Shown: in pieces, positions 1 through 49,421 of the stretch
Numbering within the stretch: position 1 is the first letter of the stretch
How the letters are laid out: every line of letters starts with the position of its first letter
DNA from: Pelagibacteraceae bacterium
Lineage (GTDB): Bacteria; Pseudomonadota; Alphaproteobacteria; HIMB59
Length of the DNA stretch: 49,421 nucleotides
Assembly (NCBI GenBank): GCA_008638215.1
Contig: VTPN01000007.1
Coordinates: forward strand, 1 to 49,421
Reading direction: 5' to 3'
Notes under the pieces: generated by a model
What the model was told of the DNA's origin: nothing
Seen by the model: only the letters and a program-made list of their open reading frames with translations
The model's database searches: none
Program-made: the position numbers and the translations under genes

Positions 1-425
1 TGGGCTCTGATGTTTTGTTATTTTATGATCAAAGTCCAAAAATTATTGATGGAATAAAAAGTTATAAGTTGTTCAATAAATCCAAACCTAGGTGGAGAAA
101 GATTCATTTAATTTTTCCTACAACTAAAAATTTAACTGCTTCCATATTCTCGCATTTTCGAAGAAATAGTAAAAATGAGAAAAAAATAGAAAAACTTTTC
201 AATAATGATTTATTGGGCTCTTCTCTCGCACTCAACAAAGAGTTTTTAAAGATACACATACTACTATTACAAAATAAAAAAAAAATTTCTTTTTTTGGAA
301 TGAGCGGTAGTGGATCTTGTATTTTCTTGTCTTTTGATAAAATCAGTTCAGAAAAATCAATAATTCAATTAATTCAATTAAATTTTCCATTGGTTAGAAT
401 TGAAAAATCATATTATTTCGGATAA
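1..425 (+). CDS. ispE: 4-diphosphocytidyl-2-C-methyl-D-erythritol kinase, 3' part
   Basis: GHMP-family kinase that phosphorylates CDP-methylerythritol in the cytoplasmic MEP isoprenoid pathway. The window cuts off the N-terminal half. Reading from base 3 the frame begins GSDVLLF, matching the family GSDVPFF segment. About 90 residues later it reads FFGMSGSGSCIF, the conserved glycine-rich C-terminal GHMP motif. The frame ends in TAA at 423-425, followed 16 bases later by tRNA-Gln. The TTG at base 15 lies inside the family alignment and is not a real start. Part of the segment after GSDV is lysine-rich and diverges from textbook IspE, as expected in an A+T-rich genome. The two motifs make the family assignment fairly secure despite truncation. 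Confidence 0.85.
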   Translation, partial: GSDVLLFYDQSPKIIDGIKSYKLFNKSKPRWRKIHLIFPTTKNLTASIFSHFRRNSKNEKKIEKLFNNDLLGSSLALNKEFLKIHILLLQNKKKISFFGMSGSGSCIFLSFDKISSEKSIIQLIQLNFPLVRIEKSYYFG

Positions 426-441
426 GTTCATTAATTCTTAA

Positions 442-516
442 TGGGGCGTAGCCAAGCGGTAAGGCACCGGTTTTTGGTATCGGCATGCGTAGGTTCGAAT
501 CCTACCGCCCCAGCCA
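442..516 (+). tRNA. tRNA-Gln (anticodon TTG), CCA encoded
   Basis: The cloverleaf folds by eye. The acceptor stem pairs 442-448 with 506-512 and G513 is the discriminator. The D arm is GCC/GGC (451-453, 463-465). The anticodon stem pairs 467-471 with 479-483 around loop TTTTGGT, so the anticodon is TTG at 474-476. The variable loop has 5 nt, and the T arm GTAGG/CCTAC encloses TTCGAAT. CCA is encoded at 514-516. It sits 16 bases after ispE and 18 bases before the ABC-F gene on the same strand, so read-through transcription is plausible. No separate promoter or terminator is visible in the short gaps. Confidence 0.97.
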
Positions 517-534
517 ATTTAAAGATATGTTCTC

Positions 535-2352
535 ATGAGTAATCAACTTCTTTTATCCCTCAAAGAAGTATTAGTGAGCTATCATAAAAAAGAAATATTT
601 AAAGATTTAGACTTAATTATTCATCGAAAAGATTTCATTGCTTTAGTTGGAAAAAACGGAGCTGGAAAATCTACTTTAATGAATGTCCTCACCGATAATC
701 ATGAAATAGACCACGGTGAAATCTGGAAAATAGATAACTTAAAAATCAGCTACTTTAATCAAAATTTCTTTTTTAATGATGAAAGTCAAACAATCGAAAA
801 AGAAATTGATTCAATACTTGTTAATAAAAACGAGGACTATCAAATTGATATTTTTTGTAATTACCTCGGTTTAGATAAAAATTCTATAATTAAAAATTTA
901 TCAGGTGGTCAAAAAAGAAGGGTAGGTTTAATAAAAACTTTAATAAACAAATCTGATATTTTGTTACTTGATGAGCCAACTAATCACTTAGATTTAGATA
1001 CAATTATTTGGTTAGAAAATTATTTAAAACGTTTAGATTGTGCGATTTTATGCGTTAGCCATGACCGTCAATTCCTAAAAAATTTTACTAATAAGATTTT
1101 CTGGATCGATAGATCAAAAATTAAAACTAATAATCAAGGCTATGCTGAATTTGAGAATTGGTCCACTGCGTTATTAGCACAAGAAGAGAGAGAATTACAA
1201 AATAGAAAACAATTTGTTAATATAGAAGTGAATTGGGCCAATAAAGGAGTGAAGGCTAGAGTTAAAAGAAATACAAGACGGCTTGAACAGGCAAGAGAAC
1301 TTCAACAAAATTTAGATCAGGATATTAGTGCCTTTAAAAAGGCAACAAAAAAAATTGAAGTGAAATTAGTTAAAGATGAATCAAAAAATTTTAGACATGT
1401 TGCCGAATTTCATAATGCTTCTTTTTATTACAATGCCCCACAATTTTTACTTAAAGATTTTAATTTAAAAATTAACAAAAAAGATCGTATTGGATTACTT
1501 GGCACTAATGGATCAGGAAAATCTACTTTTTTAAAAATCCTATTAGGTGAGGTGACCTTGAAGGAAGGGTCATTGAAGATTAGACAAGAATTAGAATTTT
1601 CCTACTTTGATCAATTACGAAATGACTTAAAAGATACAAAGTCCATAAAAAAAATACTGGTACCCTCAGGGGGTGACTACCTCAAAGCCAATCAAAAAGA
1701 AAGACATGTTTGTAGTTACCTTAAAGATTTTCACTTTGACCCTTCTAAGGCTAATGATCCTGTAGGTAGTCTTTCTGGGGGAATGAAAAACAGATTATTA
1801 CTCTCAAAGGTATTGGCAAATCCCAAAAGCGGCCTGATCCTCGATGAACCAACCAATGACCTTGATACTGATACACTCGACTTGGTGGAGTCTATTCTCT
1901 CAGAATACAATGGTACGCTCATAGTGGTATCACATAACCGAGACTTTTTAGATAAGCTTGTTAATAAAATACTCTATTTTAAAGGCAATGGAGAAGTAAT
2001 AATTTTTAATGGAGGCTATCATGATTTTCTCGCGCATAAAGAGGAACTAATTGGAACTTCAATAGATGTTAAAAGTTTTGACAAATCTGATCAATCTTCA
2101 AAAAAATTAAATAACACTGCTAGAAAAAAACTCACTTTTAAAATCCAATATGAATTAGACAATCTTCCAAATGAAATTGATAAAATTAAAGAGGATTTAA
2201 TTATGTTGGAAAAAATATTATCTGACCCTAAGCTATTTGAAGAGGATCAAAATAGATTTTTTCAAACCTCTGAAAAAATTGGTGACCTTCAATTATTATT
2301 AGAAAAAAAAGAGGATAGGTGGCTTGAATTATTAGAAATGGAAAATCAATGA
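535..2352 (+). CDS. uup: ABC-F family ATPase, Uup type
   Basis: Soluble ABC-F protein with two nucleotide-binding domains and no membrane segment; family members act on ribosomes or on DNA/recombination intermediates (Uup). Domain 1 has Walker A GKNGAGKST (residues 39-47), signature LSGGQ (122-126) and Walker B LLLDEPTNHLD (143-153). Domain 2 has GTNGSGKST (323-331), LSGGM (413-417) and LILDEPTNDLD (434-444). The basic linker near residues 238-256 and a C-terminal coiled coil (about 525-605, ending near RWLELLE) are the Uup hallmark and separate it from EttA. 605 aa is a normal length. ATG 535 is the only good start. The gene overlaps the next by ATGA, so the pair is probably translationally coupled. 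The cellular role of this copy is not shown by the sequence. Confidence 0.9.
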   Translation: MSNQLLLSLKEVLVSYHKKEIFKDLDLIIHRKDFIALVGKNGAGKSTLMNVLTDNHEIDHGEIWKIDNLKISYFNQNFFFNDESQTIEKEIDSILVNKNEDYQIDIFCNYLGLDKNSIIKNLSGGQKRRVGLIKTLINKSDILLLDEPTNHLDLDTIIWLENYLKRLDCAILCVSHDRQFLKNFTNKIFWIDRSKIKTNNQGYAEFENWSTALLAQEERELQNRKQFVNIEVNWANKGVKARVKRNTRRLEQARELQQNLDQDISAFKKATKKIEVKLVKDESKNFRHVAEFHNASFYYNAPQFLLKDFNLKINKKDRIGLLGTNGSGKSTFLKILLGEVTLKEGSLKIRQELEFSYFDQLRNDLKDTKSIKKILVPSGGDYLKANQKERHVCSYLKDFHFDPSKANDPVGSLSGGMKNRLLLSKVLANPKSGLILDEPTNDLDTDTLDLVESILSEYNGTLIVVSHNRDFLDKLVNKILYFKGNGEVIIFNGGYHDFLAHKEELIGTSIDVKSFDKSDQSSKKLNNTARKKLTFKIQYELDNLPNEIDKIKEDLIMLEKILSDPKLFEEDQNRFFQTSEKIGDLQLLLEKKEDRWLELLEMENQ

Positions 2353-3077
2353 ACTACAAAAAACCTATCGAACATTTAATTAAATATGCTGAATTGGAAG
2401 AAATAATTAAAATTTTAAAAATTTCAAATAAGAATATTTTTTTTGTTGGGGGTGCTACCAGATCAATTTTGTCAGAAGAATACTCAAATACAGATATTGA
2501 TATAGTCGTTCCAAATATAGAAGATGAAGTAATTGAAGAGCTAAATAATCAATTTGACGTTAAATTTTTCCCAAGTTATAGAAGTTTGGCTATTTCAACT
2601 GGAAAATTTGAGTATCAGATTAATTCCTTTCGTAAAGATATTAAATCCACTGGAAGACATTCTAAAGTAGCCCCAGCTCAAACTTTAAAAGAAGACTCCC
2701 AAAGAAGAGATTTTACATTTAACAGCGTCTATATCAATTTAGATGGAGATGTATTTGATTTTTATTCGGGTGTAAAAGATTTTCATGAAAATCTTTTACG
2801 TTTTATATTCAACCCTATTGACCAAATTCAACAAGATTATCTAAGGGCAATAAGATATATTCGGTTTTTATCACTTTTTAAAAATACTAAAACTCAGAAA
2901 AAAGATATAGATGCAATTCTTTTGTTATCAAAAAATATTTTTGATTTTGTTAAAGAAAAAAAAATATCTCAAGAGCTTACTAAAATTAAAGAGATGCCTT
3001 ATCCCTTAAACTCATTACATTTTTTAGAAAATCATCGAGAGCTTAGAGATTTTCTTCAATTTTTTAAATTGAATTAA
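2349..3077 (+). CDS. CCA-adding / poly(A) polymerase-type nucleotidyltransferase, short form
   Basis: Class II nucleotidyltransferase that adds or repairs tRNA 3' CCA. The visible head-domain motifs are VGGATRS (GGxxR at 34-38), the catalytic carboxylates in TDIDIVV (D49, D51), and RRDFTFNS (119-126). The neck motif NPIDQIQQDYLRAIRYIRF (155-173) is the ATP/CTP-selecting region. At 242 aa it is much shorter than the usual 370-450 aa and has no C-terminal HD or long tail domain; the C-terminal helical region is abbreviated. ATGA overlap with the Uup gene indicates an operon. The 3' end overlaps trmL by 14 bases tail-to-tail. CCA addition is the likeliest role, but a short poly(A) polymerase or an A-adding enzyme cannot be excluded. 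Confidence 0.82.
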   Translation: MNYKKPIEHLIKYAELEEIIKILKISNKNIFFVGGATRSILSEEYSNTDIDIVVPNIEDEVIEELNNQFDVKFFPSYRSLAISTGKFEYQINSFRKDIKSTGRHSKVAPAQTLKEDSQRRDFTFNSVYINLDGDVFDFYSGVKDFHENLLRFIFNPIDQIQQDYLRAIRYIRFLSLFKNTKTQKKDIDAILLLSKNIFDFVKEKKISQELTKIKEMPYPLNSLHFLENHRELRDFLQFFKLN

Positions 3078-3519
3078 TTATAGTAGAGGTCACAATTGCA
3101 ACAGACGTTGCGAGATTTAACGATCTTGTTTTGGAGTTCATAGGAATAGTAATTTTTTCAATTATATGATTGTGGACATAATCAGGGACACCCGCTGTTT
3201 CTTTTCCAAATAAAACTATATCCTTATCCTTAAATTTGTAATCATAAATACTTTTTTGAGTTTTAGTTGTAGCTAAAATTAAACGATAGTTTGAAGATAC
3301 ACAAAAATCCTTGAAATTATCCCATGTTTCATGGTGGTGAATAACGCAATGATCGATGTAATCCATAACCGCCCCTTTAAATCTCTTGTCTGTCATTGAG
3401 AAAGATAATGGTTTTATAATATGAAGAGGAAATTCTAAACAAGCGGCAGTTCTAATAATTACTCCTAAATTTTGCGGCATATCAGGCTGGTAAAGACAAA
3501 CAGAGAATTTATGCGTCAT
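3064..3519 (-). CDS. trmL: tRNA (cytidine/uridine-34 2'-O)-methyltransferase TrmL
   Basis: SPOUT-family methyltransferase that methylates the wobble ribose of tRNA-Leu isoacceptors using SAM. The 151-aa length is typical of the minimal YibK/TrmL form with a C-terminal trefoil knot. Visible motifs are YQPDMPQNLGVIIRTAA near the N-terminus, LFGKETAGVP, and the knot strand IPMNSKTRSLNLATSVAIV, which form the SAM pocket. The ATG start at 3519 gives MTHKFSVCLYQPD, matching family starts. It is divergent from petA across a 60-base gap, the arrangement often seen in alphaproteobacteria. It converges with and overlaps the nucleotidyltransferase gene. Confidence 0.92.
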   Translation of the reverse strand: MTHKFSVCLYQPDMPQNLGVIIRTAACLEFPLHIIKPLSFSMTDKRFKGAVMDYIDHCVIHHHETWDNFKDFCVSSNYRLILATTKTQKSIYDYKFKDKDIVLFGKETAGVPDYVHNHIIEKITIPMNSKTRSLNLATSVAIVTSTIINSI

Positions 3520-3559
3520 GATGACTACTACTTATGCTACATCTTACCAATAAAATCTA

Positions 3560-3573
3560 TTAACAATTGTTAA
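3560..3573. promoter_or_regulatory. Perfect 14-bp palindrome before petA
   Basis: TTAACAATTGTTAA at 3560-3573 is self-complementary over all 14 bases. It lies 6 bases before the petA ATG, in the only gap (3520-3579) between divergent trmL and petA. Dyads of this size and centre are typical MarR-family operators, and a MarR gene resembling PetP is in this window. As RNA it would be a weak, loopless helix, so a protein-binding site is the better reading. The petA start has no Shine-Dalgarno sequence; only A-rich bases separate the dyad from ATG. Confidence 0.45.
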
Positions 3574-3579
3574 AAAAAT

Positions 3580-4104
3580 ATGTCAGATCAAAAAACACCA
3601 AGAAGAGACTTTATTAAGTTAGCGACAATGACTCTTGGAGGAGTAGGGGCGGCCAGCTTAGCTATCCCTTTCATTACAAGCATGAATCCTGGAAAAGATA
3701 CCCTTGCTCTTGCCTCTACTGAAATTGATCTCTCACCTCTTAAAGAAGGACAGAGTTTGACCATTATTTGGAGAGGTAAACCAGTTTTTGTAAAGCACAG
3801 AACCCCCCAAGAAATTACTGACGCTAAAAATACTAATTTAAAAGATTTAATTGATATGGAAGACGATGCTGACCGCGTTCAGAATGATAAATGGTTAATT
3901 GTTTTAGGAGTATGCACCCATCTAGGATGCGTTCCACTAGGTCAAAAAACTTCAGACACAAAAGGCGACTATGGTGGATGGTTTTGCCCATGTCACGGAT
4001 CTCATTATGATACCTCAGGGAGAATAAGAAAAGGCCCGGCCCCAAAAAATTTACCCGTCCCCCCATATGTATTTCTTAATGAAAGCAGAATAAAGATTGG
4101 ATAA
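3580..4104 (+). CDS. petA: Ubiquinol-cytochrome c reductase iron-sulfur (Rieske) subunit
   Basis: Rieske subunit of the cytochrome bc1 complex. It carries electrons from ubiquinol at the Qo site to cytochrome c1 on the periplasmic face. It has an N-terminal twin-arginine motif (RRDFIK, R8-R9) and one membrane anchor at about 12-33, consistent with Tat export and retention. The 2Fe-2S ligands are in CTHLGC (112-117) and CPCHGSH (136-142), including the structural disulfide cysteines. 174 aa is normal for alphaproteobacteria. It is the first gene of petABC, with 6 bases to petB. There is no recognisable ribosome-binding site and a palindrome lies just upstream. Confidence 0.97.
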   Translation: MSDQKTPRRDFIKLATMTLGGVGAASLAIPFITSMNPGKDTLALASTEIDLSPLKEGQSLTIIWRGKPVFVKHRTPQEITDAKNTNLKDLIDMEDDADRVQNDKWLIVLGVCTHLGCVPLGQKTSDTKGDYGGWFCPCHGSHYDTSGRIRKGPAPKNLPVPPYVFLNESRIKIG

Positions 4105-4110
4105 AAAATC

Positions 4111-5355
4111 ATGAGCTCAAATGATCCTCAAGGATACAAAAAAACACTTAACTCACCTTACACAGGTTTAAAAGGTTGGATTGACTCAAGACTACCTTTG
4201 GTGAGAATGATGGAAGCTGAATATTTAAAGTTTCCGGTTCCTAAATCATTAAATTATTTCTGGTCATTTGGTGGAATTGCAATGTTCTGCCTTATTGGAC
4301 TAATCTTAACTGGGATTTTCTTAGGTTTTCACTATAAACCATCTGCCGATGAGGCTTTCGACTCTGTTGAAAGAATAATGAGAGATGTTAATTATGGATG
4401 GTTAATTAGATATCTGCACGCTAACTTAGTTTCTTTCTTTTTTATTGCTACATTCATTCATATTTTTAGAGCCCTTTACTTTGGTTCCTATAAAGCTCCT
4501 CGAGAGCTCGTTTATCTTTTTGGATTAACAATGTTTGTTTTGATGATGGGTACTGCATTCTTAGGATATACTTTACCTTGGGGACAAATGTCATACTGGG
4601 GAGCTACAGTGATCACAAATTTATTCTCTGCTATTCCTTTTGTAGGGGATGCTATCTTAACATTGCTTCTTGGTGACTTTAATGTCGGAGACTCTACTAT
4701 TAATAGGTTTTATGTTTTACATTGGCTATTAGCATTTTCGATAGTTGGATTAGTAGTATTTCATGTCATCACTTTACACATGACAGGATCTAATAACCCT
4801 ACAGGATCTGAACCCCAAAGTTGGGATGAGACGGTCAGCTTTCATCCATATGTCACCATTAAAGATCTAAACGCAACGATCTTCTTTTTTATCATTCTTG
4901 CATTTGTTCTTTTTTATTATCCAAATATTTTAGGTCATTCTGATAATTACATTAGGGCCAATCCAATGGTAACACCTGCCCATATTGTTCCAGAATGGTA
5001 TTTTTTGCCTTTCTATGCCATTTTAAGAGCTATCCCTGATAAATTAGGAGGCGTTCTAGCAATGTTTGGCTCTATCGCTGCGTTGGGGTTATTGCCTTGG
5101 CTCGATACATCCAAAGTCAGATCGTGTTTGTTTAGACCGGTTTGGAGAATATGCGTTCTTTTATTCGCGATTAACTTCTTTGTACTCATGTACATGGGAG
5201 GCAAGCCCGCTGAAGGTATTTATGTTCTAATATCGAGAATCGGAACTGTATATTGGTTTTTGTTCATTTTCGTTTTAGCACCATTGGTTGGCTTCTTAGA
5301 AACTCCTCGTCAACCATTGAGTATTACAAATTATCTTAAAGCCAAGAAAGCTTAA
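4111..5355 (+). CDS. petB: Cytochrome b of the bc1 complex
   Basis: Membrane core of ubiquinol-cytochrome c reductase; carries hemes bL and bH and the Qo and Qi quinone sites. The four heme histidines are H103, H117, H204 and H218, each pair 14 residues apart as in the family. PEWY at 294-297 is the Qo-site signature. About eight hydrophobic helices run through the 414 residues, so the protein includes the subunit-IV-like C-terminal half in one chain (mitochondrial/alphaproteobacterial type, not split as in b6f). It sits between petA and petC with 6- and 2-base gaps, so the three genes form one transcript. Confidence 0.98.
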   Translation: MSSNDPQGYKKTLNSPYTGLKGWIDSRLPLVRMMEAEYLKFPVPKSLNYFWSFGGIAMFCLIGLILTGIFLGFHYKPSADEAFDSVERIMRDVNYGWLIRYLHANLVSFFFIATFIHIFRALYFGSYKAPRELVYLFGLTMFVLMMGTAFLGYTLPWGQMSYWGATVITNLFSAIPFVGDAILTLLLGDFNVGDSTINRFYVLHWLLAFSIVGLVVFHVITLHMTGSNNPTGSEPQSWDETVSFHPYVTIKDLNATIFFFIILAFVLFYYPNILGHSDNYIRANPMVTPAHIVPEWYFLPFYAILRAIPDKLGGVLAMFGSIAALGLLPWLDTSKVRSCLFRPVWRICVLLFAINFFVLMYMGGKPAEGIYVLISRIGTVYWFLFIFVLAPLVGFLETPRQPLSITNYLKAKKA

Positions 5356-5357
5356 CG

Positions 5358-6107
5358 ATGAGAGTTCTTTTTATAACTATTCTATCTTTAATTAGCCTAA
5401 ACATGTTTGCCGCGGGATCAAAAATAGACATTCCAAAATATGACTGGTCATGGAAAGGTTTTTTTGGAACCTACGATCGTGCATCGGCACAAAGAGGCCT
5501 TAAAGTGTATCGAGAAGTTTGTGCTGGATGTCATTCGATGGATCTCATAGCCTACAGGAATTTAGAGGATCTCGGTTTTAGTGAGGCTCATATTAAAGCT
5601 ATTGCGGCTGAGTATTTAATTCCCGATGGGCCTAATGAAGAAGGCGAAATGTTTGAACGTGAGGCAATACCCTCAGATAGATTTGCCAATCCATATCCAA
5701 ACGTTCAAGCCGCAAGAGCGGCAAATAATGGGGCTTACCCACCAGATTTATCTTTAATCGTCAAAGCTCGACCTAAGGGGGCTGATTATTTAAAAGCTTT
5801 ACTTTTGGGTTATGTTGAAGCTCCGGCAGGTAAAGATATTCCTGAAGGTCAATATTATAATCAATACATGGAAGGCAACCTTATCGCGATGCCCTCACCT
5901 CTCTCAGAAGGAATAGTGGAGTATGATGATGGGACTGAGGCTACTTTGGACCAAATGGCTACTGATGTGACTACTTTTTTAGCTTGGGCGGCAGAGCCAA
6001 GTCTAGAGGATAGAAAGAGAATAGGTCTAAAAGTTATTTTATTTTTATTTGTACTTTTAATCTTAGCTTATATATCCAAACAACAAATCTGGCGCGATAT
6101 TAAATAA
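5358..6107 (+). CDS. petC: Cytochrome c1
   Basis: Periplasmic heme-c subunit of the bc1 complex, passing electrons to soluble or membrane cytochrome c. It has a cleavable signal peptide (about 1-19, ending FAAG), heme-binding CAGCH (55-59), conserved NGAYPPDLSLI (124-134) and an axial methionine candidate in AMPSPLS (M178). A C-terminal transmembrane anchor spans about 224-240 with a positively charged tail. 249 aa is typical. It starts 2 bases after petB. Only 7 bases separate its stop from that of convergent ychF, and no GC-rich terminator hairpin is visible. Confidence 0.97.
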   Translation: MRVLFITILSLISLNMFAAGSKIDIPKYDWSWKGFFGTYDRASAQRGLKVYREVCAGCHSMDLIAYRNLEDLGFSEAHIKAIAAEYLIPDGPNEEGEMFEREAIPSDRFANPYPNVQAARAANNGAYPPDLSLIVKARPKGADYLKALLLGYVEAPAGKDIPEGQYYNQYMEGNLIAMPSPLSEGIVEYDDGTEATLDQMATDVTTFLAWAAEPSLEDRKRIGLKVILFLFVLLILAYISKQQIWRDIK

Positions 6108-6114
6108 TAATTCT

Positions 6115-7200
6115 TTAAACGTTAAAAAGAAAATGCATGACATCCCCGTCTTGCACTAAATAATCTTTTCCTTCAAGGCGAAGTCTACCCTTTTCTTTAG
6201 ATCCAGCCTCTCCCTTGTACTCTATATAATCATTATATGAAATAGTCTCTGCTCTTATGAAGCCTTTTTCCATATCACTATGAATTGTTCCTGCGGCAGT
6301 AGGGGCGTGACTTCCTTTGATAATTGTCCAAGCCCTTAATTCTTTTTCCCCTGCAGTAAAAAAATTAATATAATTTAAAATCTCATAACCTTTTCTAATC
6401 ACTCTTTTGAGCCCAGTCTCAACAAGTCCAAGACTCTCCAAAAATTCTTTTTTTTCGTTCTCATCGGCAATTTGGGAAATTTCTGATTCAATCTTTGCGC
6501 TGACTAATAAAACTTCAGAGTTATTTTTTTTAGCATATTCATCAATCTGTTTAGTGAATTCATTTCCATTAACAGCTGAGTTTTCATCTACATTACAAAC
6601 ATACACAACGGGCTTAATTGAGATTAACTGAAATGTGTTTAAATAATCTATGTCTTCCTTTTCAAGATTATCTAATAATCGCTTCTCATTAGAGATTAGA
6701 TTTATTGCTTTTTCTATGATGCTTACTTTTTTCTTTTCATCATCGGTCTTTTGTATCTTTTTTTGTTTTTGATAATTTTTTTCAAGTATATCTAAATCTG
6801 AAAGAGCCAACTCGGCATTGATAATTTTAATATCTTCTAGGGGATTTATTCTATTTTCAACGTGCTGAATATCTGGGTCTTCAAAACATCGAACAACATG
6901 AAACAGGGCATTCACAGATCTGATATGAGATAAAAAAGCATTCCCTAAACCTTCGCCTTGAGAGGCACCTTTAACAAGTCCTGCTATATCAACTATTTCA
7001 AATGCTGCAGGAATTATTTTCTGGGGTTTACAAATAGCTGCTAAATTTTTCAGTCTTTCATCAGGTACTCTGACTAAAGAGCTATTAGGATCAATAGTTG
7101 CAAAAGGATAGTTAGCCGCTAAAGCTTGTTCATTCTCGCAAAGAGCATTAAAGAGGGTTGATTTTCCTACATTAGGAAGTCCTATAATTCCACATTTCAT
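6115..7200 (-). CDS. ychF: Redox-regulated ATPase YchF (OLA1 family)
   Basis: Obg-superfamily P-loop protein that hydrolyses ATP and binds ribosomes; implicated in translation and oxidative-stress control. G1 is GLPNVGKST (7-15). The G2/G3 region contains EIVDIAGLVKGASQGEGLG. The G4 position is NVDE instead of NKxD, which explains the ATP preference of this family. A coiled-coil insertion and a C-terminal TGS domain (ending QDGDVMHFLFNV) complete the normal 361-aa length. It lies 3 bases downstream of pth, the usual pth-ychF pair. Confidence 0.97.
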   Translation of the reverse strand: MKCGIIGLPNVGKSTLFNALCENEQALAANYPFATIDPNSSLVRVPDERLKNLAAICKPQKIIPAAFEIVDIAGLVKGASQGEGLGNAFLSHIRSVNALFHVVRCFEDPDIQHVENRINPLEDIKIINAELALSDLDILEKNYQKQKKIQKTDDEKKKVSIIEKAINLISNEKRLLDNLEKEDIDYLNTFQLISIKPVVYVCNVDENSAVNGNEFTKQIDEYAKKNNSEVLLVSAKIESEISQIADENEKKEFLESLGLVETGLKRVIRKGYEILNYINFFTAGEKELRAWTIIKGSHAPTAAGTIHSDMEKGFIRAETISYNDYIEYKGEAGSKEKGRLRLEGKDYLVQDGDVMHFLFNV

Positions 7201-7203
7201 ATT

Positions 7204-7752
7204 TTAAATACCCAAATTTGATAGATGTTTGGAAACAAATATCTGTGAAAGATTAAGATGAATGATTTCAAAAAGTGAAAATAAATCTTTTTTTTCATTT
7301 TCTTTAAAATTTCCTAAAACGTGTTTAGTTACCATATCTTTATGCCCAGGATGTCCAATTCCAATTCTTAATTTCCAATAATTTTCACCGATTTTACTAG
7401 AAATACTTCTTAAACCATTATGTCCCGCATTACCACCAGCAAACTTAATTTTTAATTCTCCAAGATTTAAATCTAGCTCATCGTACAAAACAAAAAGTTC
7501 ATCATCTTTTTTCAATTTTGTTGTCTTCAGACTTAAAACACCAAGACCTGACTCATTCATGTATGTTTCTGATAAGGCTATTTGGCACTGAATACCATCT
7601 AATAAAAAAGAATTAGAAAGTTTATAATTTTTAAATTTTTTTATTCCTAGATCCATTTTCTCAATGAGAAACTCACCAAGCAATAAACCTGCGTTGTGTC
7701 TGTTAAATTTGTGTTTTAAAGTGGGGTTACCTAAACAAAAAAGAGTAAGCAT
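7204..7752 (-). CDS. pth: Peptidyl-tRNA hydrolase
   Basis: Releases tRNA from prematurely dropped peptidyl-tRNA in the cytoplasm. The N-terminal LGNP (N9) and RHNAG (catalytic His at 19) match the family motif ending in TRHNAG. YDELDL supplies the catalytic aspartate. GGNAGHNGLRSI and GIGHPG form the rest of the active-site groove. The length of 182 aa is normal. Start ATG 7752 aligns with family starts. It follows rplY by 14 bases and precedes ychF by 3, in a translation-related cluster with prs upstream. Confidence 0.96.
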   Translation of the reverse strand: MLTLFCLGNPTLKHKFNRHNAGLLLGEFLIEKMDLGIKKFKNYKLSNSFLLDGIQCQIALSETYMNESGLGVLSLKTTKLKKDDELFVLYDELDLNLGELKIKFAGGNAGHNGLRSISSKIGENYWKLRIGIGHPGHKDMVTKHVLGNFKENEKKDLFSLFEIIHLNLSQIFVSKHLSNLGI

Positions 7753-7766
7753 ACAGACAGATTATA

Positions 7767-8408
7767 TTATTCTGCTGCTTTTTCTTCTTTCTTTTCTTCT
7801 GATGCGTCAGCACCATCAGTTGCTTCTTCAGTAGCTTGTGGCTCTTTTTCAACCTTCGGTGCCTGGATAGTAGCTAACATAAAGTCTCTGCCTAAAATAG
7901 TAGGTTTCATACCTTCACCTAAAGTCACAGAACTTAACCTGATATCATCGCCAATCTCTTTACCTTCGAGTGAAATAACAAATTTCTCAGGAATGTTGCT
8001 TGCTAAACAACTAAGTTCAATTTCTCTTCGAACAACGTTTAAGACACCACCTTGTTTTAGTCCGGGCGAAGTTTCTTGATCTACAAACTCTACCGGAACG
8101 CCAATGATGATTCTTGTTTTGTCATCTACTCTTTGAAAATCTACATGGATAGGATGATTTTTAACTTTGTGTCTTTGAATGCTTTTAACAATAACAGGCT
8201 CTTTTTTTTCACCCAGATCTACTTCAAAGATCTTCGAGTAAAATCCACCCTCTTCAAAACGTTTTTTTAATTGAATTCTGTCGACAGCAACCATAAGAGG
8301 ATCAGTGTTTCCCCCATAAATTATTGAGGGGATGAGTCCATCATTTAAGTAAGGATTCGTATTTCCTTTTTTTCTTTCTTTTCCAGGTATATTTCCACTA
8401 ATTTTCAT
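7767..8408 (-). CDS. rplY: Large ribosomal subunit protein bL25, CTC/TL5 type
   Basis: 5S-rRNA-binding ribosomal protein. The N-terminal L25 domain contains the family segment GLIPSIIYG. It is followed by the CTC/TL5 beta domain (about 90-185, including VEFVDQETSPGLKQGGVLNV). The tail (about 186-213) is rich in Glu and Ala and probably disordered, as in many alphaproteobacteria. 213 aa is typical. The ATG at 8408 is followed by a basic N-terminus. It sits 29 bases after prs; the order prs-rplY-pth-ychF is conserved and suggests one operon. Confidence 0.94.
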   Translation of the reverse strand: MKISGNIPGKERKKGNTNPYLNDGLIPSIIYGGNTDPLMVAVDRIQLKKRFEEGGFYSKIFEVDLGEKKEPVIVKSIQRHKVKNHPIHVDFQRVDDKTRIIIGVPVEFVDQETSPGLKQGGVLNVVRREIELSCLASNIPEKFVISLEGKEIGDDIRLSSVTLGEGMKPTILGRDFMLATIQAPKVEKEPQATEEATDGADASEEKKEEKAAE

Positions 8409-8437
8409 AGGCTGAGTTTATACAACAAATTAATTAA

Positions 8438-9364
8438 TTAATCAAATAGAGAAGATATAGAAGTTTCGCTATTTATACGCATTATTGCCTCACCAAAAAG
8501 AGGCGCAACCGATAGGTATCTCATAGCTTTTGGAACTTCAAACGAAGGCTTTATTGAATTTGTACAAACCATTTCCTCTAATACGGAGTTGTTAATATTA
8601 TCAAGGGCCTTTCCAGAATAGACGCCATGAGAACAATAACCATAAACACTGGTCGCACCATTATCTAATAAGGCTTTTGCGGCATTACAAATAGTGCCAC
8701 CGGAGTCAACTAAATCATCCACTATGATGCATCTTTTATTTTCAACCGAACCAATAACATTCATTGCATTAGATACGCCCGGCGCATCTCTCCTTTTGTC
8801 AATTATTGCTAAATCTGCATTGAGTTTTTTAGCAAAGGATCTTGCTCTCAGAACGCCCCCAACGTCTGGAGAGACAAAAACTAAATTTTCTTCTCTTTTT
8901 TTCTCTTTAATATCGTTAATAAAAAGAGGTGATGCATACAAGTTATCAAGGGGGATATCAAAAAAACCTTGTATTTGACCAGCATGTAAATCCATAGTCA
9001 GTACTCTGTTCGCACCAGCTATAGTAATTAAATTTGCAACAAGTTTTGCAGATATAGGCGTTCTTGGACCGGTTTTACGATCTTGTCGTGCATAACCAAA
9101 GTAGGGAAGTACTGCTGTAATTCTAGCGGCCGAACCTCTTTTAAGAGCATCAATGGCTACTAAAAGTTCCATTAAATTATCATTAGCTGGAAAAGAGGTA
9201 GATTGAATAAGAAAAACATCTTCTCCCCTTACATTTTCTCCAATCTCTACAAAAATCTCTTTATCAGAGAATCTTGTCATTGTGGTTTCAGCTAAAGAGT
9301 TCTTAGTATATTGAGCAATTTCCTGGGCTAATTCTAGATTACTATTACCAGAAATTATCTTCAT
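8438..9364 (-). CDS. prs: Ribose-phosphate pyrophosphokinase (PRPP synthetase)
   Basis: Makes PRPP from ribose 5-phosphate and ATP for nucleotide, histidine and tryptophan synthesis. Class I hallmarks are [16 protein letters not shown] near the N-terminus, YARQDRK at the ATP site, the metal-binding [11 protein letters not shown], and the PRPP loop [13 protein letters not shown]. The length of 308 aa is normal. Start ATG 9364 gives MKIISGNSN, matching family starts. It is probably the head of the prs-rplY-pth-ychF run, 42 bases downstream of pgeF on the same strand. Confidence 0.97.
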
Positions 9365-9406
9365 AAGTGCATATGTTTATATATTAATTAAAATCTCAAT
9401 CAAAAC

Positions 9407-10120
9407 TTAAATTAAAGTTACTAGGTTTATGTTTCTTCCATAATCTTTTTCTTTTTTTATTTTACTTTGTCGAAAACTAAAGTAATTCCTATCTAAATAA
9501 GTATTCTTTTTTGTGTCATGGATGTTTGAAATACCTGACTCTAAGAGGATATATTTAGCTAATTTAGGTAAATCAAAGTAAATCTTTCTCGTCCGCCTAA
9601 CAGCAAATTTTTGATATTGAATTTTTAATTCATTTAAAAAATTTTCACTGACCTCATATGAATTAACTCGAATACAAGGACCTATAATTGATTTTATTGA
9701 ACTTTTTTGGGCACCTAACATTACCATTTTTTTTATAGTGTTTTGAATTACCCCTTTTACAAGACCTCTCCATCCAGCATGAGCAATTCCAACCACTATA
9801 TTATTTGAGTCATAAAAAATAATTGGAAGACAATCCGCTGTTGTGATGCCTAGTATTAACGAGTTATCTGAGGTGACAAGAGCGTCACATTGTGGATAGG
9901 GATCATTTGCATTTGCTATAAGACATTTATTGGAATGATATTGATTTGGAGTAATTAGAGTCCTATTCCTATTAAGTAATATCTTTTTAGCTATCTCTAA
10001 ATTCTTTTTAACATCTTTTTTATTATCAAACGATCTAATCCCACAGTTCAAAGATTTGTATATGCCTTGAGAAATGCCATTGTTTTTTGAAAAAAATTTG
10101 TATTTAATTCGATTTTTCAT
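9407..10120 (-). CDS. pgeF: PgeF/YfiH-type multicopper-fold protein (laccase-domain family)
   Basis: YfiH family proteins act on peptidoglycan precursors (PgeF edits L-Ser mis-incorporation) and have been reported to have purine nucleoside phosphorylase activity; both are family knowledge. The metal-site triad is present: H62 (NQYHSNK), C97 (TADCLP) and H114 (AHAGWRG). The following IGPCI motif is also conserved. The length of 237 aa is typical. Start ATG 10120 overlaps the stop of the MidA-like gene (ATGA), so the two are coupled. Which reaction dominates here cannot be read from the sequence. Confidence 0.9.
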   Translation of the reverse strand: MKNRIKYKFFSKNNGISQGIYKSLNCGIRSFDNKKDVKKNLEIAKKILLNRNRTLITPNQYHSNKCLIANANDPYPQCDALVTSDNSLILGITTADCLPIIFYDSNNIVVGIAHAGWRGLVKGVIQNTIKKMVMLGAQKSSIKSIIGPCIRVNSYEVSENFLNELKIQYQKFAVRRTRKIYFDLPKLAKYILLESGISNIHDTKKNTYLDRNYFSFRQSKIKKEKDYGRNINLVTLI

Positions 10121-11127
10121 TTCGAATAAAATGAAAAGTTAAAAAATTGATCGCCCATATTTTCAAAATCAAAACCACTTAATAACTCTATAGTCTTAGA
10201 AATTTTATCATTATTTACTGAGTAGATATCTTTATTTAAAAAATTTTTAAATAATTGTTTTTGAGAAATAATTTTTGGCTGAAATTTTATAAATTCATCT
10301 TTTAAAAATTCAAAATTAACCCCAAATGAATAGTCAACATTATCAAATTTTTCAAATAAATTAACTTTCTGATGGTTAGAAATAAGTCTGAGGGTGCTTT
10401 TTTTTGGTAGATTCAAAAAACCATAATCAGTTGTGCTAAAAAAAAAGTTGTTAATTAATTTATCTTTTAGTTCAATTATGAAATTATCAATTAAGATTGA
10501 ATGTTCTAGGATATCCATATCCTCAAATTCATAATTTGAATATTTTTCCTTTAAATGACCGGATATTAAATTTTCTTCATATACTAAATTATAATCATTA
10601 TTAGTTTTGGTGATTTTTATCTCATTAAATTCATTATTTTGGTAAATATATTGCTTTGACCCAAAAGCATCAAAAAACTCATTGGAATAAATGAAGGTCG
10701 TTATTTCTGGATCTAAGTCAATCTTATTGAATTCATCAAAAAATTCTGCTTCAGGTAATTTTTTTTTAATTTTTTTAATGAAGTATTCACTTTTTTCTAA
10801 AAGAGATATTTTTCGTATATCAATATTTTGGGATAGAAAGTAATTTGAAATATCATCTGTTAAATAACCATTTCCAGGCCCCAATTCAATTAAATGAACT
10901 TTTTTAGTATTTGGAAATATACTTAGAAATTGGTTTGCTAAAGACACTCCAAACAAAGAGGAAATTTCTGGTGACGTAATAAAATGTCCTTTTCTTCCAA
11001 TTTTTTGAATTTCTTCTGAGTTATAAAATCCATAATTTTGCGAGAAATTTGATAGCTCAACAAAATCTTGAATGCTAATGCTCCCAAAAGACTTGATAGC
11101 TAAATCTATTTTTTGTTGAACAGACAT
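10117..11127 (-). CDS. Class I SAM-dependent methyltransferase, MidA/NDUFAF7 family
   Basis: The mitochondrial relative NDUFAF7 dimethylates an arginine of complex I subunit NDUFS2 during assembly; bacterial members probably act similarly. Family motif FITSPEISSLFG lies at 49-60 and the SAM-binding ELGPGNGYLT at 81-90. YSNEFFDAFG follows as the post-motif segment. At 336 aa it is slightly short of the usual 350-380. Its C-terminal half is Lys/Asn/Phe-rich, like other divergent parts of this genome. It overlaps lgt by 22 bases and pgeF by 4, giving an lgt-midA-pgeF operon as in many alphaproteobacteria. Confidence 0.88.
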   Translation of the reverse strand: MSVQQKIDLAIKSFGSISIQDFVELSNFSQNYGFYNSEEIQKIGRKGHFITSPEISSLFGVSLANQFLSIFPNTKKVHLIELGPGNGYLTDDISNYFLSQNIDIRKISLLEKSEYFIKKIKKKLPEAEFFDEFNKIDLDPEITTFIYSNEFFDAFGSKQYIYQNNEFNEIKITKTNNDYNLVYEENLISGHLKEKYSNYEFEDMDILEHSILIDNFIIELKDKLINNFFFSTTDYGFLNLPKKSTLRLISNHQKVNLFEKFDNVDYSFGVNFEFLKDEFIKFQPKIISQKQLFKNFLNKDIYSVNNDKISKTIELLSGFDFENMGDQFFNFSFYSK

Positions 11128-11885
11128 GTATATAAAATAACTAAACCAATAATTAAGATTGGAAAGCTTAAAATCTGACCTTGGGTAAAAAGATTAAATA
11201 TAAGACCAATTTGAAAATCAGGCTCTCTTAGGTATTCAATTAAAAATCTTACAGTTGCATAATTAATTAAAAAAATACTTGTAATTATTCCTTTTGGCAA
11301 ATTCTTAAAGAATTTAAAAATAATCAGTAAAATTATAAATGGAATAAAACCTTCAAATATAGCCTCATAAATTTGCGATAAATGTCTGTAGAATTCCTCG
11401 CCTGAATATTGGATGCTTATAAAAAAATCAGTTTGTCTACCCACAAGTTCTTGATTTAAAAAGTTAGAAAGTCTTCCTAGGAAAATACCCAAAGGAGCAG
11501 AAATACTTAATAAATCAGCAATTAAAAATAATTTAATTGATTTAATTTTTGCAAATAAAATAGTTGTAATTATTACCCCGAGTAGAGCCCCATGGAAAGA
11601 CATCCCTCCTTGCCATACTTTAAAAATATCTAGAGGATTAGTTAGATAAAATGAAAAGTTATAAAAAAACACGTAGCCTAACCTCCCACCTATGACTACT
11701 GATAAAAATAAATAAAAAAAGAGATCATCTAATTTCTTTTTATCTAAATTAAAATGATTAAGATGTGTAGATGCAAATATATAAAAAAAAATAAAACCTA
11801 GTATATAAGAAAGACTGTACCAACGAATGGCAAAACCAAAAACTTCAAAAGCTACAGGAGATAAGAATTCGGGATATACAAACAC
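11106..11885 (-). CDS. lgt: Prolipoprotein diacylglyceryl transferase
   Basis: Inner-membrane enzyme that transfers diacylglycerol from phosphatidylglycerol to the lipobox cysteine of prolipoproteins. It has seven hydrophobic segments. H98 lies in MSFHGALLG, and the Lgt signature GRLSNFLNQELVGR (137-150) carries the essential arginines. The later YATVRFLIEYLREPD is also conserved. The length of 259 aa is typical. Start ATG 11885 gives MFVYPEFLSPVAFE, matching family starts. It is first in its operon. Its promoter must lie in 11886-12119. A lipoprotein substrate is encoded in this window at 27785. Confidence 0.96.
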   Translation of the reverse strand: MFVYPEFLSPVAFEVFGFAIRWYSLSYILGFIFFYIFASTHLNHFNLDKKKLDDLFFYLFLSVVIGGRLGYVFFYNFSFYLTNPLDIFKVWQGGMSFHGALLGVIITTILFAKIKSIKLFLIADLLSISAPLGIFLGRLSNFLNQELVGRQTDFFISIQYSGEEFYRHLSQIYEAIFEGFIPFIILLIIFKFFKNLPKGIITSIFLINYATVRFLIEYLREPDFQIGLIFNLFTQGQILSFPILIIGLVILYTCLFNKK

Positions 11886-11886
11886 T

Positions 11887-12051
11887 GTGAAAATTAATAA
11901 TACAACTTATATTTCTAACAAAGATAAACTTTATTTAAGACTTTCCAAATTTATATATTTGGGTCTTGATCTCATTGAAGTTAGCCAATCTTTAACCTCA
12001 GACTTTAAAAGATTAAAACCTTACATTTCAAATATTCGAAAAATAAAGTAG
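11887..12051 (+). CDS. Possible micro-ORF, unknown protein (54 aa)
   Basis: Not recognised. From GTG 11887 the frame gives a basic 54-residue peptide. Its second half could form two or three short helices resembling a helix-turn-helix spacing (LGLDLIEVSQSL then FKRLKPYISNIRK). An in-frame ATG at 11827 would extend it antisense into lgt and is less likely. There is no ribosome-binding site. It occupies the 234-base gap 11886-12119 between lgt and the ybjN-like gene, which must also hold both of their promoters. It may simply be open sequence in an A+T-rich spacer; nothing supports translation apart from the frame. Confidence 0.22.
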   Translation: MKINNTTYISNKDKLYLRLSKFIYLGLDLIEVSQSLTSDFKRLKPYISNIRKIK

Positions 12052-12090
12052 GTATTTTACTAACAACTTTATACTATATCTAGTATGTTA

Positions 12091-12110
12091 TGTGATATCA
12101 TTTGTGATAT
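12091..12110. repeat. Short direct repeat before the ybjN-like gene
   Basis: TGTGATAT occurs at 12091-12098 and again at 12103-12110, a spacing of 12 bases, just upstream of the GTG start at 12120. The pair lies on nearly the same DNA face (about one helical turn), which would suit a regulator binding as tandem half-sites such as an OmpR-type factor. The region is A+T-rich, so coincidence is possible. Confidence 0.25.
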
Positions 12111-12119
12111 ATATGGTAT

Positions 12120-12575
12120 GTGAATAAGAAAAGCATTGATTCCAGTCCAATTTCTCATTTAGAGGATATTTTTAATGTAAAGCAAGAGAGATCAACCTCA
12201 AATCAAGGAGAAATATCACTTTTAACAGAAATTCACGACCAAAAGGTCATAATGGATTTTCAATGGATTAAAGATTTAAAAGTTCTCATAACGTCTTTTA
12301 GCATTGATAATTATGAGTATAGCTTTTTAACCCACCATATTAATAGGATTAATAATAACTTAGTAATTGGAACACTTAAGCAAAATACTAATAATAAAAT
12401 TGTTTATAAGCATAGCTTACCAATTTCGGGCCATGCTTCTTCAGAAGATATCAGATTATACCTCGAGAATATACTATCAGAGTTCAATCATCTCGTTTCA
12501 GTTTTGCTAAAAAGTGATAAAATTATCCAGCAATCTCATAATTTAATAAATCAAAAAATTGTCGGTCACGCTTAA
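12120..12575 (+). CDS. YbjN-family (type III chaperone-like) protein
   Basis: 151-residue cytoplasmic protein without signal or membrane segment. The single-domain alpha/beta pattern and its place directly before proC fit the alphaproteobacterial YbjN family, a fold related to type III secretion chaperones with no firmly established function. The segment KVIMDFQWIKDLKVLITSF and the C-terminal helix ending near SHNLINQ are where the family is usually recognised; the match is by pattern and context. The start is GTG 12120; an ATG 7 bases upstream runs into a stop. The 3' end overlaps proC by 17 bases. Confidence 0.6.
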   Translation: MNKKSIDSSPISHLEDIFNVKQERSTSNQGEISLLTEIHDQKVIMDFQWIKDLKVLITSFSIDNYEYSFLTHHINRINNNLVIGTLKQNTNNKIVYKHSLPISGHASSEDIRLYLENILSEFNHLVSVLLKSDKIIQQSHNLINQKIVGHA

Positions 12576-13353
12576 GCCAAAAATTCTCTTTGTTGGATAT
12601 GGACACCTTGCAAAATCTTTAATCTCAAAGTCATTTTTAAATCAATTTTCTATCGACTCAATTAATTCTAAAAATCAATTCTATTCCTTAAATAGTAAAA
12701 AATTAGTTCAAAGATTATCTTCTTCATATAAGTATGTCTTTTTACTTATAAGACCCAGTTTATTTTATGAAAAAGGTTCCGACTTTAATAAATATCTAGA
12801 TTCAAAAACAATTGTAGTCTCTTGCATGGCAGGAGTAACTATTAATAGGATACAAGAAAAATTAGATACAAAAAAAATTATTAGAATTATGCCTAATGTT
12901 ATGGCAAAACAAAACGCATCTCATACTTATGTATATGTTAAAAATAAAAAGCTTATTAATAATCTATTTAAGAAAATTCTTAAATCATTCGGAACCTTTC
13001 ATATGAGCACTCAAGAAGACGAAATGAATATTGCTACTGCTTTGTATGGAAGTGGGCCAGCTTTCATTGCTTATTTGGTTAATTCATTTTTAGAAGCCGG
13101 TAAAAATATTTCTCCTAAATCAAAAATAAACGAAAAGGATATTATTAATCTCTTTAAAAATGTGATTTCATTAAACGATAGCTCTCACAAACTTGATGGA
13201 TTTGTCCAATCTATTGCCAGCAAAAAAGGCACCACTCAAGCTGGTGTTAATTTTCTCAAGTCTCAAAATTTAAAAAAAATTATGTACACTACTTTACATA
13301 GGGCTTATAAACGTGCTAAGGAAATAAGCATTGAAAAGCAAGGTCATAAATAA
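12559..13353 (+). CDS. proC: Pyrroline-5-carboxylate reductase
   Basis: Last step of proline synthesis: NAD(P)H-dependent reduction of pyrroline-5-carboxylate. The Rossmann motif FVGYGHLAKS lies at 11-20. MPNV is the mid-protein family motif. YGSGPAFIAYLVNSFLEAG and SKKGTTQAGVNFL form the substrate-binding C-terminal domain. The length of 264 aa is normal. No ATG precedes the Rossmann strand; the start is TTG 12559, inside the ybjN-like gene, implying coupling. The 3' end overlaps the next gene by 23 bases. Confidence 0.93.
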   Translation: MSVTLKPKILFVGYGHLAKSLISKSFLNQFSIDSINSKNQFYSLNSKKLVQRLSSSYKYVFLLIRPSLFYEKGSDFNKYLDSKTIVVSCMAGVTINRIQEKLDTKKIIRIMPNVMAKQNASHTYVYVKNKKLINNLFKKILKSFGTFHMSTQEDEMNIATALYGSGPAFIAYLVNSFLEAGKNISPKSKINEKDIINLFKNVISLNDSSHKLDGFVQSIASKKGTTQAGVNFLKSQNLKKIMYTTLHRAYKRAKEISIEKQGHK

Positions 13354-13819
13354 TAATAATTTAAAAGATTTAAATAATTTCGCACATTCTGACAAATTTT
13401 TAAAAAAATTAAAGTCATTCAATTCTGACTATGAAAATTTTGAAATTTTTCTGGATGATTTTGAGAAATACATAGAAACTCAAATTGACACTCCTTCTTT
13501 AAAGCTTAATTCACAAGACAAAATCTTTGAAGGAATAATAAATAGGCTCGACGTATTATCTTATTATAAAAAAATTGCTATAAGAGTTTATTTAGAAACT
13601 CAAAAAAACCCCAAGCTGCTCATTACTTTGAACAAATATATCCATAAATATTTTAGAGGTTTTCTTAAATCACCGATTGATCTAGGAACCTCATATTTTA
13701 TTTATTTTTATGCTTTTAATATTTGGATCGAGGATGATGAAAGTATGGATAAAACCATGGCAGCTATTGGAAATTCTTTTGAAGGCATTAACAAAATAAA
13801 AGCATTTATAAAAATCTGA
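13331..13819 (+). CDS. TetR/COQ9-like all-helical protein without a clear DNA-binding domain
   Basis: 162 residues, predicted all-helical. The first ~60 residues are polar and contain no recognisable helix-turn-helix. The rest (DKIFEGIINRLDVL, then a hydrophobic FIYFYAFNIWIEDDESMDKTMAAI) resembles the ligand-binding half of TetR/COQ9-type proteins, which often end in a W(L/I)-D/E-D motif followed by DKTMA. The lipid-binding COQ9 fold is therefore possible, but no reaction can be assigned. The start is TTG 13331 within proC; no ATG exists before the conserved part. Its stop overlaps the csaA ATG as TGATG, so the four genes 12120-14151 look like one coupled operon. Confidence 0.5.
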   Translation: MKSKVINNNNLKDLNNFAHSDKFLKKLKSFNSDYENFEIFLDDFEKYIETQIDTPSLKLNSQDKIFEGIINRLDVLSYYKKIAIRVYLETQKNPKLLITLNKYIHKYFRGFLKSPIDLGTSYFIYFYAFNIWIEDDESMDKTMAAIGNSFEGINKIKAFIKI

Positions 13820-14151
13820 TGATCGAATATAGCGATTTTGAAAAAGTTGACATCAGAGTAGGTACTATTCTCGAAGCTAGACTTAATGATAAATCAAATA
13901 AACCTAGCATTATACTTGTAATTGATTTTGGTGAAATCATAGGTCATAAAAAATCATCAGCTCAGCTAACCAATCACTACAAACCAGAAGATCTTATTGG
14001 AAAACAAGTCGCTGCTGTAACTAATTTTCCACCTAAACAAATTGGTAAAATGATCTCAGAGGTTTTGGTATTGGGTTTTCCAGATGAAAAAAATAATCCT
14101 ATTTTAATCATGCCCACAAAAAAAATAAATAATGGTGGAAAACTTTTTTAA
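13819..14151 (+). CDS. csaA: tRNA-binding domain protein CsaA
   Basis: Small OB-fold EMAP/Trbp111-type protein; family members bind tRNA structure and CsaA has been linked to secretion-related chaperoning. DFEKVDIRVGTILEA at the N-terminus and the C-terminal EVLVLGF plus GGKLF are characteristic of CsaA, which is normally about 110 aa as here. No additional tRNA-synthetase domain is attached. ATG 13819 overlaps the previous stop. It ends 1 base before the convergent kinase gene. Confidence 0.9.
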   Translation: MIEYSDFEKVDIRVGTILEARLNDKSNKPSIILVIDFGEIIGHKKSSAQLTNHYKPEDLIGKQVAAVTNFPPKQIGKMISEVLVLGFPDEKNNPILIMPTKKINNGGKLF

Positions 14152-14152
14152 C

Positions 14153-15397
14153 TTATGAAACTTCAAAAGATATAGTTACTTTTAAGCCTCCGTAAATAGA
14201 TTTTTCAAATTTTAATTCTCCATTATTTAATTTAATTAACTTTTGAACAATAGACAAACCTAAGCCTGTTCCTTGATTGAGCTGCTGAGGCCCTTTAAAA
14301 AATGGTTTTGTAAGTTGTTCTTCAGTTAAGTTTGTTCCCGGCCCATCATCTTCAATAATAATTAACCAACTATCATTTTGAAATGTTGAATTGAGATAAA
14401 TATTCTTTGCGAATTTATTGGCATTATCTAAAACATTTATCAAAACTCGTTTTACCTGATTTTTTCTTATCAGTACTTTTTTTGATTCATTACTTAAAAA
14501 TGAAATATTTTGATAATTATTTGCAGCCTCATAAATCAAAATATCAGTAATTACCTCATCTAAATTTTCATTTTTTTCATTTTTAATAAAATCTAAATAG
14601 TGGTTAAGCATAATATTCATTTCAGAGATATTTTTAGAAATAGCACTCTTTATTTCTTCATTGTTAAGATCTTCGATCATAAGATTAATTCTAGTTAAAG
14701 GGGTTTTCAAATCATGACTTATTCCGGCAAGCATATTTCTTTGATTTTCAAAAGTGCTTTTAATATTATTTTGCATATTATTAAAATCATTTATTAACCC
14801 TCTCACTTCTGAAGAGCCAGAGGGTTTTAAATTTGGTGTCTCTATCCCTCTACCAAAACTTTTAGTAATAATGCCTAATCTTTTTAAAGGCTGAATTTGT
14901 TTTTTAATAAAAAAATAAGAAATTATAGATAGAATTATACTGATCGCGATAGTCCATAAAAAAAATCCCAAAACTGTTTTTGTTTCAATCCTTTTTTTGG
15001 GAATCAAATAATAATAATCTTCATCAAGAATATTCGAAACGATATAAAAATTATCATTTTGACTAGCAGTAAATTGTCCTGGAATTTGACTTAAACTTTG
15101 GTTTATTCTTTTTTTGAAAATCCAATTTGATATTGGTTTTATTTCATTTATTTGCTTGCGATCGGTTTTTATTATTTGAAGAGTATTAGCAAATTTATCA
15201 ATTTCTTCAGTATTTTTGGTAAGTTCTAAAATTTTAATATCATTAACTATGGACTGAGCACTTCGTTTTAGTACGAGATCCCAATGAAGTTCAAAAAAAA
15301 TAATTATCCCAACTACTTGAACGAGCACAATCGGTAATGTGATTAGATATACTGATCGAACTAATAGGCTTTCTGAAAAATGATCCCATTTTAACAT
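14153..15397 (-). CDS. EnvZ-type sensor histidine kinase
   Basis: Inner-membrane sensor kinase. TM1 is about 15-36, the periplasmic sensor about 37-140, TM2 about 141-163 and HAMP about 164-216. The dimerisation/phosphoacceptor motif GISHDLKTPLTRI puts the phospho-His at 228. The ATPase domain has an N box around N321-N325, DGPG at 351-354 and GTGLGL at 376-381. The length of 414 aa is normal. It shares 1 base with the stop of the response-regulator gene, so the pair is cognate. The MarR-RR-HK order recalls petP-petR of Rhodobacter, where these regulators affect cytochrome bc1. The periplasmic domain gives no clue to the signal. Confidence 0.92.
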   Translation of the reverse strand: MLKWDHFSESLLVRSVYLITLPIVLVQVVGIIIFFELHWDLVLKRSAQSIVNDIKILELTKNTEEIDKFANTLQIIKTDRKQINEIKPISNWIFKKRINQSLSQIPGQFTASQNDNFYIVSNILDEDYYYLIPKKRIETKTVLGFFLWTIAISIILSIISYFFIKKQIQPLKRLGIITKSFGRGIETPNLKPSGSSEVRGLINDFNNMQNNIKSTFENQRNMLAGISHDLKTPLTRINLMIEDLNNEEIKSAISKNISEMNIMLNHYLDFIKNEKNENLDEVITDILIYEAANNYQNISFLSNESKKVLIRKNQVKRVLINVLDNANKFAKNIYLNSTFQNDSWLIIIEDDGPGTNLTEEQLTKPFFKGPQQLNQGTGLGLSIVQKLIKLNNGELKFEKSIYGGLKVTISFEVS

Positions 15398-16068
15398 TAA
15401 AGAAAAATTTTATACCCTTTACCGTGCACTGATCTTATTAAGTCTTCTAAATTACATTCCTTTTTGAGTTTTAATCGAAGTCTTGAAATTTGCATATCTC
15501 CACTTCTAGATAAAAAATCTAAACCTAATTCAGTATTCAATAAATCTCTAGTTAAGTATTGATGCGAATTATTTATTAATAATTTTAATATTTTTACTTC
15601 ATTGCTTGATAAATTTACTTTCAAGCTTTTATGGAGTAACTGTTCTTTTTTTAAATCAAATTGAGTATTTTCTCCTAAATTGACAACATCTAAAGACTGT
15701 TTTTTGGAGATATTTTTTTTAATTTTTAGTATCAGCTCCCTAGAGTCAAACGGTTTTCCAATGTAATCATCTGCTCCTAATTCTAATCCATTAATTCTGT
15801 CATCAATATCGCTCAAAGCAGAAAGAAAAATTACCGGGGTGTTTACTCTGTCTTTGATTGAGTTCCTATAAAATTCTAATCCTGTACTATCGGGGAGCAT
15901 CACATCGAGAATAATTAAGTCAAAAATAAATAGTTTTATTAATTTTTGGGCTTCATCAATGTTATTTGCTTTGGAAACAATATAATTATTATTTTTAAGT
16001 AATTTCTCGATTAATTGTTGGAGGCTTTCGTCATCCTCTACGAGTAATATATGCTGATCGTTCATCAT
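15397..16068 (-). CDS. OmpR/PhoB-family response regulator (PetR-like)
   Basis: Two-component regulator: receiver domain 1-120 and winged-helix DNA-binding domain about 130-223. The acidic pocket is EDD (11-13), the phosphoacceptor D55 lies in ILDVMLP, and K105 lies in GADDYIGKPF. The C-terminal domain ends SVHGKGYKIFL, the usual winged-helix terminus. 223 aa is typical. The ATG overlaps the MarR stop by 4 bases and the gene abuts the kinase, so the three form an operon. Similarity to PetR/OmpR is judged from architecture and neighbours. Targets cannot be read directly; petABC in this window is a hypothesis. Confidence 0.92.
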   Translation of the reverse strand: MMNDQHILLVEDDESLQQLIEKLLKNNNYIVSKANNIDEAQKLIKLFIFDLIILDVMLPDSTGLEFYRNSIKDRVNTPVIFLSALSDIDDRINGLELGADDYIGKPFDSRELILKIKKNISKKQSLDVVNLGENTQFDLKKEQLLHKSLKVNLSSNEVKILKLLINNSHQYLTRDLLNTELGLDFLSRSGDMQISRLRLKLKKECNLEDLIRSVHGKGYKIFL

Positions 16069-16481
16069 AAAGATTCAATAATATTAATAAATCCAGCCAT
16101 ATTCTTAGGGTCGGTTTTTTGAAATATTTTTATAACTTTTTCATTTATACGATTTGTAGTTTTGTCTAACATTTCTAAACCTATATCCGTAATAATTATT
16201 CGCTTATTATCATTTGTAACCATCTTTTTAAATTGTAAGTCCTTGAGAATAAGATTGAGATTTTGCTTTTTTAGATAAACTTTATTTGCTATTTCAATTT
16301 TCTTTTTGAATCCTTTTTTAATTTCTAATAGGACAAGTAATTCGTTATAAGTTAAATTATTTAATTCACAGCAAGTTTGAATTTCTCTTTGTAGGTACTT
16401 ATAAGATCGATGAAGCCCTAGGATAATCTCTAAGATATTTTCTTTTTTAAAATAAAGAGTGTTAGCAAAATTTAAATTCAT
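16065..16481 (-). CDS. MarR-family transcriptional regulator (PetP-like)
   Basis: 138-residue winged-helix protein. The central block LTYNELLVLLEIKKGFKKKIEIANKVYLKKQNLNLILKDLQ has the MarR pattern of helix 2, helix 3 and recognition helix, followed by a short wing and ITDIGLEMLDK. It is diverged and Lys-rich. In Rhodobacter capsulatus a MarR-type gene (petP) precedes petR, and the same order is kept here with a 4-base overlap. The gene is divergent from ilvE, and the gap carries an inverted repeat at 16516-16534 that could be its own operator. The role in bc1 control is inference. Confidence 0.7.
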   Translation of the reverse strand: MNLNFANTLYFKKENILEIILGLHRSYKYLQREIQTCCELNNLTYNELLVLLEIKKGFKKKIEIANKVYLKKQNLNLILKDLQFKKMVTNDNKRIIITDIGLEMLDKTTNRINEKVIKIFQKTDPKNMAGFINIIESL

Positions 16482-16515
16482 TTCTTTAATTCATAATTAT
16501 ATTGTGCAATGAAAT

Positions 16516-16534
16516 AAATAATATTACATTATTT
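16516..16534. promoter_or_regulatory. Inverted repeat between marR-like gene and ilvE
   Basis: AAATAAT at 16516-16522 pairs with ATTATTT at 16528-16534 across the spacer ATTAC. A second frame of the same dyad is GAAATAA/TTATTTC at 16511-16517 and 16529-16535. It sits in the divergent gap (16482-16540), where an autoregulating MarR protein would bind. The arms are pure A/T except one G:C pair, so chance is a real alternative. Confidence 0.25.
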
Positions 16535-16540
16535 CGAATT

Positions 16541-17431
16541 ATGGAAATTATCCCTTTTGATAAAAGAATAGGTTTTATTTGGTATAACGGAGAGTTTGTC
16601 GAATGGCAAAATGCAACTACTCACGTTTTAAACCATGGTCTACATTATGGCAGTTGTGTATTTGAGGGTGTTAGGGTTTATGGTGAGAAAATCTATAAAC
16701 TCGAAGAACATACTGATCGTCTATTCCATTCGGCAAAAAGAATGGGAATGAATATCCCGTTTACTAAAGAGGAATTAAACCAAGCCCAAGAAGACACAAT
16801 CAGAAAAATGAATATAAAATATGGCTATATTCGCCCAGTTGTGTGGAGAGGTAGCGAAATGATGGCTGTATCGGCTCAAAAGAATAAGATTAATGTAGCT
16901 ATTGCTACTTGGGAATGGCCTAGTTATTTTTCTAAAGAAGATCGATTAAAAGGAATTTCTTTACAATCCGCTATTTGGAAAAGACCTGCTCCTGACACAA
17001 TACCCACAGATGCAAAAGCTGCCGGACTTTATATGATTTGTACTTTAAGTAAACATGAAGCAGAAAAAAATGGCTATACAGATGCGTTAATGTTGGATTA
17101 CAAAGGTAGAGTTGCTGAGTCAACTGGATCAAATATTTTTTTTGTTATGGGTGGTGAAATTCACACCCCGGTACCAGATTGCTTTTTAAATGGAATTACT
17201 CGCCAAACAGTTATTGACATAGCTAGGCGGCAAGGAATTAAGGTAGTCGAAAGAGAAATTTATCCTGATGAAATTAAAAATGCTGATGAGATTTTCTTAA
17301 CTGGTTCTGCAGTTGAGGTAACCCCAGTTGGTAAAATTAATGATCAAATTTTTAAAGTTGGAGATCTTACAAGTAAAATTCTAAATTTATATATGAGAGA
17401 AGTCGACCCTAACTATCAAGAAGCTAATTAA
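16541..17431 (+). CDS. ilvE: Branched-chain amino-acid aminotransferase
   Basis: PLP fold-type IV transaminase for the last step of Leu/Ile/Val synthesis. Family N-terminus FDKRIGFIWYNGEFVEWQ is followed by HVLNHGLHYGSCVFEGVR. Tyr/Arg substrate residues and the later E-S-T-GSNIFFV segment are present, as is SAVEVTPV. I take ATG 16541 (296 aa), because family proteins begin just before the FD-R-GFIW segment. The longer frame from TTG 16502 would add 13 residues antisense to the promoter gap. It is divergent from the MarR gene and converges with moaE, overlapping it by 8 bases. Confidence 0.95.
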   Translation: MEIIPFDKRIGFIWYNGEFVEWQNATTHVLNHGLHYGSCVFEGVRVYGEKIYKLEEHTDRLFHSAKRMGMNIPFTKEELNQAQEDTIRKMNIKYGYIRPVVWRGSEMMAVSAQKNKINVAIATWEWPSYFSKEDRLKGISLQSAIWKRPAPDTIPTDAKAAGLYMICTLSKHEAEKNGYTDALMLDYKGRVAESTGSNIFFVMGGEIHTPVPDCFLNGITRQTVIDIARRQGIKVVEREIYPDEIKNADEIFLTGSAVEVTPVGKINDQIFKVGDLTSKILNLYMREVDPNYQEAN

Positions 17432-17873
17432 TCACTTCATTCCAAGTTAAGTATTTATCCATATCCTTTTTTTTCTGCTCTACTGGTTTTTTTTCATTTT
17501 CTTTAGTATTAAACTTCCAGAGAGCTACATTCGCTTTTAAGGCATCAATAATATATTCACATGCTTGAATACAATCTGATCTATGGGGAGAAGCCGCTAT
17601 AACCAGAACAATTTTATCTGAAATTTGAAGATCTCCAATCCTATGAATGATTACACAATCATTTAGTTTCCATTTTTTTATGGAGCGTTCTCTAATCTTA
17701 TTTAATTGTTGAATAGCTAGCTCTTCATAGCATTCTAAAAAAATACCATCAATATTAACGTCCATATCCTGTCTTACAGTTCCTAAAAAAAAACTATATG
17801 CACCGTTTCTTTTTGAATGAATTTTTTTGAATTCTTCCTCAAGATTAAAATCTTCTTTGGTAATTGTAATCAT
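17424..17873 (-). CDS. moaE: Molybdopterin synthase catalytic subunit
   Basis: MoaE joins thiocarboxylated MoaD to convert cyclic pyranopterin monophosphate into molybdopterin. The family FFLGTVRQD segment, ECYEELA, HRIGDLQISDKIVLVIAASPHR and the C-terminal lysine in LWKFN are visible. The length of 149 aa is normal. It abuts moaD (the two share one base) in a uvrC-pgsA-moaD-moaE run known from alphaproteobacteria. No other moa or mob gene is in the window, so the rest of the pathway is elsewhere. Confidence 0.95.
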   Translation of the reverse strand: MITITKEDFNLEEEFKKIHSKRNGAYSFFLGTVRQDMDVNIDGIFLECYEELAIQQLNKIRERSIKKWKLNDCVIIHRIGDLQISDKIVLVIAASPHRSDCIQACEYIIDALKANVALWKFNTKENEKKPVEQKKKDMDKYLTWNEVIN

Positions 17874-18127
17874 TATCCTCCAGTGACTGGAGGCAGCAAA
17901 GCAATTTCATCTCCATCATTAATTAGGATATTTTCATCAGCAATTTCCTTCAAATTTAGAAAAAACTTAACACTACTGTCTTTGAAAATTTCATCATAGA
18001 AAGAATTCTTATTGATTAATTCCTTTTTAAGTTTTGAAAATGTAATTATGTCAGGAAATTCAAAGTGATCATGACTTTTTTGAATTTTTACTCTTACCCA
18101 AGAGAAGTATTTAACCGTAATTTTCAA
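17873..18127 (-). CDS. moaD: Molybdopterin synthase sulfur-carrier subunit
   Basis: 84-residue ubiquitin-fold carrier whose C-terminal glycine is thiocarboxylated. It ends LLPPVTGG, with the diagnostic Gly-Gly tail. The preceding INDGDEIALLPP is the family strand that docks into MoaE. The length is normal. ATG 18127 overlaps the pgsA stop by 4 bases, and the stop overlaps the moaE start, so all are coupled. Confidence 0.95.
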   Translation of the reverse strand: MKITVKYFSWVRVKIQKSHDHFEFPDIITFSKLKKELINKNSFYDEIFKDSSVKFFLNLKEIADENILINDGDEIALLPPVTGG

Positions 18128-18678
18128 ATATGTTTCATGCCTTTGATCATGTAATTATAACCAGATAGAAGTGTAATAATGGCCGCAATCCATAAAGTAA
18201 TTAAACCTAAATTCCAGAGTAAATCATTTAATTCAAATCCGAGACTAATAATTAAAATTGATAAACTAACCATTTGAAAAGTTGTCTTATACTTAGCTAG
18301 TTTACTTACAGGCATATCTGTATTCAATTTTGCTAAAAACTCTCTTAGGCCAGAGATAGCAATCTCTCTAAGTAAAATAATAATAGCTGGTACAACATGT
18401 ATATTTGAAATCACGCCTGTATCAACTAGGACAATAATTACCGATGCAATTAAAAGCTTATCTGCAATTGGATCTAAAAGTGTCCCTAGTTTTGATGACT
18501 GATTTAATGTTCTGGCCAAATACCCATCAAAATAATCTGAAACAGAAGATATAATAAATAAAAACCCTGCAATTAATACAATATTTGGATTTTCTGAAAA
18601 CAGTAGGTATAGAATAATGGGTATCAGAAAAATTCTAATAAAAGTAATAATGTTTGGTATGGTATATATCTTATTCAT
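18124..18678 (-). CDS. pgsA: CDP-diacylglycerol-glycerol-3-phosphate 3-phosphatidyltransferase
   Basis: Inner-membrane enzyme for the committed step of phosphatidylglycerol synthesis, which also feeds Lgt. The CDP-alcohol phosphotransferase signature appears as SDYFDGYLARTLNQSSKLG followed by LDPIADK, with the metal-binding aspartates. Four to six hydrophobic helices span 184 aa, the usual length. N-terminal IYTIPNIITFIRI matches the family start. It overlaps uvrC by 8 bases and moaD by 4. Confidence 0.95.
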   Translation of the reverse strand: MNKIYTIPNIITFIRIFLIPIILYLLFSENPNIVLIAGFLFIISSVSDYFDGYLARTLNQSSKLGTLLDPIADKLLIASVIIVLVDTGVISNIHVVPAIIILLREIAISGLREFLAKLNTDMPVSKLAKYKTTFQMVSLSILIISLGFELNDLLWNLGLITLWIAAIITLLSGYNYMIKGMKHI

Positions 18679-20473
18679 TAACTTTATCTAATATATCCTT
18701 AATATTTTTTGAATTTAAACCTTTTATTTGTCTCAATTCCTCCTTGGATGCTTGCTTGAGATTTTGTATATTCCCAAAAAAATTGATCACTCGCATTTTT
18801 TTAATTTTTCCAATTCCACTAATACCATCAAGGAAACTTGTTTTCATGGAGTCAGACATTCTCTTTAAACTATTTTTTTTAGATAGATTATGAGCTTTAT
18901 CTCGCATTTTTTGAATAAAACCCTCAATTTGAGGATTTTCTTTTAAAGACAAATTTTTTTGTTGAAGTGTATGATATCGATCAAAACGAAAATCTCTTTT
19001 ATGGCCTTTGGTAACCCCTAAAAGTAAAATATCCTCTGTTATTCCATTTTTCTTCAGAATTTCTTGGCAGATTTTTAGGTAAGGAACACCCCCATCAATA
19101 ATAATTATGTCTGGCAAGATTTTATCATCCTTGGAGAATCGGGAATCAAAAACCCTTCTCATTAAATCCGCATCACCAAATTTTTTCAAATCGAAATCTT
19201 TGAATTTATAAGTTCTAGAATCTCTTATGCTGAAACCATCTGAGTTAAAGACAACATAGGAGGCCACTGCATAATTATTACCATAAAAGCTATTATCATA
19301 AGCTTCAATTCTTTCAATTGGGGTTTGTAGTTGAAATCGATTTCTAACCAAATCTAATATTTCATTATTTGTGTTATATTTTTGTTTTTGAATCAGTACC
19401 TCCTTGTCGTTCTTTTTCTTAGTAAGATTAGAAATTTGTCTTATTCCAGGGATTGAGTTATTTTTTAAAAATATATCTATTTGATAATTATCTTTCATAA
19501 TTGATTTTAGTTGGTCATATCCATTAATTTTTTTTGATAAAATAATTTTTTTTGGACGAAAACTTTTAATATAAAACTGTATTAATAGAGAAGAGATATC
19601 TAAATCTTCCTCAATTTTTTCAGAAAAATATATTAAGTTTCCACCTAAATAGCGACCATATCTTACAAATCCAATAAAAATAGATAGATTGTCTTTACTA
19701 TTAATATGAATATAGTCATAGTTTGTATCTTGACTGCTAATTTTAATCTCTTCCCTTATGATATAATTTAAAGATTGAAGACTATCTCTCAATTCAGCAG
19801 CCTTTTCATAATTTTGATTTTCACTAAAATCTAACATTTGTTTTTCTAACTTATTAAAAATACTTTTTTGATTTCCTTGAAAAAATTTTAACGTGTCATT
19901 AACTTGCATTTCATATTCTTCTTCTGATACTTTATTAACACATGGTGCAGAGCATTGTTTAAGGTCAAACAGTAAACAAGGGCGCTTTCTATTTCTAAAT
20001 TCAAGGTCCGTGCAACTTCTTAATCTGAATGATTTCTGCAGTATTTTTATTACTTTATCGGTCTTGAGTGCAGAAGTGAAGGGTCCAAAAACCCTATCAT
20101 CCTTATGGAAATCATTTCTAAAACGAGTTAATCTTGGAAACTGATCATTGGTGATTTTGATTAATGGAAAACTTTTATCATCTTTGAGTCTAATATTATA
20201 CCTGGGTGAAAATTTTTTAATTAGTAAGGCCTCTAATAAAAGTGCGTTTCTCTCAGACTCAGTTAATTCAAAGTCAATATTGACGGTTTGAGAAACCATT
20301 TTTTGAAGTCTTCTTGGAAGCTTTGGTAAATTCCCGTAATTAGAAAGCCTTCTTCTAATATTGATGGCTTTTCCAATGTAAATAGGCAAATCCTTTTTGT
20401 TTTTAAATAGATATACACCAGAACTTTGGGGCGCCTCTTTTATTCTTTTTTTTAGAATTTCGAGGCCGATCAT
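18671..20473 (-). CDS. uvrC: Excinuclease ABC subunit C
   Basis: Dual-incision nuclease of nucleotide excision repair. The N-terminal GIY-YIG domain makes the 3' cut (SSGVYLF about 17-23, IYIGKAINIRRR 31-42). The UVR motif NYEKAAELRDSL (about 218-229) binds UvrB. The RNase-H-like domain makes the 5' cut (IEAYDNSFYGN and IIIDGG). A C-terminal helix-hairpin-helix pair (GISGIGKIKK, then IKGLNSKNI) binds DNA. The length of 600 aa is normal. It heads the uvrC-pgsA-moaDE operon and is divergent from speD. uvrB is also in this window. Confidence 0.97.
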   Translation of the reverse strand: MIGLEILKKRIKEAPQSSGVYLFKNKKDLPIYIGKAINIRRRLSNYGNLPKLPRRLQKMVSQTVNIDFELTESERNALLLEALLIKKFSPRYNIRLKDDKSFPLIKITNDQFPRLTRFRNDFHKDDRVFGPFTSALKTDKVIKILQKSFRLRSCTDLEFRNRKRPCLLFDLKQCSAPCVNKVSEEEYEMQVNDTLKFFQGNQKSIFNKLEKQMLDFSENQNYEKAAELRDSLQSLNYIIREEIKISSQDTNYDYIHINSKDNLSIFIGFVRYGRYLGGNLIYFSEKIEEDLDISSLLIQFYIKSFRPKKIILSKKINGYDQLKSIMKDNYQIDIFLKNNSIPGIRQISNLTKKKNDKEVLIQKQKYNTNNEILDLVRNRFQLQTPIERIEAYDNSFYGNNYAVASYVVFNSDGFSIRDSRTYKFKDFDLKKFGDADLMRRVFDSRFSKDDKILPDIIIIDGGVPYLKICQEILKKNGITEDILLLGVTKGHKRDFRFDRYHTLQQKNLSLKENPQIEGFIQKMRDKAHNLSKKNSLKRMSDSMKTSFLDGISGIGKIKKMRVINFFGNIQNLKQASKEELRQIKGLNSKNIKDILDKVNE

Positions 20474-20568
20474 TTGTTTATTTTACATATATTATATAAA
20501 TCGCATAAAAAATATTAGTGAATTTTCTTATAAACTAAATATATTTTAAATTGTTGATACCAGATAGC

Positions 20569-20633
20569 TATTCTCTGTAACGAATACACAGGTGTCGGTA
20601 TTCCCTGTGATGAATACCTCTATGATACGAGGT
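20569..20633 (+). promoter_or_regulatory. Structured 5' leader of speD: candidate translational riboregulator
   Basis: Four elements are seen directly. (1) Two copies of an 18-mer, ATTCTCTGTAACGAATAC (20570-20587) and ATTCCCTGTGATGAATAC (20600-20617), 15/18 identical and 30 bases apart. (2) A 7-bp hairpin GGTATTC/GAATACC (20597-20603, 20612-20618). (3) CACAGG (20587-20592), which can pair with CCTGTG (20604-20609) in that hairpin's loop, a pseudoknot order, although the 2-base linker makes full co-formation sterically doubtful. (4) A 5-bp hairpin ACCTC/GAGGT (20616-20620, 20629-20633) that hides the Shine-Dalgarno GAGG (20629-20632), 5 bases before ATG, and shares 20616-20618 with hairpin 2, so the two exclude each other. 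This suits translational switching; the ligand is unknown. The rest of the gap (20474-20568) is A+T-rich with no clear motif. Confidence 0.55.
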
Positions 20634-20637
20634 TAAA

Positions 20638-21018
20638 ATGACACAAAAACATAAACACTTGATTGTTAGAGCAGATATTGGATGGACTCCAAATGAGGAA
20701 GATTTAAATAAAATTTCTGATTGGATAAGATCCTTGATTAGAAAAATAGAAATGAAGTTATTAGCCGGACCTTATACTACTTATGTTAATGAAAAGGGTA
20801 ATAAAGGTATGACTTCAGTTGCGATTATTGAAACTAGCCATATTGCACTTCATATTTGGGATGAAACAAATCCAGGATTGATGCAGTTAGATGTCTATTC
20901 ATGTGCAGATTTTGCTCCTCAGGATGTTTTTGATCAAATAGAAAAAATGTTCGATACTAAAAAAATCGAATATAAGTTTCTTGATCGAGAAAAAGAATTA
21001 GTGGAGGTTAAAATTTGA
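20638..21018 (+). CDS. speD: S-adenosylmethionine decarboxylase family proenzyme (pyruvoyl-dependent)
   Basis: Small self-cleaving decarboxylase. Canonical members make decarboxylated SAM for spermidine synthesis. The 126-aa length and KHLIV start fit the bacterial class. The processing region reads IETSHIALHIWDE: Ser67 (future pyruvoyl) and His68 are kept, with His72 further on, but the residue before Ser67 is Thr66, whereas the family usually has Glu-Ser-His. LDVYSCA (85-90) supplies the catalytic Cys89. Start ATG 20638 follows GAGG, which lies inside a hairpin. No speE is adjacent; ald follows 2 bases after the stop. Some SpeD homologs are reported to have become ornithine or arginine decarboxylases, so the substrate should be considered open. 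Confidence 0.82.
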   Translation: MTQKHKHLIVRADIGWTPNEEDLNKISDWIRSLIRKIEMKLLAGPYTTYVNEKGNKGMTSVAIIETSHIALHIWDETNPGLMQLDVYSCADFAPQDVFDQIEKMFDTKKIEYKFLDREKELVEVKI

Positions 21019-21020
21019 TT

Positions 21021-22130
21021 ATGAAAATTGGTATTCCAAAAGAAATTAAAAATAATGAATACAGAGTTGGCTTAACTCCCCAGAGCGCCCAGGTGCTAAC
21101 TAATCAAAATCATGAAGTTCATATTGAAAACAATGCTGGTCTGGGCTCAGGTTTTACAAATGAAGACTACTTAAATGCGGGTGCAAGAATTATTGAAAAT
21201 TCTCAGGATATATTTTCAAATTGTGAATTAATCATTAAAGTAAAAGAACCGCAGCCTATTGAGACTCAGCAACTTCGGCCAAATCAAATACTTTTTACTT
21301 ATTTACATTTAGCTTCTTCACTTCAATTAACTCAAGAATTAGTTAATAGCAAATGTATTGCCATCGCTTATGAAACTATAACCAGTGATACGCAAGGTCT
21401 TCCATTGCTAACCCCAATGAGTGAGGTTGCGGGAAGACTGTCTATTCAAGCCGGTGCTCGATGTCTTGAAAAAAATCAAGGAGGTTTGGGTGTATTATTA
21501 AGTGGCTCAAGTTATAGTAATCCGGCTGAAACATTAATAATTGGTGGGGGTGTTGTTGGTTATAATGCTGCCCTGATTGCAAATGGAATGCAGTCTAAAA
21601 TTACAATTTTAGAAAAATCTGAAAAAAGAATTGAGTTTTTAAAAAAAGAGTTTCCGAAAGCGGAGATACTCAATATTGATAGTATTCAATTAGAAACAAT
21701 AATTGCAAAATTTGATTTGATTATAGGGGCCGTACTTATACCTGGTTCTCAAGCACCTAAAGTTTTACAAAAAAAACATCTAAGATTGATGAAACCAGGC
21801 TCCGTTGTAGTGGATGTTGCGATTGATCAAGGAGGATGTTTTGAAACTAGTAAACCCACCACTCATGAAAATCCAACTTATGTGGTCGATAATGTTGTTC
21901 ATTATTGTGTTGCTAATATGCCTGGGGCTGTTCCAAAGACTTCTACAATTTCCCTTAATACAGCCACCTTGCCTTATATTGAGGCCATTGCAAATAATGG
22001 TTTATCTAATTTTCTAAATAGTTCTGAACATCACCTTAATGGCTTAAACACATTTAAGGGCCATTTAACATATAGACCGGTTGCAGAATTATTTGACATT
22101 CCCTTTTCTAATCCTAGGGATATTATTTGA
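21021..22130 (+). CDS. ald: Alanine dehydrogenase
   Basis: NAD-dependent interconversion of L-alanine with pyruvate and ammonia. Signature residues are YRVGLTP (14-20), K73 in IIKVKEPQ, H96 in YLHLASS, the Rossmann loop GGGVVG (175-180), VDVAIDQGGC with its ET-PTTH continuation, and NMPGAVPKTST. The length of 369 aa is normal. I choose ATG 21021 (MKIGIPKEIK, matching the family) over an in-frame TTG at 21015. It is 2 bases from speD and overlaps selO by TTGA. Both Ald and pyruvoyl SpeD can touch amino-acid metabolism, but the link is not evident. Confidence 0.95.
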   Translation: MKIGIPKEIKNNEYRVGLTPQSAQVLTNQNHEVHIENNAGLGSGFTNEDYLNAGARIIENSQDIFSNCELIIKVKEPQPIETQQLRPNQILFTYLHLASSLQLTQELVNSKCIAIAYETITSDTQGLPLLTPMSEVAGRLSIQAGARCLEKNQGGLGVLLSGSSYSNPAETLIIGGGVVGYNAALIANGMQSKITILEKSEKRIEFLKKEFPKAEILNIDSIQLETIIAKFDLIIGAVLIPGSQAPKVLQKKHLRLMKPGSVVVDVAIDQGGCFETSKPTTHENPTYVVDNVVHYCVANMPGAVPKTSTISLNTATLPYIEAIANNGLSNFLNSSEHHLNGLNTFKGHLTYRPVAELFDIPFSNPRDII

Positions 22131-23515
22131 TTGAGCTGAGTACATTTAAATTAGTCTCACCGTATGCTTTTCTTGATGATAGTTTTTACGACAAAGTACA
22201 ACCAGCTAAATTTCCAAAATTAATTACTAGATATCGAAATCCCTATTTTGAGGAGTTTAATAATTTAAGTGATGAAGAATGGACCAACCTTTTTGGGAAA
22301 TTTGAAAGCCCTTTACTGCCTGAGGGTAAAAATTTTGCAATGCGCTATCACGGACACCAATTCCAAGTTTATAATCCAGATATTGGAGATGGTAGGGGCT
22401 TTACTATTGCCCAATTTTATAAAAATAATGATCTGCTTGACCTGGGAACCAAAGGTAGCGGTATAACTCCATACTCGAGAAGTGGAGATGGTAGATTGAC
22501 TTTAAAAGGAGGCGTCAGAGAAGTTTTATGCTCAAATTATTTAGATGCTTTAGGTGTCAATACCTCAAAATCAATCTCTTTAGTTGAAACCGGAGAGCAA
22601 TTAAGTAGAAATGACGAACCATCACCTACGCGCTCTTCCTTATTGGTGCGAGTTTCTCATTCCCATTTAAGAATTGGAACATTTCAATATCATGCATTTC
22701 ATCAAGATTTTCAAAGTATAGAATTTTTAATAAGTAGCATTGGAAAATACTATTTCAAATTCAGTGACCAAAATAATATACCTATTAATATTTTTTCTGA
22801 GATTGTTTGCAGATGCGCTCAGTTAGCCGCCTCCTATAACATTTATGGTTTCGTTCACGGCGTTTTAAATACAGATAATATCAATATTACAGGTGAGAGC
22901 TTTGATTACGGCCCTTATAGATTTTTAGAAAAATATGATCCTAATAAAATCGCTGCATATTTTGATCGTTTTGGGCTTTATCGTTTTTCTAAACAAGCCG
23001 ATGCTATTTTTTGGAATGTTCAGCAATTAGCTTCAATTTTTACTAAATTTTTAGACAAAGAACTTTTAGTAAATGAGCTAAAAAAGTTCGTTGATCTCTA
23101 TAATGATGAGGTTTTAAGGCTACTATTTAAAAGACTGATGATTAAGCCACATATAAATCCAAATCATAATACAAGATTCCTTAATCAATTTTATCAAATA
23201 TTAAGCGACCAGGATTTTTTCTATGAAGAGGTTTATTATGATTTAAGAGGTGGAATGCAAAAAATTAAAAATCGAAAAGATTTAAATCAAAAATATCAAA
23301 AATATAATCTAGAGAAAATTTTTCAAAATCATGACTCTATTCAAGAATTAAGTTTGGATAAATTGAATTTAATTCCTTATGAAACTTTATATTATGATGA
23401 AATCGAAAAAATTTGGGATGCCATTGATAAATATGATGACTGGTCATTGTTTAATAATAAAATAGATAGTATAAATAAATTAAAAGAGGCAAATATCATT
23501 AATGGATTGGGATAA
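22127..23515 (+). CDS. selO: Protein adenylyltransferase SelO (YdiU/UPF0061 family)
   Basis: Pseudokinase-fold enzyme that transfers AMP from ATP to Ser/Thr/Tyr of redox proteins. Family landmarks are HGHQF (75-79), GDGR (87-90), LGTKGSGITPYSRSGDGR (106-123, K109 binds phosphates), HGVLNTDN (244-251, catalytic D250) and DYGP (260-263, metal-binding aspartate). 462 aa is slightly below the usual 480-500. The C-terminus shows no selenocysteine or cysteine motif of the type found in many homologs. The start is TTG 22127, sharing bases with the ald stop; no nearer ATG fits. lysR overlaps its end by 14 bases. Confidence 0.93.
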   Translation: MIELSTFKLVSPYAFLDDSFYDKVQPAKFPKLITRYRNPYFEEFNNLSDEEWTNLFGKFESPLLPEGKNFAMRYHGHQFQVYNPDIGDGRGFTIAQFYKNNDLLDLGTKGSGITPYSRSGDGRLTLKGGVREVLCSNYLDALGVNTSKSISLVETGEQLSRNDEPSPTRSSLLVRVSHSHLRIGTFQYHAFHQDFQSIEFLISSIGKYYFKFSDQNNIPINIFSEIVCRCAQLAASYNIYGFVHGVLNTDNINITGESFDYGPYRFLEKYDPNKIAAYFDRFGLYRFSKQADAIFWNVQQLASIFTKFLDKELLVNELKKFVDLYNDEVLRLLFKRLMIKPHINPNHNTRFLNQFYQILSDQDFFYEEVYYDLRGGMQKIKNRKDLNQKYQKYNLEKIFQNHDSIQELSLDKLNLIPYETLYYDEIEKIWDAIDKYDDWSLFNNKIDSINKLKEANIINGLG

Positions 23516-24389
23516 ATTAAAAATATTTCATAATGTGGCTCTGGATTTAAATATTTCAGAGGCTGCACATAAAATGAATATCAGTCATTCATCAATAAGC
23601 AGACAAATAAGCTCTCTAGAGAGGGAGTTGAAAGTTTCTTTATTTAAGCGTCATGCAAGAGGTTTAACTTTAACTGAACAAGGTAAAATATTGTTTAAAA
23701 CAGCGCATGATATTTTTGGAAAAATTGCTTTAACAGAAGCACAGCTCACTGAATCCAAAGAAAAACCGACAGGATCACTTACTATTGCGGCCACTGTTGC
23801 TTTTGGGACAACATGGTTGGCCCCAAGAATAGTAAAATTTTCTAATTCTTATCCAGATATTGATATTTCTATTAGAATTGAAAATAAATATACAGACCTT
23901 GCTCAAGGTGAGGCCGATGTCGCTTTAAGACTGCGGGAGCCCACTCAAGTCGATCTTATAAGATTTCCCTTATATAAATTTCAGTTCAAAATTTATTCAT
24001 CTCCAGAATATATTGAAAAATTTGGCATTCCAAATGATGTTAGTGAATTATCTAAACATAAAATTATTGCCTTTGGGCATGATGTAGAGCCTTCTATTCC
24101 CGATGTTAATTGCATCTTGGATTTAATTCCCAAAAATAAAAAAGTTAAAACTTTGTTTATCTCTAATATGTATGGAGTTATGCGGGCTATTGGGGGAGGG
24201 GCAGGAATTGGGGCGCTGCCTGAGTACATGAAGAGTTCAAAGAATAATTTGGTTCCTATTCTTCCTGATGCCAAAACTCCAAAAGCAGTTATTTATTTTA
24301 CCTACCCGCCTGAGTTGAAGGGATCAAAAAAAATAGAGGCTTTGAGAGATTTTCTTGTTAGGGAAGTAAATAAAGAAAGAAAAGATTAG
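23502..24389 (+). CDS. LysR-family transcriptional regulator
   Basis: 295 residues. The N-terminal winged helix contains NISEAAHKMNISHSSISRQISSLERELKVSLF (about 17-48), the standard LysR helix-turn-helix, followed by a linker helix and a periplasmic-binding-protein-like effector domain (about 90-290, including ADVALRLREP). Similar to the GcvA/AmpR branch by eye. The start lies within selO (14-base overlap), so it is cotranscribed with speD-ald-selO, unlike the usual divergent placement of LysR genes relative to their targets. Effector unknown. Its stop overlaps that of the convergent zinc-finger gene by 4 bases. Confidence 0.92.
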   Translation: MDWDKLKIFHNVALDLNISEAAHKMNISHSSISRQISSLERELKVSLFKRHARGLTLTEQGKILFKTAHDIFGKIALTEAQLTESKEKPTGSLTIAATVAFGTTWLAPRIVKFSNSYPDIDISIRIENKYTDLAQGEADVALRLREPTQVDLIRFPLYKFQFKIYSSPEYIEKFGIPNDVSELSKHKIIAFGHDVEPSIPDVNCILDLIPKNKKVKTLFISNMYGVMRAIGGGAGIGALPEYMKSSKNNLVPILPDAKTPKAVIYFTYPPELKGSKKIEALRDFLVREVNKERKD

Positions 24390-24556
24390 TCCTTTTTTAC
24401 AAACTTTTTATTACAATAATTACAGATAACTTCCTTCTTTTTGTCTATTTTAAAATAAACTGCAGGATGCCCTAAGTCACCAGTCCCACCATCACACATA
24501 ACCTTGTCGATTGAAGGGTCTACGATTTCTATTTGTTGCTCTTGTTTTGCTTGCAT
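24386..24556 (-). CDS. zf-CHCC zinc-finger protein (NDUFS6-like), 56 aa
   Basis: Found by translating the 170-base gap on the minus strand. The 56-residue protein contains VMCDGGTGDLGHPAVYF and then VICNYCNKKF, so C21, H30, C45 and C48 make the C-x8-H-x14-C-x2-C zf-CHCC pattern. The family includes the complex I accessory subunit NDUFS6 and small alphaproteobacterial proteins linked to complex I. Its ATG overlaps the htpG stop as TAATG, indicating coupled translation. Its stop overlaps the lysR end. The short lead of Gln/Glu/Lys before the domain has no signal sequence. Complex I involvement is family knowledge, not visible here. Confidence 0.85.
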   Translation of the reverse strand: MQAKQEQQIEIVDPSIDKVMCDGGTGDLGHPAVYFKIDKKKEVICNYCNKKFVKKD

Positions 24557-26409
24557 TATAAGGAGACTAACTCTGAAATAAGATTAGTATATTTTTTGGG
24601 ATCATCAAGGTTTTCTCCCTCCATTAATTTTGCATGATCATAAAGTATTTCACTAAATTTATCTTTTGACGACTTGTCTAAAGACATGACTTTGGAGACA
24701 AGACTATGATTTATATTAATCTCAAGAATTCTTTTTTCATCAGAAATATTTTGATTATTTGCAGCCATTAGTTTTTTTAGATGCATGTCCATATCATTTT
24801 CGTCAGCTACTAAACATGAGGCGCTTGTTGTTAGCCTTTTAGACACTTTGACATCTTTTACCTTGTCTTTTAAATGATCTTTTAAATAGGTAATAAAGTC
24901 TTTACTTTCCTTTGGTTGCTCAGTTTCTTTTTTATCATCTTTACTATCGCCAAGATCGACCTCACCTTTTGTAATAGATGTAAAGTCGTATTCTTTGAAT
25001 TTCATCTTCATAGGCATCCAAAATTCATCAACAGGATCTGTAATAAGAAGAACATTAATTTTTTTATTTTTGAACAACTCCATTTGAGGGCTATTAAGTA
25101 AGTTTTCTTTGTTCTCACCTGAAATATAATAAATTTTCTTTTTATCATTTGCATAATCACTGATGTACTGGTCTAGGGAGATCATTTCATCTTTTTCAGA
25201 GCAGTGAAAAATCGAAAATTCAAAAATTTGATCATGAAAATCATTAAACTCATACAAACCTTCTTTTATAACAGGGCCGAAATTTTTCCAAAAAGCTAAA
25301 AAATCCTCAGGCTGTTTCTTCTTGAGATCTGATATCTCTTTAAGAATTCTTTTGGTAATCGCAGTAGATATCTTATTTATGACCGCATTATTTTGTAATA
25401 TTTCTCTTGAAATATTTAAGCTTAGATCTTCGGTATCAACTACCCCTGGAATAAAACGTAGCCAAGCAGGTATAAGGGATTCAAGTTTGTCAGAGATAAA
25501 TACTTTATTAACATAGAGCTTTAATTTATTTTTTCTGTCTGGGTGGTAGAGATCTTGAGGCTGAGATTTTGGCAGATACAAAAGAGCAGTATAGTTCACA
25601 ACACCCTCTGCCTTAAAATGAATTGTTTTTAAAGGCTCGTCATAATAAGTAGAGGTTTGATTATAGAATGATTTATATTCGTCATCTTTAATTTTTGTTT
25701 TGTCTTTAAGCCATATCGCTTCTGCTGAGTTTACTTGCTCCTCTTTTCCTTCTTTGTCTTTTTTGTCATCTTCAGAAGTAACAAAAATTGGGAAAGGGAC
25801 AAAATCTGAATATTTTTTTACAATTTCTTCAATTCTATACTTACTTAAAAACTCTTTTTCATCTTTTTTAATTGATAAAATTATCTCTGTTCCAGAAAAA
25901 TCAAATGTGGTTGGTTCAATAGAAAATGTTCCTTTTCCATCAGATGTCCATAAGTAACTTGAAGAAGAGTCATATTTTTTAGATCTCACTACAACTTGAT
26001 CTGCGACCATAAACGATGAGTAAAAGCCTACACCAAATTTACCTATTTGATTCACATCTCCTTTTTTATCGCCTAACTTTTTTATGAAATCTTCAGTTCC
26101 TGATTTGGCAATGGTACCAAGATTTGTCTGCATATCTTTTTCGTCCATGCCAATTCCATTATCTTGGATTGTAATTGTCTTGTTTTTTTCATTTACATGA
26201 ATTCGAATTTCAAATTTATCTATTTTTTTAACATTATTATCTGTTTGACTAACATAACGTAATTTTTCGCATGCATCTGATGCATTTGAAATTAATTCTC
26301 TTAAAAAAATCTCTTTTTCCGTATAAAGAGAGTTCGCAACAATATCTAAAAGCTTGGATACCTCTGTTTCAAATTTTACCGTTTTCTTTTCCGCTTGTTG
26401 TTTAGTCAT
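24556..26409 (-). CDS. htpG: Chaperone HtpG (bacterial Hsp90)
   Basis: ATP-dependent dimeric chaperone. The GHKL N-terminal domain shows FLRELISNASDACEKLRY (N box), QDNGIGMD and GKFGVGFYSSFMV. The middle domain has the catalytic-arginine region LNISREILQNN, and a C-terminal dimerisation domain follows. 617 aa is the normal bacterial length. A Lys/Glu-rich stretch (DKKDKEGKEE near residue 220, DSKDDKKETEQPKESKD near 500) mimics the charged linkers seen in other Hsp90s. The start ATG at 26409 is 26 bases from the divergent aminopeptidase start. It is translationally coupled at its end to the zf-CHCC gene. Confidence 0.97.
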   Translation of the reverse strand: MTKQQAEKKTVKFETEVSKLLDIVANSLYTEKEIFLRELISNASDACEKLRYVSQTDNNVKKIDKFEIRIHVNEKNKTITIQDNGIGMDEKDMQTNLGTIAKSGTEDFIKKLGDKKGDVNQIGKFGVGFYSSFMVADQVVVRSKKYDSSSSYLWTSDGKGTFSIEPTTFDFSGTEIILSIKKDEKEFLSKYRIEEIVKKYSDFVPFPIFVTSEDDKKDKEGKEEQVNSAEAIWLKDKTKIKDDEYKSFYNQTSTYYDEPLKTIHFKAEGVVNYTALLYLPKSQPQDLYHPDRKNKLKLYVNKVFISDKLESLIPAWLRFIPGVVDTEDLSLNISREILQNNAVINKISTAITKRILKEISDLKKKQPEDFLAFWKNFGPVIKEGLYEFNDFHDQIFEFSIFHCSEKDEMISLDQYISDYANDKKKIYYISGENKENLLNSPQMELFKNKKINVLLITDPVDEFWMPMKMKFKEYDFTSITKGEVDLGDSKDDKKETEQPKESKDFITYLKDHLKDKVKDVKVSKRLTTSASCLVADENDMDMHLKKLMAANNQNISDEKRILEININHSLVSKVMSLDKSSKDKFSEILYDHAKLMEGENLDDPKKYTNLISELVSL

Positions 26410-26435
26410 TTTTTTCTAATATCCTTTTATATCTA

Positions 26436-27788
26436 ATGTTTACAAATGATAATACTGAGTGTTCTACTAGAGTTTCGGTCATTTCATTTAATAAGTTTGA
26501 TAAGTGGATAGCAAAGCAACCCACTTTTATTAGAAATTGGTGTTTATCTAATAATTTCAAGGGTGAAAATGGTAAAATAATAAAAATTCCTTATCCTGAT
26601 GGCCGTTTAAAAGAGGTGTTGATCGGCGAGGGTAAAGATCAAAATTTATCTGGTGTAGCTGAATTTTCCTCTAAAAATAATGGAAATTATTATTTATTTC
26701 TTAAATATGCAGACTCTAATGAGATAGACATTCAAAAAATTTGGGGCTGGGGGAGTTATAAATTCAATGCATCACCACAAAAAAACCTTCTTTACGTTAA
26801 AAATCCAGAAAATCTAAAATTTCTTGAAAATTACTCCCTTTATACAAATTTATCTAGAGATTTAATAAACACTCCGGCAAATCAATTAAATCCAAAGACT
26901 TTCCTTAGTTTAATTAAAAAAAATGAGCTTTTTGAAAAATTTATTTTTACAGAATATAATCAAGCTGAAATTAAATCAAAATTTCCTCTTACATTTGCAG
27001 TTGGACAAGCTTCCTCTGTAAAACCAGAAATTCTTCATATTTCTAACAAAAAAATTTTAAAAAAAGATAAGCCGATTGTGATAATTGGCAAAGGGGTCAC
27101 TTTTGATACGGGAGGCGTAAATATAAAGCCAGGCAATTCAATGAGAAATATGAAAAAAGATATGGGGGGTGCAGCAATTGCAATTTCTTTGTTTCTTATG
27201 GCCAATAGCTTATTAAAAAAAACAAAAATTGTTTTAATTATTCCTATGGCTGAAAATTCAGTATCAGGAAATTCTATGCGACCAGGAGATATTCTTACCT
27301 CTTCATCTGGAAAGAAAGTGGAAATATCTCATACTGATGCGGAGGGAAGGTTGCTTCTAGCAGATGCAATGGAATTAGCAAACAAATACAATCCCTCTTT
27401 GATTGTGGATTTTGCAACGCTTACTGGCGCCGCAAGAGTAGCGCTGGGTGAAGATATCCCAGCTTATTTTAGCAATAATGAAGATGTTGCAAAAAAAATT
27501 AATCTTCTTAATCAAAAAAAAATCCGTGCATGGCGTCTACCGCTATATGCCCCATATAAATATAAACTTAAATCTCATTTTGCTAATTTATGTAATGCAT
27601 CTTTGGATGGTATGGCTGGATCCATTACTGCAGCTTTGTTTGTTGAAGATTTTATTAATAATGAAAATATACCTTGGGTTCACTTTGATACTTACGCTTG
27701 GTCATCAGGGTCTATTTTAAACACTCAAGGGGCAGCACTTCAAGGATTAGATATTATGATCGAATATCTAAATAAATATTTTTCATGA
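26436..27788 (+). CDS. M17 family leucyl aminopeptidase
   Basis: Cytosolic dizinc/dimanganese aminopeptidase; family members also cleave Cys-Gly from glutathione breakdown. Metal and catalytic residues are visible: K219 in IIGKGVTFDTGG (D224), K231, D242 in KKDMGGAA, and HTDAEGRLLLAD (299-310) with D301, E303 and R305. The usual NTDAEGRL reads HTDAEGRL here, an Asn-to-His change at the position before Thr. The length of 450 aa is near that of the shorter alphaproteobacterial paralogs. The N-terminal domain is only weakly like PepA. Its stop overlaps the SLT lipoprotein ATG as ATGA, and gshA and gshB follow. Confidence 0.9.
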   Translation: MFTNDNTECSTRVSVISFNKFDKWIAKQPTFIRNWCLSNNFKGENGKIIKIPYPDGRLKEVLIGEGKDQNLSGVAEFSSKNNGNYYLFLKYADSNEIDIQKIWGWGSYKFNASPQKNLLYVKNPENLKFLENYSLYTNLSRDLINTPANQLNPKTFLSLIKKNELFEKFIFTEYNQAEIKSKFPLTFAVGQASSVKPEILHISNKKILKKDKPIVIIGKGVTFDTGGVNIKPGNSMRNMKKDMGGAAIAISLFLMANSLLKKTKIVLIIPMAENSVSGNSMRPGDILTSSSGKKVEISHTDAEGRLLLADAMELANKYNPSLIVDFATLTGAARVALGEDIPAYFSNNEDVAKKINLLNQKKIRAWRLPLYAPYKYKLKSHFANLCNASLDGMAGSITAALFVEDFINNENIPWVHFDTYAWSSGSILNTQGAALQGLDIMIEYLNKYFS

Positions 27789-28369
27789 AAAAATTTCTAA
27801 TGCTCTTTTTGATTATTTTATCCGGTTGTGTAACCGATAGAAATTTTAACCAATCCAACTTATGCGATATTTTTCAAACAAATCCTCAATGGAAATCATA
27901 TGCTGAAAAAACAAAGGATAAGTGGGGAGTTCCGGTTAGTTTACAGCTAAGTTTTATTAAACAAGAGTCATCTTTTAATAGAACTGCGAGACCACCGAGA
28001 CAGAAAGTATTGGGGTTGATACCTGGGCTCAGACCTTCTAGCGCCTATGGATATAGCCAAGCTCTTGATGGTACCTGGGAGGAATATAAGCAGTCAACTG
28101 GTAATTATAATGCGGATAGAAAAAATTTTGCTGACGCCAGTGACTTCATTGGCTGGTATGTTGACGGTTCTTATCGACTCCTTAAAATAGAAAAAACTGA
28201 TGTTTACAATCATTACTTAGCGTATCACGAAGGTAAAGGTGGTTTTCAAAAAAAATCTTATAATAAAAAGAAATGGTTATTAGACGTGGCCAAAAAAGTA
28301 GAAAACCAAGCTAAAGAGTATTCTGATCAAATAAAAAAGTGTAACTTCCATAAGAATAGTGTGTTTTAA
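27785..28369 (+). CDS. Lipoprotein with SLT-type lytic transglycosylase domain
   Basis: Probable outer-membrane lipoprotein cutting peptidoglycan glycan strands. Signal peptide 1-14 ends in lipobox ILSGC with lipid-attachment Cys15. The lysozyme-like domain has LQLSFIKQESSFNRTA with catalytic Glu61, then SAYGYSQALDGTW. The rest (DASDFIGWYVDGSYR, YHEGKGGF) agrees with a family of small alphaproteobacterial SLT proteins. The length of 194 aa is short, with a single domain. It overlaps the aminopeptidase by ATGA and is followed immediately by gshA. There is no obvious functional link to glutathione, so the operon may be only positional. Confidence 0.85.
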   Translation: MKKFLMLFLIILSGCVTDRNFNQSNLCDIFQTNPQWKSYAEKTKDKWGVPVSLQLSFIKQESSFNRTARPPRQKVLGLIPGLRPSSAYGYSQALDGTWEEYKQSTGNYNADRKNFADASDFIGWYVDGSYRLLKIEKTDVYNHYLAYHEGKGGFQKKSYNKKKWLLDVAKKVENQAKEYSDQIKKCNFHKNSVF

Positions 28370-29707
28370 TTGTTACAAAAATCAGATCTTATAAATTATT
28401 TTTATTCAAGTTTTACAAGCCCCGAAGCAAAAGGTATTGGAACTGAACACGAGAAGTTTATTTTTCATTGTGCAAATAAAAAAAGGATAGAATTTGATGG
28501 CCCAGTTAGTATTCAAAATCTTTTTCATTTTTTAATCGAAAAAGGTTGGCAAAAAGGAGAATATAATTCCTTTAATCAATTAATATCTTTATCAAAAAAT
28601 GGAGCGAGTGTTACTTTAGAGCCTGGGTGTCAGCTCGAGCTTTCTGGTAAAATATTAAAAAATGTACACCAAACTTGTACTGAAACCTATGAACATTTAC
28701 GAGAACTACAAGAATATGCAGAACTAAATAATCTTTGTATTTTAGGATTAGGCTTCGATCCCATTTCTAAAAGAGAAGATGTAGAATTTATTCCTAAAGA
28801 TCGTTACCGCATCATGCGAGAGTATATGCCCAAAGTAGGATCTAGAGGTCTTGATATGATGACAAGAACTTGCACTGTTCAAGCGAACTTTGATTACTTT
28901 GATCAGGAAGATCTCACTAAAAAATTTGTACTTGCTAATAGATTGCAACCGATTGTCATGGCGATATTTTGCAATTCCCCTTTTCGAGAAGGATCACACA
29001 ATTCAATAAAAAGTAATAGAATTTATACTTGGCAAGACACAGATACACAGAGGTGTGGAATAAAAGAAGAATTTTTAGACCATTCTTTTAATATTGAAAA
29101 ATATGTGGATTTTGCTTTAGAAGTTAAAAATTATTTTTTAAAGATTAATGGAAAATATGTGGATACCACTTCATATTCTTTTTACGATTTGATGTCTAAG
29201 ACTCCAAAAGAAGAGAGCATAAGGGAGTATAATTTGACAATTAATGATTGGATAAATCATTTATCGACTATTTTTACTGAAGTTAGACTGAAATCCTATC
29301 TTGAAGTCAGAGGTGCGGATGCTGGAAAATGGGAAATGATATGTGCCCTTCCTGCCTTTTGGACAGGTATACTTTATGATCAGGAAAATTTAGATGAATT
29401 ATGGAATTTAACAAAACAATGGACTAAAGCAGATATACTTCAACTTTATCATGATGTGGCTAAGAACGGTTTACAATGTCATTTCAATAATCAACCTCTC
29501 CATAAATTAGGCAAAATGATACTTGATATTTCAACAAGTGGACTTAATAGGAGAGGTTATCTTAATTCTGATGGCGAGGATGAAAGTATTCACCTTGAGC
29601 AATTAAAAAATATTATCAATCTTCAAAAAACCCCTGCTGATGTTTTGATTGATCAATATAATGATTCAAAAAATGTTATTAGTATTTTAGATAAGCCTTA
29701 TTACTAA
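28370..29707 (+). CDS. gshA: Glutamate-cysteine ligase (proteobacterial/plant type)
   Basis: First step of glutathione synthesis: ATP-dependent gamma-ligation of Glu and Cys. GIGTEHEKFIF near residue 21 carries the catalytic acidic residues of the GCS2/plant-type family. Later segments LEPGCQLELSG, MTRTCTVQANFDY and YLEVRGADAG are conserved in the alphaproteobacterial/plant clade, and the length of 445 aa fits. The start is TTG 28370, directly after the preceding TAA; no ATG precedes the conserved region. It is followed by gshB after 1 base, giving a gshA-gshB pair. Confidence 0.95.
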   Translation: MLQKSDLINYFYSSFTSPEAKGIGTEHEKFIFHCANKKRIEFDGPVSIQNLFHFLIEKGWQKGEYNSFNQLISLSKNGASVTLEPGCQLELSGKILKNVHQTCTETYEHLRELQEYAELNNLCILGLGFDPISKREDVEFIPKDRYRIMREYMPKVGSRGLDMMTRTCTVQANFDYFDQEDLTKKFVLANRLQPIVMAIFCNSPFREGSHNSIKSNRIYTWQDTDTQRCGIKEEFLDHSFNIEKYVDFALEVKNYFLKINGKYVDTTSYSFYDLMSKTPKEESIREYNLTINDWINHLSTIFTEVRLKSYLEVRGADAGKWEMICALPAFWTGILYDQENLDELWNLTKQWTKADILQLYHDVAKNGLQCHFNNQPLHKLGKMILDISTSGLNRRGYLNSDGEDESIHLEQLKNIINLQKTPADVLIDQYNDSKNVISILDKPYY

Positions 29708-29708
29708 A

Positions 29709-30662
29709 ATGATAAAAAATTTTTTATTCCAAATGGATGATCCTACTAAGATTAACATTAAAGAAGATTCTACGTACATGCTTATCAAAGAGTCTCTTTC
29801 AAGGGGTATTCGATGTTTCTATAATTCACCAAGTTGGGTTTATGCATCAATAAATAAAACTAATCAAATTAGAGCAATCAATATAGAACTAATTTTAAAT
29901 AAAAGCGGAAAACTCACATATAAAAATAAAAAAAATTATAAAGATACTGATCTTGAGAAATTCAATGCAATTTTTATTCGACAGGATCCCCCATTTAACA
30001 TGGAGTATATTTCCAATACATATTTACTCAGTCAACTTCAAAAACCTATTTTGATTAATGATCCAAATGAAGTGCGAAATTTTCCAGAAAAACATATTAT
30101 GATGAATTTTCCTGAATTAACTCCACCAACTTTAATTTCTTCAAATATTTCAAGTATATTGTCTTTCATTAAAAAACATAAGGAAGTAATCCTTAAGCCA
30201 GCATACGGCAATGGAGGTATTGGAATTGAAAAAATTCAACATCATCAAAAAAACCTTCAGAAACATTTGAGAAAATACATATCAAAATTTCAAAATAACC
30301 CTGTAATAATTCAAAAATTTTTAAAGAACTTTGTTAACGGGGATAAAAGAATAATTCTTGTAAATGGGCAGGTTAAAGGAGCTGTTTTAAGGGTTCCAAA
30401 AAAAAATAGTATAAAAGCTAATTTTCATGCAGGCGGATCTGCAGTGAAAACCACTCTTTCGTTTAGAGAAAAGGAAATATGTTCGGTTATAAAAAAATTT
30501 TTAATTAATAAAAAATTATCATTTGTTGGAATAGATGTAATAGACGGATACTTGACTGAAATCAATATTACATCACCGACAGGCATCCAAGAAATCAATA
30601 GATTAAATAATGTTACGATCGAAAAAGACGTAATCGATTTTGTTGAAAAATCACTGAAGTAA
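29709..30662 (+). CDS. gshB: Glutathione synthetase
   Basis: ATP-grasp ligase adding Gly to gamma-Glu-Cys. N-terminal FQMDDPTKINIKEDST, FIRQDPPFNMEYI, VILKPAYGNGGIGI and the C-terminal GIDVIDGYLTEINITSPTGIQEI are the E. coli-type GshB landmarks. The length of 317 aa is normal. It follows gshA by 1 base, and its ATG 29709 is the only fitting start. The 3' end overlaps the convergent AsmA-like gene by 12 bases. Confidence 0.96.
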   Translation: MIKNFLFQMDDPTKINIKEDSTYMLIKESLSRGIRCFYNSPSWVYASINKTNQIRAINIELILNKSGKLTYKNKKNYKDTDLEKFNAIFIRQDPPFNMEYISNTYLLSQLQKPILINDPNEVRNFPEKHIMMNFPELTPPTLISSNISSILSFIKKHKEVILKPAYGNGGIGIEKIQHHQKNLQKHLRKYISKFQNNPVIIQKFLKNFVNGDKRIILVNGQVKGAVLRVPKKNSIKANFHAGGSAVKTTLSFREKEICSVIKKFLINKKLSFVGIDVIDGYLTEINITSPTGIQEINRLNNVTIEKDVIDFVEKSLK

Positions 30663-32831
30663 ATTTTCGAAAATCTTATTAATATTTTTTTGTATTAATT
30701 CCTCTATAGGTTTTCTGATAGTTCCATCAGGTATGACTCTCTCGTAAGTATAGAGGCCATTATCAAATTTAATAATAAAGTCATCCTGATCTAAAATATC
30801 AAACAGTGTAATTTTATAATTAGGATGGAAATATTCTATTTCTCCCTTGAGTTCTTGATTATTAGATGAGGTAAAAATTAAGTCTTTAATGATTAATTTC
30901 TTATTGCTGGGGTTGGTTATAATTCCTTTGAAAGAGATATTATTATTAATAAAAGATAGAGATAGAGTATTGATTAGTTGATTAATTTGTTCAAAATCCT
31001 CAATGTCTTGAGAGAGTGATTGCATAAATAAAAGTAAAGCTATTTCCTCTTCTTTGACATTAATATTTACTTTTCCTTTAATTTCACCATTAATTCCAGT
31101 AATGATGTTTAAATCAATGGGCTGAGAAATATCTATTTCTAAATCTAATAACCCATTCAATCTTGAGCTTTTAAGAAAAAATTTCTCTAGATTTTCTAAG
31201 TTTAAACTTTTTAAATTTATTTTTCCTGAAAATTTTTCTTCAAATATTTTTCCTGATATTGTGGAAATACTTTCGTCTTGAGTAATTTCAATATTTTCTA
31301 ATACATAACTATTAGTAGAGAGATCGACTATTATATTTCCCTTCATATTATCAAATAAGAACAGGTCAAGGTATTCTATATAATCTATTTGATTACTATA
31401 TTCTGCTAATTTTCTAAGATCATTTGATTTTAAACGATGTAAATTTATCTTTAAAAATGTTTGTTGAATATTTGATAAATTTATTTCACCGTTTACTGAT
31501 AGTTTTAATTCATTCTCTTGAAAAACATCTAGGGAATTAAAGAACACTTCATCGTTGATCAAGGTTCCATCCATATCAAGGTAAGAATTATTGAGTTGAT
31601 TTAGAGCTTCTTTTATGTGGACATTAGGGATGAGGTGATATTGATTGAAATTATTAACCTTTATTTGCAATCCTCGCTTTGAAAAATCCCCTAAGTTTAT
31701 ATCGCCTAAAACACTGATAAAAGTTTCATCTTTTGATAAATTAAATTCTTTAATTTTTAAATCTTTACCTTTTAAAATTGAGGAGAGGGATAATTTGTCA
31801 AAATCAATAAAATCTGATTTCAAAGTAGGAAAAATTAATTGAATTAGACTAGAAATATCTTTTGATGACGTTGATGCTATACCAATTTCAACATCAATAT
31901 CTGAAAAATCGATGTAATTAAAACTGCCTTTTAAATCAATTTTACTTTCATATTGAGTTACATAACTGAGAGTATTTATTTTGATATAATCGGAATATTC
32001 GATATCAAAATTAGCCAGATTTCCTTTCGGTAAGATAGAAATATCTACCAGATTAATATTTTGCAAAAATTGTGAGATAATTTCCAAAGGAATATTTGAA
32101 CCTTGAATATTAAGTTTGGAATTAAAAATATTATCTAGGTTAATCAAACCTGAGAGATTTAATTGTGAGTTTTCACTAAAATTGAGAATTAAATTATTAA
32201 TTGAAAAATTATTTTGAGTATATTCACCGTCAATATCAATTGTATCGAAGTTGATCTGTTTTAAAAACTTTTGATAATTTTGATCTAGCAATAAAACTAA
32301 TTCATTGACATCTAAATTTTGAATTGAAAACTTAAATTTTTTAAGAGCCTCATCTTCAATCAAAGCGTCAAACTGGACCTTTGCTTCTTTGTATGAAAAA
32401 ATGTTTGAAAATATTTCAGTTGATTTCTCGCTAGATAAAATTCTAATTTCTAAATTTTCAAGATCTCCTTCAAGCAGAACGTCATTTTCAAGAGAAGTAA
32501 TATCTAGGTTCTCAATTGTGGCATTAGGAACATAAATTGTAACATTATCATTATTTAGAAGTGACCGAGAGAACTTTATATTTTTTGTTTTAACATCCGC
32601 CACAACTAAATCATTTTGAATAGAAAATGATGCATCATTAATTTCAATTTGCGGTTTAGGCAGGAGTATTAGTGACTGCTCTCCCGAGGTTGTCAGAAAG
32701 ACATTGTTTTTAGTTTGCTCCTTTACCAAGTTATTTGTGATTGTGTTAATGGGTAATTTAAAAAAACTAAGAGCTATTAGTATTAAAACTAGAAGAAAGA
32801 TGATCAGAGCTATAATTTTTATTTTTTTCAT
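30651..32831 (-). CDS. AsmA-family envelope protein
   Basis: 726 residues with one N-terminal membrane anchor (about 4-24), then a long periplasmic region of repeating beta-rich segments (LNLSGLINLDN, LSVNGEINLSN, KINLKSLNLENLE). This is the AsmA/RBG-type pattern, whose members are thought to form bridge-like lipid conduits or to affect outer-membrane assembly. The C-terminal segment SLSQDIEDFEQINQLINTLS contains the helical stretch typical of AsmA_2 domains. It lies 12 bases downstream of the Ca2+/Na+ exchanger in the uvrB-exchanger-asmA run. It is very Asn/Ile/Leu-rich, like many A+T-rich genome proteins. Lipid substrate not assignable. Confidence 0.8.
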   Translation of the reverse strand: MKKIKIIALIIFLLVLILIALSFFKLPINTITNNLVKEQTKNNVFLTTSGEQSLILLPKPQIEINDASFSIQNDLVVADVKTKNIKFSRSLLNNDNVTIYVPNATIENLDITSLENDVLLEGDLENLEIRILSSEKSTEIFSNIFSYKEAKVQFDALIEDEALKKFKFSIQNLDVNELVLLLDQNYQKFLKQINFDTIDIDGEYTQNNFSINNLILNFSENSQLNLSGLINLDNIFNSKLNIQGSNIPLEIISQFLQNINLVDISILPKGNLANFDIEYSDYIKINTLSYVTQYESKIDLKGSFNYIDFSDIDVEIGIASTSSKDISSLIQLIFPTLKSDFIDFDKLSLSSILKGKDLKIKEFNLSKDETFISVLGDINLGDFSKRGLQIKVNNFNQYHLIPNVHIKEALNQLNNSYLDMDGTLINDEVFFNSLDVFQENELKLSVNGEINLSNIQQTFLKINLHRLKSNDLRKLAEYSNQIDYIEYLDLFLFDNMKGNIIVDLSTNSYVLENIEITQDESISTISGKIFEEKFSGKINLKSLNLENLEKFFLKSSRLNGLLDLEIDISQPIDLNIITGINGEIKGKVNINVKEEEIALLLFMQSLSQDIEDFEQINQLINTLSLSFINNNISFKGIITNPSNKKLIIKDLIFTSSNNQELKGEIEYFHPNYKITLFDILDQDDFIIKFDNGLYTYERVIPDGTIRKPIEELIQKNINKIFENLLQ

Positions 32832-32843
32832 TTTTAAAATTTT

Positions 32844-33770
32844 TTATAAGTATAAATAGGTAAAATAGCTTAAATAAGCAAATATTAGTGCCGAAGATAA
32901 TAGTTTTCCAGCCATCTTTTTCCAAATCATTAGAAAAAATATTATTGAAGACAATAAAAATATCCATTTGTCTATGGAGGTTAAAAGATCATAATAATTT
33001 ATCTGACCATTCATAAAAATAGCAATTAGTGTAATACCGAAAATATTTGCAATATTTGATCCTAAAATATTTCCAACCGCCAGATTATTTTGTTTTTTTA
33101 TAATTGCTATGATTGTAGCTACAATTTCAGGAATTGACGTCCCAAAAGCCACAACTGTTACACCAACAGTAGTTTCTGCAACGCCAAGTAATTCTGTTAA
33201 GTCTTTGGCATAAGCAATAAAAAATTGAGAACTAAAAAATAAAATAATGAAAGCAATGATAATTTTAGAAATAATGATAATTGTTGATTGATAATTGTTT
33301 TCTTTTGAAAGAGTTTCTTCTTCAGTTGGTTTTTTTAATTCAAAATAAAAAAAAAGAATTAATAATAAAATAAATAATAAACTAAATTTTATTCCTAATG
33401 TGAAATCAAAGAAAATTAAAAAAAAGAAAAGTATAGAAAAACAAATAAAGAATATAGCTGTACTTTGATCTTGTTTTACTGCATTTAATGTTTTCAGAGG
33501 GAAAACCATAATGCCCCCAACGAGCAAAATATTTGCAATATTACTTCCAACTAAATTTCCAGCAACAATACCCTCTGCACCCATTTGCAGTGCTTGGAAT
33601 GTTGCAGCAAATTCTGGTAGTGAAGTACCAATAGCAATAATGAAGATGCCCACAAATATTTCTCGAATGTTGAAGATTTTTGAAACAAGAATGGAATTTT
33701 TAATTGCAAATTCACAAGACCATATAAGAACGACTAAACTTATAATTAGGCCAAAAAAACTTTGTATCAT
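32844..33770 (-). CDS. Calcium/sodium antiporter, CaCA family
   Basis: Inner-membrane exchanger of the CaxA/YrbG type. Two inverted alpha repeats are seen: [13 protein letters not shown] with [16 protein letters not shown] in the first half, and [15 protein letters not shown] with [14 protein letters not shown] in the second. About ten hydrophobic helices span 308 aa, the normal length. The ATG overlaps the uvrB stop by 4 bases, so translation is coupled. The PE and GSN motifs carry the cation-binding acidic and polar residues. Ion preference (Ca2+ versus other) cannot be read from the sequence. Confidence 0.93.
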
Positions 33771-35752
33771 TTCCTCATTCCCATTTGATCTTTTTTAATT
33801 TTTCTTATTTCGTCTCGAAACATAGCTGCCTTTTCAAAGTCTAAGTTCTCTGCAGCAGATAGCATTTTTTTTTCAAGTTTTTGGATATGTTTTTCAAATT
33901 TACTTGGACTTAAATCTTCATCTTTAGATAAGCTCACAGTATAGCTATCTTTTTCATAGATGCTCTCAATAATTTCACCAATATTTCTTTTCACAGATTG
34001 GGGGGTGATATTATGAAGTTTGTTGTACTCTTGTTGTCTAGATTTGCGATAATTAGTTTCTTCTAAAGCTGCTTGAATACTTTTAGTCATGATATCGGCA
34101 TATAAAATAACTTTTCCATCGACATTCCTAGCTGCTCGTCCAATGGTTTGAACTAAACTTGTCTTTGATCTCAAATAACCCTCTTTGTCCGCATCAAGGA
34201 TAGCTACTAGACCACACTCAGGAATATCTAACCCCTCTCTCAATAAATTGATACCAATAATGATATCTATTTCCCCCATGCGAAGGGAACGAATGATTTT
34301 TATGCGATCAATCGTATCCACATCAGAATGCATATATTCAACTTTAAAATTTTGTTCTTTCAAATAGTTAGTTAAGTCTTCTGCATTTCTTTTTGTTAAA
34401 GTGGCAATAAGTACTCGATTATTTTGAGATAATGTTTTTTGAATTTCACCTACAAGATCTTCCACCTGATTAACTGTTGTTCTTATTTCGCAATTAGGAT
34501 CTATGAGTCCAGTAGGGCGAATAATTTGCTCAACATATTCATTATTAACTTCATTTAGTTCCCAAGGGCCCGGAGTGGCAGATAAAAAAATTGTATGAGG
34601 TCGCATCATATCCCATTCTTCAAATTTTAGCGGTCTATTATCTAGACATGAAGGTAATCTGAATCCATATTCAGAGAGAGTACTTTTTCTTGATCGGTCT
34701 CCTTTGTACATTCCATTTATTTGAGGCACTGTTACATGAGACTCATCAATAATAAGTAAAGAATTTTCAGGAATAAATTCATATAGAGTCGGTGGAGCAT
34801 CTCCTGCTGATCTGCCACTTAAATATCTTGAATAGTTTTCAATACCCGAACATGTCCCTGTTGCTTGAATCATCTCTAAATCAAAGTTTGTCCTCTCTTT
34901 GAGGCGTTGGTGTTCTAATAGTTTGTTTTCTCTTATAAATTCTTCTAATCGAGATTTAAGATCTTTTTTGATTTCTTTAATAGCGCTCTCTAATCTTGGT
35001 TTGGGAGTGATGTAGTGGCTATTTGCAAATATTTTTACTTTTTCAAAATCTTGAAGAAATTCACCCGTTAAAGGGTCAAATTCTTTAATTTCTTCAACCT
35101 CATCACCAAAAAAACTTACCCTCCAAGCTATATCCTCTAAATGAGCAGGAAATATATCAACTCGGTCACCAGTTACTCGAAACATTCCTCTTCGAAAATC
35201 TATATTATTCCTTTTATATTGAAGATCGACAAGTTCTCGAAGAAATTCCATCAAATTCAAATTTTGTCCTTTTTCTATTTCAAGAGTCATTTTGGAGTAT
35301 GAATCAACGGCACCAATACCATAGATACAAGAAACACTTGCCACGATTATAACATCCTCACGTTCAACAAGAGATCGCGTTGCGGAGTGTCGAAATCGAT
35401 CAATTTGTTCATTGATGGAAGACTCTTTTTCAATAAAAGTATCCGAGCGAGGCACATAAGCTTCTGGTTGATAATAGTCATAATAACTGACGAAATATTC
35501 AACAGCATTTTCAGGAAATAAAATTTTTAATTCTTCATATAGCTGTGCAGCAAGAGTCTTATTAGGGGCCATTATTAAAGTTGGACGATTATATTTTTCA
35601 ATTACATTAGCTATGGTAAATGTTTTACCAGAGCCCGTTACCCCTAATAATACTTGACTGCGCTTATTATCTTTAAGCCCCTTTATTAATTTCTCAATAG
35701 CTTGTGGCTGGTCCCCTTTGGGTTGATTTTCACTGACTATTTTAAAAGGCAT
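33767..35752 (-). CDS. uvrB: Excinuclease ABC subunit B
   Basis: DNA helicase-like damage-verification protein of nucleotide excision repair. Walker A is GVTGSGKT (37-44). The beta-hairpin region [20 protein letters not shown] is inserted into damaged DNA. Helicase motifs include DESHVT, FLSATPG and [12 protein letters not shown]. The C-terminal UVR motif (about 612-650, [17 protein letters not shown]) binds UvrC. 661 aa is standard. The N-terminal [10 protein letters not shown] is the family Q-motif. It is first of a minus-strand run, 49 bases from the divergent aspC start. Confidence 0.98.
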
Positions 35753-35801
35753 ACTTGTAGTTTTTTTTAAATAAGTTTATAGATATCTAAATTAAAAAAA
35801 A

Positions 35802-36998
35802 ATGATTTCAAATAGAGTTAACAGTATTAAGCCTTCATTAACAATAGCCACAAATATTAAAGCCCAAGAACTCAAGCGTGCAGGACGAGATATTATTGTT
35901 TTAGCCGCTGGGGAGCCAGATTTTGATACTCCCGATCACATAAAAAATGCTGCTATCAAAGCTATAAATGAGGGTTTTACGAAATATGTCCCAGGTAAGG
36001 GAACTCCTGATTTGCAGGCTGCTATTCAAAGAAAATTCAAAGAAGATAATAATTTAGATTACGACCTGGCTAACATCACTGTAGGCGTCGGGGGTAAGCA
36101 CATAATTTACAATGCCTTTTCCGCAACTATAAATTCAGGGGATGAGGTAATTATCCCTGCTCCTTATTGGGTAAGCTATCCTGATATTGTTGTTTTAAAC
36201 GATGGAACCCCAGTTGTTGTTGAGTGCGGCGAAGATTCTGGTTTTAAATTACAACCAGAAGATTTAGAAAAAAATATTTCATCAAAAACCAAATGGCTGA
36301 TGTTAAATAGTCCCAGCAATCCAACTGGCTCAATGTATACAAAAAAAGAGCTCATAGCTCTTGGTGAAGTTCTAAAAAAACATGATCATGTTTATGTTCT
36401 GTCAGACGATATTTATGAAAAAATTGTCTATGATGGAAATATTTTTCATACCATAGCTGAAGTTTGCCCATTTCTATTTGATCGAACTTTAACTATGAAT
36501 GGTTTATCAAAATCTTATTGTATGACAGGTTGGAGAGTTGGCTATGCAGCAGGTCCAACAAATATCATCAATGCAATGAATAAAGTTCAATCACAAAACG
36601 TATCATCAACTGCATCAATCTCCATGGCAGCTTCTGTTGAGGCTCTCAACGGAAATCAAAATTTTATTTCTTCTAATAACGAGTCTTTTTTAAGAAGAAG
36701 AGATCTTGTTGTTAAACACTTAAATGAAACACCAGGCTTGTCTTGTCGAGTACCCGAGGGTGCTTTTTATGTTTTTGCATCTTGCAAGGGGATTTTAGGT
36801 AAAAAAACTGAGTCTGGAAAGATTATCAGCACTGATGGCGATTTTATGGACTATCTTTTGGAAGAAGTTGGAGTTGCGGGAGTGCAGGGCTCCGCATTTG
36901 GACTTGATGGTTTTTTTAGGATTTCGTATGCAACCTCAGATTCTATCTTAGAAGATGCATGCCAGCGTATTAAGCTGGCTTGTTCGAAATTAAGTTAA
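35802..36998 (+). CDS. aspC: Aspartate aminotransferase, class I, AspC/AAT-I-gamma type
   Basis: PLP transaminase for aspartate/oxaloacetate (in alphaproteobacteria sometimes also aromatic or prephenate substrates). LAAGEPDFDTP (34-44), the PLP-stacking APYWVSYP (120-127), NSPSNPTG (169-176), SDDIYEKIVYD (201-211) and the PLP lysine K237 in NGLSKSYCMTGWR are present. The length of 398 aa is normal. It is divergent from uvrB, and its stop overlaps the convergent pyk gene by 9 bases. Confidence 0.95.
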   Translation: MISNRVNSIKPSLTIATNIKAQELKRAGRDIIVLAAGEPDFDTPDHIKNAAIKAINEGFTKYVPGKGTPDLQAAIQRKFKEDNNLDYDLANITVGVGGKHIIYNAFSATINSGDEVIIPAPYWVSYPDIVVLNDGTPVVVECGEDSGFKLQPEDLEKNISSKTKWLMLNSPSNPTGSMYTKKELIALGEVLKKHDHVYVLSDDIYEKIVYDGNIFHTIAEVCPFLFDRTLTMNGLSKSYCMTGWRVGYAAGPTNIINAMNKVQSQNVSSTASISMAASVEALNGNQNFISSNNESFLRRRDLVVKHLNETPGLSCRVPEGAFYVFASCKGILGKKTESGKIISTDGDFMDYLLEEVGVAGVQGSAFGLDGFFRISYATSDSILEDACQRIKLACSKLS

Positions 36999-38435
36999 TT
37001 TATTATCTGCAATTATTTTAGCTATTCGAAGCGTATTTGTTGTTCCAACTTTTCCAAAAGGAACACCGGCTGTGATGATTATTTTTTCACCATTCTTTAA
37101 AATTTTACGAGTTTTAGCGACCCTACAAGCTCTATCAACCATTTCAGTGGAGGAAGAGATTTCATCTACAACATCCATGAAGGTTCCCCAAGTTAAAACA
37201 TTTTGACGAGCCACTTTGGAGTTTGTCGTCAAGCCAATTAAAGTAACGTCAGGTCTCATTCGAGCAACTCGAAGGATTGACCTTCCTGATTGCGAGAAAG
37301 TGGCAATACAATTACAACTAGCAATACTCGCCACTTCTAATGCTGCCGTTGCTATCGCTTCAGTCGATGTTTTGGTGTGATCAAGATTATAGTTTTGGAT
37401 ATTTGCTAAGTATTTTGTATCACTCTCGACTCTTTTTATAATTTTATCCATCATTTCAACGGCCTCTTTTGGGTAGCTCCCAGCCGCGGACTCAGCAGAT
37501 AGCATGACGGCATCGACTCCTTGGAACACCGCTGTAGCAACATCTGAGGCTTCAGCACGAGTAGGAGTGGGAGAGTCAATCATGCTCTCTAACATTTGAG
37601 TTGCAACGATACAAGGACGCCCAAACTTTCGACAAGCGGCCACCATCGTTCTTTGATGGATTGGAACATCTTCAGGATTGGTTTCAACACCTAGGTCACC
37701 TCTAGCTACCATTATTCCATCACAGTTTTCGGTGATCGACTCAATTTCATCCATTGCAGAAGGTTTTTCTACCTTTACCATTACTTTAAATTTAGAAGGG
37801 ATTAATTTTTTTGCTGTGAGTAAATCTTTGGTGGTTTGAATAAAAGACAGGGCAATCCAATCAACATCTAGTTTGATAGCAAGTTGAAGATCTTTTTTAT
37901 CTTTGGGTGTAATAATTTTTAAATCAAGTTTAGTGTCGGGAATATTTAATCCCTTATTATTTGAAATTTCCCCACCATCGGTAACTATGCATTTAATTGT
38001 AGTAGGTGATTTAGATTTTACTTTTAACCGAACTTTCCCATCATTAACGAGGAGTCGCTGGCCTACGGAAATTGATTTAAATATCTCTTTATGAGGCAAA
38101 TAAACTCTTTTGTTATCTCCATCTTTTTTATTTTGATCAAACGTAAATTCTTGATTTTTTTTTAATTGTTCTTTGACATTTGAAAATTTACCAACTCGAA
38201 ATTTTGGACCTTGGAGATCGCCCAAAATACAAATGAAATGATTATATTTTTTTTCTAATTTTCGAACTATTTTAACTTTATTAATATGATCCTCATGCGA
38301 TCCGTGACTGAAGTTTAAACGAAAGACATCAACCCCAGCTAAGAATAGCTTTTCGATAGTTTCTTCAGTTTCGCAAGCGGGTCCAAGCGTAGCGACAATT
38401 TTTGCTCGTCTATTTCTTAATTTTAACTGATTCAT
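36990..38435 (-). CDS. pyk: Pyruvate kinase
   Basis: Converts PEP and ADP to pyruvate and ATP. RAKIVATLGPA at the N-terminus, VFRLNFSHGSHEDH, LGDLQGPKFRVG, MVKVEKPSAMDEI (catalytic lysine region), MVARGDLGVE, VATQMLESM (preceding PTPTRAEASDVA) and the C-terminal VPFGKVGTTNTLRI are all conserved. 481 aa is normal for the bacterial type. It lies opposite aspC and divergent from DUF1244 (39-base gap 38436-38474, A+T-rich with no clear motif). Confidence 0.97.
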   Translation of the reverse strand: MNQLKLRNRRAKIVATLGPACETEETIEKLFLAGVDVFRLNFSHGSHEDHINKVKIVRKLEKKYNHFICILGDLQGPKFRVGKFSNVKEQLKKNQEFTFDQNKKDGDNKRVYLPHKEIFKSISVGQRLLVNDGKVRLKVKSKSPTTIKCIVTDGGEISNNKGLNIPDTKLDLKIITPKDKKDLQLAIKLDVDWIALSFIQTTKDLLTAKKLIPSKFKVMVKVEKPSAMDEIESITENCDGIMVARGDLGVETNPEDVPIHQRTMVAACRKFGRPCIVATQMLESMIDSPTPTRAEASDVATAVFQGVDAVMLSAESAAGSYPKEAVEMMDKIIKRVESDTKYLANIQNYNLDHTKTSTEAIATAALEVASIASCNCIATFSQSGRSILRVARMRPDVTLIGLTTNSKVARQNVLTWGTFMDVVDEISSSTEMVDRACRVAKTRKILKNGEKIIITAGVPFGKVGTTNTLRIAKIIADNKLT

Positions 38436-38474
38436 TTCGATAAAAAATTAATAACATGATATTAGTAAATTACT

Positions 38475-38768
38475 ATGAGTAAAATAAGTAAAGAAAATGA
38501 AATTTTGATTAAGGCAAAAGTCCTTGATCATTTAATTGATCATTTGCAAAAAAGAACCGATGTTCAAAACATCGATTTGATGAACCTTAGTGGATTTTGT
38601 AGAAATTGTCTCTCTAAGTGGTACGGGAAGTACTCAACTGAACTTGGTTATGATCTAGATTATGAAGAAACTAGAAAGATTATATACGGAATGTCATACT
38701 CGGATTGGAAAGAAAAATATCAAAAAGAAGCAACGACAGAACAGTTACAAAAATTTAAAGATAAATAA
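38475..38768 (+). CDS. DUF1244 family protein
   Basis: 97-residue soluble protein of unknown function, well conserved in alphaproteobacteria. The diagnostic segment MNLSGFCRNCLSKWY (36-50) is present, with cysteines C42 and C45 that could bind a metal, followed by MSYSDWKEKYQ. The family has been structurally studied (all-helical) without an assigned role. ATG 38475 is preceded by only A+T-rich bases and no clear ribosome-binding site. It is followed 11 bases later by pepF, so the two may be cotranscribed. Confidence 0.93.
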   Translation: MSKISKENEILIKAKVLDHLIDHLQKRTDVQNIDLMNLSGFCRNCLSKWYGKYSTELGYDLDYEETRKIIYGMSYSDWKEKYQKEATTEQLQKFKDK

Positions 38769-38779
38769 TAGTAAGAATT

Positions 38780-40531
38780 ATGAGTGAAAAGTTACCAAAT
38801 TGGAATTTAGAGGATTTCTACCTCAATATTAAAGACGATCAAATCAACCTTGATTTGGATACTTTCAAAAAATTTTCCGAGTCCTTTAATAAAAAGTATA
38901 AAGGGCAAATTGAGAAATATTCAAATAGTTTTGAGTCTGTCATTGAAGAATATGAAAATGGTAACGAGACAGGTGATAAATTAGGAAATTATGCTTTTTT
39001 GATTTACGCAACTAATATGAATGACGAGGAGACTGTTCAGTTTTATCAAGGTATCAATGAAAAACTCACTGAAATTTCTTCTAATTTAATCTTTTTCACC
39101 AATGAAATAAACTCTCTGCCTGAAGAAAAGTTTCAAAAATTAATTCTTGGTTCAGGAAAATATAAAAATTGGCTCATCAATATTCGAAGATTTAAAGATC
39201 ATCAACTGGATGAAAAAAGTGAACAAATTTTTTTAGATAAAAGTTTAACTGCTAATTCTTCATGGGTAAGATTTTTCGAAGAACAAATTAATGATTTAAA
39301 ATTTGATATTCAAAATAAACAACTAAATAGTTCGGATGCTTTGAATTTATTATCAGACCATAATGCTGAAACGAGAAAAGAAGCAGCAGGAAGTATTGAG
39401 CGTGTTTTTAAAAACAACTCAAAAATTTTTACTTTTATTACTAACACTCTTGCTAAAGACAAAATAACTAATGATAAATGGAGAAATTATAAATCCCCTG
39501 TTGAGTCTCGTAATTTGGCAAATAATGTGGAGGATGAGGTGGTCGAAGCACTTAGCCAAAGTGTTATCTCAAATTACAAAAATATATCCCACCGTTATTA
39601 TGAAATAAAATCTAAATTATTTAATCAATCCAAACTTAACTATTGGGATCGAAATGCTCCATATCCCAATTCTCCTAATTTGAAAATTAAATGGGAAGAG
39701 GCCAAAGATATGGTTTTGAGATCTTATGGTAATTTTGATCAAAGCTTTAAAGATATTGTACTTTTATTTTTTGAGAATAATTGGATTGATGCAGAATTAA
39801 AATCTGGAAAATCTCCAGGTGCGTTTGCTGCATCTACAATTCCCTCTATTCATCCTTATATTCTAACTAATTTTCATGGCAAAACGCGCGATGTAATGAC
39901 ATTAGCCCATGAACTTGGACATGGATGTCATCAATATCTATCATCAAAGCAAGGATTATTATTATCGAGCACTCCGCTAACTTTAGCAGAGACAGCAAGT
40001 GTATTTGGCGAAATGATGACTTTTCGAACTCTTTTAGCAGAGAGCAATGAAGAGACAAAAAAATATTTACTAGCTTCTAAAATTGAAGACATGATTAATA
40101 CGGTAATCAGGCAAATTTCTTTTTTTGAGTTTGAAAAATTACTTCACAATGAAAGAAAAAAAGGAGAATTGTCATCTGATCAAATTTGTGAATTTTGGAT
40201 GAAAACACAATCCGAAAGTCTTGGCCCTCATATTGAGTTAACCGAAGGGTATAAATATTTTTGGACTTATATTCCTCATTTTATTCATACTCCGTTTTAT
40301 GTTTATGCATATGCTTTTGGAGACTGTCTCGTCAATATACTAATCCAACTTTATGATGAAGGATTGCCAAATTTTAAAAATAATTACATTGATTTACTTA
40401 AGTGTGGAGGTTCGAAACATTATAGTGAAGTACTAAAGCCTTTTAATGTTGATCTGAAAAATAAAGATAGTTGGCAAAAAGGTTTATCAATGATTACTGG
40501 TTTAATTGATGAATTTGAAAAAGCTATTTAG
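38780..40531 (+). CDS. pepF: Oligoendopeptidase F, M3 family
   Basis: Zinc endopeptidase acting on short peptides in the cytoplasm. HELGH (377-381) gives two zinc-binding His and the catalytic Glu. ETASVFGEMM (404-413) supplies the third zinc ligand region. The M3B N-terminal helical domain and the length of 583 aa are normal. The family loop SPGAFAAST and the C-terminal YAYAFGDCL are present. It lies 11 bases after DUF1244 and 11 before the ABC1 kinase, in an apparent operon. Confidence 0.95.
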   Translation: MSEKLPNWNLEDFYLNIKDDQINLDLDTFKKFSESFNKKYKGQIEKYSNSFESVIEEYENGNETGDKLGNYAFLIYATNMNDEETVQFYQGINEKLTEISSNLIFFTNEINSLPEEKFQKLILGSGKYKNWLINIRRFKDHQLDEKSEQIFLDKSLTANSSWVRFFEEQINDLKFDIQNKQLNSSDALNLLSDHNAETRKEAAGSIERVFKNNSKIFTFITNTLAKDKITNDKWRNYKSPVESRNLANNVEDEVVEALSQSVISNYKNISHRYYEIKSKLFNQSKLNYWDRNAPYPNSPNLKIKWEEAKDMVLRSYGNFDQSFKDIVLLFFENNWIDAELKSGKSPGAFAASTIPSIHPYILTNFHGKTRDVMTLAHELGHGCHQYLSSKQGLLLSSTPLTLAETASVFGEMMTFRTLLAESNEETKKYLLASKIEDMINTVIRQISFFEFEKLLHNERKKGELSSDQICEFWMKTQSESLGPHIELTEGYKYFWTYIPHFIHTPFYVYAYAFGDCLVNILIQLYDEGLPNFKNNYIDLLKCGGSKHYSEVLKPFNVDLKNKDSWQKGLSMITGLIDEFEKAI

Positions 40532-40542
40532 TAAATCTCTCA

Positions 40543-41871
40543 ATGAAAGAAGATAATAATTTTGTCTCTCGAGTAAAACGCTACTCCAAAGTCACAACCT
40601 CACTAACTTCTTTAGCTACACAATTTGCAGGAAAAAAATACTTAAATTTTGATTTAAGTGATCAAAAATATGCCGCCCAAATAACAGAAATATTGGGAAA
40701 TCTTAAGGGTCCTTTAATGAAAGTGGCCCAATTAAGTGCCACAATCCCTGATTTACTTCCTGAGGAGTATGCTCGTAAATTAGCAGAACTACAATCCAAT
40801 GCCCCTCCCATGTCATGGGTATTTGTAAAAAGAAGAATGAAAGCCGAATTGGGGGAGAATTGGGAAGATCAATTTTTATCTTTTGATAGGGAGGCTAGTT
40901 TTGCCGCCTCATTAGGTCAAGTTCATAAGGCAACAATGCCAAATAAAGAAAATGTTGCTTGTAAACTTCAATATCCAGATATGGCATCAGCAGTTGAAGC
41001 CGATCTTGGTCAATTAAAAATTATTTTTAAAATTTATTCTAGCTACAACAAATCAATCCAAATAAAAGAAATTTATAAAGAAATCGAAGCAAGACTCAAA
41101 GAGGAATTAGATTATCGATTAGAGTATAAACATTTAAAAGTTTTTAATTTCATCCATCAAAAAAATGAATACATCAAAATCCCAAAAGTATATGAAAAAA
41201 TTTCTACAAATAGATTGCTAGTGATGCAATATCTAGAAGGAAAAAAATTAATTGAATACAAGAATGCTCCTCAAAAATTAAGAAATGATCTTGCAAAAAA
41301 ACTATTCATGACTTGGTATTATCCTTTTTATAAATATGGAATAATTCATGGGGACCCTCACTTAGGAAATTATTCTGTAGATAAAAAAAATAATATTAAT
41401 TTATTTGATTTTGGTTGCGTTAGAATTTTTCCAGCAACTTTTGTTAAAGGAGTGATTGATTTATATTTTGCTCTCAAACAAAAGGATAACTCCAAAATAA
41501 AAAAAGCCTACGAAGCGTGGGGATTTAAAGATATCGACAATAAATTGATGACTGTTTTAAATAAGTGGGCACTATTTCTCTATGATCCCATACTTAAAAA
41601 CGAAGTTAGAAGAATTCAGGACTCGGACAGTGGTATTTATGGTGCAAAAATTGCCGGCGAAGTTCATCGAGAACTCAAGAAATATGGGGGAGTCAAACCT
41701 CCTCGAGAGTTTGTTTTTATGGATAGAGCTGCGGTTGGATTAGGATCTATATTTATCCATCTAAAAGCAGAAATAAATTGGTATAAGTTATTTCACGCGC
41801 TAATTAAGGATTTTTCCGTTCAAAATGTTGAAAGCAATCAAAAAAAAGCTCTTAAATCTGCTGGAATTTAA
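40543..41871 (+). CDS. ABC1/UbiB-type atypical protein kinase (COQ8-like)
   Basis: Family members (COQ8, UbiB) support ubiquinone biosynthesis through ATPase/kinase-like activity on the lipid pathway. GPLMKVAQLSATIPDLLP (K60, Q63) is the N-terminal extension motif. FAASLGQVHKA (120-130) is the Ala-rich loop that replaces the Gly-rich loop. K141 is the ATP lysine. HGDPHLGNY (269-277) and DFG (289-291) are catalytic. At 442 aa it lacks the two C-terminal membrane helices of E. coli UbiB and is like the shorter COQ8-type alphaproteobacterial branch. A COQ9 homolog lies 3 kb downstream. Confidence 0.88.
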   Translation: MKEDNNFVSRVKRYSKVTTSLTSLATQFAGKKYLNFDLSDQKYAAQITEILGNLKGPLMKVAQLSATIPDLLPEEYARKLAELQSNAPPMSWVFVKRRMKAELGENWEDQFLSFDREASFAASLGQVHKATMPNKENVACKLQYPDMASAVEADLGQLKIIFKIYSSYNKSIQIKEIYKEIEARLKEELDYRLEYKHLKVFNFIHQKNEYIKIPKVYEKISTNRLLVMQYLEGKKLIEYKNAPQKLRNDLAKKLFMTWYYPFYKYGIIHGDPHLGNYSVDKKNNINLFDFGCVRIFPATFVKGVIDLYFALKQKDNSKIKKAYEAWGFKDIDNKLMTVLNKWALFLYDPILKNEVRRIQDSDSGIYGAKIAGEVHRELKKYGGVKPPREFVFMDRAAVGLGSIFIHLKAEINWYKLFHALIKDFSVQNVESNQKKALKSAGI

Positions 41872-41933
41872 TCTTAATTTCGCGTAGTTTCGTTAAAAAA
41901 ATCATATAAATAATTAAAAATAGGAATTTAATC

Positions 41934-41950
41934 TGGTATACAATATACCA
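41934..41950. promoter_or_regulatory. Perfect inverted repeat before pntAA
   Basis: TGGTATA (41934-41940) and TATACCA (41944-41950) are exact inverted repeats separated by CAA. The dyad lies 17 bases before the pntAA ATG, just upstream of the AAAAGGAA ribosome-binding site (41953-41960). As DNA it looks like an operator (GntR-type sites often read TGGTATACCA). As RNA it is a 7-bp stem with a 3-base loop that could affect ribosome access. The rest of the 96-base gap (41872-41967) is A+T-rich without another clear element. Confidence 0.45.
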
Positions 41951-41967
41951 CCAAAAGGAACTCAATT

Positions 41968-43083
41968 ATGATAATCGGAACAATTAAAGAAAAAAAGAAA
42001 TTTGAAAACAGGGTAGCTATTAGCCCCGATGAAGCAAAAAATTATATCAAATCTGGCCATCAAGTCCTGATTGAAAAAAATGCAGGTTTATTATCTGGTT
42101 TTACAGATAAAAGCTATAAAGAAGCAGGAGCAACAATTTCCTCTTCAAAAGAAATTCTAAAAACATCCGATATCATTGTAAAAATTAATTGCCCTTCCTC
42201 TGATGAAGCCAAACAACTCAAAAGTAGCTCGATGGTTATTTCTCAACTAAATGTTCAAAATGAAGCCGATACTATTAAAATTTTTAATTCCAAAAAAATC
42301 TCTGCTTTTTCTCTAGAGCGAGTTCCAAGAATTACAAGAGCGCAAGATATGGATATTCTTTCCTCCCAAGCTAACTTGGCGGGTTATCATGCTGTTATTG
42401 ATGCAGCTCAAGAATTTAATCGAGTACTTCCATTATTCATGACTGCTGCAGGTAAAGTCACCCCGGCTAATGTCTTAGTTATTGGTGCTGGTGTGGCCGG
42501 TTTGCAAGCCATTGCAACCGCAAAAAGATTAGGAGCTATTGTCTATGCTACGGATGTTCGTATAGCATCTAAAGAACAAGTAGAAAGTTTAGGCGGTAAA
42601 TTTGTAATGGTTGAGGATGAGGAATCCAAAAATGCCGAGACAAAAGGGGGCTATGCGAAAGAAATGAGTGCCGAATACCAAAAAAAACAAGAAGCTCTTT
42701 TAGCCGAAACTCTCAAGGGTATGGATATTGTGATTTGTACAGCGCAAATTCCTGGCAGAAAAGCACCTTTAATACTTAAAAAAGAAATGCTGGATAATAT
42801 GAAACAAGGATCTGTAATTGTTGATTTAGCTGTAGAGTCTGGTGGAAATTGTGAATACAGCCAACTTGGAAAAATTGTTTCGAAAAATGGATTAAAAATT
42901 GTTGGCCATGCGAACGTTCCAGGTAGAGTGGCAAATAACGCATCTAGTTTATTTTCAAAAAATATATCTAACTTTTTAAAACTCATGAATTTTGAGGATA
43001 AAAAGAAACCAGTTATTAACAAAAATGATGAAATTATCAAAGCAACTTTGATTTGTTCAGCAGGAAAAAATTTAATCAAGTAA
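41968..43083 (+). CDS. pntA: Proton-translocating NAD(P) transhydrogenase, alpha1 subunit (domain I)
   Basis: NAD(H)-binding peripheral domain dI of the transhydrogenase, coupling proton flow to NADPH production. The AlaDH/PNT fold shows [20 protein letters not shown] at the start, [19 protein letters not shown] as the Rossmann loop, the mobile loop [16 protein letters not shown], and [12 protein letters not shown]. 371 aa is the usual size for the separate alphaproteobacterial alpha1 chain. A strong Shine-Dalgarno AAAAGGAA lies 7 bases before ATG. It is first of pntAA-pntAB-pntB. Confidence 0.96.
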
Positions 43084-43093
43084 AGGAGATACC

Positions 43094-43483
43094 ATGTCAG
43101 AAATTTCAACACAATTAGAGTTACTTTCTTTTAAGGCTCAAAATCTAGCTAATCATGCTAATCAGCTAGCAAATACAGTTCTAGAACCTTCGGGAGGACA
43201 TAGTGACTTTCTTATTTTTGGTATTACCGTATTAGTCCTTGCATGTTTTGTTGGCTATTATGTTGTTTGGTCGGTAACACCAGCTCTTCATAGTCCTTTG
43301 ATGGGTGTTACGAACGCTATCTCATCTGTAATCATAGTGGGCGCATTGCTAGCAGCCGGACCAATTGATGGAACTATCTCAAAGTATTTTGGGCTCGTTG
43401 CTGTAGGCCTCGCTGCTGTTAATATTTTTGGTGGCTTCGTTGTAACTAATCGAATGTTATCAATGTTTAAGAAGAAGAGTTAA
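43094..43483 (+). CDS. pntAB: Transhydrogenase alpha2 subunit (PntAB)
   Basis: Membrane part of the alpha chain (domain II, first half). The 129 residues contain about three to four hydrophobic helices (about 37-53, 62-82, 92-110) with a polar N-terminus. In enzymes with split alpha chains this subunit pairs with PntB to make the proton channel. The Shine-Dalgarno AAAGGAGA (43082-43089) is the best in the window, 4 bases before ATG. Gaps are 10 bases to pntAA and 11 to pntB. Confidence 0.95.
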
Positions 43484-43494
43484 AGGAAAACCAT

Positions 43495-44886
43495 ATGTCA
43501 AATTTATCATCAGTCGCGTATCTTATTTCATCAATTTTATTCATCCTTTCTCTTAGAGGTTTGTCTCATCCTACTACAGCTAGAAGAGGAAATTTTTACG
43601 GCATCCTAGGTATGACTATAGCAATTATTACGACCGTCTCTAATCCAGGTGTATTAAGTTATAAAGAAATCGCAATTGCTTTTATCATTGGTGGCTTAAT
43701 TGGAAGTGTTATTGCTATACGAATTCAAATGACCGCATTACCTCAGTTGGTTGCGGCTTTCCATAGTTTGGTGGGATTAGCTGCTGTTTTTGTGGCTGCC
43801 TCAGCTTTCTATAATCCTATTGCTTTTAATATTGGAACTCCAGGAAATATTCCTCTTGGCAGTTTGGTTGAAATGGCCATTGGAACAGCTATTGGTGCTG
43901 TTACTTTTACAGGATCAATCATTGCTTTTGGTAAGCTTCAAGGTTTTGTTTCAGGAAACCCTTTAGTTTTTAAAGGTCAACATCTTCTTAATCTTCTTCT
44001 AGGACTAGGAATTATTGCATTGATTGCAAAATTTTGTATCGATCAAAATCCAGAATACTTTTGGATGATTGTTGTGGCTTCCTTTTTAATTGGCGTTCTG
44101 TTGATCGTCCCAATTGGTGGCGCAGATATGCCGGTTATTGTTTCTATGCTTAACTCTTATTCAGGTTGGGCCGCTGCTGGTATTGGCTTTACTCTATCAA
44201 ATAATCTTCTAATTATTACTGGTGCCCTAGTGGGATCTTCAGGAGCAATCTTGAGTTACATTATGTGTAAAGGAATGAATAGATCATTCTTAAATGTTTT
44301 ATTAGGTGGATTTGGTGGCGAGCAAGCAGCCAGTGCAACGGGAGTCAAAGATGACCGAATTGCAAAACAGGGTAATGCTGCAGATGCTGCTTTCATGATG
44401 AAAAATAGTAAAACAATTATCATTGTTCCTGGTTATGGTATGGCCGTTGCGCAAGCACAACATGCCTTAAGAGAAATGGGTGACTTATTAAAAGCGGCAG
44501 GAGCTCAAGTTCGTTATGCTATTCACCCTGTAGCTGGAAGAATGCCAGGCCATATGAACGTTTTATTAGCAGAAGCTAATGTTCCCTATGATGAAGTTTT
44601 AGAATTAGATGAAATTAATAGGGATTTCTCTCAAACTGATGTTGCTTTTGTAATCGGAGCGAACGATGTCACTAACCCAGCTGCAAAAACAGACAAAACT
44701 AGTGCGATTTATGGAATGCCTATTCTCGATGTAGAAAATGCAGGACAAGTATTCTTTGTGAAAAGGGGTATGGCTAGTGGTTATGCTGGAGTGCAAAACG
44801 AGCTATTCTTCCGAGACAACACATTGATGTTGTTTGGAGATGCGAAAAAAGTTTGTGAAGATATAATAAAGGGATTAGAAAACTAA
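43495..44886 (+). CDS. pntB: Transhydrogenase beta subunit
   Basis: NADP(H)-binding subunit: about eight or nine membrane helices (1-270) then the dIII NADP domain (about 285-463). The dIII motifs are [15 protein letters not shown] (the [10 protein letters not shown] loop), [22 protein letters not shown], and [25 protein letters not shown]. The length of 463 aa is normal. It has a Shine-Dalgarno AAAGGA before ATG. It ends convergently with rpsU, overlapping by 4 bases. Confidence 0.97.
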
Positions 44887-45083
44887 TCGTATTTCTTTTT
44901 ACGCATTAGCTTTTTGAATCGTTTAATAGATTCTTCTTTTTCGCGAAGCTTTCTTTCAGATGGTTTTTCATAATGTTTTCTAAGTTTTAACTCTTTGAAA
45001 ATACCTTCTCTTAAAAGCTTTTTCTTCAAAACGCGAATAGCGGCTTCTACGTTATTATCTCTAACTTGAACTTCTATAGTCAA
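44883..45083 (-). CDS. rpsU: Small ribosomal subunit protein bS21
   Basis: 30S subunit protein needed for mRNA binding. [43 protein letters not shown] is characteristic but longer than 20 residues, so key parts are VRDNN (near the start), LKKKL and [10 protein letters not shown] start at TTG 45083 (66 aa), because GAGG (complement of 45092-45095) lies 8 bases upstream and family proteins begin just before the VRDNN segment. The longer frame from 45149 would run into the divergent COQ9 coding region. The gap to COQ9 (45084-45120) must hold both promoters. Confidence 0.93.
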
Positions 45084-45120
45084 TCTAGTAACCTCATAAA
45101 GGCGTAAGTTATATATAATT

Positions 45121-45750
45121 ATGAAATCAAAGCAAGAAAAATTAGCCAATTTATTTGTTCAAGATGTACCAAAATTTGGCTGGTCGAGAGAAACCCTTCT
45201 TCAATGTGCAAAAAAACTGAAGATCTCGACACCTAATCTAGCTTTATTGTTCCCATCCTTTGAATACGATGTATTAAAGTTTCTCATTGCCCAAAATAAT
45301 GCTTTTGTTGAAAAGAATTATAATTCTTTTAATAATTCTCGCCTAAAAGTAAGAGATAAAATTAAAACGATCCTAGAATTAAAGTTTGAGAGTAATGCTT
45401 ATTTAAAAAAGGCTTTACCAGAGATGTTAAAGTTCTTACTTCGTCCAGGTAATCTTTTAATGTCAATAAAGTTACTTCATGAAAATAGTGATTTTATCTG
45501 GAAGCTTTCTGGCGATACATCAAATGACTTTAGTTATTACTCTAAAAGAGGATTACTTTCGATGATTTACTTAGCAACTCTAATTTATTGGTTAAATGAT
45601 AGATCTAATAAAAATATTGCTACCAAAAACTTTATTAGCAAATCAGTGGACGGAATTGTTGATGGGGTATCTCGATTAAAACAACTTGGAACTTTAAGAA
45701 ACCTTGCTCAAAGCTTTATGGCAAGGTATTCAACTAGCAAAGCCTCCTAA
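45121..45750 (+). CDS. COQ9-family protein (rpsU-divergent)
   Basis: TetR-like all-helical lipid-binding protein; the mitochondrial relative COQ9 presents ubiquinone intermediates to COQ7. The bacterial family is recognised as lying divergent from rpsU, exactly as here. Diagnostic motifs are [20 protein letters not shown] near residue 140 and the following [11 protein letters not shown]. The N-terminal helices ([15 protein letters not shown]) fit the degenerate TetR-type HTH. 209 aa is normal. An ABC1/COQ8-like gene lies 3 kb upstream. It converges with the SDR gene, overlapping by 4 bases. Confidence 0.93.
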
Positions 45751-46499
45751 GGCCTCGCAGTCAATCCGCCGTCAATAATCAATTCAGTTCCAGTTATATA
45801 TTCGCTTTGTTCACTTAATAAAAATAAAATTCCTTGAGCTATACCCTCCGGCTGAATAACTTTTTTAATTGGCATAAATTCTTTTAAGTTTTTTTTTGCA
45901 TTAGGGATTTTTTTCCATCGATTTTGCATTGGAGTTTCTACAGCGCCTGGAAGAATACAGTTGCTTCTTATGTTATATGACCCGAACTGAATAGCTAATG
46001 ACTTAGATAATCGGATCATGGCGGCTTTACTTGCACCATAAGCGTCTTGAGGTTTGTCATCACCCGAAAGAGCATCAACTGAAGATATATGAACCATAGA
46101 TCCAAATTTATTTTTTTTCATCACGGGGATGATAAACTTAGAGAGCAAAACCATAGTTTTAAGATTTATATCAAAGACTTGATCCCAAATATCTAAGTCC
46201 AGATCAACTGCAGAAACATCTTTTCCAAACCACAAAACTCCCGTGGTATTTACTAGGTAGTCTATTCTTTTATTGGTTTTTATAAAATTATTGATAGCTT
46301 TTTTTAATTCAACTTCATTGACTAAATCGATTTGACAATATGTTACTTTTTTATGGTGAAGAATTTTTTTAGTTGGTTTTTGTATATCTAAAGCAAGAAT
46401 TTTCACGTTGTAATCTAGTAATAATTTTATTGTTGCTAGGCCCATCCCGCCTGCGGCCCCAGTGACTACAACCGTTTTTCCCTTGAGATTTAATTTCAC
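45747..46499 (-). CDS. Short-chain dehydrogenase/reductase
   Basis: 250-aa classical SDR. The cofactor motif is TGAAGGMG (13-20), NTTG is the structural strand motif (about 83-86), the Ser is in HISSVDALSG (about 139) and the catalytic YGASK is about 153-157. The C-terminus ends [10 protein letters not shown]. The typical 3-oxoacyl/hydroxyacid SDR shape is complete, but substrate and NAD/NADP choice cannot be read with confidence. It is convergent with COQ9 and divergent from the aldehyde dehydrogenase (110-base gap). Co-function with the latter two genes is possible but unproven. Confidence 0.85.
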   Translation of the reverse strand: MKLNLKGKTVVVTGAAGGMGLATIKLLLDYNVKILALDIQKPTKKILHHKKVTYCQIDLVNEVELKKAINNFIKTNKRIDYLVNTTGVLWFGKDVSAVDLDLDIWDQVFDINLKTMVLLSKFIIPVMKKNKFGSMVHISSVDALSGDDKPQDAYGASKAAMIRLSKSLAIQFGSYNIRSNCILPGAVETPMQNRWKKIPNAKKNLKEFMPIKKVIQPEGIAQGILFLLSEQSEYITGTELIIDGGLTARP

Positions 46500-46556
46500 A
46501 ACAAAAATCTAAATTTTTATCAATAATATGTAAACTCAGTAATTTAAAGAAAGCCA

Positions 46557-46585
46557 TTGACTTTTTTTGAGCAAATTTTCATTAT
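46557..46585 (+). promoter_or_regulatory. Candidate sigma-70 promoter of the aldehyde dehydrogenase
   Basis: TTGACT (46557-46562) is one base from TTGACA, and CATTAT (46580-46585) follows after a 17-base spacer. TATATT at 46583 is an alternative -10. The ribosome-binding site GGAG (46601-46604) lies 5 bases before ATG 46610. The gap 46500-46609 also separates the divergent SDR start and is otherwise A+T-rich. Confidence 0.45.
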
Positions 46586-46609
46586 ATTGCCTTTAACTGT
46601 GGAGCAAAT

Positions 46610-47998
46610 ATGAGCATTCAAAAAACAATTACCCCTATTGATAATTCTGTTTATTTAGAAAGACCTTTATCAACCCAAAATGAAATTGATAAAGTCATCG
46701 AGAATTCCAAAAAAAGTTTTCAGTCATGGAGAAATACTTCCATCGAAGATCGAATTACAATTATTAACAAATTTATCGATAATTTAATTGCGCTTAAACC
46801 GGAGGTTTCAAAAGAGATTTGTTGGCAAATTGGAAGACCTATTTCTCAATGTGGAAACGAATTAAGAGGTTTTGAGGAAAGATCAAGACACATGGTAAAG
46901 ATCGCCAAAGAGTCTCTTCAAAATATTCCTGCTACCAAAAATGATGAATTTGATAATTACATCTATAAGTCACCTCTTGGAGTTATATTTGTCATGGCTC
47001 CATGGAATTATCCTATTATTACTGCAACCAATACTATTGTCCCTGCTTTATTAGCAGGCAATACTATTTTAATTAAGCATTCCTCTCAATCACCTCGATG
47101 TGCTGAGTTAATTTCGCAAGCTTTTGAAAATACAGGCTTACCTGAAGGTGTATTTCAATTTGTTCACACAGATCATCAATCTTGTGAAAAAATTATTTCA
47201 GATAATCGAATTGCCCATGTTGTTTTTACCGGATCGGTAAAAGGTGGCCAGGAAGTAAAAAGATATATTGGTACTCGCTTTATAAATGTGGGACTTGAGT
47301 TAGGAGGTAAAGATCCAGCTTATGTTCGATCTGATGCAGATTTAAATCACGCTATCGAGAATTTAGTGGATGGCGCAATGTTTAACTCCGGACAGTCTTG
47401 TTGCGGTATTGAGAGAATTTATGTAGATCAGTCAATTTATAAGGACTTTATTGATGGTTTTAAAAGTTTAACTGAGCAGTACAAGTTAGGTGACCCTTCG
47501 AAAGAGGATACTAATCTTGGACCTGTTGTTCGACTTTCGGCTGCAAACTTTATTCGAGGCCAAATTTCAGAAGCAGAAAAACAAGGAGCTAAAAGATTAA
47601 TAGATGAGTCTAAATTTAGTATTTCTAAAGAAGATAATTGTTATGTAGCCCCTCAAGTAATGATTGATGTTGATCATTCAATGAGATTTATGATGGAAGA
47701 AACCTTTGGCCCTGCAGTTGGTATTATGCCAGTCAAAGATCATAATGAAGCTAAATCATTGATGAATGACAGCCCTTATGGATTAACAGCATCTATTTGG
47801 ACCAAAGATTTAGATTTTGCTAAAGATTTTGGTAAAGACATTGAAACAGGTACCTTTTTTATGAATAGATGTGATTACCTTGACCCCGCACTTGCCTGGA
47901 CTGGTGTTAAGGATACTGGTGTAGGTTGTTCTTTATCAGTTTTAGCCTTTGATCAATTGACAAGACCTCAAAGCTTTCATATGAGAAGCCTAAAATAG
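46610..47998 (+). CDS. NAD(P)-dependent aldehyde dehydrogenase
   Basis: Oxidises an aldehyde to an acid. The ALDH landmarks are APWNY (130-134, N133), K156 in LIKHSSQSP, FTGSVKGG (206-213), LELGGK (229-234, base E230) and the catalytic Cys264 in GQSCC. The length of 462 aa is slightly shorter than the usual 480-500. Substrate specificity is not assignable. The N-terminal TITPIDNSVYLERPLS resembles small ALDHs found with amine or aminotransferase genes. It has its own promoter-like sequence and GGAG site. The class-III aminotransferase follows 50 bases downstream, so a linked amine-to-aldehyde-to-acid route is a reasonable inference. Confidence 0.9.
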   Translation: MSIQKTITPIDNSVYLERPLSTQNEIDKVIENSKKSFQSWRNTSIEDRITIINKFIDNLIALKPEVSKEICWQIGRPISQCGNELRGFEERSRHMVKIAKESLQNIPATKNDEFDNYIYKSPLGVIFVMAPWNYPIITATNTIVPALLAGNTILIKHSSQSPRCAELISQAFENTGLPEGVFQFVHTDHQSCEKIISDNRIAHVVFTGSVKGGQEVKRYIGTRFINVGLELGGKDPAYVRSDADLNHAIENLVDGAMFNSGQSCCGIERIYVDQSIYKDFIDGFKSLTEQYKLGDPSKEDTNLGPVVRLSAANFIRGQISEAEKQGAKRLIDESKFSISKEDNCYVAPQVMIDVDHSMRFMMEETFGPAVGIMPVKDHNEAKSLMNDSPYGLTASIWTKDLDFAKDFGKDIETGTFFMNRCDYLDPALAWTGVKDTGVGCSLSVLAFDQLTRPQSFHMRSLK

Positions 47999-48011
47999 TA
48001 ACTTCATATTT

Positions 48012-48044
48012 TTAGCTAATTGTAATAGCTTAGACATTAGCTAA
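48012..48044 (+). promoter_or_regulatory. 9-bp inverted repeat between ALDH and aminotransferase genes
   Basis: TTAGCTAAT (48012-48020) pairs with ATTAGCTAA (48036-48044) around a 15-base loop. Each arm contains the palindrome TTAGCTAA, so the arms are also tandem operator-like sites 25 bases apart. A degenerate copy ATAGCTTA lies between. The stem ends 4 bases before ATG 48049, which has no Shine-Dalgarno sequence. It could be an RNA hairpin affecting initiation, or a protein site. Confidence 0.35.
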
Positions 48045-48048
48045 TCTT

Positions 48049-49416
48049 ATGTCAAAAAAGAACAAACTAAGCTCAAGTGAAAAGGTATCAGAAGGTGATA
48101 TAAATTTATCTCCTCAAAGAAAAGCGTGGTCAGAAGCCCATATAAGCAAAGAGACAAAAAATTTATTATCTGAAGACGCAAAATATTTTTTACATCAATC
48201 GCTTTCTAGTCCTTGTTTAAATGTTCTCACTAACAGTGAGGGTATTTATTTAAAAGATTTGCAGGGTAGAAACATCATGGACTTTCATGGCAATAGTGTG
48301 CACCAAGTAGGCTATGGAAATCCAAAAGTTATTAAAGCGATCAAAGAACAACTTGACGAACTTCCTTTTTGTCCGAGACGTTATACAAATAAATCAGCTA
48401 TAGATCTCGCAAAGCGTTTAGCAGAATTAGCTCCGGGGAAATTAAATAAAATGCTTTTTGCACCCGGAGGGACTAACGCAATAGGAATGGCTCTTAAGCT
48501 AGCTCGATACGCAACAGGAAGATACAAAACAATATCCATGTGGGATAGTTTTCACGGCGCCTCACTTGATGCTATTTCAATAGGAGGAGAAAGTTTATTT
48601 CGAAAAGATTTAGGACCTCTTTTGCCTGGAAATGAGCATGTTCCTCCTCCTACACAAGGCAAGTGTCATTTTAACTGCAAAGATGAAAATCATGATGGTT
48701 GTATTGAATATTTAAAATACATAATTGAGACGGAAGGAGAGATAGGCGCTCTCATAGCAGAACCCATGAGATGGACTACTGTCGAGCTTCCACCCAGAAA
48801 TTATTGGCAGAGAGTTCGAGAGATATGCGATCAAAATGATATTCTTTTAATTTTTGATGAGGTTCCTTCCGCTATAGGCCGAACAGGAAAAATGTTTGTT
48901 TGTGAACATTTTAATGTTGTGCCAGATATGCTGGTAATCGGAAAGGGACTAGGGGGAGGTGTATTCCCATTAGCTGCATTAATTGTAAATGAAAATTTAG
49001 ATATCGCAGGCGATAGGGCTTTGGGACATTACACGCATGAAAAAAGTTCTGTGGGCTGTGCTGCAGCATTAGCAACTATTGACTGCTTATATGAAGATAA
49101 ACTTATTGAAAATTCAGTTTCACTTGGAATTAAAGGATTGGAATTTTTGGAAAAAATGAAATCAGAACATGCAATTATTAGCGATGTAAGAGGTCTTGGT
49201 TTATTTTTTGGAATAGAGTTGAGAGTGGATGGTCAACCCGCTCTCAAAGAAGCAGAAGCAATGATGTATCATTCCCTTTCAAATGGTTTGAGTTATAAAA
49301 TAGGAGGGGGGTGCATTATAACTCTTTGTCCTCCTTTAAATATTTCTGAAAAAGAATTAATTTCTGCTCTAGAAATTATTAAGGCAGGCCTTCAGGAAAT
49401 ATCAAGAAAAGATTAA
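48049..49416 (+). CDS. Class III aminotransferase-fold PLP enzyme (possible amino-phosphonate lyase)
   Basis: PLP fold-type I, class III. FHGNSVHQVGYGNP (79-92), LFAPGGTNAIGMALK (136-150), FHGASLDAI (168-176), DEVPSAIGRTG (270-280) and PLP lysine K299 in VIGKGLGGG. The length of 455 aa is normal. The FHGN-VHQVGYG block and the Cys-containing insert CHFNC (206-210, with C218) remind me of the group that includes (R)-1-hydroxy-2-aminoethylphosphonate ammonia-lyase (PbfA); with the adjacent ALDH this could be a phosphonoacetaldehyde route. That is recollection of family shape, not a search. A GABA or diamine aminotransferase is the alternative. The gene ends 5 bases before the window edge. Confidence 0.8.
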   Translation: MSKKNKLSSSEKVSEGDINLSPQRKAWSEAHISKETKNLLSEDAKYFLHQSLSSPCLNVLTNSEGIYLKDLQGRNIMDFHGNSVHQVGYGNPKVIKAIKEQLDELPFCPRRYTNKSAIDLAKRLAELAPGKLNKMLFAPGGTNAIGMALKLARYATGRYKTISMWDSFHGASLDAISIGGESLFRKDLGPLLPGNEHVPPPTQGKCHFNCKDENHDGCIEYLKYIIETEGEIGALIAEPMRWTTVELPPRNYWQRVREICDQNDILLIFDEVPSAIGRTGKMFVCEHFNVVPDMLVIGKGLGGGVFPLAALIVNENLDIAGDRALGHYTHEKSSVGCAAALATIDCLYEDKLIENSVSLGIKGLEFLEKMKSEHAIISDVRGLGLFFGIELRVDGQPALKEAEAMMYHSLSNGLSYKIGGGCIITLCPPLNISEKELISALEIIKAGLQEISRKD

Positions 49417-49421
49417 TTTTT

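Follow-up and report, generated by a model that had tools for sequence, protein, structure and literature searches.

A conserved leader with two predicted tandem pseudoknots, probably a new RNA switch, precedes a SpeD-like decarboxylase gene in HIMB59-type alphaproteobacteria

A contig of a Pelagibacteraceae bacterium of the HIMB59 order (49,421 nucleotides, the whole stretch analysed, hereafter the window) contains a speD-like gene whose short leader raises three questions: is it a structured regulatory RNA, does it belong to a known class, and what could it sense? A preliminary description had pointed to a near-duplicate pair of sequences, which is indeed present, as TATTCTCTGTAACGAATAC (20569-20587) and TATTCCCTGTGATGAATAC (20599-20617), with an offset of exactly 30 bases. 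The 7-bp hairpin that it proposed, GGTATTC/GAATACC, is found as well, and so are the segment CACAGG (20587-20592), which can pair with CCTGTG in the loop of this hairpin (20604-20609), and a second hairpin, ACCTC/GAGGT, which covers GAGG and shares bases 20616-20618 with the first one.

The description took the leader to be one pseudoknot. The knot of the second copy stands, but the single-knot architecture has to be replaced by a tandem pair, and the extent was incomplete: the first copy can form a pseudoknot of its own, by pairing of CAGA with TCTG, and since it also has an upstream CAG strand, the element starts at 20561 (Table 1). At all eight loci described below, the conserved block starts exactly at CAGATAG and continues into the start codon. 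The leader consists of two tandem copies of the unit CAGR-N4-(GG)TATTC-YCTG-N4/5-GAATAC(C), which is roughly 28 nt long: CAGA-N4-TATTC-TCTG-N4-GAATA in unit 1 (20561-20586) and CAGG-N4-GGTATTC-CCTG-N4-GAATACC in unit 2 (20589-20618). Both units are capable of folding into an H-type pseudoknot, in which S1 is the CAGR/YCTG stem and the 5' strand of the other stem, S2, directly abuts the 3' strand of S1. The anti-Shine-Dalgarno hairpin and the last three pairs of S2 in unit 2 are mutually exclusive.

Table 1. Positions of the leader elements and of the downstream gene in the window
Feature	Position	Strand	Remarks
Whole conserved leader	20561-20637	+	77 bases, from CAGATAG to the last base before ATG
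Unit 1, predicted H-type pseudoknot	20561-20587	+	S1 and S2 pairs kept in 7 distinct leaders
Unit 1 S1, CAGA/TCTG	20561-20564/20574-20577	+	
Unit 1 S2, TATTC/GAATA	20569-20573/20582-20586	+	
Unit 2, predicted H-type pseudoknot	20589-20618	+	Pairs kept in 7 distinct leaders
Unit 2 S1, CAGG/CCTG	20589-20592/20604-20607	+	Here extendable to 20587 and 20609
Unit 2 S2, GGTATTC/GAATACC	20597-20603/20612-20618	+	
Anti-Shine-Dalgarno hairpin, ACCTC/GAGGT	20616-20633 (20616-20620/20629-20633)	+	In all 7 distinct leaders
Shine-Dalgarno, GAGG	20629-20632	+	5 bases 5' of ATG; conserved in all leaders
AdoMet_dc-family (SpeD-like) pyruvoyl decarboxylase, 126 aa	20638-21018	+	PF02675, E 3.5e-16

This arrangement is rarely obtained by chance: two adjacent H-type pseudoknots arise only once when the leader is shuffled 3000 times with its dinucleotides preserved, and the unit pattern has two matches in the window, both in the leader, and none in 100 shuffles. 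The folding energy of the leader is not significant (z between -0.6 and -2), so that support for the structure is comparative. Elsewhere in the window, on either strand, a tandem of H-type pseudoknots is geometrically possible at one site only (38136-38203, minus strand), probably by chance.

A covariance model (R1) was built from four leaders and searched in 162 genomes of the HIMB59 order. It matches eight loci in seven genomes (the genome studied here and six others), which belong to two families; these HIMB59-type alphaproteobacteria are mostly represented by single-cell or metagenome genomes. The leader precedes an orthologous speD-like gene at seven of the eight loci, the remaining copy being upstream of an EamA transporter gene, and the downstream SpeD-like proteins are 80-91% identical among distinct genomes. 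A model of the single unit, searched in the same 162 genomes, returns only the 16 known copies and three weak matches, which apparently lie inside housekeeping coding regions and were discarded. Among 385 sampled genomes of the class, the model finds the leader only in the genome studied here, and a pattern search of 84,980 species genomes finds tandem leaders only in records of the HIMB59 order; the lone-copy matches in that search were judged to be due to chance. More distant speD homologues (62-67% identity) in three genomes of the genus have no leader. A leader is also missing from the two pelagiphage speD genes that were inspected, whose 5' ends lie within the ORF before them, and the viral speD loci searched do not match the leader model. 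In viral contigs, the matches to the unit pattern fall within coding sequence and are apparently fortuitous, and those to the tandem pattern score poorly with the leader model.

Conservation in homologous leaders had been set beforehand as the test of the initial idea, and the leader is conserved. The eight known loci all come from one bacterial order and diverge little; the alignment comprises seven distinct leaders. With one near-identical genome pair left out, leaders are 79-94% identical, whereas identity is 50-71% at synonymous codons and 36-57% in the 60 bp directly upstream. That the leaders exceed both synonymous codons and upstream DNA in identity indicates that the leader is under purifying selection, and has not simply been transferred recently.

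The distribution of the variable columns follows the predicted structure: 2 of the 40 paired columns vary, compared to 12 of the 19 unpaired ones (Fisher p = 3e-6, which is indicative only, as alignment columns have a common ancestry). Both variable paired columns show a U-A to U.G change that retains pairing, a single such change affecting the pairs of unit 1. When the partners are slid by 1-3 columns, pairing drops from 100% to 30-51%. The loops tolerate a 1-nt change in length; the helices do not. The two units differ from each other by one compensated change in S1, whose fourth pair is A-U in the first unit but G-C in the second; it is to be counted as a single event shared by descent. We also looked for covariation in the stems singled out by the preliminary description; the pairs are kept, but classical covariation is almost absent. 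There is practically none between species, since every pair of S1 and most of those of S2 are invariant in the seven distinct leaders, which are too similar to each other. The alignment thus argues strongly for the conservation of the strands and hints, weakly, at their actual pairing. No upstream ORF is conserved between genomes that could code for a leader peptide. These observations support the initial view that the leader is conserved and structured, and that it has two hairpins that cannot form together, one of them masking the Shine-Dalgarno.

The copy that precedes the transporter gene is found in MED-G104, whose second leader lies between a tRNA-Asn gene and the gene of the EamA-family transporter (L015:1500-1587). 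In 29 other genomes of the genus in which this locus was read, the transporter gene starts almost directly 3' of the tRNA gene and there is no copy. The segment in MED-G104 carries the Shine-Dalgarno and the speD-like codons ATG ACA CAA, which are fused in frame 5' of the transporter's own ATG, and TATAAT is present 5 bases upstream of it. It has diverged from the speD copy in MED-G104 at around a dozen positions and retains all the pairs of both knots, one as U.G. Judging from these features, this leader looks like a module that has been moved into place.

Other neighbours of the speD-like gene were recorded. In AG-319-D07, another EamA transporter gene is divergent from it and has no leader copy of its own (L025:1429-2298). 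In AG-457-A08, the gene that follows it codes for a protein with a histone-deacetylase fold (L023:3613-4653), a family that includes acetylpolyamine amidohydrolases.

Regarding the known RNA classes, the leader matches no Rfam family at either gathering or permissive thresholds, the sole match being a spurious microRNA (E 6.6). The preliminary description had seen no full match to SAM-II or SAM-V, and the covariance models agree: with E values up to 10 allowed, the SAM-II model hits neither the two segments of the window searched (91 and 227 bases) nor the six homologous loci, and the SAM-V and guanidine-III models do not hit the leader either. The SAM-clan models do not match the leader, and there is no terminator-like site in 20400-20700. 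The leader falls outside all Rfam families, SAM-II and SAM-V included. A literature search, which covered few subscription papers, returned no description of it. The leader probably represents a novel kind of RNA switch that has yet to be characterised.

The comparison with these classes is nevertheless informative. SAM-V, SAM-II and guanidine-III are translational switches made of an H-type pseudoknot (PMC6061858). Like SAM-II and SAM-V, the leader is compact, would place an H-type pseudoknot directly 5' of the start codon, would cover the Shine-Dalgarno in one state and occurs in marine alphaproteobacteria (PMC6061858, PMC2704228). Unlike them, it has two tandem copies, the hairpin over its Shine-Dalgarno is not part of the knot but would compete with the latter, and the downstream gene does not belong to methionine metabolism. 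Guanidine-III is reported to be an ON switch (PMC6061858), which is the polarity that we predict for the leader, but the latter is tandem, has different strand sequences and gives no Rfam match. The spermidine riboswitch, a SAM-I variant found upstream of polyamine genes in Gram-positive bacteria (PMC10853860), also sits 5' of polyamine biosynthesis genes; however, it has a SAM-I fold and is an OFF switch that acts by transcription termination, whereas the leader has another fold and no terminator. Last, two aptamer-like units in front of one gene are also seen in tandem riboswitches (glycine, the two-hairpin guanidine-II, SAM-II/SAM-V), whose unit type and sequence are unrelated to those of the leader.

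What the switch may sense depends on what the downstream gene encodes. The preliminary description considered a SAM or amino-acid decarboxylase, and the former assignment is probably incorrect. The protein scores 53.5 bits with TIGR03330, below the cut-off of 75.65, and it has HIWDE where solved AdoMetDCs show HTWPE. According to a study of this family (JBC 2023, PMC10407285), a Pro near the catalytic His is fully conserved in true AdoMetDCs and is not conserved in arginine-decarboxylating homologues; we read this residue as the Pro of WPE. On this reading, the SpeD-like protein lacks both marks of a class 1b S-adenosylmethionine decarboxylase, this Pro and a score above TIGR03330. Its nearest phage homologues are pelagiphage proteins (42% identity to that of HTVC201P and 49% to that of HTVC103P), and the SpeD of HTVC201P decarboxylates arginine, but not ornithine or lysine (PMC9992855). 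The genome studied here, which is 92% complete, contains no spermidine synthase above the cut-off, no member of the arginase/agmatinase family and no homospermidine synthase of the deoxyhypusine-synthase type. It encodes one Orn_Arg_deC_N protein, whose gene adjoins an argininosuccinate-lyase-like gene in the relatives inspected (L101, L103, L106 and L108) and which we read as lysA.

The absence of the Pro, the low score, the likeness to pelagiphage proteins and the missing spermidine synthase make the decarboxylation of SAM for spermidine unlikely. The product is probably not a true SAM decarboxylase, and the plain speD label is probably wrong; an amino-acid decarboxylase appears more likely, which may act on arginine, like the pelagiphage enzyme, or on ornithine. 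SAM, the obvious ligand at first sight, was set aside, since the enzyme seems to have acquired a new function and the genome has no spermidine synthase that passes the cut-off.

We lean, with somewhat better than even confidence, towards the idea that the leader acts in cis as an RNA switch for the translation of the SpeD-like decarboxylase. It has what is generally expected of a riboswitch, namely a conserved leader with an alternative fold able to sequester the Shine-Dalgarno, the pairing being deduced from conservation. The anti-Shine-Dalgarno hairpin is found in all leaders, with 4 to 7 bp (four in the eamA copy) and a loop whose sequence varies freely. Its calculated stability (-5.5 to -7.3 kcal/mol) comes close to the -7.5 to -8.2 kcal/mol obtained for S2 of unit 2 alone.

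In the mechanism that we propose, the two units of about 28 nt would fold as H-type pseudoknots in the cell. GAATACC, the 3' strand of unit 2, and ACCTC, the anti-Shine-Dalgarno strand, have ACC in common, so that completion of the second knot would prevent the hairpin from forming and leave GAGG free (the ON state), while opening of the knot would let ACCTC pair with GAGGT and block translation (the OFF state). The polarity in which the knot is the ON state is therefore the one that we favour. S2 of unit 2 ends 18-19 nt before the ATG at every locus, that of eamA included, and a position 18-19 bases before the ATG is near the edge of the region covered by the 30S subunit, so that the folded second knot may be compatible with initiation. 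The competition between knot and hairpin may be graded rather than all-or-none, since S2 would still have four pairs after the opening of its three outer ones. A small molecule would set the balance between the two, and the presence of two copies would suit cooperative binding.

The same conservation of RNA structure would apply equally if the leader were bound by a protein, be it the decarboxylase itself in an autoregulatory loop, a ribosomal protein or another RNA-binding protein, the two copies being two sites beside the Shine-Dalgarno. Duplicated small knots next to a start codon suit a protein site, and the bases conserved in the loops (UAG, A/AA) might be where it makes contact, but the leader serves eamA in one genome, which does not point to simple autoregulation, and no candidate binding protein is known; we regard this explanation as unlikely. 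The structure could also be one that senses no ligand (an RNA thermometer, an mRNA stabiliser or the target of a small RNA). A hairpin of moderate stability over the Shine-Dalgarno (-5.5 to -7.3 kcal/mol) suits a thermometer; however, neither HtrA_thermometer nor the other Rfam models match the leaders, and such a function would not account for a pseudoknot unit that is duplicated and conserved, with strands that do not vary, which makes this the least probable of the explanations considered here.

At the DNA level, the main rival is that the palindromes GTATTC-N8-GAATAC are operators in tandem, some 30 bp apart, to which a dimeric transcription factor binds, and that RNA pairing is incidental. 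Such operators would be compatible with the near absence of covariation; the half-sites are conserved and their spacing is near three helical turns. On the other hand, the half-site spacer of the first copy is 8 bp in some leaders and 9 in others, and conservation is asymmetric, CTG keeping to one side and CAG being upstream in every case. It also extends to the anti-Shine-Dalgarno strand, the Shine-Dalgarno and the fixed distance to the ATG, and the transplanted copy took along the Shine-Dalgarno and the first codons. We consider operators to be still less probable than a protein-binding RNA, though not as improbable as a structure without a ligand.

Returning to the translational RNA switch, if it is indeed an ON switch, its targets, an amino-acid decarboxylase and a transporter, make a basic amino acid or a guanidino compound (arginine, ornithine or agmatine) a more natural ligand than SAM. 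It is also possible that a polyamine end product is the ligand, with the opposite polarity. The full proposal, a new riboswitch class whose tandem mini-pseudoknot aptamers respond cooperatively to an amine or a basic amino acid (arginine, ornithine, agmatine or a polyamine), drawing the anti-Shine-Dalgarno strand into the knot to turn translation ON, is more tentative than the existence of the switch, and we put it forward as a possibility about which doubt prevails.

If the leader is a riboswitch, few natural aptamer units would be as small as its own, and it would extend by one sensor the short list of RNAs known to control polyamine or basic amino-acid metabolism. Its hosts are abundant, streamlined ocean bacteria that seemingly lack the usual polyamine enzymes, and the apparent transfer of the leader to another gene shows how RNA regulons can grow.
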